A stretch of DNA of 42,634 nucleotides from a virus: the IMG/VR virus record IMGVR_UViG_3300044808_000022, positions 1 through 42,634 of that record. The stretch is one strand, 5' to 3'. A program made the position numbers and the translations under genes. Positions within the stretch are counted from its first letter, which is position 1; every line of letters begins with the position of its first letter. Of the stretch, positions 1-42,634 are shown piece after piece. Below the pieces are notes generated by a model that saw nothing but the letters and a program-made list of their open reading frames with translations, was not told the DNA's origin and ran no database searches.

Positions 1-120
1 TGGGACCCCATCACGTTGATGCGCGAAGAAGCCGAAGCCTACGGGCTCCTGTACTCCCGCCTCGACCCCCAGCAGCAGCGCGTCCGCGACGAACTGCGTG
101 CCGCCGGAGTGCTGCCCTGA
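1..120 (+). CDS. Hypothetical protein, C-terminal fragment
   Basis: An open frame enters from the left edge and ends with TGA at 118-120, giving the last 39 residues of a protein. The fragment is charged (Arg, Glu, Gln rich) and looks helical; no motif identifies it. Its stop overlaps the next start as TGATG, the same coupling used through most of this window, so it belongs to the same rightward operon. Function not recognised. Confidence 0.6.
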   Translation, partial: WDPITLMREEAEAYGLLYSRLDPQQQRVRDELRAAGVLP

Positions 121-329
121 TGACACTCGACCCCACCGCCACCCGCGACCGCCGCGCCTGGCTCCCCTGCCCCAACTGCAACCACGGCGGGAACTGTGAC
201 ACCTGCGCCGCCGGCCGCACCTGCTCCAGCCACTGGCAGTTCCTCCTCGGGAACAGCGGCCACGTCCTCCACTTGCAATGCCCTGCCTGCGCTCACCTGT
301 GGGACCACGGCGCCACCACGGCCGCGTGA
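120..329 (+). CDS. Small zinc-ribbon-like protein
   Basis: Encodes 69 residues with two Cys pairs near both ends (CPNC at residues 17-20, CPAC at 54-57) plus extra Cys at 27 and 30 and several His, the pattern of a small metal-binding ribbon. The start overlaps the previous stop and the stop overlaps the next start, so it is translationally coupled on both sides. Such small Cys-rich proteins are common in the early and pre-terminase regions of actinophages, but I cannot assign a partner or activity. Confidence 0.65.
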   Translation: MTLDPTATRDRRAWLPCPNCNHGGNCDTCAAGRTCSSHWQFLLGNSGHVLHLQCPACAHLWDHGATTAA

Positions 330-463
330 TGGCCCGCCCCACCGGATCGCACGACCGGCTGCCCTGCGCGCTCCGCACCGAGATCGCGATCCTCAACGCA
401 CTGTTCAACCAGACCGCCACCGAGCTCCGGGTCCTCGCCTGGTGGCGCAACCTCGGGAGGTGA
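329..463 (+). CDS. Hypothetical protein (44 aa)
   Basis: A 44-residue product starting at the ATG that overlaps the previous stop (TGATG at 327-331); an earlier in-frame ATG at 278 lies inside the upstream gene and is less likely. The middle is a probable amphipathic helix and the C-terminus carries a Trp-Trp pair. No known family recognised. It sits in the chain of coupled small genes leading to the peptidase gene. Confidence 0.5.
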   Translation: MARPTGSHDRLPCALRTEIAILNALFNQTATELRVLAWWRNLGR

Positions 464-468
464 ACGCA

Positions 469-525
469 GTGCTCATGCTCCTGCTTGTCGTCGCCGACAT
501 CCTCACCGGCATCATCTGGATCTAG
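469..525 (+). CDS. Hydrophobic micropeptide (18 aa)
   Basis: GTG at 469 lies 8 nt after a strong Shine-Dalgarno (GGGAGG, 455-460) and opens an 18-codon frame ending in TAG at 523-525. Nearly the whole peptide is Leu, Val, Ile and Met, so it would be a single membrane-spanning segment. An alternative GTG at 460 adds three residues. The placement between coupled genes with its own ribosome binding site suggests it is translated; function unknown. Confidence 0.4.
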   Translation: MLMLLLVVADILTGIIWI

Positions 526-536
526 GGAGACGCGCC

Positions 537-1094
537 GTTACCACCGTCGTCGCACTCGCCGTCAACGGCGCCGTCCACATGGCCGCCGACACCTGCACCA
601 ACGTGTACGAGCGGCCCATCATCGGCGGCGCCCGCAAGATCCGGCGCATCCCCACCGGCACCGGCCAAGCGCTCCTCGGGTTCTGCGGATCCGGCGGCCT
701 ACCCGACAGCGTCGCCGCGCACCACCGCGTCGAAGCCGAACCCGCGGCCGGCGCCACCGAAGACGACCTGCAAGCGTGGGCATACGCCATCGCCTCAGCC
801 ATCACCGATATCGCACGCAACGGCGGCATGGTCGACGAAGACGGGCACGTCGACAGCCGAGTCCTCCTCGGCTGGAACGGCCGACTGTGGACCCTCACCC
901 ACCACATGGCGATCCCCCACCCCGACGGCATCGCAGCCCTCGGCTCCGGTGAAGGACCCGCCATCGGCGCCCTCGACATCCTCACCGAACTCGGCATGGC
1001 ACCAGCGCAGGCCGTACGTCGAGCCGTCCTCGTCGGCATCCACCGCGACCGCTACTCCGAGGGCCCAGTTCAGGTCGAAGTGTTGGGGGCGTGA
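537..1094 (+). CDS. Proteasome beta-subunit/HslV-like N-terminal-nucleophile peptidase
   Basis: The product matches the 20S beta/HslV fold: N-terminal TTVVAL strand, AAD turn, GGARKIRR loop, a GSG turn near residue 136 and a C-terminal helix plus strand. Counting the first Thr as residue 1, Asp falls at 17 and Lys at 33, the catalytic positions of this family, so it is predicted to be active, probably as a self-compartmentalised ring. The frame has no ATG or GTG upstream of Met14 (579); starting there would delete Thr1. A good Shine-Dalgarno (AGGGAGA, 524-530) stands 6 nt before 537, where the codon is GTT. I therefore place the start at 537 as a non-canonical GTT, or a base error for GTG; CTG at 516 is another option. 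It lies just ahead of the HNH and terminase genes. Fold assignment is from motifs only. Confidence 0.75.
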   Translation, partial: VTTVVALAVNGAVHMAADTCTNVYERPIIGGARKIRRIPTGTGQALLGFCGSGGLPDSVAAHHRVEAEPAAGATEDDLQAWAYAIASAITDIARNGGMVDEDGHVDSRVLLGWNGRLWTLTHHMAIPHPDGIAALGSGEGPAIGALDILTELGMAPAQAVRRAVLVGIHRDRYSEGPVQVEVLGA

Positions 1095-1345
1095 TGCCGG
1101 ACTCCACCCTCGCCGGGGTCGTCACCGCCTTCGGCACCATGTTCACCGCCGTCGCCCTGATCATCACCGCCGTGGCAGGTCTGATCCGCGCCAAGCGCGT
1201 GGAGGCCACGCTCGACGGCGTGCACAAGATCGTCAACCAGCAGCGGACCGACCTGCTCAACTACCAGCGCGCCCTCATCCGCGCGCTGCGCGGGGCAGGC
1301 ATCGACGTACCCGAAGACCAGAGCGTCGACAACACGCAAGACTGA
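1094..1345 (+). CDS. Single-pass membrane protein
   Basis: An 83-residue protein, ATG overlapping the previous stop (TGATG). Residues about 7-29 form one transmembrane helix, followed by a basic turn and a long charged helix with a coiled-coil look. Small membrane proteins of this build often lie beside the HNH/terminase genes of actinophages. Whether it is a structural, lysis-related or superinfection-type protein cannot be told from sequence. Confidence 0.7.
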   Translation: MPDSTLAGVVTAFGTMFTAVALIITAVAGLIRAKRVEATLDGVHKIVNQQRTDLLNYQRALIRALRGAGIDVPEDQSVDNTQD

Positions 1346-1346
1346 C

Positions 1347-1682
1347 ATGCCCGCATCGAAGGTGTGCAAGAAGCCAGGCTGCCCCGCACCAGCCACACAA
1401 CGCGGAGCCTGCGACACCCACGCACGCCAAGACGACCGAGCACGCGGCACACGCCAAGCCCGCGGCTACAACACCGAACACGACCAGCTACGACGCCAAT
1501 GGGCACCACGCGTAGCCACTGGCACCGTGCCATGCGCACGCTGCCACCACGTCATCGGGCACGGCCAACTATGGGACCTCGGCCACCACGACAACGACCA
1601 CACCAAACACCGCGGCCCCGAACACACCAACTGCAACCGGTCAGCCGGCGGACGAGCAGCACACGGACTACCGCCCCGGTGA
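1347..1682 (+). CDS. HNH endonuclease
   Basis: A 111-residue protein with an N-terminal CxxxxC pair, a CARCHH pair in the middle and a DLGHHDNDH ... NCN core, which is the His-Asn-His/beta-beta-alpha-metal nuclease pattern. A gene of this type directly before the terminase pair is a common arrangement in HK97-like siphoviruses; in studied phages the HNH protein acts with the large terminase during cos cutting and packaging. That role is inferred from position. Confidence 0.85.
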   Translation: MPASKVCKKPGCPAPATQRGACDTHARQDDRARGTRQARGYNTEHDQLRRQWAPRVATGTVPCARCHHVIGHGQLWDLGHHDNDHTKHRGPEHTNCNRSAGGRAAHGLPPR

Positions 1683-1841
1683 CAACACCAACACCAAGCC
1701 AGCCACCGCGCCGGCCACCACCGCGCACACCAACAGCAGCCCGTTGAACAGCAACGTCGGACCCGACGTCGACAGCGTCACCACCGCGCACACCACATAC
1801 AGCGCCGACGCCAACAGCACCACCTGAGCCCACAGCTTCAT
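1668..1841 (-). CDS. Small two-helix membrane protein on the opposite strand
   Basis: Read leftward, the ATG at 1841 opens 57 codons that form two clean hydrophobic helices and whose third positions are almost all G or C, as in the real genes here. The forward frames over the same stretch are Pro/Thr/Arg rich and implausible. An in-frame GTG at 1898 would add 19 residues. No convincing ribosome binding site is visible. If real, it is the only leftward gene in the late half and could be a lysogenic or superinfection function. Confidence 0.45.
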   Translation of the reverse strand: MKLWAQVVLLASALYVVCAVVTLSTSGPTLLFNGLLLVCAVVAGAVAGLVLVLSPGR

Positions 1842-2044
1842 GCCGACGCACGGTACGCCGTGAGAACGGCACACCGCAGCCCGATACACGACACCCACGG
1901 CGGTGACCCCAACCGGGACGAAACGGACAGAGCGGACGTGCCCGAAAGGGTGGGGGATGACCCCTAATGTCCGATTTGTACGGGACCGTCGGGGAGGTGC
2001 CTCGCAGTCCAGACAGCTGAAAGGTCCAGAGGGGGTGACCCAGA
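1842..2044. other. Intergenic region before the terminase genes
   Basis: About 200 bases without a convincing forward gene. They precede the first packaging gene and carry GGGGGTGA at 2032-2039 as the ribosome binding site of the small terminase. A cos site or late promoter would be expected near here in a phage of this design, but I see no clear hexamers or cohesive-end signature. Confidence 0.4.
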
Positions 2045-2479
2045 GTGACGGTTGAGACGCCGGATGGCCTGGGTGACCGGGGCCGGAAGCTGTGGGCTGA
2101 CATCACCGAGCTGCACGAACTGGACCCGGTTCAGGCTGTGACGTTGGTGGAGGCGTGCCGTACGGCGGACCGGCTGGAGCAGTTGGACCAGATCATTGCC
2201 GGCAAGGGTGTTCTCCGGCTGCTGCATTTTCGGCACATGGTGGAGCGGGACTCGGATGATGAGCGTCATCTGGTGATGACGGTGGATGGTGTGCTGTCGG
2301 AGGTGCGGCAGCAGCAGACGGTGTTGAAGCAGCTGTTGGCGGCTCTGCGTCTGCCGGATGGTGTGTCGGGGAAGCGTCCGCAGCAGCGTGGCGGCGCCCG
2401 TGGGGCGTATACGCCGGGTGGGAAGGCCGGGTCTGTGTCGTCTCTGGATCGGGCGCGCGCGGCGAAGTCCGGGGCATAG
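2045..2479 (+). CDS. terS: Terminase small subunit
   Basis: A 144-residue, helix-rich protein that begins with a GLGDRGRKLW segment typical of small terminases of actinophages, followed by a region rich in aspartate, leucine and glutamine and a basic, Gly-rich tail. It recognises phage DNA and feeds it to the large subunit. The GTG start is chosen because it follows GGGGGTGA at good distance. The immediate neighbours (HNH before, large terminase after, 3 nt gap) support the call. Confidence 0.8.
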   Translation: MTVETPDGLGDRGRKLWADITELHELDPVQAVTLVEACRTADRLEQLDQIIAGKGVLRLLHFRHMVERDSDDERHLVMTVDGVLSEVRQQQTVLKQLLAALRLPDGVSGKRPQQRGGARGAYTPGGKAGSVSSLDRARAAKSGA

Positions 2480-2482
2480 TCG

Positions 2483-4075
2483 GTGGCCTGGTCTGGCCCG
2501 CTGTTCGAGGGGCACGTCTGCTCGATCGGGTATGAGGTGCTGGACTGGATCCACGCCTTCGAGTGCCACGGTCCGGGCGATGTGCAGGGCGAGCCACTGG
2601 ACTACGACGATGAGATGCGGGACTTCGTTATCGAGGTGTACCGCATCGACCCGGTGACGGGCCGGCGCCTGTACGACGAAGGCGTGCTGTCGCGGGCCAA
2701 GGGTCGCGCGAAGTCTGAGACCGCGGGCCACATGGGGATCGCTGAGGCGTTCGCGCCGGTGCGGTTCGATGGCTGGGATGCGAACGGGCAGCCGGTCGGG
2801 CGGCCGGTGAAGTCGCCGCTGCTGAAGTGCCTGGCTACCGAGGAGTCGCAGGCGGGTAACACGTTCGAGAACATCGCGTTCATCGCCGGCCAGTGGGGTC
2901 CGGACGTGTTTCCCGAGGTGTACGGCGGTGTGTCGGGGATCCGGCAGTACCAGTCGGCGACTGCGTTGTACCTGCCGCAGGGCGGGGAGATTCGGGCGTG
3001 CACGGCGGGGTCGGCGTCGAAGGATGGCGGGAAAGAGACCTGGGTGTGCGCGGATGAGACGCACCTGTATGTGCTGCGTGAGCTGAAGGCGATGTACGGG
3101 ACGGTTCGCCGGAACCTGGGGAAGCGGAAGCTCGCGGAACCATGGCTGCTGCAGACGACGACGGCGTACCGCCCGGGTGAGCAGTCGATCGCCGAGGAGA
3201 CGTTGACGGCGTGGCGGAAGGGTGAGCTGTCCAAGTCGGTCCTGGTGGATCACCGGGAGGCGAAGGGCCGCATCGATCTGGACGACGAGGCGCACACGCT
3301 GCTGCAGTTGCGGCAGGTGTACGGCGCCGCGTCGGCGTGGATGGATCTGGACCGGATCTACCGGGAGATGCGGGATCCGCGGTCGTGCCCGGATGAGGCG
3401 ACGGCGGCCCGGTACTTCCTGAACCGGCCGATGTCGACGGCGGATGCGTGGATCGCGAAGGATGTGCACGAGCGGCAGACCCGGCATGGCGACGTTGTGG
3501 CGCCCGGTGAGGCCCTCACGGTCGGATTCGACGGGTCCCTGAACGATGACACCACGGTGCTCCGCGGCAGCCGCATGTCGGACGGGTTCTTGTTCCGGCT
3601 GGGTGCGTGGCCGAAGCCGGCCGGCGCGGCGGGAATCGGCTGGGAGGTGCCTCGCAGGGACGTGCTGGCGACAATCCGTGAGGTGTTCGGCCGGTACGAC
3701 GTGGTGCGCGGCTACTTCGATCCGCACGAGTGGCGGTCGGACATCGACGACCTCGCAGACGAGTTCGGCGAGGAACGGGTGTTCAAGTGGGAGACCCGCC
3801 GGGATGTGCAGATGGCGGCGGCGCTGGACCGGTTGCACACCGGTTTGGTGACGGGCGAGGTGTGGCACGACGGCGATCCGTTGGCGGCTGAGCACTACGG
3901 CAACGTGTACGTCCGGATGAAGGGTCCGCATCGGTTGGTCCGCAAAGAGCATCCGCAGTCGGCCCGCAAGATCGACACCGTGGTGGGCGACGCTCTCGCG
4001 CTCGAAGCGCGGGCAGATGCCCTGGCTGCCGGGTGGGGCAAGGAAACCGACCGTCGTGTGATCGTCTTCAGATAG
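2483..4075 (+). CDS. terL: Terminase large subunit
   Basis: A 530-residue packaging motor: N-terminal ATPase with a deviant Walker A loop (SRAKGRAKS, residues 70-78) and a C-terminal RNase-H-like nuclease beginning with a GFDGS strand (Asp350), with acidic residues at the end (VGDALALE). Length is normal for HK97-type terminases. It pumps DNA into the prohead and cuts it. The GTG start follows the small-subunit stop by 3 nt, and the portal gene follows after 9 nt. Confidence 0.93.
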   Translation: MAWSGPLFEGHVCSIGYEVLDWIHAFECHGPGDVQGEPLDYDDEMRDFVIEVYRIDPVTGRRLYDEGVLSRAKGRAKSETAGHMGIAEAFAPVRFDGWDANGQPVGRPVKSPLLKCLATEESQAGNTFENIAFIAGQWGPDVFPEVYGGVSGIRQYQSATALYLPQGGEIRACTAGSASKDGGKETWVCADETHLYVLRELKAMYGTVRRNLGKRKLAEPWLLQTTTAYRPGEQSIAEETLTAWRKGELSKSVLVDHREAKGRIDLDDEAHTLLQLRQVYGAASAWMDLDRIYREMRDPRSCPDEATAARYFLNRPMSTADAWIAKDVHERQTRHGDVVAPGEALTVGFDGSLNDDTTVLRGSRMSDGFLFRLGAWPKPAGAAGIGWEVPRRDVLATIREVFGRYDVVRGYFDPHEWRSDIDDLADEFGEERVFKWETRRDVQMAAALDRLHTGLVTGEVWHDGDPLAAEHYGNVYVRMKGPHRLVRKEHPQSARKIDTVVGDALALEARADALAAGWGKETDRRVIVFR

Positions 4076-4084
4076 GGGGACCTG

Positions 4085-5539
4085 GTGGCCCTGTCTGAGG
4101 AGGAGCTCGACACGTTCCGCCGGCTGGAGACGCGACTCGGGCAGGCCCGGAAGGACCACCTCGATGCCCGCCGCCGCCCGGTGTACGGGCTGGAAACGCT
4201 GGACTCGTACTACGAGGGTCTGCAGCGGGTTCAGCAGCTGGGGATGGCGGTGCCGCCGGAGCTGGAGCAGTTCCTGGTGATCGCGAACTGGTGCCGGACG
4301 TGTCCGGATGCGATTGAGGAGCGGATCGACCTGGAGGGGTTCCGGCTGCCGGGCAGGGAAGAGGCCGACAAGGATCTGTGGCGGATCTGGCAGGAGAACG
4401 AGCTGGACGAGGAGTCTCAGCTCGCGCACCTGGATGCGCTGGTGTTCGGCCGGTCGTACATCTGCGTGGGGTCGGGCGGCAAGGGCCCGGAGTCGGGCGT
4501 GGACGAGGTGGATCGGGATCCGGCGACGCCGTTGGTGACGGTGGAGTCGCCGTTCGAGATGTTCCACGAGTTGGACCCGCGGACCCGCCGGGTGAAGGCC
4601 GCGGTGAAGGTGTACGGGAGTGGCTCGGACAAGCGCGGGACGCTGTACCTGCCGAACGCGACGGTTTGGCTGCGTTGGGGTTCCGGTGAGGCCGGGCGCC
4701 GAGGCTGGGTCGAGGAGGACCGGGACGATCACAACCTGGGGCTTCCTCCGGTCGCTGTGCTGACGAACCGGCCGCGGGTCGCGGACCGGTACGGGGTGTC
4801 TGAGCTCGTGGATGTGATTCCGCTGGCGGATGCGGCGGCGCGGGCGTTGACGAACGCGCAGATCGCGACGGAGGCGTTGGCGGTCCCGCAGCGGTATGTG
4901 CTGGGTGCGACGAAAGCCGACTTCGAGGACCCGGACGGGAATCAGATCCCGGCGTGGGAAGCCCGTATGGGCGCCATCTGGGCACTGATGAACGAGAACG
5001 CGAAGGTCGGGCAGTTTACTGCCGCGGACCTGGCGAACTTCAAGACGATCGTGGATCACTACGCGACTCTGGTGGCGGGGTTGAAGGGTCTTCCGGTCCG
5101 GTATTTCGGGCAGAACACGGCGAACCCGCCGTCGGCGGAGGGGATCCGGGCTGATGAGGCGCGGATCATCAAGACCGCGGAGCGGCGGCACCGTGCGTGG
5201 GGTGGTTCGTGGGAGCTGACGCAGCGGATCGTCCGCCGGTTCATCGACGGTGACTGGGATCCGAGGTTGAAGTCGTTGGAGACGATGTGGCGTGACCCGG
5301 CGACTCCGACGAAGGCTCAGGCTGCGGACTTTGCGGTGAAGTTGACGCAGGGCGACCGTCCGATTCTGCCGATCGTGGCTGCTCAGGAGGAGCTCGGGTA
5401 TGGGCCGATCAAGCGGCAGAAGCTCGCTGATCAGTTCGCCGCGCAGCAGGCTGACCCGCTGATCCAGGGTCTCCTCGCGAAGGTGACGCCGCCGACGCCC
5501 GCGCCGGCCCCGGTTGTTCCGGTTCCGCCTGCTGCCTGA
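4085..5539 (+). CDS. Portal protein (SPP1 gp6-like)
   Basis: A 484-residue protein with the portal signatures: the YYEGLQ segment near the N-terminus, LVFGRSYICVG in the wing region, and a long C-terminal helical part ending in a Pro/Ala-rich tail. Twelve copies would form the ring at the capsid vertex through which DNA passes. The GTG start and the position between large terminase and MuF-like protein are standard. The stop overlaps the next start (TGATGG). Confidence 0.93.
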   Translation: MALSEEELDTFRRLETRLGQARKDHLDARRRPVYGLETLDSYYEGLQRVQQLGMAVPPELEQFLVIANWCRTCPDAIEERIDLEGFRLPGREEADKDLWRIWQENELDEESQLAHLDALVFGRSYICVGSGGKGPESGVDEVDRDPATPLVTVESPFEMFHELDPRTRRVKAAVKVYGSGSDKRGTLYLPNATVWLRWGSGEAGRRGWVEEDRDDHNLGLPPVAVLTNRPRVADRYGVSELVDVIPLADAAARALTNAQIATEALAVPQRYVLGATKADFEDPDGNQIPAWEARMGAIWALMNENAKVGQFTAADLANFKTIVDHYATLVAGLKGLPVRYFGQNTANPPSAEGIRADEARIIKTAERRHRAWGGSWELTQRIVRRFIDGDWDPRLKSLETMWRDPATPTKAQAADFAVKLTQGDRPILPIVAAQEELGYGPIKRQKLADQFAAQQADPLIQGLLAKVTPPTPAPAPVVPVPPAA

Positions 5540-6426
5540 TGGACACTGCCGCGGTTCGGGTGGTGGCCCGTTCGCACTACTTGTCGCAGCAGGCTTTGGC
5601 GGAGTTGGCGCGGCGGCGGGCTGCGGAGTTGTGGCGGTCGTTGGATGCGGCGGATCTGTCGGGGTCGTGGCGTTCGGGTGTGGGTCCGGCGGTGACGCGG
5701 GTGGTGGCGGCGTCGCAGTTCGTGGCGGCGTCGCAGGCGGATCGGTACACGGATGCTGTGCTCGATGCGCAGGGCGCGTCGGGTCCGGCTGACGGGTCGG
5801 TGTCGCCGGGCATATTCGCGGGTGTCGCGTCGGATGGGCGCCCGTTGGAGTCGCTGCTGTATGGCGCGGTGGTGGACACGAAGGACGCGATAGGCGGTGG
5901 GATGCCGGTCCGGGATGCGTTGCGCCGCGGCGCGGGGACGTTGTTGATGTACGTGGGTACGCAGGTGCAGGACGCGGGGCGGGTCGCGGATGGGGTGGCG
6001 GCGTTCGCGCGGCCTCACGTGACTGGCTACTACCGGGTGCTGACGCCGCCTTCGTGTTCCCGTTGCGCGATCTTGGCGGGTCGTCACTACAGGACGAACG
6101 CCGGGTTCCTTCGGCATCCGCGCTGCGACTGCCGGCATGCGCCGGTCGCGGAGGCGGACGACTCGCTGAGGTATGACCCGATGAAGGCTTTCCGTGCCGG
6201 GCAGATCACGGACCTGTCGCGGGCGGAGACGCGGGCGCTGCTGGACGGCGCGGACATGTCGCGGGTGGTGAACGCGCGCCGCGGGATGAGTTCCGCAGGT
6301 GGTCTTACGACGAGCGAGGCGGCGGTCCGTGGTCGCGTGCGACTCACGCCGGAGGGGCTGTACGAGCTCTATCCGGACCGGGGCCAGGCCATCGAGCAGC
6401 TCCGCCGTCACGGCTACCTGCTGTAG
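5539..6426 (+). CDS. MuF-like minor capsid/head morphogenesis protein
   Basis: A 295-residue protein. Its signature is a Cys/His cluster: SCSRC at residues 173-176 followed by HPRCDCRH about 15 residues later, as in Mu F-like proteins of actinophages. The first half is helical and Ala/Arg rich. MuF proteins sit inside the head near the portal and some are carried into the cell; here there is no obvious toxin domain. The gene overlaps the portal stop by one base. Confidence 0.8.
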   Translation: MDTAAVRVVARSHYLSQQALAELARRRAAELWRSLDAADLSGSWRSGVGPAVTRVVAASQFVAASQADRYTDAVLDAQGASGPADGSVSPGIFAGVASDGRPLESLLYGAVVDTKDAIGGGMPVRDALRRGAGTLLMYVGTQVQDAGRVADGVAAFARPHVTGYYRVLTPPSCSRCAILAGRHYRTNAGFLRHPRCDCRHAPVAEADDSLRYDPMKAFRAGQITDLSRAETRALLDGADMSRVVNARRGMSSAGGLTTSEAAVRGRVRLTPEGLYELYPDRGQAIEQLRRHGYLL

Positions 6427-6483
6427 CCCCCACATTCCACCGGCGCCGCAACGGGGCCGGACTTCCCGAAACGGGAGACCAGC

Positions 6484-6996
6484 ATGACCCAGCCCGACCC
6501 GAACACCCCTGCCCAGCCGACCGATCCGCCGAAGCCCACGGAGCCTCCGACGCCCGAAACGGGCGAGAGGGACTGGGCTGCCGAGGCGGAGAAGTGGAAG
6601 GCGCAGTCCCGGAAGAACGAGCAGCAGGCGAAGGCGAACGCCGACGCGGCGAAGCGTCTCGCTGAGATCGAAGAGGCGCAGAAGACCGCGGAGCAGAAGG
6701 CAGCGGAGCGTCTGGCGGCCGCTGAGCAGCGGGCCTCCGAAATGGAGGCCCGGGCGTTGCGGGCGGAGGTTGTCGCCGAGAAGGCGGTGCCCGCGAACCT
6801 CGCGAAGTTCGTCACCGGCAGCACCCGTGAGGAGCTCGAGGCCGCGGCGGACGAGCTGCTGGCGGCTGTCCCGGCGGCGAGGACCGGCCCGAGGCCGGAT
6901 CCGTCGCAGGGGCCGCGCGGTTCCGAGCCCGTGAAGGGCGAAGCCGGTCGGGCTGAGGCGGAGCGCCGGTTCGGTAAGGCCAAGCAAACGCAGTAA
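6484..6996 (+). CDS. Scaffolding protein
   Basis: A 170-residue protein with a Pro/Thr-rich start, a long Glu/Ala/Lys coiled coil (about residues 35-100) and a Pro/Gly/Arg tail. This composition and the position immediately before decoration and capsid genes are those of internal scaffolds that guide shell assembly and then leave. No protease domain is fused to it. A GGGAGA ribosome site precedes the ATG. Confidence 0.85.
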   Translation: MTQPDPNTPAQPTDPPKPTEPPTPETGERDWAAEAEKWKAQSRKNEQQAKANADAAKRLAEIEEAQKTAEQKAAERLAAAEQRASEMEARALRAEVVAEKAVPANLAKFVTGSTREELEAAADELLAAVPAARTGPRPDPSQGPRGSEPVKGEAGRAEAERRFGKAKQTQ

Positions 6997-7046
6997 CGAG
7001 TGCGGCTCGGGATGTCCGGTCCGCTTGACACTCAGGAAGGAACGGC

Positions 7047-7481
7047 ATGACCGACATCACCGTGTCGACCACTTCGTTCCAGGTCGAGAAGCGGTCGTGG
7101 CTGATCCCTCAGCCCGGCGGCATCGGGGCTGGCTTCACGCAGTCCATCGTCCTGGACGTGAGCATGTTCACGAGCGGCACGCACTACCCGAACGGGTACT
7201 TCCTGTCGGGGCTGAACCTGGCCCGGATCACGGGCACTGGTCAGGGCGGTGTCATCGGCCTGTACGGGCCGTACGACGACGCTGCGACCGACGGGCGGCA
7301 GACGCTGGCCGGGCACCTGTTCTCGGCGACGAAGGTCCCGAATCTCGCGGACACCACCAAGGACGTCGGTGCGGCACTTCTGTCCGCATTCGCCGTGGTC
7401 AAGCTGTCGAAGCTCCCGATCGCGCTCGACGCGAACGGGCAGGTCGACGGTAAGGCCAACTTCATCTACTACATCGCCTGA
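7047..7481 (+). CDS. Head decoration protein
   Basis: A 144-residue protein rich in Gly, Thr and short strands, matching the lambda gpD-like decoration family (HDPD type) in length, position and the central LYGPYDDAATDGRQT stretch. It would bind the outside of the expanded capsid as trimers. AGGAAGGAA at 7034-7042 is its ribosome binding site; the major capsid gene follows after 26 nt. Confidence 0.85.
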   Translation: MTDITVSTTSFQVEKRSWLIPQPGGIGAGFTQSIVLDVSMFTSGTHYPNGYFLSGLNLARITGTGQGGVIGLYGPYDDAATDGRQTLAGHLFSATKVPNLADTTKDVGAALLSAFAVVKLSKLPIALDANGQVDGKANFIYYIA

Positions 7482-7507
7482 CCGGCGAAGACACCTAGGA
7501 GACACAC

Positions 7508-8548
7508 ATGGCTATCGTCTTCGACGGGCCGGTCAGCCCCGACGACGTCACATCGTTCGTGCGGCAGGTGCCGCAGAGCGACCAGTTCCAGCTCGATCAG
7601 CTGCTGCCGAACCGGTTCTTCAACGACAACGAGATCGACTTCGCGGAACTCACGCGGACGAACCGTGTCGCCCGGTTCCGCAGCTACGACGGCCGGCTCC
7701 ACGTGTCCGAGCGGGACACGTTCAGCGAGAAGAAGGTCAAGCTTCCGCCGCTGTCCACGTCGCTGTCCAAGGGCGAGTACGAGCGGCTGCAGCTGGAGTT
7801 CACCCGCACCGGTGGCACGAACCGGGCGGCGCTCACGCAGGCCGTGTACAACGACGCGGAGCAGCTGGTGCGGGAGATCAACAACCGCATGGAGCTGGCC
7901 CGTGGTGACGTGCTGACGGACTTCAAGTTCACGATGCTGTCGGCGTCGGGTGAGCCTGCTCTGGAGGCGGACTTCGTGGCGCCGGCGGGTCACGTCGTGG
8001 CGCCGGGGACGCTGTGGTCGACGGTGGCTACGTCGACGCCGCTGACGGACCTGATCGGCTGGATCGACACGTACATCACGGACAACGGTGGCCCTCCGGG
8101 GGCGCTCTGGATGTCGAACGCGGTGGCGCGGCTGCTGCAGCGGAACACGGAGATCATCAACGCGGTGGCCGGTGCGGCTGCGGGTCGTACCCGGGTGACG
8201 CGTGCGGAGATCGACGATCTGCTGTCGTCGGAGAACATTCCGCCGATCCGCACGTACGACGCGAACGTGGACCTGGATGGTGTGACGACGCGGGTCATCG
8301 CGGACGACAAGGTGCTGCTGGTGCCGTCGAACCCGGGTGACCTGGGGTACACGGCGTGGGGTGTGTCGGCGACGGCGCTGGAGCTCGTGAACTCCAACGC
8401 GTCGGACATGTCGTTCCAGGATGCGAACGGGATCGTCGGTGTGATCGACAAGGTGGGTCCGCCGTACCGGGAGTTCACGTACGTGGACGCTGTCGGGATG
8501 CCGGTCATCTCCAACCCTCGCGCCCTCATGGTCGCGGACGTCAAGTAG
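7508..8548 (+). CDS. Major capsid protein (Phage_cap_E type)
   Basis: A 346-residue protein with the marks of the E-type HK97-fold capsid family: NRFFNDNEIDF near the N-terminus, a NRVARFRSYD segment, a long spine helix around residues 85-125 and a C-terminal strand pair ending in NPRALMVADVK. No N-terminal delta domain is visible, consistent with a separate scaffold gene. AGGAGA precedes the ATG. It ends the decoration/capsid pair. Confidence 0.93.
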   Translation: MAIVFDGPVSPDDVTSFVRQVPQSDQFQLDQLLPNRFFNDNEIDFAELTRTNRVARFRSYDGRLHVSERDTFSEKKVKLPPLSTSLSKGEYERLQLEFTRTGGTNRAALTQAVYNDAEQLVREINNRMELARGDVLTDFKFTMLSASGEPALEADFVAPAGHVVAPGTLWSTVATSTPLTDLIGWIDTYITDNGGPPGALWMSNAVARLLQRNTEIINAVAGAAAGRTRVTRAEIDDLLSSENIPPIRTYDANVDLDGVTTRVIADDKVLLVPSNPGDLGYTAWGVSATALELVNSNASDMSFQDANGIVGVIDKVGPPYREFTYVDAVGMPVISNPRALMVADVK

Positions 8549-8560
8549 GAGGTGGCTGTC

Positions 8561-8851
8561 ATGGCGAAGCTCGGTGGTGAGTGGTCGATCTGGGGTGACG
8601 GGGTGCGGTACGACCCTGGCATGGATGTGCCGGATGCGGTGGCGTCGAAGTGGACGAACCCGGACATCGTCTGGGATGGCGATGCGCCGTCCAGTGGTGA
8701 CGAGTCGAGTGCTGGCGGGGAGCCGCCGCGGTCGGGTCGCGGTTCGGGTGTCGAGGTGTGGCGTGAGTACGCCGAGGCGCAGGGTGTCGAAGTTCCGGAG
8801 GACGCGAGCCGGGACGACATCATCGCGGCAGTCGAAGGGCACAACACCTGA
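8561..8851 (+). CDS. Small head-associated protein with a C-terminal helical bundle
   Basis: A 96-residue protein starting at the ATG 8 nt after TAGGAGG; an in-frame GTG at 8552 falls on that ribosome site and is rejected. The first 40 residues hold Trp/Asp-rich strands, then a Gly/Ser linker, then a short domain (WREYAEAQGV ... SRDDIIAAVE) resembling the Rho-N/SAP-like helix motif often placed at the end of phage head proteins. Probably a structural accessory; not identified further. Confidence 0.7.
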   Translation: MAKLGGEWSIWGDGVRYDPGMDVPDAVASKWTNPDIVWDGDAPSSGDESSAGGEPPRSGRGSGVEVWREYAEAQGVEVPEDASRDDIIAAVEGHNT

Positions 8852-8855
8852 TCTG

Positions 8856-8932
8856 CCGTCCGGTGGGGGCGTGCCTGTTCCCACCGGACGGTACGGCGCC
8901 GGGGCGTGACCCCACCTCACAGCCCCGGCGCC
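8856..8932. terminator. Two tandem perfect hairpins after the capsid genes
   Basis: The first hairpin has 12-bp perfect arms (8856-8867 and 8880-8891, CCGTCCGGTGGG and its complement) around a 12-nt loop. The second has 11-bp perfect arms (8895-8905 and 8922-8932, GGCGCCGGGGC and complement). No U-run follows, as is usual for actinobacterial terminators. They stand between the highly expressed capsid gene and the tail-side genes, so partial termination or mRNA 3' end protection is likely. Confidence 0.7.
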
Positions 8933-8978
8933 CCCCCTGTCCGTTCCAACTCCACAGTGATCCTGGCCGGAGGGCCTG

Positions 8979-9413
8979 ATGGCAGTAACCGCGTTCGTCT
9001 ACGGCCCGATGTTGCAGTCGGTGTTCAACAAGGAGATCGACTTCGACACTGACACGGTCAAGGCGATGCTGTGCACGTCGGTGTACACGCCGAACCAGGA
9101 CACGCACCGGTACAAGTCCTCAATCACCAACGAGGTGGTGGGGACGGGGTACACGGCGGGTGGGGTGACGCTGACGACGAAGACCGCGGTCTACACGGCT
9201 GGCACGAACACGCTCGCGCTGGATGCGGATGATCCGTCGTGGGCGTCGTCGACGATCACGGCCCGGTATCTGGTGTTCTACGTGGACACCGGGTCGTCGG
9301 CCACGTCGCCGCTCCTGGCGTACGTGGACCTCGGCGCGGACGTGTCGAGCACGAACGGGACGTGGACGTACCAGGTCCCGGCTGCCGGGCTCCTCACGGT
9401 GACCGCGGCCTGA
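8979..9413 (+). CDS. Conserved phage structural protein, function unknown
   Basis: A 144-residue beta-rich protein with an N-terminal VYGPMLQ segment and alternating Thr/Ala/Val strands. I recognise this kind of protein as occurring in siphovirus structural regions but cannot name a role; a decoration or adaptor protein is plausible. It is the first gene after the two hairpins and has its own strong ribosome site (GGAGGG, 8970-8975). Its stop is followed by the next GTG within one base. Confidence 0.6.
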   Translation: MAVTAFVYGPMLQSVFNKEIDFDTDTVKAMLCTSVYTPNQDTHRYKSSITNEVVGTGYTAGGVTLTTKTAVYTAGTNTLALDADDPSWASSTITARYLVFYVDTGSSATSPLLAYVDLGADVSSTNGTWTYQVPAAGLLTVTAA

Positions 9414-9414
9414 C

Positions 9415-11223
9415 GTGGGAACGTTCGCGAACGAAGCTCGCACGACGCTGAACGGGGCGGTCCTGGCCGCCGCTACGTCGTTGACGGTGACGTCGGCGAC
9501 CGGCTTCCCGACGGCGGCACCGTTCGTGGCCCGGATCTCCGGGACCCTGACGGCCGGTGGTACCGGCATCGAGTACGTGCGGGTCACCGCCGGCGCGGGA
9601 ACAACGACGTGGACGGTCGCGCGCGGGGTGGAGGCGCCGTACAACACCGGGCTGGGGTTCGCGACCGGCGCGCAGGTGGAGGCGGTTCTGACTGCGGCAC
9701 ACCTGGTCGCGTTCGGAAGCCGCATGATCTCGGTGAAGGACCCCGAGTTCGGCGCCAAAGGTGACGGGGTCGCGGACGACGGGGCTGCGATCAACGCGGC
9801 GATCCTCGCGGCGTCGGCGCTCGGCGGCGGCACTGTGTTCGTCCCGCCCGGTGTGTACCTGCATTCGGTGACGATCGCGTTGAAGGCGAACGTGGTCCTG
9901 CTCGGCGCGGGCCGTCAAGCGACGACGTTGCGGCGGACCGCGAACGTCGTCGGCCTGTCGATCTACGGCACGGACACGGCGAACCACCTGTACTACGCGG
10001 GCGTGAAGGACATCACGATCGACGGGGACGACATCGCGGGCACGGGCTCGGCGACGGTCGTGGACATCGTGTACGCGTCCGAGGTCCACATGAGCGCCGT
10101 CTTCATAAGCAACTCCCAGTCCATCGGCATGGACCTGTGTGAGGTGTGGGACTCGACGTTCTTCGACGTGTTCATCGAGTTCTGCGGCAACACCACCGCG
10201 GGCATCGCGGCGCTGCGGGTCATCGACTCCCGCGCCGCGTCGGGGTTCGGGTCGGGTAGTGACAGCTCCAACGAGGTGTACTTCAAGAACTTGCACATCG
10301 AGCATTTCCGCGGCGGCGCCATCAAGGTCGAGCACGGGCCCGGCAGCGGCGGGAACAACGGCATCTACTTCGACACCGTGAAAGCGGAGTCCGCGTTCCT
10401 CGTGCAGGGCTCCACGGCGATCGAGGTCCAGAACCAGACCGCAAGGGTCCACTTCAAGCACGTGTACATGTACCTCGCCGCCTTCCTGACCGGCACCACC
10501 CCGGTGACGGGGATCAAGATGAACTCCTCGGGACAGTCGTCGCTGAAGGACTGCTTCATCGGCAACAACTCGGTGGCGACGATCGGCGCCGCGGTGGACC
10601 TGGCGAACGGGGCGGCGCAGTCGTGCGTGATCGACAACGTCACCGGCGGCTACGGCACCGCGCCGACTGTGGCGCACCTGCGGCGCACGTCCGGCAGCGG
10701 GTACGTGGTCAACAACGTGACAGCCAACCTCGGGACCCTGTCGACCGGCATGGAGGACGCGCAGAACCCGGCGCTCAAGTCGGCGGCCGAGTCGATCCGG
10801 TCCATCTCGGCGAATCAAACCACGACCTCCACCACAGCTGTCGATCTGACGAACTTCGTGTTCCAGGTCGAGTCCGGGGCCACGTACATCCTCGAGGTGA
10901 ACTTCATCAACCAGTCGTCGATCACGACGGCGGGTCCGCGGTTCGCGATCGGCGGCACGGGCAGTGTCGCGGCGACGGTGGGTGGCTGGCTGCGCATGTC
11001 CACGTCGACCACGGCGTCTACGACGACGATGGTGACTGCGACGGGGGCGGCGACGGGGACGAACCTCGCCGCGGCGACGACGTCGCTGTTGACCGAGGGC
11101 AAGTTCCGGATTGTGCCGTCGGCGTCGGGTGCGCTCGCGATCCGGTGGAACATGTCGGCCGCTGGGACGGCGACGCTGGTCGCGGGGTCGTATGCGCGGT
11201 TGACGCGCGTCGGGACGGTCTGA
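9415..11223 (+). CDS. Beta-helix (pectate-lyase-like) tailspike/head-fibre protein
   Basis: A 602-residue protein. Residues 1-100 form an adaptor-like domain. From about 105 the VKDPEFGAKGDGVADDGAAI segment is the classic start of the right-handed beta-helix/pectate lyase superfamily, with short repeating coils to about residue 455. The last 140 residues are a beta-sandwich-like domain resembling the C-terminus of the minor tail protein at 20773. Such proteins bind or cut surface polysaccharide. The gene lies between capsid and connector genes rather than among tail genes, so the protein may decorate the head or neck. Confidence 0.75.
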   Translation: MGTFANEARTTLNGAVLAAATSLTVTSATGFPTAAPFVARISGTLTAGGTGIEYVRVTAGAGTTTWTVARGVEAPYNTGLGFATGAQVEAVLTAAHLVAFGSRMISVKDPEFGAKGDGVADDGAAINAAILAASALGGGTVFVPPGVYLHSVTIALKANVVLLGAGRQATTLRRTANVVGLSIYGTDTANHLYYAGVKDITIDGDDIAGTGSATVVDIVYASEVHMSAVFISNSQSIGMDLCEVWDSTFFDVFIEFCGNTTAGIAALRVIDSRAASGFGSGSDSSNEVYFKNLHIEHFRGGAIKVEHGPGSGGNNGIYFDTVKAESAFLVQGSTAIEVQNQTARVHFKHVYMYLAAFLTGTTPVTGIKMNSSGQSSLKDCFIGNNSVATIGAAVDLANGAAQSCVIDNVTGGYGTAPTVAHLRRTSGSGYVVNNVTANLGTLSTGMEDAQNPALKSAAESIRSISANQTTTSTTAVDLTNFVFQVESGATYILEVNFINQSSITTAGPRFAIGGTGSVAATVGGWLRMSTSTTASTTTMVTATGAATGTNLAAATTSLLTEGKFRIVPSASGALAIRWNMSAAGTATLVAGSYARLTRVGTV

Positions 11224-11226
11224 CCG

Positions 11227-12291
11227 ATGGCCCTGCCCGGGTCTGCGCTGCCGGGTGCGGCGCTGCCGGGTACGGGCGCTACTGGTACTTCGGCGACGGT
11301 TGTGGGTGTCGCCGCGGCGGTGACGTCGACGGCGCCGCCGGGCACGGTCACGTCTACGGCGTCGGTGGCCGGGTTGGCTGCGACTGTGTCGGTGGTGGCT
11401 CCTGCGGGTGCCGCGGTGGTGTCGGTGACTGTGGTCGGTGCCGCGGCGGTGGGCACCGCGGTGAGCCCGGCGGGTTCGGTGTCGGCGGCCGGCGCGGTCG
11501 TCGGTGTGACGGCGCCGGTCACTACGGTGGCCGCGGCGGGTGTCGTGTCGTCGGGGGTGGCACTCGGCGGGGCGACGGCCACGGTCACGACGACGGCCCC
11601 GGCTGGCATGGCAGCGGCGGGTGTCACTGTCACCGGCGCCGGGGCGGCAGCTTCTGTCACGGCGCTGTCAGGTCAGCTGTCCGCGGGTGTGTCCGTCGAC
11701 GGCGTCTCGGGCACTGTCACCGCGACAGCCCCTGCCGGAACGGTGAGTTCCACGGCGGGCCCGGTTGGTGTCGCCGCGGTGGTGACCGTCACCGCACCCC
11801 CGGGTGCTGCGGTGACGGGTGGCAGCGCATCCGTGGCTGGTGTGACGGCCACCGCAACGACCGGGGCCCTACCGGGTGCTCCTAGCGCCACGAGCCTGAT
11901 CTTCGGAGCAACAGGCGCGGCATCCGTGCTCGCGCTCCCAGGTTCCGCGTCGGCGACCGCTACGGCCGCCGGTGTGCCCGCGGCGGCCACCACGTACGCG
12001 CCAGTGGGTACGACGACCGCGGGGGCGTCCGCGGTGGGGGCTGTCGCCGCTGTGGCGGCTCAGGCGTTCCCCGGTGCCGCCACGGCCGGTGCCTTCACGA
12101 TCGGAGTTCCGGCGCTGGTATCAGTGACGGCCCCCGCGGGCGGCGGTTCGCTGCCCGTATCGGGCCGGACATCGATCAGGGTCACCCAGCCGACCGGGAC
12201 GGTCCGTGACGTGACAGGCCGGACACCCGTCGGTGCCACGGCAACCGCCACCCGTATCAGTGCCACGACAGCTCCCGGGAGGGTGTCATGA
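11227..12291 (+). CDS. 22-residue tandem-repeat protein (Ala/Val/Thr/Gly rich)
   Basis: A 354-residue protein built of about thirteen copies of a 22-residue unit from near residue 25 to 315, consensus VxGVxAxVTxTAPAGxxxxxxx; six consecutive units are exactly 22 residues, others 21-24. It is almost free of charged residues until a short basic C-terminus with TGRTPVG-like repeats. The strict period and Gly/Pro turns suggest a beta-solenoid or fibre. It overlaps the connector gene by 4 bases and follows the beta-helix gene by 3, so a virion appendage is likely. No named family recognised. Confidence 0.75.
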   Translation: MALPGSALPGAALPGTGATGTSATVVGVAAAVTSTAPPGTVTSTASVAGLAATVSVVAPAGAAVVSVTVVGAAAVGTAVSPAGSVSAAGAVVGVTAPVTTVAAAGVVSSGVALGGATATVTTTAPAGMAAAGVTVTGAGAAASVTALSGQLSAGVSVDGVSGTVTATAPAGTVSSTAGPVGVAAVVTVTAPPGAAVTGGSASVAGVTATATTGALPGAPSATSLIFGATGAASVLALPGSASATATAAGVPAAATTYAPVGTTTAGASAVGAVAAVAAQAFPGAATAGAFTIGVPALVSVTAPAGGGSLPVSGRTSIRVTQPTGTVRDVTGRTPVGATATATRISATTAPGRVS

Positions 12292-12932
12292 CGGATGTGG
12301 GTGACGCTGTCACGCTGACGTTCTCCACCACGACAGGCGCGACTGTCACCGCGGAAGTCACCACCCCAGCCGGGGTGACAGGCACCCCAGTGCCGGTCCC
12401 GGAGACGGGCACGACAGGTGACTACCCGCACACGTTCGTCCCCACCACGGCAGGCATGTGGGGTGTCACGTTCCGCGCCACCGGCACCGTCACCGCAGTC
12501 CAGCAACGCTGGGTGCGCGCGCGTGCCGTCGGCACCACTCCCCCACTCGCGACACCGGAAGACGTCGCCGCCCGCTGGCGGCCCCTCACCGCCGCGGAGG
12601 AAGACGTCGCCGCGGCGTTCATCGAGGATGCGTCGGCGATCGTCCGCGCCCGGGTCCCCACCGTCGATGCCCGCCTCGCGGACGGGTCCCTGTCCGGTGA
12701 CCTCGTCGCGATGGTCGTCGCCGGGATGGTGCGCCGCCTGATGCAGTCCCCACCGCCCGGCATGTCGAGCTGGACGGTCGACGACTACACCGAACGGTTC
12801 TACGAGGTGCAAGCCTCCCTCGTCCTCCCCGATGCTGACCTGGACTTGCTGGCGCCGGCCGGTGCGACGTCGGGGGCGTTCACGATCCGGCCGTCGTACA
12901 CGGCGCCGGTGCGGTGGTCACCGTGGTGCTGA
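12288..12932 (+). CDS. Head-tail connector with N-terminal Ig-like domain
   Basis: A 214-residue protein in two parts. Residues 1 to about 83 are an Ig-like beta-sandwich (TLTFSTTTGATVTAE, a GDYPHTFVP strand, then GMWGVTFRATG). Residues from about 88 begin with TPEDVAARWRPLT and continue as the all-helical fold of Gp19/gp15-type connectors that dock on the portal. The fusion is not the usual size for this family (about 130 residues). ATGA couples it to the repeat-protein gene. Confidence 0.75.
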   Translation: MTDVGDAVTLTFSTTTGATVTAEVTTPAGVTGTPVPVPETGTTGDYPHTFVPTTAGMWGVTFRATGTVTAVQQRWVRARAVGTTPPLATPEDVAARWRPLTAAEEDVAAAFIEDASAIVRARVPTVDARLADGSLSGDLVAMVVAGMVRRLMQSPPPGMSSWTVDDYTERFYEVQASLVLPDADLDLLAPAGATSGAFTIRPSYTAPVRWSPWC

Positions 12933-13318
12933 TCGATGAGGCACGCGCGAAGGGCCGTGAGCGTGCCCAGTCGCTGATGACGGACCGGTGCCGCATCTTC
13001 GCCCCGGGCGCGAAGACCACAGACCCGGTGACGGGTGCGGTCACAGGCGGCGACACGACGGTCTACACCGGCGTGTGCCAGCTGAGGCCGAACCTGGCCG
13101 GGCGGGACGTCTCGACCGGGCAGACCGCGGCCGCACAGTTCTCCACGATGGTGAAGGTGCCCGTGGCTGTCACCGGTGTCGAGTTCGGGCACCTCGTGGA
13201 AGTTGTGGCTTCGACGGACCCGGATCTGGTGGGGACGGTGCTGCGGGTGCGGACCATCGAGCTCGGAACGAACGTGACGGCCCGGCGCCTGGGATGCGAG
13301 GTGTACTCCCGTGGATAG
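12914..13318 (+). CDS. Head-closure protein (DUF6093-like)
   Basis: A 134-residue beta-barrel-like protein with the LMTDRCRIFAPG opening and a GVCQLRPN strand, typical of the DUF6093/head-closure group in actinophages. It would bind below the connector ring and hold DNA in the head. The chosen GTG overlaps the previous gene by 19 bases; GTG codons at 12923 or 12926 are alternatives. It overlaps the next gene by 8 bases. Confidence 0.75.
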   Translation: MVTVVLIDEARAKGRERAQSLMTDRCRIFAPGAKTTDPVTGAVTGGDTTVYTGVCQLRPNLAGRDVSTGQTAAAQFSTMVKVPVAVTGVEFGHLVEVVASTDPDLVGTVLRVRTIELGTNVTARRLGCEVYSRG

Positions 13319-13682
13319 CCTCGCCGGTTGGATTTCGGACCTGAACCGCGCCGCGAACGAGGTCCTGAAGGAGACCCACAAGGTCGTCGAGGTCGGCGCC
13401 ACCAAGGTGAAGGACGAGTCCCGGCAGATCGCCGCGGGGATCGGCTCCCACGTCCCGGGATACGCGTCGACGATCACCTACGACGTGGTGTACACGTTCG
13501 GTGGGGTGATGGCCCGGATCGGGCCGGAGAAGCGCGGCCAGGGCAACCTGGGGGCGATCCTGCAGAACGGGTCGGTGAACTCGGGCCCGCATGATCACCT
13601 GAACGGTCCGGCTGAGCGTGAGTCGATCGTCATGGCGGACCTCCTCGGGCAGCTGGGTTCGCGGCTGTTGGAGGGCCGGTGA
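13311..13682 (+). CDS. HK97 gp10-like neck/tail completion protein
   Basis: A 123-residue protein: a long N-terminal helix (about residues 5-45), then a short beta part with a GPEKRGQGNLGAILQNG segment, which is the pattern of gp10-type neck proteins and related minor virion proteins. The position between head closure and tail terminator fits. GTG start; the stop overlaps the next start as GTGA. Confidence 0.75.
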   Translation: MDSLAGWISDLNRAANEVLKETHKVVEVGATKVKDESRQIAAGIGSHVPGYASTITYDVVYTFGGVMARIGPEKRGQGNLGAILQNGSVNSGPHDHLNGPAERESIVMADLLGQLGSRLLEGR

Positions 13683-14113
13683 CGGTCGCATCGGCGTCCG
13701 TTTCGGTCGTCGCGATTGCGGCGTTGCTGACCGGGCAGGCCACGCCGATCCTCACCGAGGTGGGGCAGAAGCCCGCCGGTGCGGGATGGCAGGGCGCGCC
13801 GGGTTCCTCGGCGTTCAAGGCGTACACCGTGTTGTGGCCTGACGCGGGGACACCGGGTGGGTCGCTCGGTGACCGGCACGCTGACCTGCTGCTGGAGTTC
13901 CAGGTGACCGCGGTGGGGCAGACGGCGGTGCAGGCGCTGTGGATGCAGTCCACGGCCCGCGCCGTGCTCCTGGGGCAGACGCCGGTGATCGCGGGCCGGT
14001 TGGTGTGGCCGTTGTGGGAGGTGTCGTCGCAGTACGCGCAGCGTGACGACGACGAGACGCCGCCTGTGTTCTACGCGACGGCTGTGTACCAGATGCGTTC
14101 CGGACCTGCCTGA
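13679..14113 (+). CDS. Tail terminator protein
   Basis: A 144-residue alpha/beta protein in the tail-terminator slot, with LLLEFQVTAVG and a WPLWEVSSQYAQRDDDETPPVFYATA C-terminal half as in DUF3168-like terminators. It caps the tail tube and joins it to the neck. GTG start coupled to the upstream stop. The assignment relies on gene order plus general fold pattern. Confidence 0.65.
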   Translation: MTVASASVSVVAIAALLTGQATPILTEVGQKPAGAGWQGAPGSSAFKAYTVLWPDAGTPGGSLGDRHADLLLEFQVTAVGQTAVQALWMQSTARAVLLGQTPVIAGRLVWPLWEVSSQYAQRDDDETPPVFYATAVYQMRSGPA

Positions 14114-14179
14114 CCTTCTCCACACAGACCTCCCGCCGCTGTGCGGGTCTTCGCCGTACCCGCAACCAGGAGGGAACCA

Positions 14180-14500
14180 ATGGCACTGCTCGTACTGCAG
14201 CAGATCACCGAGACCGGAACCACGGCCACCTACAGCGCCGTCAACGCGTCGGAGACGGTCAACCCGGACGACCGGGTCGCGCTACACGTCAAGAACGCCA
14301 ACGCGAGCCCCACAAACGTCACCATCGTCGTCCCCGGCACCACCTACGGGCAGGCGAACCCCGACATCGTCACCGCCGTCGCCAACGCCACCGAGAAGTT
14401 CATCAAGATCCCGCCCGCCGTCGCCGACCCGGCCACCAGCCTCATCACAGTCACGTACTCCGTGACCGCGTCCGTCACCGCGGCGCTCGTGAGGATCTGA
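14180..14500 (+). CDS. Putative small virion protein (106 aa)
   Basis: A 106-residue beta-strand-rich protein (Thr, Val, Ala, Asn) with no charged tail. The ATG at 14180 is preceded by AGGAGGGAACCA; an upstream in-frame ATG at 14141 lies before that ribosome site and is rejected. Between tail terminator and tail tube such small beta proteins are sometimes decoration or tube-associated proteins. Not identified. Confidence 0.6.
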   Translation: MALLVLQQITETGTTATYSAVNASETVNPDDRVALHVKNANASPTNVTIVVPGTTYGQANPDIVTAVANATEKFIKIPPAVADPATSLITVTYSVTASVTAALVRI

Positions 14501-14505
14501 TCACC

Positions 14506-14859
14506 GTGGACTTCGTCAAGGTGCACCACCCCGAACTCGACGCGGACGCGGTCATCCCCGTGTCCGCCCTCACTCTCCACATCGCCCGAGGCTGGGAGCA
14601 GGTCAGCGGACCCACCTCGGACCTCACCCGCTTCGCCGACCCCGAACCGGGGGCGCCCGTGATCGGCGGATGGGAACCCGCCCCCCCGTACGTGCCCGTC
14701 GACGCACCAGTCGGCGAAGTGCTCAACGAGGTCGGCGACGACCCCGCGAAGGCACAGTCCGCGCTCGCCGCGGAACAAGACAGCACCAAGCCCCGCAGGA
14801 CCCTGACCACCAAGCTCGAGCGCGTCGCCGAGCAGACGAAGGAGAACGGAAATGGCTGA
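14506..14859 (+). CDS. Conserved hypothetical protein of the tail region
   Basis: A 117-residue protein. Its first 35 residues (VKVHHPELDADAVIP, then an ARGWEQV helix) match a short motif often seen in proteins encoded just before the tail tube in actinophages; the rest is acidic/Pro rich with a charged C-terminal helix. GTG start 5 nt after the previous stop; it overlaps the tail-tube start by 8 bases. Function unknown. Confidence 0.65.
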   Translation: MDFVKVHHPELDADAVIPVSALTLHIARGWEQVSGPTSDLTRFADPEPGAPVIGGWEPAPPYVPVDAPVGEVLNEVGDDPAKAQSALAAEQDSTKPRRTLTTKLERVAEQTKENGNG

Positions 14860-15325
14860 CCTTCTCGGCGACGGGATGTTCAAGGTGACGTGGTGTTCCA
14901 CGATCGCCAACATCGCTGCGCCTACCGTCGCGGAACTCAACGCTGGCACGCCGCTGGAGCTGCTGATCACCCCAGACGGTCTGAAGATCGACCCCGACAC
15001 TGCGTCCGTCGACACCAGCTCCCTCGGGTCGACGTTCAACACGGCATCGGCGGGCCGCCGTTCGTTCTCGCCGGCCATCATGTTCAAGCACCAGACGCCG
15101 ACGGACACCGCATTCGACCTCCTCCCGTACCGCACGTCCGGGTTCCTCGTCGTGCGCCGGAACCTCATCGCGACCACCGCGTGGACCGCCAGCCAGAAGG
15201 TCGCGGTGTACCCGATGCAGGTCGGTGAGCCGAAGGAGACGACGCCGGCGCCGAACGCGGTGCAGACGTTCGAGTCGCCGATGATGGTGACGTCTGACCC
15301 GAACACGCGCGCTGTGGTGGCCTGA
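14852..15325 (+). CDS. Major tail tube protein
   Basis: A 157-residue beta-rich protein directly before the tail assembly chaperones and tape measure, the canonical place for the tail tube subunit. It opens with ADLLGDGMFKVTW and has strands with Gly/Thr/Ser turns; length is short but within range for the lambda gpV/HK97 tube fold. ATG follows AAGGAGAACGGAA. The stop overlaps the next ATG (TGATGG). Confidence 0.8.
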   Translation: MADLLGDGMFKVTWCSTIANIAAPTVAELNAGTPLELLITPDGLKIDPDTASVDTSSLGSTFNTASAGRRSFSPAIMFKHQTPTDTAFDLLPYRTSGFLVVRRNLIATTAWTASQKVAVYPMQVGEPKETTPAPNAVQTFESPMMVTSDPNTRAVVA

Positions 15326-15840
15326 TGGACTTCGCGGCTCTGCTCGACGCCGTCCGGCCTCCGGAGCGGACGGCGTTCCTGTGTCTGCGGGAAGATCTGC
15401 GCGCGGTCCACGATCAGCTGCAGTTGGAGCTCGCGAAGGCGAGCCGCGACGCCGTCACCTCGCTCGGTGGTGGCGCGGCGGGTCAGGACCTGGCGCAGAG
15501 GATCCGGGCGATCGAGGCGGACATGGACGCGGCGAAGGTGCCGTTCCGTTTCCGGGCACTGACGCCGGACGCCTGGTCGAAGCTCGAGGATGCGCATCCG
15601 GCGCGGGAGGGTCACGACGAGCGGCAGTTCAACCTCGACACGTTCCCTCCGGCGCTGATCGCCGCGTCGTGTGTGGACCCGGTGATGACCGAGGCGGATG
15701 TGAAGCAGCTGTTCGAGAAGATTTCGAGCGGCCAGATGGGTGTGCTGTTCGATGCCGCGTTCCTGGTCAACACCGGTAGGGCCGAGGTCCCTTTCTCCGC
15801 ACTCGCCTCCGCGATGACCAGCGGCTCCGGCGAGTCGTAG
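15325..15840 (+). CDS. Tail assembly chaperone, upstream frame
   Basis: A 171-residue helical protein that would bind the tape measure during tail assembly, the equivalent of lambda gpG. It includes an RFRALTPDAWSKLEDAHP segment and a final helix near the frameshift point. About 15 codons before its stop is the slippery sequence C CCT TTC; a -1 slip there fuses it to the downstream frame. Neighbours are tail tube and tape measure, as expected. Confidence 0.85.
   Translation: MDFAALLDAVRPPERTAFLCLREDLRAVHDQLQLELAKASRDAVTSLGGGAAGQDLAQRIRAIEADMDAAKVPFRFRALTPDAWSKLEDAHPAREGHDERQFNLDTFPPALIAASCVDPVMTEADVKQLFEKISSGQMGVLFDAAFLVNTGRAEVPFSALASAMTSGSGES
15789..15795 (+). other. -1 programmed frameshift site CCCTTTC
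   Basis: In the zero frame the codons are GTC CCT TTC; slipping one base back reads CCC TTT, so the P-site tRNA stays on Pro and the A-site tRNA stays on Phe. This is a perfect X XXY YYZ heptamer. It lies where the upstream chaperone frame and the downstream frame are both open, 45 nt before the zero-frame stop, matching the G/GT arrangement of siphoviral tail chaperones. Confidence 0.85.
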
Positions 15841-16163
15841 AGGTCGCGGAGGCGTGGCACGAGCCCCCGTCGGTCGTGTGCGGCCGGGTTGTTGGTGCCG
15901 GTGAGGCGCGGTGGCTGGACTTCGACCTCGCCTTGGCGTTGGCGCACAAGGAGAACGAGCGGTCGAAGTGTTCCGGGTGCGGTCATGACCTGGAAGAGGC
16001 GCTGGATAAGGCCACGCAAGGTGCCGTGACGGTCGACCACTTCCAGTGCCACTACTGCGCGGCCCGTGACCGCAAGTCCCGGGAGCTGTCCGAACGCGCC
16101 GGTGGCGCACGTCCGCACCCGGAGATGTTGGACGGCATCTATCTGGCGCCACGACACGACTGA
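15795..16163 (+). CDS. Tail assembly chaperone, downstream frame (frameshift extension)
   Basis: The -1 frame is open from upstream of the slippery site to 16163 and adds about 122 residues to the first chaperone (the T part of gpGT). It includes a WLDFDLALALAHKENE helix and two Cys pairs (CSGC and CHYC), a pattern often seen in T-type extensions of actinophage chaperones. The first possible independent start is a GTG at 15876, without a good ribosome site, so production by frameshift is favoured. Confidence 0.8.
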   Translation, partial: LRTRLRDDQRLRRVVEVAEAWHEPPSVVCGRVVGAGEARWLDFDLALALAHKENERSKCSGCGHDLEEALDKATQGAVTVDHFQCHYCAARDRKSRELSERAGGARPHPEMLDGIYLAPRHD

Positions 16164-16175
16164 CGGGGGTGGACG

Positions 16176-19100
16176 ATGCCGAACCGCAGCGTGTTCGTTG
16201 ATCTGATCGCCCGCACCAACGGCTACCTCGCCCCCGTCAAGGCCGCCGCGAAGGCCACCGACGACTTCGCGCACGCCGCCGACCAGGCCGTCAGGTCCGG
16301 GGCCAAGGGCTGGGACGACCTGGCCCGCGGTGTCGGTGTGGCCGGTGCGGGCATCCTCGCCGGTGTCGGGCTGGCCGTGAAGTCGTTCATCGAGTTCGAC
16401 AAGCAGATGTCCGCGGTCGGAGCGGCGTCGAACGCGACCGCGAGCCAGATGCAGCAGCTCCGCGCATCAGCGCTGCAGGCCGGCAAGGACACCAAGTTCT
16501 CCGCCACTGAAGCGGCGGCCGGTCAGGAAGCCCTGGCGAAAGCCGGTGTCGGTGTCGCCGACATCGTGGGTGGGGCGCTGACCGGTGCCCTGAACCTGGC
16601 CGCAGCCGGGAACTTGGACGTCGCCGGGTCCGCCGAGGTCGCCGCGTCCGCGATGACCACGTTCGGGCTCAAGGGCACCGACGTGTCGCACATCGCTGAC
16701 CTCCTCGCTGCCGCCGCCGGCAAGGCGCAGGGCGAAGTGTCGGACATGGCGTTCGCGTTGCGGCAGTCGTCGGCCGTCGCAGCGCAGATGGGTCTGTCGG
16801 TGGAGCAGACCACGGGCGCCCTCGCCATGTTCGCGTCCGCCGGCCTGACCGGGTCCGACGCTGGCACGTCGTTCAAGCAGATGCTGCTGTCGCTGATCCC
16901 GAACTCCGCGAGGGCCGCGGACGCGATGGAGAAGTACGGTCTGTCGTTCTTCACGGCGAACGGTGAGCTGAAGTCGTTCACCGACATCGCCGGGGAGCTG
17001 CAGCAGGGTCTCGGGAATTTGACGCAGGAGCAGCAGGCGTCGGCGCTGAAGACGATCTTCGGCGCGGACGCGTACCGGGTCGCCGCGGTGGCGATGAAGG
17101 GTGGCGCGGCCGGCGCGGAGGAGTGGGCCGGGAAGGTCAACGACGCCGGGTACGCCGCCGAGCAGGCCGCGAAGAAGATGGACAACCTCGCCGGTGACTG
17201 GGAGAAGCTGACGGGGTCGCTGGAGACGGCGCTGATCCAGTCCGGTTCGGGTGCGAACGGTGCGCTGCGGGGGCTGACGCAGGCCGCTGAGGGTGCGGTG
17301 AACCAGTTCGCCGGCCTGCCGGGTGTGGTGCAGCAGTCGGCGATGTGGATGGCTGCCGGTACGGGTGCGGCGGTGACTGCGGCGGGCGCGTACGGCATGT
17401 TGGCGCCGAAGGTCCAGGAGGCGCGTGACGCACTCGACGCGCTCGGGCCGTCGGGTCAGCGGGCGAACAAGGCCATGGTCGGCGCTGGGAAGGCCGCCGG
17501 GGCGGCAGTGGGTATCCTGCTGGTCTCGGAGGCCGCGCAGGGCCTGGTGGATTCGTTCAAGCAGGCACCGCCTCCGGTCGAGAAGTTGACGGCGTCGCTG
17601 CTGGAGTTCCAGCGTGCCGGTCAGGCGACTGGTGCGGCGGCGCAGGTTCTGGGTTCTGACCTGGATGCACTGAAGAGTGCTGGGGCGTTGGCGGACGACG
17701 GTCTGTGGTCGAAGGCGCAGCGTGGTCTGGCCTCGTGGTCTGGGCAGATCGGTGTGGCCGGTGGCGTGGCGTCGATGTTCGGTGTCCGCCTGGATGAGCT
17801 GTCGGGTAGTGCTGATCTGGTGGATCAGTCGCTGGCGCAGATGCAGGCGTCGGGGAGGGGCCGCGAGGCGGAGGCGGTGATCACGCAGCTCGGTGTGTCA
17901 GCGGAGCGGGCGTCGGCGCTGTTCCCGAAGTACACCGATGCGATCATGGAATCTGATCGGGCCTCGCGGGGGGCGTTCGCGCCGACGGATGCGCTGGCGG
18001 GGAGGACGGACGACTTGGCGTCGGCGTCGCAGGCCGCGGAAGAGGCGGTCAAGGGCTACGTCGAGGCGCTGAAGGGCATCACCGCGACGGGTTCGGTGAT
18101 GGAGGCGACGATCGCCTACGAGCAGGCCCTGTCGGAGGCCGAGAAGGCCGCGCGGGGCATGAACGGTGCGACGAAGAATCAGCGGACCGAGTTCGACCTG
18201 ACGGCCAAGAGCGGCCAGGAGGCGGCGTCGACGCTGCTGAATCTGGCGTCGAAGGGCCGCGATCTGGCGTCCGCGGCTCTGCAGGTCCGCAGTGACACCG
18301 AGGACATGAACGCGTCGCTGCGGTCGTCGCGGAAGGCGTTCATCGCCACCGCCGTGGATCTGGGTCTGACGCGGAAGGCCGCCGGGATGCTCGCCACCCA
18401 GCTGGGTCTGCTGCCGGTGGCGAAGAGCACGGACGTCACGGTCCCTGGGGCGAAGAAGTCCGCCGAGGACGTGGGGGAGCTCCGTCGCCAGATCCGGGAG
18501 CTGACGGGCAAGATCGTCGCCGCGAAGGCGAACGGCGCCAGCGAGTCTTCCAAGGAAGTGAAGGCCCTCCGCGCGCAGCTGGCAGCTCTGCACGGCAAGG
18601 TCGTCGACGTCTTCCTGAACACGTACAAGAGGAACTTCGTGTCGACCGTGAACAACGGGGTCCGCGGCGGCTCCGGGAACACCCTCGGCGGTGTCCTGCC
18701 GGGCAAGGCCCGGGGCGGTATCAACACGTTCGCGGCCGGTGGTATCGCGGAGCTCGCGGGCCCCGGGACGCTGTATCAGTGGGCGGAGCCGGAGACCGGC
18801 GGTGAGGCTTTCATCCCGCGCCGCGGCGACAAGCAGCGTTCCCGCGCCATCGCTTCCACGGTGGTGGAGGACTGGCTGGGTGGGAAGGTCATGTGGCCGA
18901 TGGCCCGTGGCGGCATCACGTCGTTCGCCGACGGCGGGACCACGGTGCCGTTGTCGGACTTCATGTCCCGGTACACGCCGACGAAGTTCTCCACCGCCAC
19001 GGATGTGACGAAGGCGTCCCGGTCCCGGGCCAACGCGGCGGACTCGCTGCGGATCGCGGAACGCCGGCTGTACGACGACCGCAGGCGGCACGCGTCGTCG

Positions 19101-19916
19101 TCGAAGATCGCCGCCGATGAGGCCGCGATCGCTCGTGCCCGCCGGTCCCTCGCCACGGCGACGGAGAAGCTGGTCACGGTCCAGGCGTCGTACAAGCTGT
19201 CCAAGGGTGCGCCGGTGGACCGGTTCCGGTCCGCCCTCGACATCGGGGTGAAGAACACAGGCACGTTCCTGGCGAACCTGCAGAAGCTCGCCGACCGCGG
19301 ATTCCGCGACATGGCGCTGCGGCTCCTCGACATGGGCGGCCCGGAAGCGGAGGCCATCGCCGCGGGGGCCGTGAAGCTGTCCGACTCTTCGCTGCGGGCC
19401 ACGTCGGCGAAGCTCGACACCGCGGCGGGGCAGCAGGCGCAACTGCAGTACTTCGGGCAGATCTCGGGTGCGCGGGCCGCGGTGCGGCAGGGGCAGTCGT
19501 CGTTCGCGGCGTTGGCGCGGGCGACGGGGTCGTCGGATGAGGATCTGGCGGCGGCGTTGAAGCTGATCACCGGGGAGCTGTCGAATACGCAGGCCGGTGT
19601 GGCTCTGCTCGCGGACATGCGCCGCTACGGGTACGCGGCGGGTGGGATTGCCCCTCCCGGTACGGCGTACCGGTACGCGGAGCCGTCGACGGGTGGTGAG
19701 GCGTTGGTGCCGCGGTTCGGTGGCGGCCAGTCCGCGAGGGCGGTCCTGTCGACGGCGGCGGGCTGGTACGGCATGCAGCTCGCATCCACAACCGCCCGCC
19801 CGCAGGTCACCGTGGACGGCGGGAACACGTACCAGATCCAGACGGTCCCCCATAACCCGCAGCAGTTGGTGCGGGAGCTGGAGACGGCGAAGCGCTGGCG
19901 TAGCGGGAGGCACTGA
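16176..19916 (+). CDS. Tail tape measure protein
   Basis: A 1246-residue protein, the longest gene here, with the PhageMin_Tail-type core in the first 400 residues (FIEFDKQMSAVGAASNAT, then ALTGALNLAAAGNLD and SDAGTSFKQML). Hydrophobic helices lie around residues 385-460. A motif of the form AAGGIA-GT-Y-AEP-TGGEA-PR occurs twice, near residues 855 and 1155. It sets tail length and may help DNA entry. The reading frame gives a tail of roughly 1.5 angstrom per residue, about 180-190 nm by the usual rule of thumb. Confidence 0.95.
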   Translation: MPNRSVFVDLIARTNGYLAPVKAAAKATDDFAHAADQAVRSGAKGWDDLARGVGVAGAGILAGVGLAVKSFIEFDKQMSAVGAASNATASQMQQLRASALQAGKDTKFSATEAAAGQEALAKAGVGVADIVGGALTGALNLAAAGNLDVAGSAEVAASAMTTFGLKGTDVSHIADLLAAAAGKAQGEVSDMAFALRQSSAVAAQMGLSVEQTTGALAMFASAGLTGSDAGTSFKQMLLSLIPNSARAADAMEKYGLSFFTANGELKSFTDIAGELQQGLGNLTQEQQASALKTIFGADAYRVAAVAMKGGAAGAEEWAGKVNDAGYAAEQAAKKMDNLAGDWEKLTGSLETALIQSGSGANGALRGLTQAAEGAVNQFAGLPGVVQQSAMWMAAGTGAAVTAAGAYGMLAPKVQEARDALDALGPSGQRANKAMVGAGKAAGAAVGILLVSEAAQGLVDSFKQAPPPVEKLTASLLEFQRAGQATGAAAQVLGSDLDALKSAGALADDGLWSKAQRGLASWSGQIGVAGGVASMFGVRLDELSGSADLVDQSLAQMQASGRGREAEAVITQLGVSAERASALFPKYTDAIMESDRASRGAFAPTDALAGRTDDLASASQAAEEAVKGYVEALKGITATGSVMEATIAYEQALSEAEKAARGMNGATKNQRTEFDLTAKSGQEAASTLLNLASKGRDLASAALQVRSDTEDMNASLRSSRKAFIATAVDLGLTRKAAGMLATQLGLLPVAKSTDVTVPGAKKSAEDVGELRRQIRELTGKIVAAKANGASESSKEVKALRAQLAALHGKVVDVFLNTYKRNFVSTVNNGVRGGSGNTLGGVLPGKARGGINTFAAGGIAELAGPGTLYQWAEPETGGEAFIPRRGDKQRSRAIASTVVEDWLGGKVMWPMARGGITSFADGGTTVPLSDFMSRYTPTKFSTATDVTKASRSRANAADSLRIAERRLYDDRRRHASSSKIAADEAAIARARRSLATATEKLVTVQASYKLSKGAPVDRFRSALDIGVKNTGTFLANLQKLADRGFRDMALRLLDMGGPEAEAIAAGAVKLSDSSLRATSAKLDTAAGQQAQLQYFGQISGARAAVRQGQSSFAALARATGSSDEDLAAALKLITGELSNTQAGVALLADMRRYGYAAGGIAPPGTAYRYAEPSTGGEALVPRFGGGQSARAVLSTAAGWYGMQLASTTARPQVTVDGGNTYQIQTVPHNPQQLVRELETAKRWRSGRH

Positions 19917-20762
19917 ATGGCGTCTCCCACCTGGTCCCTGGACGGCTGGGTCGGCGGCGTGACGGACGACTTCGGGGTGCTGTGGAGGGTGAAGGAGGCG
20001 CTGGGGTGGGACGACTCCCCCGACGTGCGCCTGGCGTTGGAGTCACGCCCTCAGGACCACGGCGGGTTCGACGGCGACTCGTTCTTCGACCCCCGGTACA
20101 TCAGCCTCGTCGGTGTCGCGGACGCCCCCGACGAGGTGACCGCGTATCAGGCTCGGGACCGGATCCGGGCTGTGTGCGTGGACCTGTCGCAGCGGCTGCC
20201 GCTGGTCGTGACCGAACCGCACATGACCCGCCGTTGCCTCGTGCGACGCGCCGGCCGGACCCGCGTCGGACCGGTGACGGACTGCTTGTTCGACTGGCAG
20301 ATCGACCTCGTCGCACCGGACTACCGCAAGTACGCCGATGCCCTATCGACGATCATCACGACGCTCCCGCTGTCCGGCGGGTCCGGGTTCACCGCGCCGT
20401 TCACCGCGCCGTTCACGGCGCCTCTGCCGGTCGGGTCGACGGGTGTGGTGATCGCCAGCAACCTCGGTGACGTCCCGACTCCGCCGCTCGTGACGATCAC
20501 CGGCGCGGTCACGAACCCGATCGTGGAGAACATCACCACGGGCCGACGGATCAGCCTATCGTACGACCTGCTCCTCGGCAACACCCTGGTCATCGACTTC
20601 GACAACCGGGTGGTGCTGCTGAACGGGACGCAGCCGATCGACGCGCTCGCCGCCGGGTCGTCGTACTGGGATCTGCAGCCGGGCAGCAACGAGATCAGGT
20701 ACACGGCCCTGACCGGGGTTTCCGGTTCGCAGATGACGCTCGAGTTCCGTTCGGCGTGGTGA
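19917..20762 (+). CDS. Distal tail protein (Dit-like)
   Basis: A 281-residue protein directly after the tape measure. Two beta-rich halves are separated by a short repeated FTAPFTAPFTAPLP linker near residues 160-173; the first half has the RPQDHGGFDG strand and a DWQIDLVAPDYRKY segment typical of siphovirus distal tail proteins. It forms the hexameric hub at the tail tip. ATG follows the upstream stop without a gap. Confidence 0.85.
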   Translation: MASPTWSLDGWVGGVTDDFGVLWRVKEALGWDDSPDVRLALESRPQDHGGFDGDSFFDPRYISLVGVADAPDEVTAYQARDRIRAVCVDLSQRLPLVVTEPHMTRRCLVRRAGRTRVGPVTDCLFDWQIDLVAPDYRKYADALSTIITTLPLSGGSGFTAPFTAPFTAPLPVGSTGVVIASNLGDVPTPPLVTITGAVTNPIVENITTGRRISLSYDLLLGNTLVIDFDNRVVLLNGTQPIDALAAGSSYWDLQPGSNEIRYTALTGVSGSQMTLEFRSAW

Positions 20763-20772
20763 GGGAGAGCTG

Positions 20773-21873
20773 ATGGCGATCGACCCGTGGTTCATGGACG
20801 CGAGCGGTGGGGCGCCGTCGTACAGCGGGCAGGATGCCCGGCTGGCGTTGGGTGCCGCGTTCGTGCGCACGACGAACGCGCTGGGTGTCCGGTCCGGGGT
20901 GATCCCGAACGGTGGTCTGACGGCGTTGTGGACGACGGCGCAGGGCACCCCGAACATGACGGTGAACGTCGCGGTCGGGCAGGCGGTGGTGCAGGGGTCG
21001 ACGACGACAACGCAGGGCCCGTACGTGTTCACGCTGGACGTGGCGAAGACGGTAACGATCACCGGCCCGCATGCGACGCTGCCGCGGATCGACGTGGTCG
21101 CCGTACGGGTCCGGGACTCCAACGTGTCCGGGACCGGGCTCGATGGCGACATCGTCGCCATCCCCGGTACGGCAGCGTCGTCGCCTGCCGTGCCCGGGTT
21201 CCCGGCGGACGGCGCCTCGTATCTGGCGCTGGCGAACATCAGCGTTCCCGCCGCCGCGCCGAACATCGCGACGGGGCAGATCACGAACCAGTGGCAGTGG
21301 ACGACCACCGCTGGCGGCTGCCTGCTGGTGGAGACGAAGGCGAAGCTCGACGCGATCACCACCCTGCCGATGGGGCAACTCGCGTACGTGTGGGTCGACA
21401 AGACCCATTGGGCCTGGAACGGGACCGTGTGGAAGCGGCTCATGACCGAAGACGAAGTCGGCCTCGGGATCGTCGCGTACACGCAGGCCACCAGCGGCAC
21501 CGGGTCAACGACCTCGGGCGGGGTGAAGGACACCGGGCTCACTCTCACGTTCACGTTCAAAGCCGGCCGCCGGTACTTGGTCCGCTGCATGGGCAACGCC
21601 GTCGCAGGGACCGGCGCGGCCGTCGCCCGGTACCTCATCGTCAACCACACCGGCACGGACACCGGAACCACGATCGCCGGCCTCGAACCGGGCTGGGTCA
21701 ACGTGACCGCCGGTCAGGGCATGCGGATGACACCCGTCGAGGGCTACTACGAGCCGGGTGTGTCCGACGTGACGATGACGATCAAGACGCAGATCCAGGG
21801 CAGCGGCTCATCGACGGGCTCGACGACCCCCGCGCGGCACTCGCTGACGGTCATCGACGTCGGCAAGGTCTGA
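20773..21873 (+). CDS. Minor tail protein with C-terminal beta-sandwich
   Basis: A 366-residue protein. Residues 1 to about 220 form a baseplate-like domain (NVAVGQAVVQGS, then RIDVVAVRVRD). From about 230 the sequence turns Thr/Gly rich with GGVKDTGLTLTFTFKAG and a terminal SLTVIDVGKV strand, similar in layout to the end of the protein at 9415. It probably sits at the tail tip and may touch the host. GGGAGAGCTG precedes the ATG; the stop overlaps the next ATG. Confidence 0.75.
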   Translation: MAIDPWFMDASGGAPSYSGQDARLALGAAFVRTTNALGVRSGVIPNGGLTALWTTAQGTPNMTVNVAVGQAVVQGSTTTTQGPYVFTLDVAKTVTITGPHATLPRIDVVAVRVRDSNVSGTGLDGDIVAIPGTAASSPAVPGFPADGASYLALANISVPAAAPNIATGQITNQWQWTTTAGGCLLVETKAKLDAITTLPMGQLAYVWVDKTHWAWNGTVWKRLMTEDEVGLGIVAYTQATSGTGSTTSGGVKDTGLTLTFTFKAGRRYLVRCMGNAVAGTGAAVARYLIVNHTGTDTGTTIAGLEPGWVNVTAGQGMRMTPVEGYYEPGVSDVTMTIKTQIQGSGSSTGSTTPARHSLTVIDVGKV

Positions 21874-22976
21874 TGGCGGTCTACACCTACCGCCTCTTCG
21901 ATGTTCTGTCGGGTGCTCCGATGGGGCAGTGGCCGTTCCGGGTGGAGTCGTACTCGCGGTCGATCAGCGAGGCCGGGGAGCTCAACGCGACCCTGATGCT
22001 GTCCGACCGCACGACGGTGAAGGGCTGGGACCCGGAGGCCATCGAACGGCGCACCGCCCTGTACGTGATCAGGGACACGGTGCCGGTGTGGGGCGGCATC
22101 ATCTGGCGTGCCCGGCCGGTGGATGGGGCGACGAAGGCCAGCATCTACGCGCAGACGTTCGAGTCATACCTGGACCACCGCGAGGTCCGGACGTCGGTGA
22201 CATTCACGCAGCAGGACCAACTCGCGATCGTCCGGTCCCTTCTCACCGCCATGCAGACGGACCCGAAGGGCGACATCGGGCTGACCGCCACGGCGAACAC
22301 GTCCGGGGTGCTGCAGGACCGCACCTACCGCGAATGGGAACGACCCGGGGTCCTCGCCTCGATTCAGGAGCTGGCGCAGCTCGTCGACGGGTTCGAGTTC
22401 ACCATCGACGCCGGCCTCGACTCCAACGACCAGCCGACCCGGACGATGATCCTCGGCTACCCGCAGCTCGGGCAGCCACGCGGCCTGGTCCTCGAGTACC
22501 CGGGGTCGATCGTCGACTACGACTGGCCCACCGACGGCATGACGGCGTCGAATGTCGGGTCGGCGCTCGGCGCCGGCGAGGGTTCTTCCATGTTGATCGC
22601 TGACGGGGTGTCGCCGCGCGCGGCTGCGGAGCTGGCCGCCGGGTATCCGATCTTCGAGAAGTCGTGGTCGTACAAGGACGTCCGGGACCTGGCGGCGTTG
22701 CAGGCGCACGCCGACGAGGATCTCGACGCCGCGGTGGGTGACGTGACCATCCCCACCGTGACGCTGCGGGACACGTTCCCGGTGTTCGGCACTTACGCCC
22801 TCGGTGACACGGTGCGGATCCGGATCACGTCTCCGTACCACCCGGCGAAGGCCGACGGGTCCCCGGGCGTGGACAAGTCGGCGCGGATCGTGGCATGGAA
22901 GGTCACCCCACCCGACGGTGAGAAGCCGGAAAAGATCGAACTGACGCTCGGAAGGGTGCCGTATGGGGAAGATTAG
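21873..22976 (+). CDS. Minor tail protein (Tal/baseplate-hub-like)
   Basis: A 367-residue protein beginning with YTYRLFDVLSG, then SYSRSISEAGELNATLML, features of the siphoviral minor tail proteins that follow Dit and form the tail hub. ATG at 21873 overlaps the previous stop (TGATGG). The same frame is open far upstream, but that part is antisense-free overlap with the previous gene and has implausible Arg/His-rich content, so the start at 21873 is chosen. The end overlaps the next gene by 14 bases. Confidence 0.8.
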   Translation: MAVYTYRLFDVLSGAPMGQWPFRVESYSRSISEAGELNATLMLSDRTTVKGWDPEAIERRTALYVIRDTVPVWGGIIWRARPVDGATKASIYAQTFESYLDHREVRTSVTFTQQDQLAIVRSLLTAMQTDPKGDIGLTATANTSGVLQDRTYREWERPGVLASIQELAQLVDGFEFTIDAGLDSNDQPTRTMILGYPQLGQPRGLVLEYPGSIVDYDWPTDGMTASNVGSALGAGEGSSMLIADGVSPRAAAELAAGYPIFEKSWSYKDVRDLAALQAHADEDLDAAVGDVTIPTVTLRDTFPVFGTYALGDTVRIRITSPYHPAKADGSPGVDKSARIVAWKVTPPDGEKPEKIELTLGRVPYGED

Positions 22977-23682
22977 TAGGCCTCCCTCGGATGACCGGGA
23001 CTGGGACAACCACGAGCACCGCATCTCCAACTTGGAGACGTCACAGCGGGCCGGGTTCACGACCGTCGAGGGTGACCTGATCCTCGGGCCGGGCGCCAAG
23101 CTGGAGGCCCGTGACGCGGACGGTTCGCCGCTGATCACCGTCGGGCAGGTCACGTACGGGCCGCCGCACAACACCACCGTCGGTGTGTGGCGGATGCGCC
23201 GCGCCGACACGACCCTGGCGATGGCCGTGGACGGCGCTGACGCTGCGGCGCAGTACGTCGCCATGTACGACCGTGAGCAGAACATCATCTTCTCCGACGA
23301 CACCTTGTCCGGTGTGGGCCTGGGGCGTCCGTGGCTGCCGATCCCGTGGTGGACAGATCCGAACCCGACGGTGACGATCTCCACGTTCTGGCCGGTCGCG
23401 AGGGCGTACGGCTTCAAGCAGCACCCGAAGCTGCAGATCCGCACCCAGGTCAGCACGTCGGCCGCGGACACGACAGCCGAGTACCAGGTACGCCTGAGTG
23501 CCGTGACGGTCGTGATAGGGCCCACCGCTGTCCCTGGTTCCACGACCGCGGAGGGTCTGGTCGAGATCGACCTCCCGGACGCGTTCGGCGACGGGTTCAC
23601 CGTCGCCTTGGAGATCCGGCGAACCGCGGGCACGGGCACGGTGACGGGCGACTTCCTGTCGCTGTGGGAGAAGCAGACCTGA
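22963..23682 (+). CDS. Minor tail protein
   Basis: A 239-residue protein with a short acidic coiled helix (DWDNHEHRISNLETSQ, residues 13-28), then a strand-turn repeat region (GPGAKLEARDADGSPLITVG) and a beta-rich C-terminus. The pattern of a trimerising helix followed by beta structure suggests a tail fibre-like protein. ATG overlaps the upstream gene; the stop overlaps the next ATG. Role in host contact is inferred. Confidence 0.7.
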   Translation: MGKISRPPSDDRDWDNHEHRISNLETSQRAGFTTVEGDLILGPGAKLEARDADGSPLITVGQVTYGPPHNTTVGVWRMRRADTTLAMAVDGADAAAQYVAMYDREQNIIFSDDTLSGVGLGRPWLPIPWWTDPNPTVTISTFWPVARAYGFKQHPKLQIRTQVSTSAADTTAEYQVRLSAVTVVIGPTAVPGSTTAEGLVEIDLPDAFGDGFTVALEIRRTAGTGTVTGDFLSLWEKQT

Positions 23683-24158
23683 TGCGGCGCGCCGACGGGC
23701 CGCCGCTGCAGATCACCTCCCGGCGGCATCCGCTCGCGGTCGGTGTGCTGACGGCGTACGCCCTGTGGGGGTCGATGCTGCTGTGCGGTTGGGCCCGGTC
23801 GGCGTCGATCAACCAGGTCCTGTCTGGCCGGTACCGGGATGTGTTGGCGACGACGATGCTCCTGGCGGCGTTGACGGCGCTGGCGGGGATTTGGTGGCGG
23901 GAGTTGGACACCGGTTTCCAGTTGGAGGCGGGTGGGCTGCTGGCGTTGCTGACCGTGAACATCGTCCTCGCGGCGGCGGTGTTCATGTCGGCGCGGGGCG
24001 TGGTGGGCACGGGCATCATGTGCACGTCGGTGGCCGCGTTTTCGCTGTGGCGGGTCGGGCAGATCCGGATGGAGTGGACGCAGGTCCGCCGGTCGATGTT
24101 GCAGCGGCCGATGCCGACCGACCCGGATCCGTTGCAGGACCAGCGGGGGAACCCGTGA
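23682..24158 (+). CDS. Four-helix membrane protein
   Basis: A 158-residue protein with four hydrophobic segments (about residues 17-37, 54-72, 80-100, 105-123) and a hydrophilic C-terminal tail. ATG overlaps the minor tail stop. Multi-span proteins of this kind often lie between tail tip and lysis genes in actinophages, where they may take part in lysis or superinfection control. Specific role unknown. Confidence 0.7.
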   Translation: MRRADGPPLQITSRRHPLAVGVLTAYALWGSMLLCGWARSASINQVLSGRYRDVLATTMLLAALTALAGIWWRELDTGFQLEAGGLLALLTVNIVLAAAVFMSARGVVGTGIMCTSVAAFSLWRVGQIRMEWTQVRRSMLQRPMPTDPDPLQDQRGNP

Positions 24159-24607
24159 GCAGCGCCGCGGTCCTCGACGGGTTCCTGAAGATCACCTCAT
24201 CCATCGGTTTGCCCGCCCTAGCCCTGGCCGGGGTGGTCGCGTTCCTGCAGCGACGTAGGCACCGGGTGGACCGCGCGGAGGTCATCGAGGGCATCACCGT
24301 CCGTGTCGCGGAACGTCTCGACAAGGACGTGGACCGGCTCAGCCAGCGCCTGTCGGAAGCCCAGGAAGAGGCGGCGTCAGCGCGGAACGACTCGCAGGCC
24401 GTTCGCCGGGAACTCGCGGACATGGACCGGAAGGCCCGTGCCCTGATGCGGGCTCTGGACGAGTCGCATCAGCGGGAGCAGGAGCAGCGGCAGGCCCGCG
24501 AATTCGCTGAGGCTGAGGCCGTGAAGCTGCGCGCGGAGAACGCGGAACTGACCGACGAGCTCGCCCGCCGCCGGCAGGCGCGCGGCAACCGAGGAGGAGC
24601 CGGATGA
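24155..24607 (+). CDS. Membrane-anchored coiled-coil protein
   Basis: A 150-residue protein: one transmembrane helix at about residues 13-31, a basic stretch, then an unbroken Glu/Arg/Ala coiled coil to residue 140. The GTG start overlaps the previous stop (GTGA). The architecture resembles spanin-like or holin-accessory proteins in gross form, but actinobacteria lack a typical outer membrane for a spanin, so I leave it as a lysis-region membrane protein. Confidence 0.65.
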   Translation: MSSAAVLDGFLKITSSIGLPALALAGVVAFLQRRRHRVDRAEVIEGITVRVAERLDKDVDRLSQRLSEAQEEAASARNDSQAVRRELADMDRKARALMRALDESHQREQEQRQAREFAEAEAVKLRAENAELTDELARRRQARGNRGGAG

Positions 24608-24864
24608 CCCGTCCCGATGTGCCGGTGAGTTCGTCGATGTCGTTCGACCGCCGCGCGGAGTGGGACCGCCCGGCGGTGCGTGTACAGAAGCTGAAGATCA
24701 TGCGGCACAGCCTCATGTACTCGGCGTTGGAGAAGGGCCTCGGTTTGGTGACCGAGCCTTTCGTGGAGGCATCTGGTGATGCACCCCGTGCCGGCCGACT
24801 CCCCGGAGGCGCGGACGGTGGTCGTGACCTTGTCCGCCCGCGCCCGCCCCCTCGAGCCCGCTGA
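24604..24864 (+). CDS. Small hypothetical protein (86 aa)
   Basis: ATG is coupled to the previous stop. The first 57 residues (SMSFDRRAEWDRPAVRVQKLK, then SLMYSALEKGLGLV) are protein-like with good codon use. After about position 24775 this frame becomes Pro/Gly/Arg rich with poorer third-position bias, while another frame becomes better. The true product may therefore end or shift near there. Function unknown. Confidence 0.5.
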   Translation: MTRPDVPVSSSMSFDRRAEWDRPAVRVQKLKIMRHSLMYSALEKGLGLVTEPFVEASGDAPRAGRLPGGADGGRDLVRPRPPPRAR

Positions 24865-24907
24865 GCTCCCGGCCGCCCCCCAGGCCGGTGTGACCGACTC
24901 CCGTTGA
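24779..24907 (+). CDS. Small overlapping ORF (42 aa)
   Basis: Starts at ATG 24779 (or GTG 24776) inside the end of the previous gene, in the +1 frame, and runs to TGA at 24905-24907. Almost every third base is G or C and the product (strands with VVVTLSARAR, then a Pro/Ala tail) is more plausible than the overlapped frame. It could be a separate coupled gene or the shifted C-terminus of the previous one. Confidence 0.4.
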   Translation: MHPVPADSPEARTVVVTLSARARPLEPAELPAAPQAGVTDSR

Positions 24908-24918
24908 GAGGAGGAACC

Positions 24919-24978
24919 GTGGCCGTCGACTGGATCGCGCAGCTCCTGCACAGCCTCGTCGCTGTTCTGCTCGGCTAA
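24919..24978 (+). CDS. Micropeptide (19 aa) with strong ribosome site
   Basis: GAGAGGAGGAACC precedes a GTG at 24919 by an ideal distance, and a 19-codon frame ends in TAA. The peptide is Trp/Leu/Val rich with one Asp and one His, a possible membrane-surface helix. It is the last reading frame before the hairpin and the endolysin gene. The quality of the ribosome site is the main evidence; function unknown. Confidence 0.4.
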   Translation: MAVDWIAQLLHSLVAVLLG

Positions 24979-24988
24979 CTGCACCACG

Positions 24989-25030
24989 GCTGTGCCCCCA
25001 CATGTCGATGCCGATGTGCGGGGGCACGGC
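24989..25030. promoter_or_regulatory. Stem-loop ahead of the endolysin gene
   Basis: Arms at 24989-25007 and 25012-25030 can pair over 19 positions with three G-U pairs and one A-C mismatch around a 4-nt loop; the core GTGCCCCC/GGGGGCAC is perfect. It ends 29 nt before the endolysin ATG. It may be an attenuator, an RNA processing site or a translational control element. Confidence 0.55.
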
Positions 25031-25058
25031 CGCGCCTACACCCCCGGAAGGAGCCCGC

Positions 25059-25826
25059 ATGGCCCGCATGCCTGCTGCGACTTGGTCGCCGTCACCGAAC
25101 CACGGAGGTGCCCGCCGCGACTACCGGTGGATCGTGGTCCACCGCACCGCCGGGTCGTTCCCCGGTGACCTGGCGTTGCTGCGCCGGTCCGGGTCGAACA
25201 CCGGTGCCACGTTCTACGTGCGGCGGACCGGGCAGATCCACCAACTCCACGACACCACGTCGGTGCCGTGGACGAGCCGGGACGCGAACCCGCGATCGGT
25301 GACCATCGAGTTCGAGGGCACCGCCAGCCAGGGTCTGACCGTGGCGCAGGAGGAAGCGGGCGCCAGGATCTTCGCGTTCGTCCACAAGACGCACGGCACC
25401 GCGCTGGTTGCGGTGAAGAACCCGGCCACGCAGGGCGGGGTGTCCTATCACCGGCACGGCGCCATGTTCGGTCTCGACTGGGGCCGGACCGCGTGCCCTG
25501 GGGATCAGGTGGTGGCGCAGATCCCCGGCATGGTGGCCCGCGCCCGGGCCATCGTAAACCCGCCGCCCGCGCCCCCGAAGGAGCCTGCTGTGCCGCAGCC
25601 GAAGTACGACGATTTCAAGTCCTGGTACGCCGACTGGTTCGGGCCCGTTCAGTCCCTCATCCACTGGTGGACGAAGATCCGCCCGGTCGAGCAGACCGCG
25701 ACCGCCGTGCAGAACCAGCAGCTCACCGAGCTGCGGACCGCTGTGGACGCCCTGTCCACGACCGCTGTATCCCTCGCAGCGCGGGTGGCCGCGCTCGAAT
25801 CCCAGAATGGAGCACCCACATCATGA
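25059..25826 (+). CDS. Endolysin, N-acetylmuramoyl-L-alanine amidase
   Basis: A 255-residue cell-wall hydrolase. Residues 20-165 are an amidase_2/PGRP domain: VVHRTAG (His28), SVTIEFEG, SYHRHG (His131 or His133) and TACPGD (Cys146), giving the His-His-Cys zinc site; it cuts the bond between muramic acid and the stem peptide. A Pro-rich linker and a C-terminal part with Trp-rich and coiled segments follow, likely for wall binding or oligomerisation. ATG at 25059 follows GGAAGGAG. No signal peptide, so a holin is needed; one follows directly. Confidence 0.92.
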   Translation: MARMPAATWSPSPNHGGARRDYRWIVVHRTAGSFPGDLALLRRSGSNTGATFYVRRTGQIHQLHDTTSVPWTSRDANPRSVTIEFEGTASQGLTVAQEEAGARIFAFVHKTHGTALVAVKNPATQGGVSYHRHGAMFGLDWGRTACPGDQVVAQIPGMVARARAIVNPPPAPPKEPAVPQPKYDDFKSWYADWFGPVQSLIHWWTKIRPVEQTATAVQNQQLTELRTAVDALSTTAVSLAARVAALESQNGAPTS

Positions 25827-26077
25827 GCGGTGGTTACGCGAGCCCGGCGAACCCGAAGCCCACCGAGCCGGTCCTGAGCGTCGGTACGGTGACGGCTGTC
25901 GTCGCGGCCGCCCTGGGGCTGCTCGTTGCCCTGGGGCTGGACATCAGCGACGAGGTGCAGACGCAGCTCCTCGGGTTCATCGCTGTGGCCGCGCCGGTGG
26001 TGGCCGCGCTGGTGGCGCGGCGGAAGGTGAAGCCCGTCGAGGACATCGCTCGCGAGGCCGCGGACGGCGGACTGTGA
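25823..26077 (+). CDS. Holin-like protein, two transmembrane helices
   Basis: An 84-residue protein with helices at about residues 19-39 and 48-66 joined by an acidic turn and ending in a charged tail, the layout of class II holins. ATG overlaps the endolysin stop (ATGA). It would form membrane lesions that let the amidase reach the wall. The C-terminal VEDIAREAADGG segment is typical of holins in this group of phages. Confidence 0.8.
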   Translation: MSGGYASPANPKPTEPVLSVGTVTAVVAAALGLLVALGLDISDEVQTQLLGFIAVAAPVVAALVARRKVKPVEDIAREAADGGL

Positions 26078-26226
26078 CCCTGTTCCTGGTGCTGCTGCTG
26101 GCCGCCGCCGCGTGTTTCGGCCTGGCGGCTGTGGGGGTGTCGACGCGGGTCAATCTGGTCGCGGCGGGCCTGTTCCTGTGCGTGGTGGCCCGGGTGCTGC
26201 TGGGTGTGGAGGTGGGGCTGTCGTGA
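26074..26226 (+). CDS. Second small holin-like membrane protein (50 aa)
   Basis: Two hydrophobic helices (about residues 2-21 and 27-46) in 50 residues, GTG start overlapping the holin stop. Paired small membrane proteins after an endolysin are common, where one may act as holin and the other as antiholin; I cannot tell which. Confidence 0.65.
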   Translation: MTLFLVLLLAAAACFGLAAVGVSTRVNLVAAGLFLCVVARVLLGVEVGLS

Positions 26227-26645
26227 CGATCCTGCGTTCGGACAATCCGTGGTCAGACGCGCGGGTGTCGTACTGTGTGGCGGCTCAGCCGGTCGGCGCC
26301 CTGCTGTTCCGGGGTTGCGTGATCCGGTTCGAGGATGTCGCTGACGGCCCGTACATTCTGGCGGACAACTCGCACCGCTGCGTGGGTGTGGGTGAGGTGC
26401 GCGTGGACGGGAACGGGAAGATCGAAATCCTCGCGAAGGACGCTGCGACGCCGAGTGTGGTCACGATGCATGTGACGACTGATGAGACGTTCGCGAAGGC
26501 CGGTTTCTTCGTCGGGCCCAGCGGTGGCGCTGGGACGACGGTGCCGATGTTCGGGCATCGTGACGGCGGCACGTACCACGGCCTCACACCGGGCTTGTAC
26601 GGGACGGGCCGCAACATCTGGTGCTCGTGGTGGTCCCTGGCCTGA
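26223..26645 (+). CDS. Hypothetical protein, last gene of the late operon
   Basis: A 140-residue beta-rich protein with Gly/Asp turns and four Cys residues, GTG start overlapping the previous stop. It has no membrane segment. It is followed after 19 nt by a strong hairpin. The Trp-rich end (NIWCSWWSLA) is unusual. No family recognised. Confidence 0.65.
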   Translation: MTILRSDNPWSDARVSYCVAAQPVGALLFRGCVIRFEDVADGPYILADNSHRCVGVGEVRVDGNGKIEILAKDAATPSVVTMHVTTDETFAKAGFFVGPSGGAGTTVPMFGHRDGGTYHGLTPGLYGTGRNIWCSWWSLA

Positions 26646-26664
26646 CCTGCTCTGCTGTACGACT

Positions 26665-26700
26665 GCGGCCCCGCTCCTCCTCCGGGAGGGGCGGGGCCGC
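26665..26700. terminator. Strong hairpin closing the late operon
   Basis: A 16-bp stem (26665-26680 with 26685-26700, one T-G pair) around a TCCG tetraloop, the most stable hairpin noted in the window, sits between the rightward late genes and the end of a leftward operon. It probably terminates both transcripts. Confidence 0.85.
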
Positions 26701-26725
26701 TTCGTCGTGCCCTACGGGTTGCCGG

Positions 26726-26911
26726 TCACTTCCCGGCCCACCGCCGCACGGTCATCCGGTCGACGCCCGCATCCCGCGCCACGGCCGCCTCCGGCTGCCC
26801 AGCGGCAAGCTCCCGGAGGACGGCGGCCCGGAGCTGACAGATCGCCTCGGTGAGGTTGCGTCCGGCGTCGGCGCGACGCCGAGCCAGGGTCTCCAGTTCC
26901 GCCTCAGCCAT
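26726..26911 (-). CDS. Small helix-turn-helix protein (paralogue of 34644-34835)
   Basis: A 61-residue protein: an N-terminal charged helix, then an HTH of the resolvase/Hin type (PEAAVARDAGVDRMTVRRWAG). The ATG at 26911 follows AAAGGA on the minus strand and aligns with the start of its paralogue; an ATG at 27007 overlapping the upstream stop would add 32 residues of poorer codon use. The C-terminal 93 bp are identical, inverted, to 34734-34826. Likely DNA-binding; target unknown. Confidence 0.7.
   Translation of the reverse strand: MAEAELETLARRRADAGRNLTEAICQLRAAVLRELAAGQPEAAVARDAGVDRMTVRRWAGK
26729..26821. repeat. 93-bp perfect inverted repeat, copy 1
   Basis: This stretch is the exact reverse complement of 34734-34826 (one mismatch appears 2 bp beyond its right end and the match is lost at the other end). 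It covers the HTH-coding end of the small leftward gene. The two copies flank the leftward operon, the transfer module and the nuclease gene, about 8 kb. Confidence 0.9.
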
Positions 26912-27003
26912 GAGCCGAGTCCTTTCCCGCTCTGGTGTTTCGTCGTGTCCTACGGTCGTCTGTCGATGATCTGCCGCGGTGGCGAACCCGAGCACGCGGC
27001 GGG

Positions 27004-27555
27004 TCATGACTCGGCCACAGCGGCGCGGGTGAGTTCGGAGACGAGGTCGCAGAGCGCGTGGCCTTCGCAGGTGTCGTGCACGGTCTCCTGCCGCCGCAGC
27101 TGGTCGAGGTACCGCTCGGCTAGCTCGGCCCGCGCCTTCTCGGCACCACGCTGCTCGGCCTTCGCCACCTCGGCGCGTAAGTCGGCCACCCGTTCCCTGA
27201 GCGCGGCGATGTTGGCGTCACGCCGCTTTACGCCAAACTCCAGGCGCTCGACCTCGGCGTCGCGTTCCTTGCGGCCTTCGATCAGACCGCCCATGAACAG
27301 GCTGCTCGGTGACGCGTTCTCTCCGGAGCGGACCCCGGCGCGGTATCCATCCATGAACAGGTCGCCAGCCTCGGCCTCGGCGCGGCCACGGGCATAGGCC
27401 GCTGCCTCACGAGCATCCACCTGGCGGGCGATCCGGGTGCGTGTCCACGCAGCCATGTGGACCGCGTCCGTGGTCTCGTCCAAGTACGTGAAATCGGACT
27501 CCTCGATCTCGGTGGGCCACGTGGTCGCCGGCGTTCCGGGCGTCTCGGCGGTCAC
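27004..27555 (-). CDS. Hypothetical coiled-coil protein
   Basis: A 183-residue protein read leftward. Residues 30-80 are Ala/Arg rich with a FMDGYRAGVRSG segment; residues 100-165 form a heptad-like coiled coil (ERLEFGVKRRDANIAALRERV); the end has two Cys. GTG start overlaps the upstream stop. Second gene of the ribbon-helix-helix operon. Function unknown. Confidence 0.7.
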   Translation of the reverse strand: MTAETPGTPATTWPTEIEESDFTYLDETTDAVHMAAWTRTRIARQVDAREAAAYARGRAEAEAGDLFMDGYRAGVRSGENASPSSLFMGGLIEGRKERDAEVERLEFGVKRRDANIAALRERVADLRAEVAKAEQRGAEKARAELAERYLDQLRRQETVHDTCEGHALCDLVSELTRAAVAES

Positions 27556-27827
27556 TGGTCGACCCTCCGCAGGGTGACGGTGTCCGCGCCGACGCCACCG
27601 TGGCTCGGCCCTTCCTCGATCACGTACACGCCGTCATGGCCGTGCTGCAGACCCGACAGTTCGATCAGGTCACCGGGCACGAGTTCCGGTAGCGCGTACT
27701 CGCGCAGCTTCTCCCGCACGACTTTGCTCACGTCAGTGCCGTGCCTGTTCGCTTTGGCCGTTGCCGCTTCCCACAGGTCGTCAGCGATACGGACGTCACG
27801 CTTCGGCGTGTGGGAAGGGTTCGGCAC
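27552..27827 (-). CDS. Ribbon-helix-helix regulator
   Basis: A 91-residue protein whose first 50 residues (KRDVRIADDLWEAATAKA, then TDVSKVVREKLREYA) form an Arc/CopG-like ribbon-helix-helix: one strand and two helices, a dimeric DNA-binding fold. A beta-rich C-terminus follows. It heads the leftward operon and faces two copies of a 14-bp palindrome, so it is a candidate autoregulator. GTG start; ribosome site is weak. Confidence 0.75.
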   Translation of the reverse strand: MPNPSHTPKRDVRIADDLWEAATAKANRHGTDVSKVVREKLREYALPELVPGDLIELSGLQHGHDGVYVIEEGPSHGGVGADTVTLRRVDQ

Positions 27828-27873
27828 GGCGTCATCATCGCAGCCGACTGGTTGTCATGCCACGACTCTACCG

Positions 27874-27887
27874 CGTGTCCGGACACG
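27874..27887. promoter_or_regulatory. Operator palindrome CGTGTCCGGACACG, copy 1
   Basis: A perfect 14-bp palindrome in the divergent region between the ribbon-helix-helix operon and the transfer module. On the minus strand it falls between a TAGAGT -10 candidate (27865-27870) and the matching -35 position, so a bound protein would block the leftward promoter. Confidence 0.7.
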
Positions 27888-27917
27888 ACACCAGTTTCTG
27901 AGCGTGAAAGCATGGCG

Positions 27918-27931
27918 CGTGTCCGGACACG
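27918..27931. promoter_or_regulatory. Operator palindrome CGTGTCCGGACACG, copy 2
   Basis: Second identical 14-bp palindrome, 44 bp centre-to-centre from the first (about four helical turns). It lies just upstream of a weak rightward -10 candidate TACGGT (27936-27941). The shared sequence and phasing suggest both are bound by one dimeric repressor. Confidence 0.7.
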
Positions 27932-27998
27932 GGAGTACGGTGGCGACACGACACCAGCGGCGCACCGCTGCACAGTCCAGCCGAAGAAGGCGACACCG

Positions 27999-28187
27999 AT
28001 GGCACAACACATCCCGGCGCAGCGACAGCCCGACCACGGCGCCCTCGGCGAACTCGCCGACCGCGCCGTCCAGGTGCTCCGCGCCCACTACGACACCGTC
28101 CAGCACGGCTACTGCGACGTATGCCACCTCGAGTGGCCCTGCGACACGGTCCTCCGCGCCGACAGCAACCTGGCACTACTCCACTAG
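27999..28187 (+). CDS. Small Cys-containing protein at the head of the transfer module
   Basis: A 62-residue protein; the N-terminal half is a helix with many Ala/His/Gln, the C-terminal half holds CDVCHLEWPC, a short metal-binding-like cluster. I know similar small proteins from Streptomyces integrative elements and phages, with no known function. GAAGAAGG precedes the ATG. The stop is followed by a 16-bp G/C palindrome at 28189-28204. Confidence 0.65.
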   Translation: MAQHIPAQRQPDHGALGELADRAVQVLRAHYDTVQHGYCDVCHLEWPCDTVLRADSNLALLH

Positions 28188-28188
28188 A

Positions 28189-28204
28189 CCGCCGGGCCCG
28201 GCGG
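28189..28204. promoter_or_regulatory. 16-bp G/C palindrome after the first transfer-module gene
   Basis: CCGCCGGGCCCGGCGG is a perfect palindrome 1 nt after a stop codon and 61 nt before the next gene. It could act as a weak terminator or a protein site; nothing else marks it. Confidence 0.35.
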
Positions 28205-28264
28205 CGCGCGGCCAACGCAGCGACCCACCGCCGGACCCGGCCACCAACCACGCAGGGAGACACG

Positions 28265-29014
28265 ATGAACGCCAGCGACGCGCTCGCTGACGCCACACAC
28301 GGCCCGGCCGGTGCACCGCATCCGCTTTCCGCTCACGCGGGCACCCAAGGCCGCGGATGGGCGTACACCGGCGCCATCCTCGGTATCACCGTCTCCGTCA
28401 CCGCCAACATCGCCCACGCCCTCATCCCCACCCACCCCCACGCCGGCGCCGTCCTCTTCGCCGCCCTCTGGCCCCTGTTCCTGTTCGTCACCATCGAAAT
28501 CATGGCCCGCACCCCCTGGCCCAACTTGCACCGCTGGAAGTGGGTCCGCTTCGGCGGTCTGTCCGTTGTCGCCGTCGTCGCCGCGGTCGTGTCGTACCGG
28601 CACCAAGCCGGGCTGTTGGCCTTCTACGGCGAAGACGGACTCACCACGGTCATCGGCCCGCTCGCGGTCGACGGGCTGCTGCTGACAGCGACGGGCGCGC
28701 TCATCGCCACGTCACGGACACGACACACGGCGGCACCTGCCACCGCTGTCACCCCCGCCACCGCACCCGCGTCTGCTGCGGCGCCTGTCACCACGCCTGT
28801 CACCCCCGCGAAGACGACACCCGACACCCGGTCGACCGCGACACCCCGCCCCGCCGCGGCAGGCCCCGTCACCCCCGACATGACACGCGCCTACGCCGCC
28901 ACACACCCCGAAATGACACGCGACCAGCAAGCCGCCGCACTCGGCATCTCGGCCCGCACACTCGCCCGCCACCTCGCCAAGCCCACGAAGCTCACCGCCA
29001 TCCGAGAGGCATGA
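28265..29014 (+). CDS. DUF2637/SpdB-like membrane protein with C-terminal HTH
   Basis: A 249-residue protein. Four to five hydrophobic helices occupy residues 30-145 (GAILGITVSVTANIAHALIP ... FVTIEIMAR), the DUF2637 signature. A Pro/Thr/Ala linker follows and the last 35 residues (TRDQQAAALGISARTLARHLA) are a helix-turn-helix. In Streptomyces plasmids such Spd proteins help spread of transferred DNA between mycelial compartments. GGGAGACACG precedes the ATG. Its neighbours include a TraB-like translocase, supporting a transfer role here. Confidence 0.8.
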   Translation: MNASDALADATHGPAGAPHPLSAHAGTQGRGWAYTGAILGITVSVTANIAHALIPTHPHAGAVLFAALWPLFLFVTIEIMARTPWPNLHRWKWVRFGGLSVVAVVAAVVSYRHQAGLLAFYGEDGLTTVIGPLAVDGLLLTATGALIATSRTRHTAAPATAVTPATAPASAAAPVTTPVTPAKTTPDTRSTATPRPAAAGPVTPDMTRAYAATHPEMTRDQQAAALGISARTLARHLAKPTKLTAIREA

Positions 29015-29018
29015 CACC

Positions 29019-29246
29019 GTGACCACCTACCAAGACCTGCCCGGCCCACCGCCGCTGCGCATCCGAATCCTGATCCGGCTCGTCGCCGCCGCCGGGGTGG
29101 ACGCGTTCGCCCTCGGACTCCGAGACGGCCGGGCATACACCGGCACGTCCTGGGGCGGGGAAGCGGGCCGCGCCGCGTGCCACGAGTTCCTCCGCGACCT
29201 CGTGGCCGACTACGACGCCGACGACGTCAACGGAGGAACGTCGTGA
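29019..29246 (+). CDS. Small hypothetical protein of the transfer module
   Basis: A 75-residue protein from a GTG 4 nt after the previous stop. It has a central Leu/Val/Ala helix, a GRAYTGTSWGGEAGRAACHEF middle and an acidic end. It is soluble by composition. Coupled to the next gene by GTGA. Function unknown; small ORFs of this kind are usual between spd and tra genes. Confidence 0.6.
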   Translation: MTTYQDLPGPPPLRIRILIRLVAAAGVDAFALGLRDGRAYTGTSWGGEAGRAACHEFLRDLVADYDADDVNGGTS

Positions 29247-29461
29247 CCGCCACCAGCAAGATCCTCACCCGCGGCGCTGAGTGGGCGGCGATCCTCGCCT
29301 TCTGCCTCATCGCCGCGGCGGCCGTCACCAGCTCCCTCAACCTGACCGTCGCCTACTCGGCCCTCGGCCTCCTCCTCGCAGGAACCGCCGCGACCATCAC
29401 CGCGACGATCCTCGACAAGCGCCCGACGCCAGCCGACGAGAAAGAGGAGGCGGCACGATGA
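29243..29461 (+). CDS. Small membrane protein, two helices (72 aa)
   Basis: Hydrophobic helices at about residues 13-33 and 36-56, then a charged tail. GTG overlaps the previous stop and the stop overlaps the next ATG. Small Spd-type membrane proteins in actinomycete plasmids have the same form and are thought to build a spread complex with TraB; that role is inferred from context. Confidence 0.6.
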   Translation: MTATSKILTRGAEWAAILAFCLIAAAAVTSSLNLTVAYSALGLLLAGTAATITATILDKRPTPADEKEEAAR

Positions 29462-29664
29462 CCGAGGCCCTCGCGATCATGGCCCTCGCCGCGATCGCCC
29501 TCTTCTTCGGCCACCGAGGCCGCGGCGTCATCGGCCCCTTCTGCTGGATCCTCGTCGGCGTCATCCTCGTCGGCGGCTCCCTGTCCGCGGCGGCCAGCAA
29601 CTTCGGGAACATCATCGTCACCACGGCGTCCGCGCTCGGCACCTATTTCGCAGGCGTCGCATGA
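29458..29664 (+). CDS. Small membrane protein, two helices (68 aa)
   Basis: Helices at about residues 2-18 and 24-47 with a GHRGRG basic loop between them and a moderately hydrophobic end. ATGA coupling on both sides. As with its neighbour, this fits the small Spd-like proteins of a transfer module, but nothing in the sequence names it. Confidence 0.6.
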   Translation: MTEALAIMALAAIALFFGHRGRGVIGPFCWILVGVILVGGSLSAAASNFGNIIVTTASALGTYFAGVA

Positions 29665-31292
29665 CCGCCCCGACCGAACCGCCGGCCGCGGCCCCTGAGG
29701 CGCCGCGGCCCCGGCCTACTGTGTCCCGGTCGCCGGGCCCGCCGCGTACCAGGCGGCGGGCCATCGCCCTGCCCGTGCTGTTGGCAGGCGGTCTGCTGGC
29801 GTTGGTTGCGTCGCAGGGCGGTTGGCTGCTGCTCCTCGCGGCGGCGGGTGGCACCGCGGCGGTGGGCGGTGGGCTGTGGGTGTCGTCCCGGCGCCGCGCC
29901 CGGCAGCAGACGGGCCGAGGGCGCCAGCAGCAGCGGCCCCGGCGTGCCCAGCGCGGGCCGCGCCAGTTCGGCGGGTTCCCCCGCAGACAGGTGTCGGGGA
30001 TCCGGCACATGGGCAACCCGGGCGGGATGGGTCGCGGTGTCGGCCGGTCTGTGGGACGCGCCGCTGGCCGGGCCGCGGGCGGTGTCGGTACGGCTGGTCG
30101 CCGAGCATCCGGCGCGGGCCGGGCAGCTGCCACGCGCGTCGGCGGGGCGGCTCGACGCGGCAAGCAAGCGGCCGGGTTCGCGGCGGCGTCCGGCCGGAAG
30201 AAGGCCCACGCCGCGGCGCTGCGCCTCCCGGGCCGGTCGGGCACCGGACGGACAGCGAAGACCCCGAGCTCGACGAAGCCCAGCCGCTCGAGCTCCGGTC
30301 GCCGCATGCCGTTCACCGGTGGCGGCCGGAAGTCGAGCTCGCCCGGGACCGGGAACCGGTCGGGTCGGTCGTCGCGTGGCGGCGGGTTCCGGATCCCCGG
30401 CATGTCAGGCCGGTCGGGTCGGTCGGGTGGCGGGCGGATGTTCGGCGGCAAGTCGTCACCCCGCCGCGGTCTGCCAGGCACCCGGACTGGTCGTGTCGCC
30501 GCGGCGGCCCGGCGCCTCACCGGCCGGACACGCCCCGGCACCGGTGTCACCCCCGGAACTGGCCGGACACCCGGACACCGCATCCGACGCGTCCGAGGTG
30601 TCCTCGGCCGGACCGGACGCCGACTCACCGGCCGCCCCCTACGGACACGGACACGTCCCAAGGTGACACCCGGCAAGGCGACCGTGACACCGACCCTGAC
30701 ACGCCGCGCCGCACGCCGCGCCCTGACAGCCACCCGGACAGGCGCCACGCGGACCGGACGCGGCACCCGGGCACTCGCCCGCCGCCTCGCCCACCGACTG
30801 TGGAACTTCCCCGCCGCCGCCGTCACCGCCATGACAGGACCCACCTACCCCCGAACCCCGCCCGGCACCACCACACCTGTCACCACCCCCGCCGCCACTG
30901 CCACGCCGGCGCCGAAACTCGCCACCGCTGGAGGACCCGCCATGTCACACCCGATCATCAGCCCGTCCGTCGAAGCCGCAGGCGGCATCGGCGGCTACGA
31001 CTTCCGCCACCTGAGCGACATCCGGAACTTCACCAACGCCGCCCCCGAGTCGATCAGTAGCCTCGCGCAGGCGTACAACGCGGTCGCGAACCGACTGGCC
31101 GACACTCCCGCCTCCGGCTCCGTCGCAGAGGTGTACTCCCAGATCGCCGCGGGGCTCGCCACGCTCGCGGACGCCGCCGCCGAAGCCCCCGCCCTGCTAC
31201 AGACCGCCAACCAGGAGGACTTCAACCGGATCGACAACCCTCGCCCGCAGGAGACGATGGCCGACCACGGCACCAACACCGCAGGGATGTGA
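29661..31292 (+). CDS. Basic Spd-like protein with disordered Arg/Gly/Ser region
   Basis: A 543-residue protein in three parts: two hydrophobic helices at about 34-75, a very basic, low-complexity Arg/Gly/Ser/Thr-rich region from 76 to 400, and a compact helical C-terminal domain from about 425 (ISPSVEAAGGIGGYDF, then ISSLAQAYNAVANRLADTP). The C-terminal domain resembles the end domain of large Spd proteins next to traB in actinomycete elements. The basic region may bind DNA or the cell wall. ATG overlaps the previous stop. Confidence 0.65.
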   Translation: MTAPTEPPAAAPEAPRPRPTVSRSPGPPRTRRRAIALPVLLAGGLLALVASQGGWLLLLAAAGGTAAVGGGLWVSSRRRARQQTGRGRQQQRPRRAQRGPRQFGGFPRRQVSGIRHMGNPGGMGRGVGRSVGRAAGRAAGGVGTAGRRASGAGRAAATRVGGAARRGKQAAGFAAASGRKKAHAAALRLPGRSGTGRTAKTPSSTKPSRSSSGRRMPFTGGGRKSSSPGTGNRSGRSSRGGGFRIPGMSGRSGRSGGGRMFGGKSSPRRGLPGTRTGRVAAAARRLTGRTRPGTGVTPGTGRTPGHRIRRVRGVLGRTGRRLTGRPLRTRTRPKVTPGKATVTPTLTRRAARRALTATRTGATRTGRGTRALARRLAHRLWNFPAAAVTAMTGPTYPRTPPGTTTPVTTPAATATPAPKLATAGGPAMSHPIISPSVEAAGGIGGYDFRHLSDIRNFTNAAPESISSLAQAYNAVANRLADTPASGSVAEVYSQIAAGLATLADAAAEAPALLQTANQEDFNRIDNPRPQETMADHGTNTAGM

Positions 31293-31323
31293 CCACCGCA
31301 CCCAAGGAGGGAAGTAGCGCCCC

Positions 31324-33453
31324 ATGACGCAGGTCAGGGAGACCGAGCGACAGCGGCAGCAGATAGTTGCCGAAGCGACCGCCGATGAATGGCCCTACGA
31401 GGCCTGGTCGAACCCCGTCAGCGCGATGCTCGGCACGTACATCCTCGGTGTCCTCCTGTACATGGCAGGGGTGTCACCGTGGTGGCCGCTGCTCGCCGGG
31501 CTCGCTGTCACTGTCACATGGGTCAGCTGCACCGTGTACCTCGGCACCAAAGACCTCGGCGTCGCCTACACGGCGGCAGTGTCCCTGTCAGTGACAGGGT
31601 GGCTGACATGGGCCGCCGGACACCCGACACTCGACATCCGGAACTGGCCTGTCACCCGCGACTCGTGGTGGATCCTCGGCACCGCCACCGCTGTCCTCGC
31701 CGTCGTGTGGATCGTCCTCATCCGGCAGCGCGCGAACGCCGAAGCTGTCGTGTCCGAATATCTTCGCCGCCGCACCATCTCCGGTGGCATGTACGAGGAG
31801 GCATGCCGCCAGGCAGGCATCGAGCAGTGGTGCTACGACTCCGAGGTGGAAACCCCCGGAGGCCGGGACGTCACCATGGAGATCCTGCATGGTGGCACCC
31901 CCTACGACGACGCCCTGAACAGCCTCCGGAGGCTCGAAGTCAACCTCCGCGCCCGGTACACCGGAGCCGTGAAACTTGAGCTGATCGACCCTACCCACGT
32001 GGTCATCCACCAGAGTTGGGAGAACATGCTCGAGCCCACCATCCCGTTGCCGCCGGACACCGGGCCGCTGGACATCCTGCAGCCCATGGACGTGGGTCGG
32101 CATGAGGACGGCACCGCAGCGTTGCGGCTGTTCACGCAACGTTCGGAGCTGACGATCGGGCAGCGCGGCGGTGGCAAGAGCAACTACATGAACATCGAGC
32201 TCGCGCGGCTCGCGCGGACAACGAACGTCCTCATCTGGATGGTGTGCTTCAAGGAAGGTGCCACGCTACGGCCGTGGCTTGCGCCGTATGCCGCGGGGCA
32301 GGCAGCGCGGCCGGTGATCGACTGGGCCGGGACCAGCCAGGCTGACCTGATCGAAATGCTTCGCGCATTGGACCGCATCGGGAAGGCCCGAGCCGGGCGC
32401 CGCTTCGACGACAACATCGTCCCCACCCCGGTGACGCCCGCGATCGTCCTGTTTGTCGACGAGGCACCCGACGTCCTCTCGAACCTGAACAGCCCCGTCC
32501 GGGAACTGCTGGTCCACGTGATCCGCAAACACCGTTCCGAGGCCCTTGACCTGCGGCTTTACACGCAGCGGAACACGATGAGCATGCTCGGCGCTAAGGC
32601 CCGGGACCTGTCCAGCCAGATGGGCATCATCAACGTCTTCAAAGTCGACAACCCCGGCGAGATGTTCAACTCCCTCGGAGTCAACAAGGCCGCGACCGGG
32701 GGAATCGACCCGTCGAAGTTCGTCGACGCCGGGACGATGCTGACGATCGCGCCCGACTGCAGGCCGATGCCGACGAAGGTGTACCGGGTCGAGAACGCGC
32801 AGATCCCCGCCCTCGCTGCGATGGCTGCTTCGTACCGGCCGCAGCTCGAGGAGGTGGATGCGCAGGCGGCGGGCCCGGCGTACGCACGTCGCTGGCAGGG
32901 CACGGACATCCGCGCCCAGCTCCTCGCCGCGGCGCGGATGGTGGGCGGCGAGTTCCAGCCCAGCCACGTACCCGCGATGGGCCACGCGCAGGTCACCAGT
33001 GCGTCCGCAGCGGAACCATCCCCCGAGGGGCGGCCTGCGCTGCGAGTGGTCCCGCAGGTTCCGCATCTGGACCTCACCAGCAGTGAGCCCATCGCCACGC
33101 AGCTCGGTATGCCGGACATCCGGAAGATCTTGATCCGGCAGCACGGCGCGGTGGAGGGTGAACGGCTGTACGACCGCCAGCAGGGGATCCTGCTGCTGCA
33201 GGCCATGCGGAAGATCCTCGGTGCTGCGCCCGATCGTGCTCTGCCGACGCGCGAGCTGCTCGACCATCTCGCGCTCACCGCGAAGTGGCAGACGCTCACC
33301 CCGGAGCGACTCGCCGAACTGGTCCGGCCGCACGGCGTGACACCCGGCCAGATGGGCGCCGGCCGGTGGGGTTCGAACGCCCGCGGATACCGGCTCGCAC
33401 ACGTCGAGGAGGCACTGCAGCGGCCTGCCGAGGACTCCCCGGCCCCGGCGTAA
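31324..33453 (+). CDS. TraB/FtsK-type DNA translocase
   Basis: A 709-residue protein: about four transmembrane helices in residues 34-133, then a motor domain with Walker A GQRGGGKS (279-286) and Walker B IVLFVDEA (Asp379, Glu380), and a C-terminal domain (about 600-700) that looks like a winged helix. Length and order match TraB of Streptomyces conjugative plasmids and AICEs, which moves double-stranded DNA between hyphae as a hexamer and binds clt repeats through its winged helix. GGAGGG precedes the ATG. Spd-like genes before it and a repeat array after it support transfer rather than chromosome segregation. Confidence 0.85.
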   Translation: MTQVRETERQRQQIVAEATADEWPYEAWSNPVSAMLGTYILGVLLYMAGVSPWWPLLAGLAVTVTWVSCTVYLGTKDLGVAYTAAVSLSVTGWLTWAAGHPTLDIRNWPVTRDSWWILGTATAVLAVVWIVLIRQRANAEAVVSEYLRRRTISGGMYEEACRQAGIEQWCYDSEVETPGGRDVTMEILHGGTPYDDALNSLRRLEVNLRARYTGAVKLELIDPTHVVIHQSWENMLEPTIPLPPDTGPLDILQPMDVGRHEDGTAALRLFTQRSELTIGQRGGGKSNYMNIELARLARTTNVLIWMVCFKEGATLRPWLAPYAAGQAARPVIDWAGTSQADLIEMLRALDRIGKARAGRRFDDNIVPTPVTPAIVLFVDEAPDVLSNLNSPVRELLVHVIRKHRSEALDLRLYTQRNTMSMLGAKARDLSSQMGIINVFKVDNPGEMFNSLGVNKAATGGIDPSKFVDAGTMLTIAPDCRPMPTKVYRVENAQIPALAAMAASYRPQLEEVDAQAAGPAYARRWQGTDIRAQLLAAARMVGGEFQPSHVPAMGHAQVTSASAAEPSPEGRPALRVVPQVPHLDLTSSEPIATQLGMPDIRKILIRQHGAVEGERLYDRQQGILLLQAMRKILGAAPDRALPTRELLDHLALTAKWQTLTPERLAELVRPHGVTPGQMGAGRWGSNARGYRLAHVEEALQRPAEDSPAPA

Positions 33454-33576
33454 CACCCGTTATAACGCCCCCCGTAACACCCCTCCGGGCACCCCGTTAC
33501 CCGACCAGGGTGTTAGACCCCCGTTACGACCCCCGTTACGACCTGGCTGACCTGCGAAGTAACACCCACAACACCC
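33450..33576. repeat. Iteron-like repeat array behind the translocase gene
   Basis: This gene-free stretch holds TAACACCC at 33451-33458, GTAACACCC at 33474-33482 and 33559-33567, the inverted form GGGTGTTA at 33508-33515, a tandem ACCCCCGTTACG at 33517-33528 and 33529-33540, CCCGTTAC at 33493-33500, and the palindrome CGTTATAACG at 33458-33467. By position it is a candidate clt/TRS site for the TraB-like protein; an operator or replication-iteron role is also possible. Confidence 0.75.
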
Positions 33577-33598
33577 AACCCGAGGAAGGGGCCCCACA

Positions 33599-34201
33599 GT
33601 GGGCAGGAGACGACGTGGAACGGACTGGCGGGCAGTGCTGATCCTGGTGGGTCTGCTGGCCGTGTACTGGGGTCTGTTGCAGGTGTACCGGTGGGTGCTC
33701 GGGCACCGGATGGCAGCGGCGGGGATCGCCGCGGTGGTGGTGGTGGTGGTGGTGGTGGTCGGCGTGTTCGCGTTGCGGGTGTGGTGGCGCCGTCGTCGCG
33801 GCCGGAGGGTGGCGGTTCGGCGTCTGGCCTCGTTGGGTGACGGGACGGGGAAGGCCGCGGAGGAGCTGGTCGCCGAATTGCTGCGTCGGGATGGTTGCAC
33901 CGGTGTGGAGGTGCGCGGCGGGGGCGGCGATTTGGGTGCGGATGTGACGGGGGTGTTGCCGGGTGGTGGCCGGGTTGTGGTGCAGGTGAAGGACTACGCG
34001 AAGCCGATCGGCTCCCCGGCGTTGCAGACGTTCAATGGGACGTGTTGGTCGGAGCATGGGGCGGATGTGGCGGTGTTCGTGACGACGTCCAGCTTCACCA
34101 GCGCCGCGGCGGCGTTCGCTGGCCGGTCGGGTATCGAGTTGGTGGATGGGGCTGGGTTGGCGGCGTGGGTGGCTGGGGAGTCGATGGGCTCGGCAGCGTG
34201 A
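33599..34201 (+). CDS. Membrane-anchored Mrr-type restriction endonuclease-like protein
   Basis: A 200-residue protein. After a basic start, helices at 12-31 and 39-61 anchor it, with a very pure Val run in the second. The rest is a PD-(D/E)xK fold of the Mrr_cat type: GTGKAAEELVAELL helix, GDLGADV with Asp115, and VVVQVKDY with Gln129 and Lys131. Mrr enzymes cut modified DNA; a membrane-bound form could act on DNA at the transfer pore or against incoming DNA. GAGGAAGGGG precedes the GTG. Activity is predicted, not shown. Confidence 0.75.
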   Translation: MGRRRRGTDWRAVLILVGLLAVYWGLLQVYRWVLGHRMAAAGIAAVVVVVVVVVGVFALRVWWRRRRGRRVAVRRLASLGDGTGKAAEELVAELLRRDGCTGVEVRGGGGDLGADVTGVLPGGGRVVVQVKDYAKPIGSPALQTFNGTCWSEHGADVAVFVTTSSFTSAAAAFAGRSGIELVDGAGLAAWVAGESMGSAA

Positions 34202-34230
34202 GGAAGGCGTCAACTTCGGTGCGACAACCT

Positions 34231-34267
34231 GTAGACAGCACTACAGAAGTCCTGTAGTGTGGTCTAC
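34231..34267. promoter_or_regulatory. Operator dyad over the promoter
   Basis: Arms GTAGACAGCACTACAG (34231-34246) and its near-complement at 34252-34267 match at 14 of 16 positions around a 5-nt centre; the inner CACTACAG/CTGTAGTG part is perfect. It covers -35 and -10, so a bound dimer or tetramer should block transcription. The inner motif resembles GTAG-type operators of Streptomyces transfer regulators, but none of that family is visible here. Confidence 0.7.
34232..34260 (+). promoter_or_regulatory. Promoter with -35 TAGACA and -10 TAGTGT
   Basis: TAGACA (34232-34237) and TAGTGT (34255-34260) are separated by 17 bp, close to the sigma-70-type consensus used in actinobacteria. It would drive the small-gene operon from 34291. 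A large dyad covers both hexamers. Confidence 0.65.
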
Positions 34268-34290
34268 ACCAGAGAGAGAGGACCCCCGAC

Positions 34291-34647
34291 ATGACCGAGA
34301 CCAGCGCCGACCGCCACATCACCGAGGCCGACACCTACGTCTACCCGATCATCCGCCACACCCCCGGCGGCGGATCGCACCTCGACCCAGCGCGACCGGC
34401 CCTGGTCGACATCGCCGCGAACATGGACATCGCCCGGACCATCGCCGCAGAGACCATCGGCGACGACGCGGGTCGGCTGGAGTGGGTGGGCGACGCCGAG
34501 GTGGCGGAGGCGTACATCACGGTCACCCGGCCCACGTGGACCGACGAGGCAATCGAGGAGGGCGAGGACATGGCCCAGCCGACCGACTACGTCGAGGAGC
34601 GCGTCCTCGTGTTCAGCATCGGCGCCCACCCGGTGGCGATCGCGTGA
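34291..34647 (+). CDS. Hypothetical protein (118 aa)
   Basis: An acidic protein with mixed helix and strand, ending in an EERVLVFSIGAHPVAIA strand pair. It is the first gene behind the dyad-covered promoter, with GAGAGAGGAC as ribosome site, and its stop overlaps the next GTG. No known motif. Being the first gene under tight control suggests an establishment or regulatory role, which is only inference. Confidence 0.65.
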   Translation: MTETSADRHITEADTYVYPIIRHTPGGGSHLDPARPALVDIAANMDIARTIAAETIGDDAGRLEWVGDAEVAEAYITVTRPTWTDEAIEEGEDMAQPTDYVEERVLVFSIGAHPVAIA

Positions 34648-34835
34648 CCAGGACGCGGCTCGTGGCCCTGGCGCAGCGTCGCGCCGCCGCCAGGGCGAAC
34701 CTCGCCAAGGTGACCGAACAGGTGAGGGCCGCGGTCCTCCGGGAGCTTGCCGCTGGGCAGCCGGAGGCGGCCGTGGCGCGGGATGCGGGCGTCGACCGGA
34801 TGACCGTGCGGCGGTGGGCCGGGAAGCCGCACTGA
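34644..34835 (+). CDS. Small helix-turn-helix protein (paralogue of 26726-26911)
   Basis: A 63-residue protein with an N-terminal Arg/Ala helix and a C-terminal HTH (PEAAVARDAGVDRMTVRRWAG). The last 31 codons are identical to the leftward gene at 26726 at DNA level. The N-terminal half is diverged but clearly related. GTG start overlapping the previous stop. It could act in place of, or against, its paralogue at the same site. Confidence 0.7.
   Translation: MTRTRLVALAQRRAAARANLAKVTEQVRAAVLRELAAGQPEAAVARDAGVDRMTVRRWAGKPH
34734..34826. repeat. 93-bp perfect inverted repeat, copy 2
   Basis: Exact reverse complement of 26729-26821. It encodes the HTH of the small rightward gene. Identity at all codon positions, including silent ones, argues for recent duplication or gene conversion. 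Confidence 0.9.
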
Positions 34836-34901
34836 ACCGGCAGCCGGCGTCACACGAGCCCGGATCAACCAAATCATCCGCAACCAGAACCAGGAGAAGA
34901 C

Positions 34902-35108
34902 ATGAGCGCGAAGACGAACGAGCAGATCATCCGAGACGCGGTGAAGCGCCGGTTCGGTCACCGTCACATGACGCACATCTGCGAAGAGGAGAACCTGAAC
35001 GAGCTGGTGGAGATCGTCGTTCACGAGCTGCGGAAGGCAGGCCGCCTTGCCCGCGTCACGGGTGGCGGCATCCCCGTCACGCCCGTTGAGGCAGGAGAAC
35101 AGCGATGA
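34902..35108 (+). CDS. Hypothetical protein (68 aa)
   Basis: A helical, charged protein (NEQIIRDAVKRRFGH, then LNELVEIVVHELRKAG) with His residues near a single Cys. ATG after AGGAGAAGAC; stop overlaps the next ATG. It looks like a small DNA- or protein-binding helix bundle, but no family is recognised. Confidence 0.6.
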   Translation: MSAKTNEQIIRDAVKRRFGHRHMTHICEEENLNELVEIVVHELRKAGRLARVTGGGIPVTPVEAGEQR

Positions 35109-35269
35109 GCAGTTTCAAGGTCTGGTACTGCCCGGACTGCCGCAAGGTGCTCCACAAGCCGCCGCACAACTACGAGGGCCAGCGGTTCCACTCGTCCAGT
35201 TGCCGGACCGCGATGCAGCCCGGCGAGCTGACGGTCTCTGACAACGTGACGGCGGGGGCGGACCGGTGA
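35105..35269 (+). CDS. Small zinc-ribbon protein (54 aa)
   Basis: Starts at the ATG overlapping the previous stop. CPDC at residues 9-12 and a Cys at 33 with nearby His form a partial zinc ribbon; the sequence around it (YCPDCRKVLHKPP) is like single ribbons in phage early proteins. The stop overlaps the next GTG. Function unknown. Confidence 0.6.
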   Translation: MSSFKVWYCPDCRKVLHKPPHNYEGQRFHSSSCRTAMQPGELTVSDNVTAGADR

Positions 35270-35658
35270 CCGGGCAGGAGTGGCCGACCGACGAGGAGAA
35301 GGCCGAGCTGTCCGGATACTGGGTCAGCAACGACCGCGAGATCATCGCCCGTCAGGTGGCGGCGCGGGAGAAGGCGGCAGCCGCGCCTGACCGGGGAGGC
35401 CGACGGCCGATGTCCCGTGCACTACGAGAGCTGATCCGGCAACGACGGTCCCGGAAGGTGCGCGACCTACCGGCGGTCGGCTGGCAGTCCGCTACAGGCG
35501 CATGGTGGTCCGGCCCGATCATGCCCACCGGCGAGCCCCATGACTGCCTGCGTGCGGCCGATCATTTCAGGCTGCTCTACTGCGGATGCGGGTACGGCGC
35601 CGAGGTCACCCGTGACCGCGCCGACACCGCCGTTCTGGCAGACGAGGGGGAACGATGA
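35266..35658 (+). CDS. Hypothetical protein (130 aa)
   Basis: An N-terminal acidic/Trp segment, a middle Arg-rich helix (RALRELIRQRRSRKVRD) and a beta-rich end with a CGCG turn. GTGA overlap before, ATGA overlap after. No family recognised; part of the early-type run of small genes ahead of the tyrosine recombinase. Confidence 0.6.
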   Translation: MTGQEWPTDEEKAELSGYWVSNDREIIARQVAAREKAAAAPDRGGRRPMSRALRELIRQRRSRKVRDLPAVGWQSATGAWWSGPIMPTGEPHDCLRAADHFRLLYCGCGYGAEVTRDRADTAVLADEGER

Positions 35659-35927
35659 ACAACGAGCGCGCCGTCTTCGCCTACTGGGCAGCCGCTGACA
35701 AGCTCCGCGCCGCAGAGACGGACATGCCCGAGCGGCTGGCCGAACCCATGGCCCGATGGATGCTGGCCTGCGCCGAGGTCGCGCGGGAAAGGTGGTGCCC
35801 TCCGTTGGAGGCGTACGGCACCTCGTGGGAGGTCGCGTCGCTGATCTTGGACAACGACGGGTGCGTCTGCTGCTCCCGCGTCCCGGCGGAGGACTGCCCG
35901 GTGCACAACAAGACCGACCGTCCGTAG
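35655..35927 (+). CDS. Cys-rich hypothetical protein (90 aa)
   Basis: Two helices in the first 50 residues, then a Cys/His cluster (CVCC, then DCPVH) at the end that could bind a metal. ATG coupled to the previous stop. It is the last gene of this run; a 72-nt regulatory gap and the recombinase follow. Confidence 0.6.
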   Translation: MNNERAVFAYWAAADKLRAAETDMPERLAEPMARWMLACAEVARERWCPPLEAYGTSWEVASLILDNDGCVCCSRVPAEDCPVHNKTDRP

Positions 35928-35962
35928 CTTACGAGAACTTGGCTTCCGGGTACCGGTGGCGT

Positions 35963-35983
35963 CACATAAGATAGGATTATGTG
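35963..35983. promoter_or_regulatory. Dyad with internal -10 before the tyrosine recombinase
   Basis: CACATAA (35963-35969) and TTATGTG (35977-35983) form a 7-bp perfect dyad with a 7-nt centre. Overlapping it is TAGGAT (35972-35977), an excellent actinobacterial -10 box. No good -35 is visible at 17 bp. This A/T-rich island 17 nt before the gene is likely its promoter and operator, with GGGGGA as ribosome site. Confidence 0.55.
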
Positions 35984-35999
35984 GACCTAGGGGGACTCC

Positions 36000-37028
36000 G
36001 TGGAAGACCTGGACGCTGAACTGCTCCCCGCGGTACCCGACGCACCCCCAGGAAACATCGTCCACGCGGGGGAAATCGAGCGGGCCAACCGCTACCTCAA
36101 GCGCGCCAAGTCCGACGCCACCCACGGCGCCTACGCCCAGGACTGGGCCCGGTGGACAGAGTGGTGCGCCGAAACCGGCCGCGACCCAGGCGTCCCCGCG
36201 GACCCGTTCGCGGTCGTCGCCTACGTCACCGCCCTCGCCGACGCAGGCTCCCCGCCCTCCACGATCCTGCGCCGCCTGTCCGGACTCGGATACGAACACC
36301 GCCGCCGCGGCCACGACTCCCCCGCCCGGCACCCCGCCGTGTCCGAGGTCATGTCCGGAATCCGCAACGTCGCCGCCGACGGCGGCCACCGCACCCGCCA
36401 GGCCGCCCCCCTCGACACCGCCACCGTGCGACTGCTCGTAGAGGACATGCCCACCGGACTGGCCGGCGCCAGAGACCGGGCCATGCTCCTCATCGGCTAC
36501 GGACTCGGACTCCGGTCGCGGGAGATCGTCCGCCTCGGCGTCCGAGACATCACCGACATCGGAGCCGGGGGCGTCGAAGTCTTCATCGCGCAGTCGAAGA
36601 CCGACCAGGGAGGCGCCGGAGTCACGCTGGCCCTCCCCCGGTCACCGCGGGAATCCACCTGCCCAGCCCGCGCAGTCCTCGCGTGGATCGAGGCCGCCCA
36701 GCTCACCGACGGGCCGCTGTTCCGCAACATCGACCGACACGGCAACCTCGTCCCCCCCGGACTGGACAGCCGCGGACGTCACCGCGGCGACCGGATGGCC
36801 CGAGAGTCGGTCGGTCGGATCATCCACCGCGCCTGCCTGAACGCCGGGATCCTGTCCGGAGGATTCTCCGCTCACTCGCTGCGGCGCGGCTTCGCGACCA
36901 CGGCTTACCGCATCGGCAAGGACGAGAAGGAGATCAGCCGCACCGGCAGGTGGCGCCACCTGCCCACCCAGCGCCGGTACGACGCGAGCAGCCGGTGGGA
37001 GAAACCGGCCGGCGGACTGGACCTGTAG
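36000..37028 (+). CDS. Tyrosine recombinase
   Basis: A 342-residue site-specific recombinase with N-terminal SAM-like DNA-binding domain (about 25-115) and catalytic domain. The active residues are present: Arg172 (GLRSRE), Lys200 (SKTD), His292 and Arg295 (HSLRR), Trp318/His320 and Tyr327 (RRYD). GTG start after GGGGGACTCC. It may integrate the element, resolve dimers or invert DNA. The presence of a serine integrase 1 kb away makes its job uncertain. Confidence 0.88.
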   Translation: MEDLDAELLPAVPDAPPGNIVHAGEIERANRYLKRAKSDATHGAYAQDWARWTEWCAETGRDPGVPADPFAVVAYVTALADAGSPPSTILRRLSGLGYEHRRRGHDSPARHPAVSEVMSGIRNVAADGGHRTRQAAPLDTATVRLLVEDMPTGLAGARDRAMLLIGYGLGLRSREIVRLGVRDITDIGAGGVEVFIAQSKTDQGGAGVTLALPRSPRESTCPARAVLAWIEAAQLTDGPLFRNIDRHGNLVPPGLDSRGRHRGDRMARESVGRIIHRACLNAGILSGGFSAHSLRRGFATTAYRIGKDEKEISRTGRWRHLPTQRRYDASSRWEKPAGGLDL

Positions 37029-37465
37029 TGAGCGACCTGGACCCGGACGTCCCCGCGTGCTGGTCGTGGCCCATCCACCCGGAGGACCGAGCGGGCGTCG
37101 CGAAGAACGGCGCCGAGGGGCTCCGGCGGTGGCACACGTGGACGTGCGGGCTGTGCGGGAAGGCGAGTCTTCCGCTACGGGGTATCCGGACCGACGAGCT
37201 GGTGCTCGACCACGATCACGACACCGGACTCGCCCGGGGCTACCTGTGCCGGTCCTGTAACCGGCGGGAGACGTACGGGGGCGGCGCGTTCGACCTGTGG
37301 CGTAACTGCCCGTCCGCCGCACTGTTCGGGCTGATCTTCGAGTACGACCTGCCGCAGTTGCAGGCGTCCGCCTACGACGTAGCGGTGACGGTCGGGTCGT
37401 GGACCCCGTTCCCGCGGCGGCCGTCCCTGTGGGCGTCACCCGCGTCCGGGCAACTCGGCCTGTAG
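37028..37465 (+). CDS. Endonuclease VII-like HNH nuclease
   Basis: A 145-residue protein with CGLCG at residues 40-44, LVLDHDHDTGLARGYLC and a final CRSCN: the zinc site and DHDH core of recombination endonuclease VII (T4 gp49-like). This family cuts branched DNA. GTG overlaps the recombinase stop (TAGTG), so the two are made together, fitting a function in recombination intermediates. Confidence 0.85.
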   Translation: MSDLDPDVPACWSWPIHPEDRAGVAKNGAEGLRRWHTWTCGLCGKASLPLRGIRTDELVLDHDHDTGLARGYLCRSCNRRETYGGGAFDLWRNCPSAALFGLIFEYDLPQLQASAYDVAVTVGSWTPFPRRPSLWASPASGQLGL

Positions 37466-37499
37466 CGCCGCATACGCCCGCCGCGCCGTCATGGCTACG

Positions 37500-37883
37500 T
37501 CACTGGGTGACGAACCTCCGAACGTCGTTCAGCCGGACCACGACCGCGGTGTCCCCGCTGGTCAAGGTCGCCGTCTCGGCATAGGCAGAGAGCCGGTTCA
37601 GCAGCTCGGCGACCCACTCCTCCCGGAAAGCGGGGAGGGCCGCGGCCAGCCCCGCAGCCATGCGCCGCTGGGCGTCCTCCATCGTCATCCCTTCGGGGAG
37701 ATGCGGGAACGCAGCCTCCAGGGCGACGCCATGAGCGGGCGACTCCATCCCGAGCGCTCGGACGAATGAGCGGATCGCGTCGGTGACGACCCGTCCGCTC
37801 TCGCGGCATCTCGCTGCGGCGGCTTCCCAGTCGCCAGGGTCGATGCGAATGGACTTGTTCGGGGTCTTCGGCTGATTCGGCAT
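37500..37883 (-). CDS. Ribbon-helix-helix regulator (127 aa)
   Basis: Read leftward from ATG 37883. The N-terminus (KSIRIDPGDWEAAAARC, then RVVTDAIRSFVRAL) is an Arc-like strand-helix-helix. The rest is helical with Glu/Ala. A longer frame to 38042 crosses the operator and dyad region and is rejected. The GGTG operators begin 2 bp before the start codon, suggesting autoregulation. It lies downstream of the serine integrase on the same strand and could control excision. Confidence 0.7.
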   Translation of the reverse strand: MPNQPKTPNKSIRIDPGDWEAAAARCRESGRVVTDAIRSFVRALGMESPAHGVALEAAFPHLPEGMTMEDAQRRMAAGLAAALPAFREEWVAELLNRLSAYAETATLTSGDTAVVVRLNDVRRFVTQ

Positions 37884-37884
37884 A

Positions 37885-37924
37885 GGTGCATTACACCACT
37901 GGCTTCCACCCGGTGCAATGCACC
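37885..37924. promoter_or_regulatory. Paired operators GGTGCATTACACC and GGTGCAATGCACC
   Basis: Two related 13-bp palindromes at 37885-37897 and 37912-37924; the second is perfect, the first has one broken pair. Together they also make a 9-bp inverted repeat, AGGTGCATT with AATGCACCT. They cover the leader of the ribbon-helix-helix gene and are its likely autoregulatory sites. Confidence 0.7.
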
Positions 37925-37980
37925 TCGTCCCCAGACTTACCTGCCGCCGCAGCGTGAGTCGCTGGTGAGTCACGAGGCTG

Positions 37981-38026
37981 TGTGGGTTAGCGGCCTGCCG
38001 CGTTCGTCGCCGCGCGCTAACCCACA
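37981..38026. terminator. 12-bp dyad over the integrase stop codon: terminator or attP candidate
   Basis: TGTGGGTTAGCG (37981-37992) and its exact complement (38015-38026) are 22 nt apart. The integrase TAG stop lies in the right arm, so a hairpin would end its transcript. The 46-bp span, with partial symmetry continuing inward (17 of 23 positions), also has the size of a serine-integrase attP site. Confidence 0.55.
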
Positions 38027-39471
38027 GGCCACGTCGGCACAACCACCACCGACAACTCCGCGGCCGCCGTCACCTCGACCCGGGCGATCACCGCCGCCAA
38101 CAACGCCCGCCGGTCCACCGCCGGAATCGTCTCCCACTCAGCCAACAAGCCCCCGTACACGGCGAAGTCCAGGGCCGGCGCCGACTCACGCATCTCCGCC
38201 TGCTCGAGCCTCGCGGCGACAAGGGACCTCGTCGCCACCAGCTCGTCTCTGGCGTCCCGGAACGCCTGCTCCGGGATCTCGCGCATCGCCCGGTCGACCG
38301 CCAACTGGGCCAGCGCCTTGTCCAACTTCACGATGTCCCGCGCCAGGCGGCGGCCCTCATGTTCGGCGGTGACCTGCCGCACCACCGCCGCTTCCTTCGC
38401 AGCGGCCGCCGCATCAACGTCATCCACCAGCTCCCGCAGCCACCGCAGCACCGCCCGCTCCACCTTCGGGAGAGACGGAAGCCGGTTCCCGCACCCCGAC
38501 GCGCCCTCCCGGCGGCGCCTCTCACAGCGGTACGACACCCCGCGGGCATGCGTGTTCGGGTACATCGGCGCCCCACACAACCCGCAGAACACCAGCCCCG
38601 ACAGCGGATACCGGGACCCCTTCGTCCGCGACGGCTGCCACCTCACCACACCCCGCCGCAACCGGTACGCCTGCCACTCCCCCTCCGTGATCACCGGCTC
38701 ATGCGCACCAGGAACCCACCGGTGCTCCGCCAGAATGTGCAGCAGCCCGGCGCCGAACCCGGCATCCATCATCCGCAGCAGATGCCCGGACTTGAACCGG
38801 TTCCCCGCCGTCGACACATGCCCCTGCACATCCAGCCACCGGGTCAACGCCCCCGCGGACTCCCCGGCGATGTACCGGCGGTACAGGTCGGCGAGCACCG
38901 GGCCCGTCTTCTCATCCGGCCGGTACCCGACACCCCGCTCGTACGTGTAGCCCCACCGCGGCAGCCCGTCCGTGGGCAGCCCCATGGCGAGGCGACGCGC
39001 GTGGGTTTCTTTCCACTGCTCGCCCTTGACTTCCGACTCCCATGCCGCGAGCTCGGCCAGCATCCCCCGCGCCAGGCGGCCCGTGGACGTCGTGGTGTCG
39101 AGGCCTTCGGTGGCGGACTCGAGGGTCCCGCCGGCGACTTCGATGCGGTCCACGGCGATCGCCCATCTTCGGCGGTGCCGGGCGGCGCGGGAAAATTTCC
39201 ACACGAGGACGACGTCGATGTCCCCGTCCTCGACCTTGCTGATGGCGTCGTCGAGTTTGCGCCACCACTTCGACCGGTCCCGTGACGCCGTCTCGTCGAG
39301 GGCTTCGACCCATTCGGTGACGTCGATGCCGCTGCGCGCGGCGTAGTCGGAGATCGCGGTCCGCTGCAGGGTTGGGGAGATGAGGTCTTCCCGGCCGCGG
39401 GCTTTCGACACCCGGACGAGGGCGATACCGCGGCGTGGAGCGTCCGAGACGGGGCGGAGACTGCCAGGCAT
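38017..39471 (-). CDS. Large serine recombinase (integrase)
   Basis: A 484-residue protein. Residues 14-160 are the resolvase catalytic domain with nucleophile Ser22 (VRVSK) and the VLVWKFSRAARHRR helix. The recombinase domain follows (GYTYERGVGYRP), then a zinc ribbon (CGLCG ... YRC ... SGCGN, about 300-335) with an inserted coiled coil (about 345-420). Length is at the small end of phage integrases. It recombines attP with attB, and needs a directionality factor for excision. A small gene lies just upstream on the same strand. Confidence 0.92.
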   Translation of the reverse strand: MPGSLRPVSDAPRRGIALVRVSKARGREDLISPTLQRTAISDYAARSGIDVTEWVEALDETASRDRSKWWRKLDDAISKVEDGDIDVVLVWKFSRAARHRRRWAIAVDRIEVAGGTLESATEGLDTTTSTGRLARGMLAELAAWESEVKGEQWKETHARRLAMGLPTDGLPRWGYTYERGVGYRPDEKTGPVLADLYRRYIAGESAGALTRWLDVQGHVSTAGNRFKSGHLLRMMDAGFGAGLLHILAEHRWVPGAHEPVITEGEWQAYRLRRGVVRWQPSRTKGSRYPLSGLVFCGLCGAPMYPNTHARGVSYRCERRRREGASGCGNRLPSLPKVERAVLRWLRELVDDVDAAAAAKEAAVVRQVTAEHEGRRLARDIVKLDKALAQLAVDRAMREIPEQAFRDARDELVATRSLVAARLEQAEMRESAPALDFAVYGGLLAEWETIPAVDRRALLAAVIARVEVTAAAELSVVVVPTWPVG

Positions 39472-39483
39472 GGCCGGGGGCCT

Positions 39484-39639
39484 CTACTGCTGATCGTCCT
39501 CCTCGCGGTCGCGGATCTTCTGCAGTGCGTGGATGAGGTCGTCGACGCGGACTCGCTGCCGGATGACGAGAACGCTCCCCGCTGCGGAGGAGACGAGGGC
39601 GGCTGTGTCCGTGATGTGCGCTGTGGTGACTTGGTGCAT
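39484..39639 (-). CDS. Small hypothetical protein upstream of the serine integrase (51 aa)
   Basis: Read leftward, ATG at 39639 follows GGAGGTCGCACA, a strong ribosome site. The 51 residues hold a Ser/Ala/Val strand region (LVSSAAGSVLVIRQRVR) and an acidic/basic C-terminal helix. It ends 12 nt before the integrase start, so the two form an operon. The size would suit a directionality factor or a regulator; there is no direct evidence. Confidence 0.6.
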   Translation of the reverse strand: MHQVTTAHITDTAALVSSAAGSVLVIRQRVRVDDLIHALQKIRDREEDDQQ

Positions 39640-39659
39640 TTGTGCGACCTCCGCAGCGG
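39579..39659. promoter_or_regulatory. 12-bp inverted repeat masking a ribosome binding site
   Basis: CCTCCGCAGCGG (39648-39659) covers the Shine-Dalgarno of the 51-residue leftward gene, and its exact complement (39579-39590) lies inside the same gene. In the leftward mRNA they can pair over 12 bp and hide the ribosome site, with a 57-nt loop holding the start codon. Confidence 0.5.
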
Positions 39660-39790
39660 TTTTGTGCGGTCGTCGAGGGGGGCCCTTCGGCGATCTGGGC
39701 GGTGATGGTGATCAACGATCATCGAGGCCCACACGTTACGGGGGGTGTGTGCAACTTCACTATGGATTCATCCGATCGGCCTAGCAAGTG
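39660..39790. other. Gene-free region between integrase operon and repressor
   Basis: About 130 bases with no plausible gene. Around 39728-39752 is CCACACGTTACGGGGGGTGTGTG, whose CACAC and GTGTG arms give a small imperfect dyad; serine integrase attP sites often lie upstream of int and have such symmetry, so this is a second attP candidate. The leftward promoter for the integrase operon should also be here, but no clear hexamers stand out. Confidence 0.35.
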
Positions 39791-40153
39791 CTACCCGTTC
39801 GTGTCGCGATGACCGGAATCCAAGACAGCGAGAGCCGCTTCGACCGACTTTCGGGCGGTCTCGGCGAGCAGTTCCCTGGCCTCGTCGGAGAGACCTGCCG
39901 GGATCGGGATGGTGACGGTCAAGCCGGGTTGCACTTCGATCTCGGCGACTTCCTGGTACGGGTTGAGGCTGATCCCGAGTACCTGTTCCAGCGCCCCGGT
40001 GCGGTTCCGGGGCGCGGAGATGCCTTGCTCCCAGTTGATGACGGAGCGCACGGACGCGCCGACCTTGCCGGCGAGCTCCTGCTGGGTCCAGTGCTTCTGT
40101 TCGCGCGCTGCCTTGATGCGGCGACCCAGCTCCTCGGGTTGCATGTTGCACAT
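39791..40153 (-). CDS. XRE-family repressor
   Basis: Read leftward. An HTH of the lambda-repressor type occupies the first 55 residues (LGRRIKAAREQ, TQQELAGKVGASVRSVINWEQG), followed by a helical C-terminal half without a peptidase domain. Start choices are ATG 40153, ATG 40144 (just before PEELGRR) or ATG 40231; I prefer 40153/40144, since GTTGCA hexamers sit directly on them and the longer version adds non-conserved sequence. With the divergent XRE gene it forms a likely lysogeny switch. Confidence 0.75.
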   Translation of the reverse strand: MCNMQPEELGRRIKAAREQKHWTQQELAGKVGASVRSVINWEQGISAPRNRTGALEQVLGISLNPYQEVAEIEVQPGLTVTIPIPAGLSDEARELLAETARKSVEAALAVLDSGHRDTNG

Positions 40154-40160
40154 CGTTGCA
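40138..40160. promoter_or_regulatory. Three GTTGCA operator hexamers at the repressor start
   Basis: GTTGCA at 40138-40143, 40145-40150 and 40155-40160, all in the same direction, overlap the likely start codons of the leftward repressor. The last two are spaced 10 bp, one helical turn. They match the other two clusters in this divergent region. Confidence 0.7.
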
Positions 40161-40268
40161 GGCTGCGGTGTGAAACGCACGCTCTTCGCGTGCCCAAGAC
40201 TGTCCGGTTCCTGGACCGATGTCACAGTCATCACAGAGTGCACCTTAGCGTCCTGTTGACAGCCGCGC

Positions 40269-40284
40269 GTTGCAGATAGTTGCA
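40269..40284. promoter_or_regulatory. Two GTTGCA operator hexamers, 10 bp apart
   Basis: GTTGCA at 40269-40274 and 40279-40284, one helical turn apart, midway between the divergent XRE genes. A TTGACA hexamer lies just upstream at 40256-40261, so these sites may cover a further promoter. Confidence 0.7.
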
Positions 40285-40303
40285 GAAAAGTGCGCTCGGC
40301 CTA

Positions 40304-40332
40304 TTGACCGCCTGCACCTCGTTGCATACTGT
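40304..40332 (+). promoter_or_regulatory. Promoter with -35 TTGACC and -10 TACTGT, giving a leaderless mRNA
   Basis: TTGACC (40304-40309) and TACTGT (40327-40332) are exactly 17 bp apart. The expected transcription start, 7-8 nt after the -10, falls on or next to the A of ATG 40340, and no Shine-Dalgarno is present, so the transcript should be leaderless. GTTGCA copies at 40321-40326 and 40331-40336 lie in the spacer and over the -10 end. Confidence 0.75.
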
Positions 40333-40339
40333 TGCACCC

Positions 40340-40654
40340 ATGACGACGCGACAGGTGAACGGGACTGCAATCCGCAGGATCCGTGAAGACAGCGGCAAGT
40401 CGCTGCGGCAGCTCGTTGCTGACGTGGAGGACCTCTCGGCCGGGCACCTCTCCCGCGTCGAGAACGGCATCGTCCAGCCCTCCCCCGCGATGCTCCGACG
40501 CATCGCCGACGCCCTTGGTGTGTCGCTCGACGACATCTCCACCCGCGCCGACGATTCACCAGCTGCCAGCGCGGTGCGCGCCGAGCCTGTTGTGGGCGTG
40601 CACGGAGATGCCTACGGCGATAACGACTCCGCAGACGAGTCGGTGGCGTCATGA
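40340..40654 (+). CDS. XRE-family regulator (Cro-like position)
   Basis: A 104-residue protein. Residues 8-65 are an XRE HTH (AIRRIREDSGKSLRQLVADVE, LSAGHLSRVENG, LRRIADALGVSLDDI); the last 40 residues are acidic and probably disordered. It starts at ATG 40340, apparently without leader. It is divergent from the other XRE gene and is the first gene of the rightward early operon, which fits a Cro- or excision-control-like role. Confidence 0.82.
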   Translation: MTTRQVNGTAIRRIREDSGKSLRQLVADVEDLSAGHLSRVENGIVQPSPAMLRRIADALGVSLDDISTRADDSPAASAVRAEPVVGVHGDAYGDNDSADESVAS

Positions 40655-40797
40655 CTGGCCTGCTGATCATGTCGTCCGCCTGCTACGTCGGCGGGAACAC
40701 GCTGACCGCGTTCTACCGGCGCAGCGCCGGCCGGTGGGTTAACGCCGCGCTCCTCGCCACCCTGGCTGCCGTGTTCGTCGTGCTGGCGGTGGCGTGA
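40651..40797 (+). CDS. Small membrane protein (48 aa)
   Basis: Starts at the ATG overlapping the XRE stop (ATGA) and ends in TGA overlapping the next ATG. Two hydrophobic stretches (about residues 2-16 and 30-48) are linked by a basic YRRSAGRW loop. Its position just behind an immunity regulator is often used for superinfection exclusion proteins; this is inference. Confidence 0.6.
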   Translation: MTGLLIMSSACYVGGNTLTAFYRRSAGRWVNAALLATLAAVFVVLAVA

Positions 40798-41000
40798 TGA
40801 CCCGCGATGAGGCCGTGAGCCGGGCGGCGCAGATCGCTGTCGATGCCTGCGCCCGCCGTGACGCGATGACTCCGCGGGAGGCCGCTGAGGCCGCGTGGTC
40901 GCCGGGTTGCGGGCGGACGGTCGAGCAGCTGGAGGAACTGATCCGCGCTGACCGCGCTGACCGCGCCGGCCGGGTCGCGGCCCGTACGCGTACTGCCTGA
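40797..41000 (+). CDS. Hypothetical protein (67 aa)
   Basis: A helical Ala/Arg-rich protein with two Cys, starting at the ATG of TGATG. The end carries a short RADRADRAGR repeat. I recognise similar small proteins in Streptomyces phages and plasmids but no function. A 70-nt gap with a possible hairpin (GGCCCGTGCC with GGCACGAGCC) follows. Confidence 0.6.
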   Translation: MTRDEAVSRAAQIAVDACARRDAMTPREAAEAAWSPGCGRTVEQLEELIRADRADRAGRVAARTRTA

Positions 41001-41070
41001 TCACACCCGAGGCCCGTGCCACCCCTCCTGCAAAGAGCGCGGCACGAGCCCCAGACAGAAGGAGCATCGC

Positions 41071-41370
41071 ATGTCCGATCAGTCCAGCACCAACCCGGCG
41101 GCCAGGTCCAATCAGGACATCGCCGTACAGATGTACGACCGGCGCGTCACGCACACCATCTCGCGCCTGCGGGAGCTGGCCGACGAGGTGGAGCGCGCTG
41201 CCCGTGTCCGCAACCCCGGCGACGGCGGCTCCGGATGGGTGAGCGCGTCCGCTGACGTGGTCCACGCCCTCGCGTGGGGGTTCGCGAATCTCAACACCAG
41301 CGGCATCGTGACCGCTGCCGAGGAGGTCGTGCGGGCCACGCACGCCGACGAGCACGAGGTGTCGTCGTGA
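41071..41370 (+). CDS. Hypothetical protein (99 aa)
   Basis: A soluble helical protein (RVTHTISRLRELADEVERAARV, then ADVVHALAWGFANLN). GAAGGAGCATCGC precedes the ATG. The stop overlaps the next GTG. It looks like a conserved early protein; no family name can be given. Confidence 0.65.
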   Translation: MSDQSSTNPAARSNQDIAVQMYDRRVTHTISRLRELADEVERAARVRNPGDGGSGWVSASADVVHALAWGFANLNTSGIVTAAEEVVRATHADEHEVSS

Positions 41371-41681
41371 GCGCCGATTTCCCGTCGGGGACGTTCCCGG
41401 CGACCGGCCACACCCCGGCCCCCAGCGTTCCTGCCGGTCCGCAGGTCGGAGACATCGTCGTCTACGTCGGCGACGTCACTGGCAGGAGCGCGGCGTGGCG
41501 ACGGAGGAAGGACGCCGGGACCGAGTTCATCGTGACCCGGTCCCAGTCGTACGGCGTCCAGTGCACCGAGGTGGTCCGGGGCGACGACGACGACTGGCGT
41601 GACGACAACGACTGGTTCTTCGCTGACCCCAGCAGTGTCCGCGTGGTCCGCCGCGCCTCATACACCGAGGTGCAGTCGTGA
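41367..41681 (+). CDS. Hypothetical protein with SH3-like beta barrel (104 aa)
   Basis: After a Pro-rich start, residues 25-100 form a small beta barrel (GDIVVYVGDVTGR, then FIVTRSQSYGVQCTEVVRG and DPSSVRVVRR) resembling phage early proteins that bind DNA or RNA. A DDDDWRDDNDW stretch is strongly acidic. GTGA overlaps on both sides. Confidence 0.6.
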   Translation: MSADFPSGTFPATGHTPAPSVPAGPQVGDIVVYVGDVTGRSAAWRRRKDAGTEFIVTRSQSYGVQCTEVVRGDDDDWRDDNDWFFADPSSVRVVRRASYTEVQS

Positions 41682-41917
41682 CCGCCGCGGTGGTGAATGT
41701 GAACGCGGCGGCCTTGCAGCGGGCTGTGGCGGCGCCGAAGCCGAAGGGTCGCCCGTATCGGGTGGTGTTCTTCGTGGAGCACCGGAAGGTCGCGGTGCTG
41801 AGCACGTCGGCGCGGTCCCGTCGGGACGCGGTCGAGCATGCGCAGGTCATCGCTGACCACACCCGCATGTACCGGGGTTTGAAGCTCACGTACTCCGTGT
41901 CGGCGGTGACGTCGTGA
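41678..41917 (+). CDS. Hypothetical protein (79 aa)
   Basis: A small alpha/beta protein: Ala-rich helix, basic linker, strand (YRVVFFVEH), helix (SRRDAVEHAQVIADH), strand. The layout is compact and protein-like. GTG start coupled to the previous stop; the stop overlaps the next GTG. Function unknown. Confidence 0.6.
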   Translation: MTAAVVNVNAAALQRAVAAPKPKGRPYRVVFFVEHRKVAVLSTSARSRRDAVEHAQVIADHTRMYRGLKLTYSVSAVTS

Positions 41918-42273
41918 CCGCCGACCTGACCCAGCGCATCACCGCGGCGATGGACGAGGCCGAGAAGCTGGCCGATGCCGCGATCGACGACATGACCGAG
42001 AGCGACTACTTCGCCGGGGACGACAGCCCCGCCGCGTGGACTCTCGGCGTTACAGGTGGCCTCGGTGGTCCGGTCGGAGAACACGCCGCGTTCTGGTCCC
42101 CGGACCGGGTGCTGGCCCTGATCGCCGCCGACCGGCGCGTGCTCGCGCGGCACCAGCCCGTCGATAAAGGCCGTGTGGAGAGCTGCTGCCAGTGGTGCTG
42201 CCAAGCAATTCGGTGCTGCCCCTGGCCCTGCCCGGACATGCGAGACCTCGCCGCCCGGTGGGTGACGTCGTGA
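41914..42273 (+). CDS. DUF6221-like protein
   Basis: A 119-residue protein with an N-terminal helix, a central RVLALIAADRRVLARH helix and a C-terminal Cys cluster (CCQWCC, then CCPWPCPDMRDLAA). The helix plus Cys plus PCP...LA ending is the pattern of a family widespread in Streptomyces genomes and phages. Here the Cys region is unusually dense. Coupled by GTGA on both sides. Confidence 0.7.
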   Translation: MTADLTQRITAAMDEAEKLADAAIDDMTESDYFAGDDSPAAWTLGVTGGLGGPVGEHAAFWSPDRVLALIAADRRVLARHQPVDKGRVESCCQWCCQAIRCCPWPCPDMRDLAARWVTS

Positions 42274-42617
42274 CCGCCTTCAAGCCCGGCGACCGGGTAC
42301 TCGTCCGCGCCACAGTGAGCGCGGGCCAGGACTACAACGGCGACCTCTACCTCCGGAGCGACCTCAGCCGCCGTGGCTTCTACGCGACGCCACGCGACCT
42401 GGAGCTCATCTCCGAGCCGGAGCGTACCGACCCGGAGCTGATCCCGGGCATGGTCGTCGCGCCGAAGGACGAGGCAGACCAGCGCCGCTGGTGGGTGCGG
42501 GACGCCCTGTACGGCGGGCTCCTGTTCGCACCGGCGTCGGCGATGCCGTCGGGTCCGCGGCGGGACTTGCCTGCCGAGATCCGCGTGGTGTTCGACCCGC
42601 GCGAGGCGACGTCGTGA
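42270..42617 (+). CDS. Hypothetical protein with N-terminal beta barrel (115 aa)
   Basis: Begins with FKPGDRVLVRATV, a KOW/SH3-like opening, followed by short strands and a RRWWVRDALYG turn. It resembles the protein at 41367 in being a small acidic beta protein of the early operon. GTG start overlaps the previous stop; the stop overlaps the next GTG at 42614. Role unknown. Confidence 0.6.
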   Translation: MTAFKPGDRVLVRATVSAGQDYNGDLYLRSDLSRRGFYATPRDLELISEPERTDPELIPGMVVAPKDEADQRRWWVRDALYGGLLFAPASAMPSGPRRDLPAEIRVVFDPREATS

Positions 42618-42634
42618 GCGCCCGCCGGTACCTG
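42614..42634 (+). CDS. Start of a further early gene (truncated by window)
   Basis: A GTG overlapping the previous stop (GTGA at 42614) opens a frame that runs to the window edge for seven codons. The same coupling as the genes before it indicates the early operon continues to the right. Confidence 0.45.

Follow-up and report, generated by a model that had tools for sequence, protein, structure and literature searches.

A putative proteasome-type peptidase encoded beside the packaging genes of an actinophage, with GTT at its start-codon position

Phage-encoded HslV-like peptidases are already known. Two kinds of phage proteasome homologue, PPH and AAH, were described by Fuchs et al. 2021 (PMC8665760). 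PPH has about 140 residues and is without helix H2; AAH belongs to group I, is HslV-like, and is found in phages and Actinobacteria, with no actinophage AAH reported. The phage peptidases of phrog_1040, which include gp81 of Arthrobacter phage Hum25, gp77 of Arthrobacter phage Pitbull, Microbacterium phage Pumpernickel gp135, and the enzyme of Vibrio phage 166E36-1, have Thr directly after the start codon and belong to the HslV-like fold family. HslV-like genes akin to an actinobacterial protein (L093:1504-2037) occur in 183 phage records, including those of T5-like Salmonella and Escherichia phages, and are usually annotated as hypothetical.

The stretch of DNA analysed here, referred to as the window, comes from an actinophage of soil bacteria and is a linear IMG/VR virus record of 42,634 bases. 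Near its left end lies a gene for a protein of the same general kind. Like the phrog_1040 peptidases, the window protein is phage-encoded, has Thr directly after the start position, and falls in the HslV-like fold family, but it is only 22-29% identical to the proteins of Hum25, Pitbull, Pumpernickel, and the Vibrio phage, which occupy separate clades of our tree. It has Thr1, Asp17, Lys33, and the fold in common with HslV (ClpQ), but is about 23% identical to E. coli HslV and lies far below the cut-offs of the HslV equivalog models (about 24 bits against 137 and 157.75; for TIGR03692, 24.2 against 157.75). BPH, the beta-proteobacterial proteasome homologue, is the closest solved fold and, as the window clade, is without a propeptide, but it is bacterial rather than phage-borne and about 20% identical to the window protein. 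AAH resembles the window protein in being HslV-like and of about the same length. Membership in PPH is rejected on length and helix H2: the window protein has 184 residues, and its model has two helix pairs (54-61/74-94 and 138-150/155-168). The window protein and its relatives are a further group beside the HslV-like genes of actinophages already in the records.

The best explanation as a whole, which we regard as probable, is that the window carries an actinophage gene for a Thr1-dependent Ntn ring peptidase, that the gene starts at 537, that the GTT found there is a changed base, and that the gene is accessory.

Homology, predicted fold, and relatives

Taken singly, the window sequence gives modest evidence of homology. 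The window protein matches the profile of phrog_1040 ("peptidase HslV family") with an E value of 2.5e-9, and the same profile matches two of its relatives, L155 (9.5e-9) and L156 (1.5e-12). HslV is the best sequence match of the window protein in the PDB by both phmmer and profile search. Thermotoga HslV is matched by phmmer at E 8e-4, and HslV 1m4y is matched at E 9.7e-9 when a profile of six relatives is searched against the PDB. Pfam PF00227 is matched by three of six clade members at E <= 0.01; the window protein misses its gathering score (19.5 versus 22.4 bits), which is a shortfall in score and not a structural contradiction.

An AlphaFold2 model of the window protein, predicted with six relatives as input, has a pLDDT of 88.6 and a pTM of 0.87. 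Foldseek matches the model to HslV and BPH in the PDB with E values of about 1e-10. In VIA-align comparisons, which cover nearly the whole model, BPH (5ovs) ranks first, with Z 18.7 and 2.7 Å over 170 residues, followed by HslV (Z about 18), the Mycobacterium proteasome beta subunit (17.5), and Anbu (16.9). The comparison with HslV, Anbu, and PrcB suggested in the preliminary description, extended here to BPH, finds the four-layer Ntn fold in the model (Z about 17-18.7), and at the level of prediction the fold of the window protein is settled. Homology and predicted fold together support the original proposal that this phage encodes an Ntn peptidase of the proteasome/HslV type.

The frame read from 540 (TTVVALAVNGAVHMAADTCTNVYERPIIGGARKIRR..., translated from the window) contains the catalytic residues and the Gly-Ser-Gly turn within 540-1091, as had been noticed from the letters alone (Table 1). 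The spacing of Thr1, Asp17, and Lys33 is present as claimed, but it is insignificant by itself, because it turns up twice among the 55,831 positions of the window's six frames. A chance origin of the motif is excluded by the homology (phrog_1040 and the HslV profile match) and by the fold. Residues D170 and S173 have the spacing of proteasome Asp166 and Ser169 and are probably their counterparts. The catalytic set is conserved in ten clade members, which argues that selection maintains the clade as an active peptidase. The gene itself is real, but its extent, earlier given as 524-1094, is best given as 537-1094.

Table 1 Features of the peptidase locus in the window
Feature	Position	Strand	Remarks
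Upstream ORF, hydrophobic, 18 codons	469..525	+	MLMLLLVVADILTGIIWI; very strong Shine-Dalgarno; stop 11 nt before GTT
AGGGAGA, Shine-Dalgarno-like	524..530	+	6 nt before GTT; duplex energy -7.9 kcal/mol
GTT at start-codon position	537..539	+	directly precedes the Thr codon
HslV/proteasome-like Ntn peptidase gene	537..1094	+	184 codons after the start, plus stop; start position is GTT
Thr1 codon	540..542	+	putative catalytic nucleophile; invariant in 10/10 clade members
Asp17 codon	588..590	+	invariant in 10/10 clade members
Lys33 codon	636..638	+	invariant in 10/10 clade members
G135-S136-G137	942..950	+	counterpart of proteasome Gly128-Ser129-Gly130; G135 and G137 invariant, S136 in 9/10
D170-x-x-S173	1047..1058	+	D170 in 9/10, S173 in 8/10 (Thr in one more)
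Small protein gene	1091..1345	+	start overlaps peptidase stop
HNH endonuclease	1347..1682	+	phrog_1808, E 1.1e-10
cos-like joint	1983..2030		aligns to the joined genome ends of Arthrobacter phage Hum25
Terminase small subunit (TerS)	2045..2479	+	phrog_1496, E 2.5e-26
Terminase large subunit (TerL)	2483..4075	+	phrog_9, E 4.2e-57
'Head maturation protease'	5539-6426		phrog_1522

The ten clade members are the window and nine distinct relatives, of which eight are on viral contigs and one is on an actinobacterial MAG contig (L088, Frankiales); L157 has the same sequence there as L156. The first relative, L025, was found near a related terminase, and the remaining members were found stepwise after it. 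A single-protein scan of viral contigs with the window protein found no relative, and plasmids gave no match to it. The window protein is 41-60% identical to the nine relatives. In a tree of 22 rows, the window clade forms one group with support of 100/98 and a long stem, apart from the other sequences covered: HslV, PrcB, a presumed AAH set, and a set with Hum25, Pumpernickel, and DSL-LC01. The presumed AAH proteins of actinobacterial genomes (L093, L094, and L096) cluster with other phage proteins rather than with the window clade. Matches to phrog_1040 in actinobacterial genomes are mostly proteasome beta subunits, and three of the best (L112-L114) do not help to place the clade. By its sequence, the window protein is a member of a distinct, well-supported clade of phage proteasome homologues.

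The start of the coding region

From the in-frame stop at 327 to ATG 579, a frame scan finds no ATG, GTG, or TTG. The frame has no standard start other than ATG 579, and a protein begun there would lose Thr1, as the preliminary description had it. Third-position GC is 0.92 in 540-578 and 0.85 in 540-1091, similar to the values in TerL and portal, and the part of the frame before it (330-536) is not in coding phase, indicating that the coding onset precedes ATG 579. All nine relatives start directly at Thr1 and none starts at the internal Met; the codon aligned with 537-539 is GTG in seven (L025, L085, L086, L088, L155, L156, and L159) and ATG in two (L087 and L158). In L155 alone, an extra in-frame GTG is located three codons ahead of the proximal one. 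The more distant phage proteins also have a start codon directly before Thr1 (TTG in Hum25, GTG in Pitbull, and ATG in Pumpernickel). Therefore, given the nine relatives and the coding phase from 540, the start position is 537, in agreement with the earlier suggestion of a start there that exposes Thr1 after removal of Met.

Translation from ATG 579 would give a truncated, non-catalytic protein without Thr1 and strand 1. Apart from being the sole standard start, this codon has little in its favour: its Shine-Dalgarno is very weak (-1.7 kcal/mol), the stretch 540-578 that it would leave out is fully in coding phase and holds conserved residues, and the fold would lack its first strand. We consider such a start highly improbable and, on coding phase, Shine-Dalgarno, and relatives, reject it. 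A start further upstream, for example at CTG 516, followed by autocatalytic removal of a short propeptide to free Thr1, in the manner of many proteasome beta subunits, is the least probable of the readings weighed here. CTG 516 is in frame, is among the table-11 starts, and lies in a frame that is open upstream; however, that upstream stretch is out of coding phase, the Shine-Dalgarno is again weak (-1.7 kcal/mol), and the relatives are without a propeptide, L155 with its additional GTG being the single qualification. Group I homologues other than HslV have no propeptides (Fuchs et al. 2021, PMC8665760), which also counts against CTG 516. It is rejected on coding phase, Shine-Dalgarno, and relatives.

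With the start placed at 537, the GTT codon itself has to be accounted for. The preliminary description had left a choice between a non-canonical start and one wrong base, and proposed an alignment of homologues at 539; the codons of the nine relatives favour a changed base and disfavour a non-canonical start. The preferred reading of GTT is a GTG altered at one base, whether by error or by a recent or strain-level mutation. From the sequence comparison, one G-to-T change at 539 is most likely, introduced either in sequencing or assembly or by recent mutation within the strain. Oxidation in sequencing libraries commonly produces G-to-T artefacts. A scan of viral contigs with the start-region pattern, N being allowed at 539, found no other copy of this phage. 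We place an error or mutation well ahead of a working GTT start, although error, mutation, and real use of GTT are not directly separable. As a real mutation, GTT would lower or abolish expression of the peptidase.

Genuine but weak initiation at GTT, by re-initiation after ORF 469-525 with the help of AGGGAGA, would mean low or regulated peptidase output. The Shine-Dalgarno before GTT, described earlier as good, is real, correctly spaced, and better than that before ATG 579, but its strength is moderate, since its energy is reached by 11% of all window positions. The leader ORF has one of the strongest Shine-Dalgarno sequences computed (-16.2 kcal/mol), and its stop is close enough to GTT that it could allow re-initiation, which is the only point giving a working GTT start some plausibility. 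The undisrupted frame and the intact catalytic residues are also on its side. However, GTT is used by none of the nine relatives, nor by Hum25 or Pitbull, GUU is absent from the table-11 starts, and a literature search of partial coverage gave no bacterial GUU start. We therefore regard initiation at GTT as quite improbable; if true, a bacterial virus would here make natural, regulated use of GUU as a start.

For the preferred reading, a start at 537 with a changed base, the relatives suggest how the enzyme would mature. Translation in them would begin at the GTG or ATG that immediately precedes the Thr codon. Host deformylase and methionine aminopeptidase would then remove the initiator Met and expose Thr1 as the nucleophile, which would act together with Asp17, Lys33, and probably Ser136, Asp170, and Ser173. 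Judging from the predicted fold, the protein most likely self-assembles into a small ring peptidase of the HslV/BPH kind. During infection, it would trim or clear unfolded proteins or peptides, and no phage unfoldase is recognised as its partner. No HslU or ClpX was recognised among the main window ORFs scanned, and an unfoldase partner from the host is possible.

Locus and possible role

The gene order of the window is that of a siphophage: HNH, TerS, TerL, portal, phrog_1522 'head maturation protease', scaffold, decoration, major capsid protein, tape measure, endolysin, and integrase. A 543-residue protein without a PHROG or Pfam match (29661-31292, +) adjoins an FtsK/SpoIIIE-like protein (31324-33453), and in the right arm a protein with a strong Mrr-type restriction endonuclease domain is encoded at 33599-34201 (+; PF04471, E 2.6e-24).

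The isolated phage nearest to the window by packaging-gene DNA is Hum25 (42,695 bases). In Hum25 and Pitbull, a 'protease' gene, small ORFs, and HNH are at the right genome end and TerS is at the left end, so that the peptidase has the same genomic place as in the window (peptidase, small ORFs, HNH, genome ends, TerS, TerL). The joined ends of Hum25 align at 1983-2030, indicating that the window contig was assembled across joined genome ends. Since this joint falls between peptidase and TerS, the peptidase gene would lie at the far right end of the virion DNA and touch the packaging genes only when the ends join. Hum25 and the window are alike enough in their packaging genes to align by DNA, but Hum25 gp81 (L151 3017-3544), a strong phrog_1040 member (2.5e-27), is about 23% identical to the window protein and belongs to another tree clade. 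One locus therefore holds two different peptidase subfamilies.

The peptidase gene is less than 3.2 kb from the TerL gene and on the same strand in all ten clade loci. It precedes TerL by 212-3158 nt in nine of them, and in L088 directly follows TerL, between TerL and portal. The TerL proteins of the ten loci belong to two families, phrog_9 and phrog_38 (by PHROGs; for L025, from its 71% identity with the window TerL). The earlier remark that the peptidase adjoins packaging genes is not borne out as worded: in the window the two are adjacent only across the cos-like joint. Among 80 fetched close terminase relatives, many with several kilobases upstream, only L025 has the peptidase gene, although some of these contigs stop too close to TerL for its presence to be judged. 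The peptidase gene is therefore accessory: it is not universal among close relatives, but where it occurs, it invariably neighbours the packaging module. In Pumpernickel and Vibrio phage 166E36-1, unlike the window, the HslV-like gene is located elsewhere, and in the other phages examined such genes are among thymidylate synthase, DHFR, MazG, PhoH, or small hypothetical genes.

The conserved locus position favours a late task tied to particle assembly, which is our leading, still tentative, guess for the role of the peptidase. Action on a host or defence protein is possible and ranks behind it, and general peptide clearance takes the rest. The narrower role proposed at first, in which the peptidase serves prohead maturation by cleaving the scaffold or capsid protein, is doubtful. 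The closeness to TerL in all ten loci, and the position between TerL and portal in L088, are consistent with it. However, the gene is missing from nearly all close terminase relatives, it would lie across the joint at the far end of the virion DNA, and HslV-like enzymes elsewhere in phages sit among nucleotide-metabolism genes. The phrog_1522 'head maturation protease' already encoded in the window also counts against it. This protease and the absence of the peptidase gene from close terminase relatives weaken a role in particle assembly more generally, too. The sporadic presence and the position at the joint weaken an essential prohead-maturation role in particular, and we consider it unlikely.

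One changed base can hide both a start codon and a catalytic residue, and gene callers would report a protein without Thr1 from the window. The clade adds an actinophage subfamily to the phage proteasome-like peptidases. Its place beside the packaging genes in ten of ten loci gives a handle on function, and the counterparts in the isolated phages Hum25 and Pitbull make knock-outs feasible.
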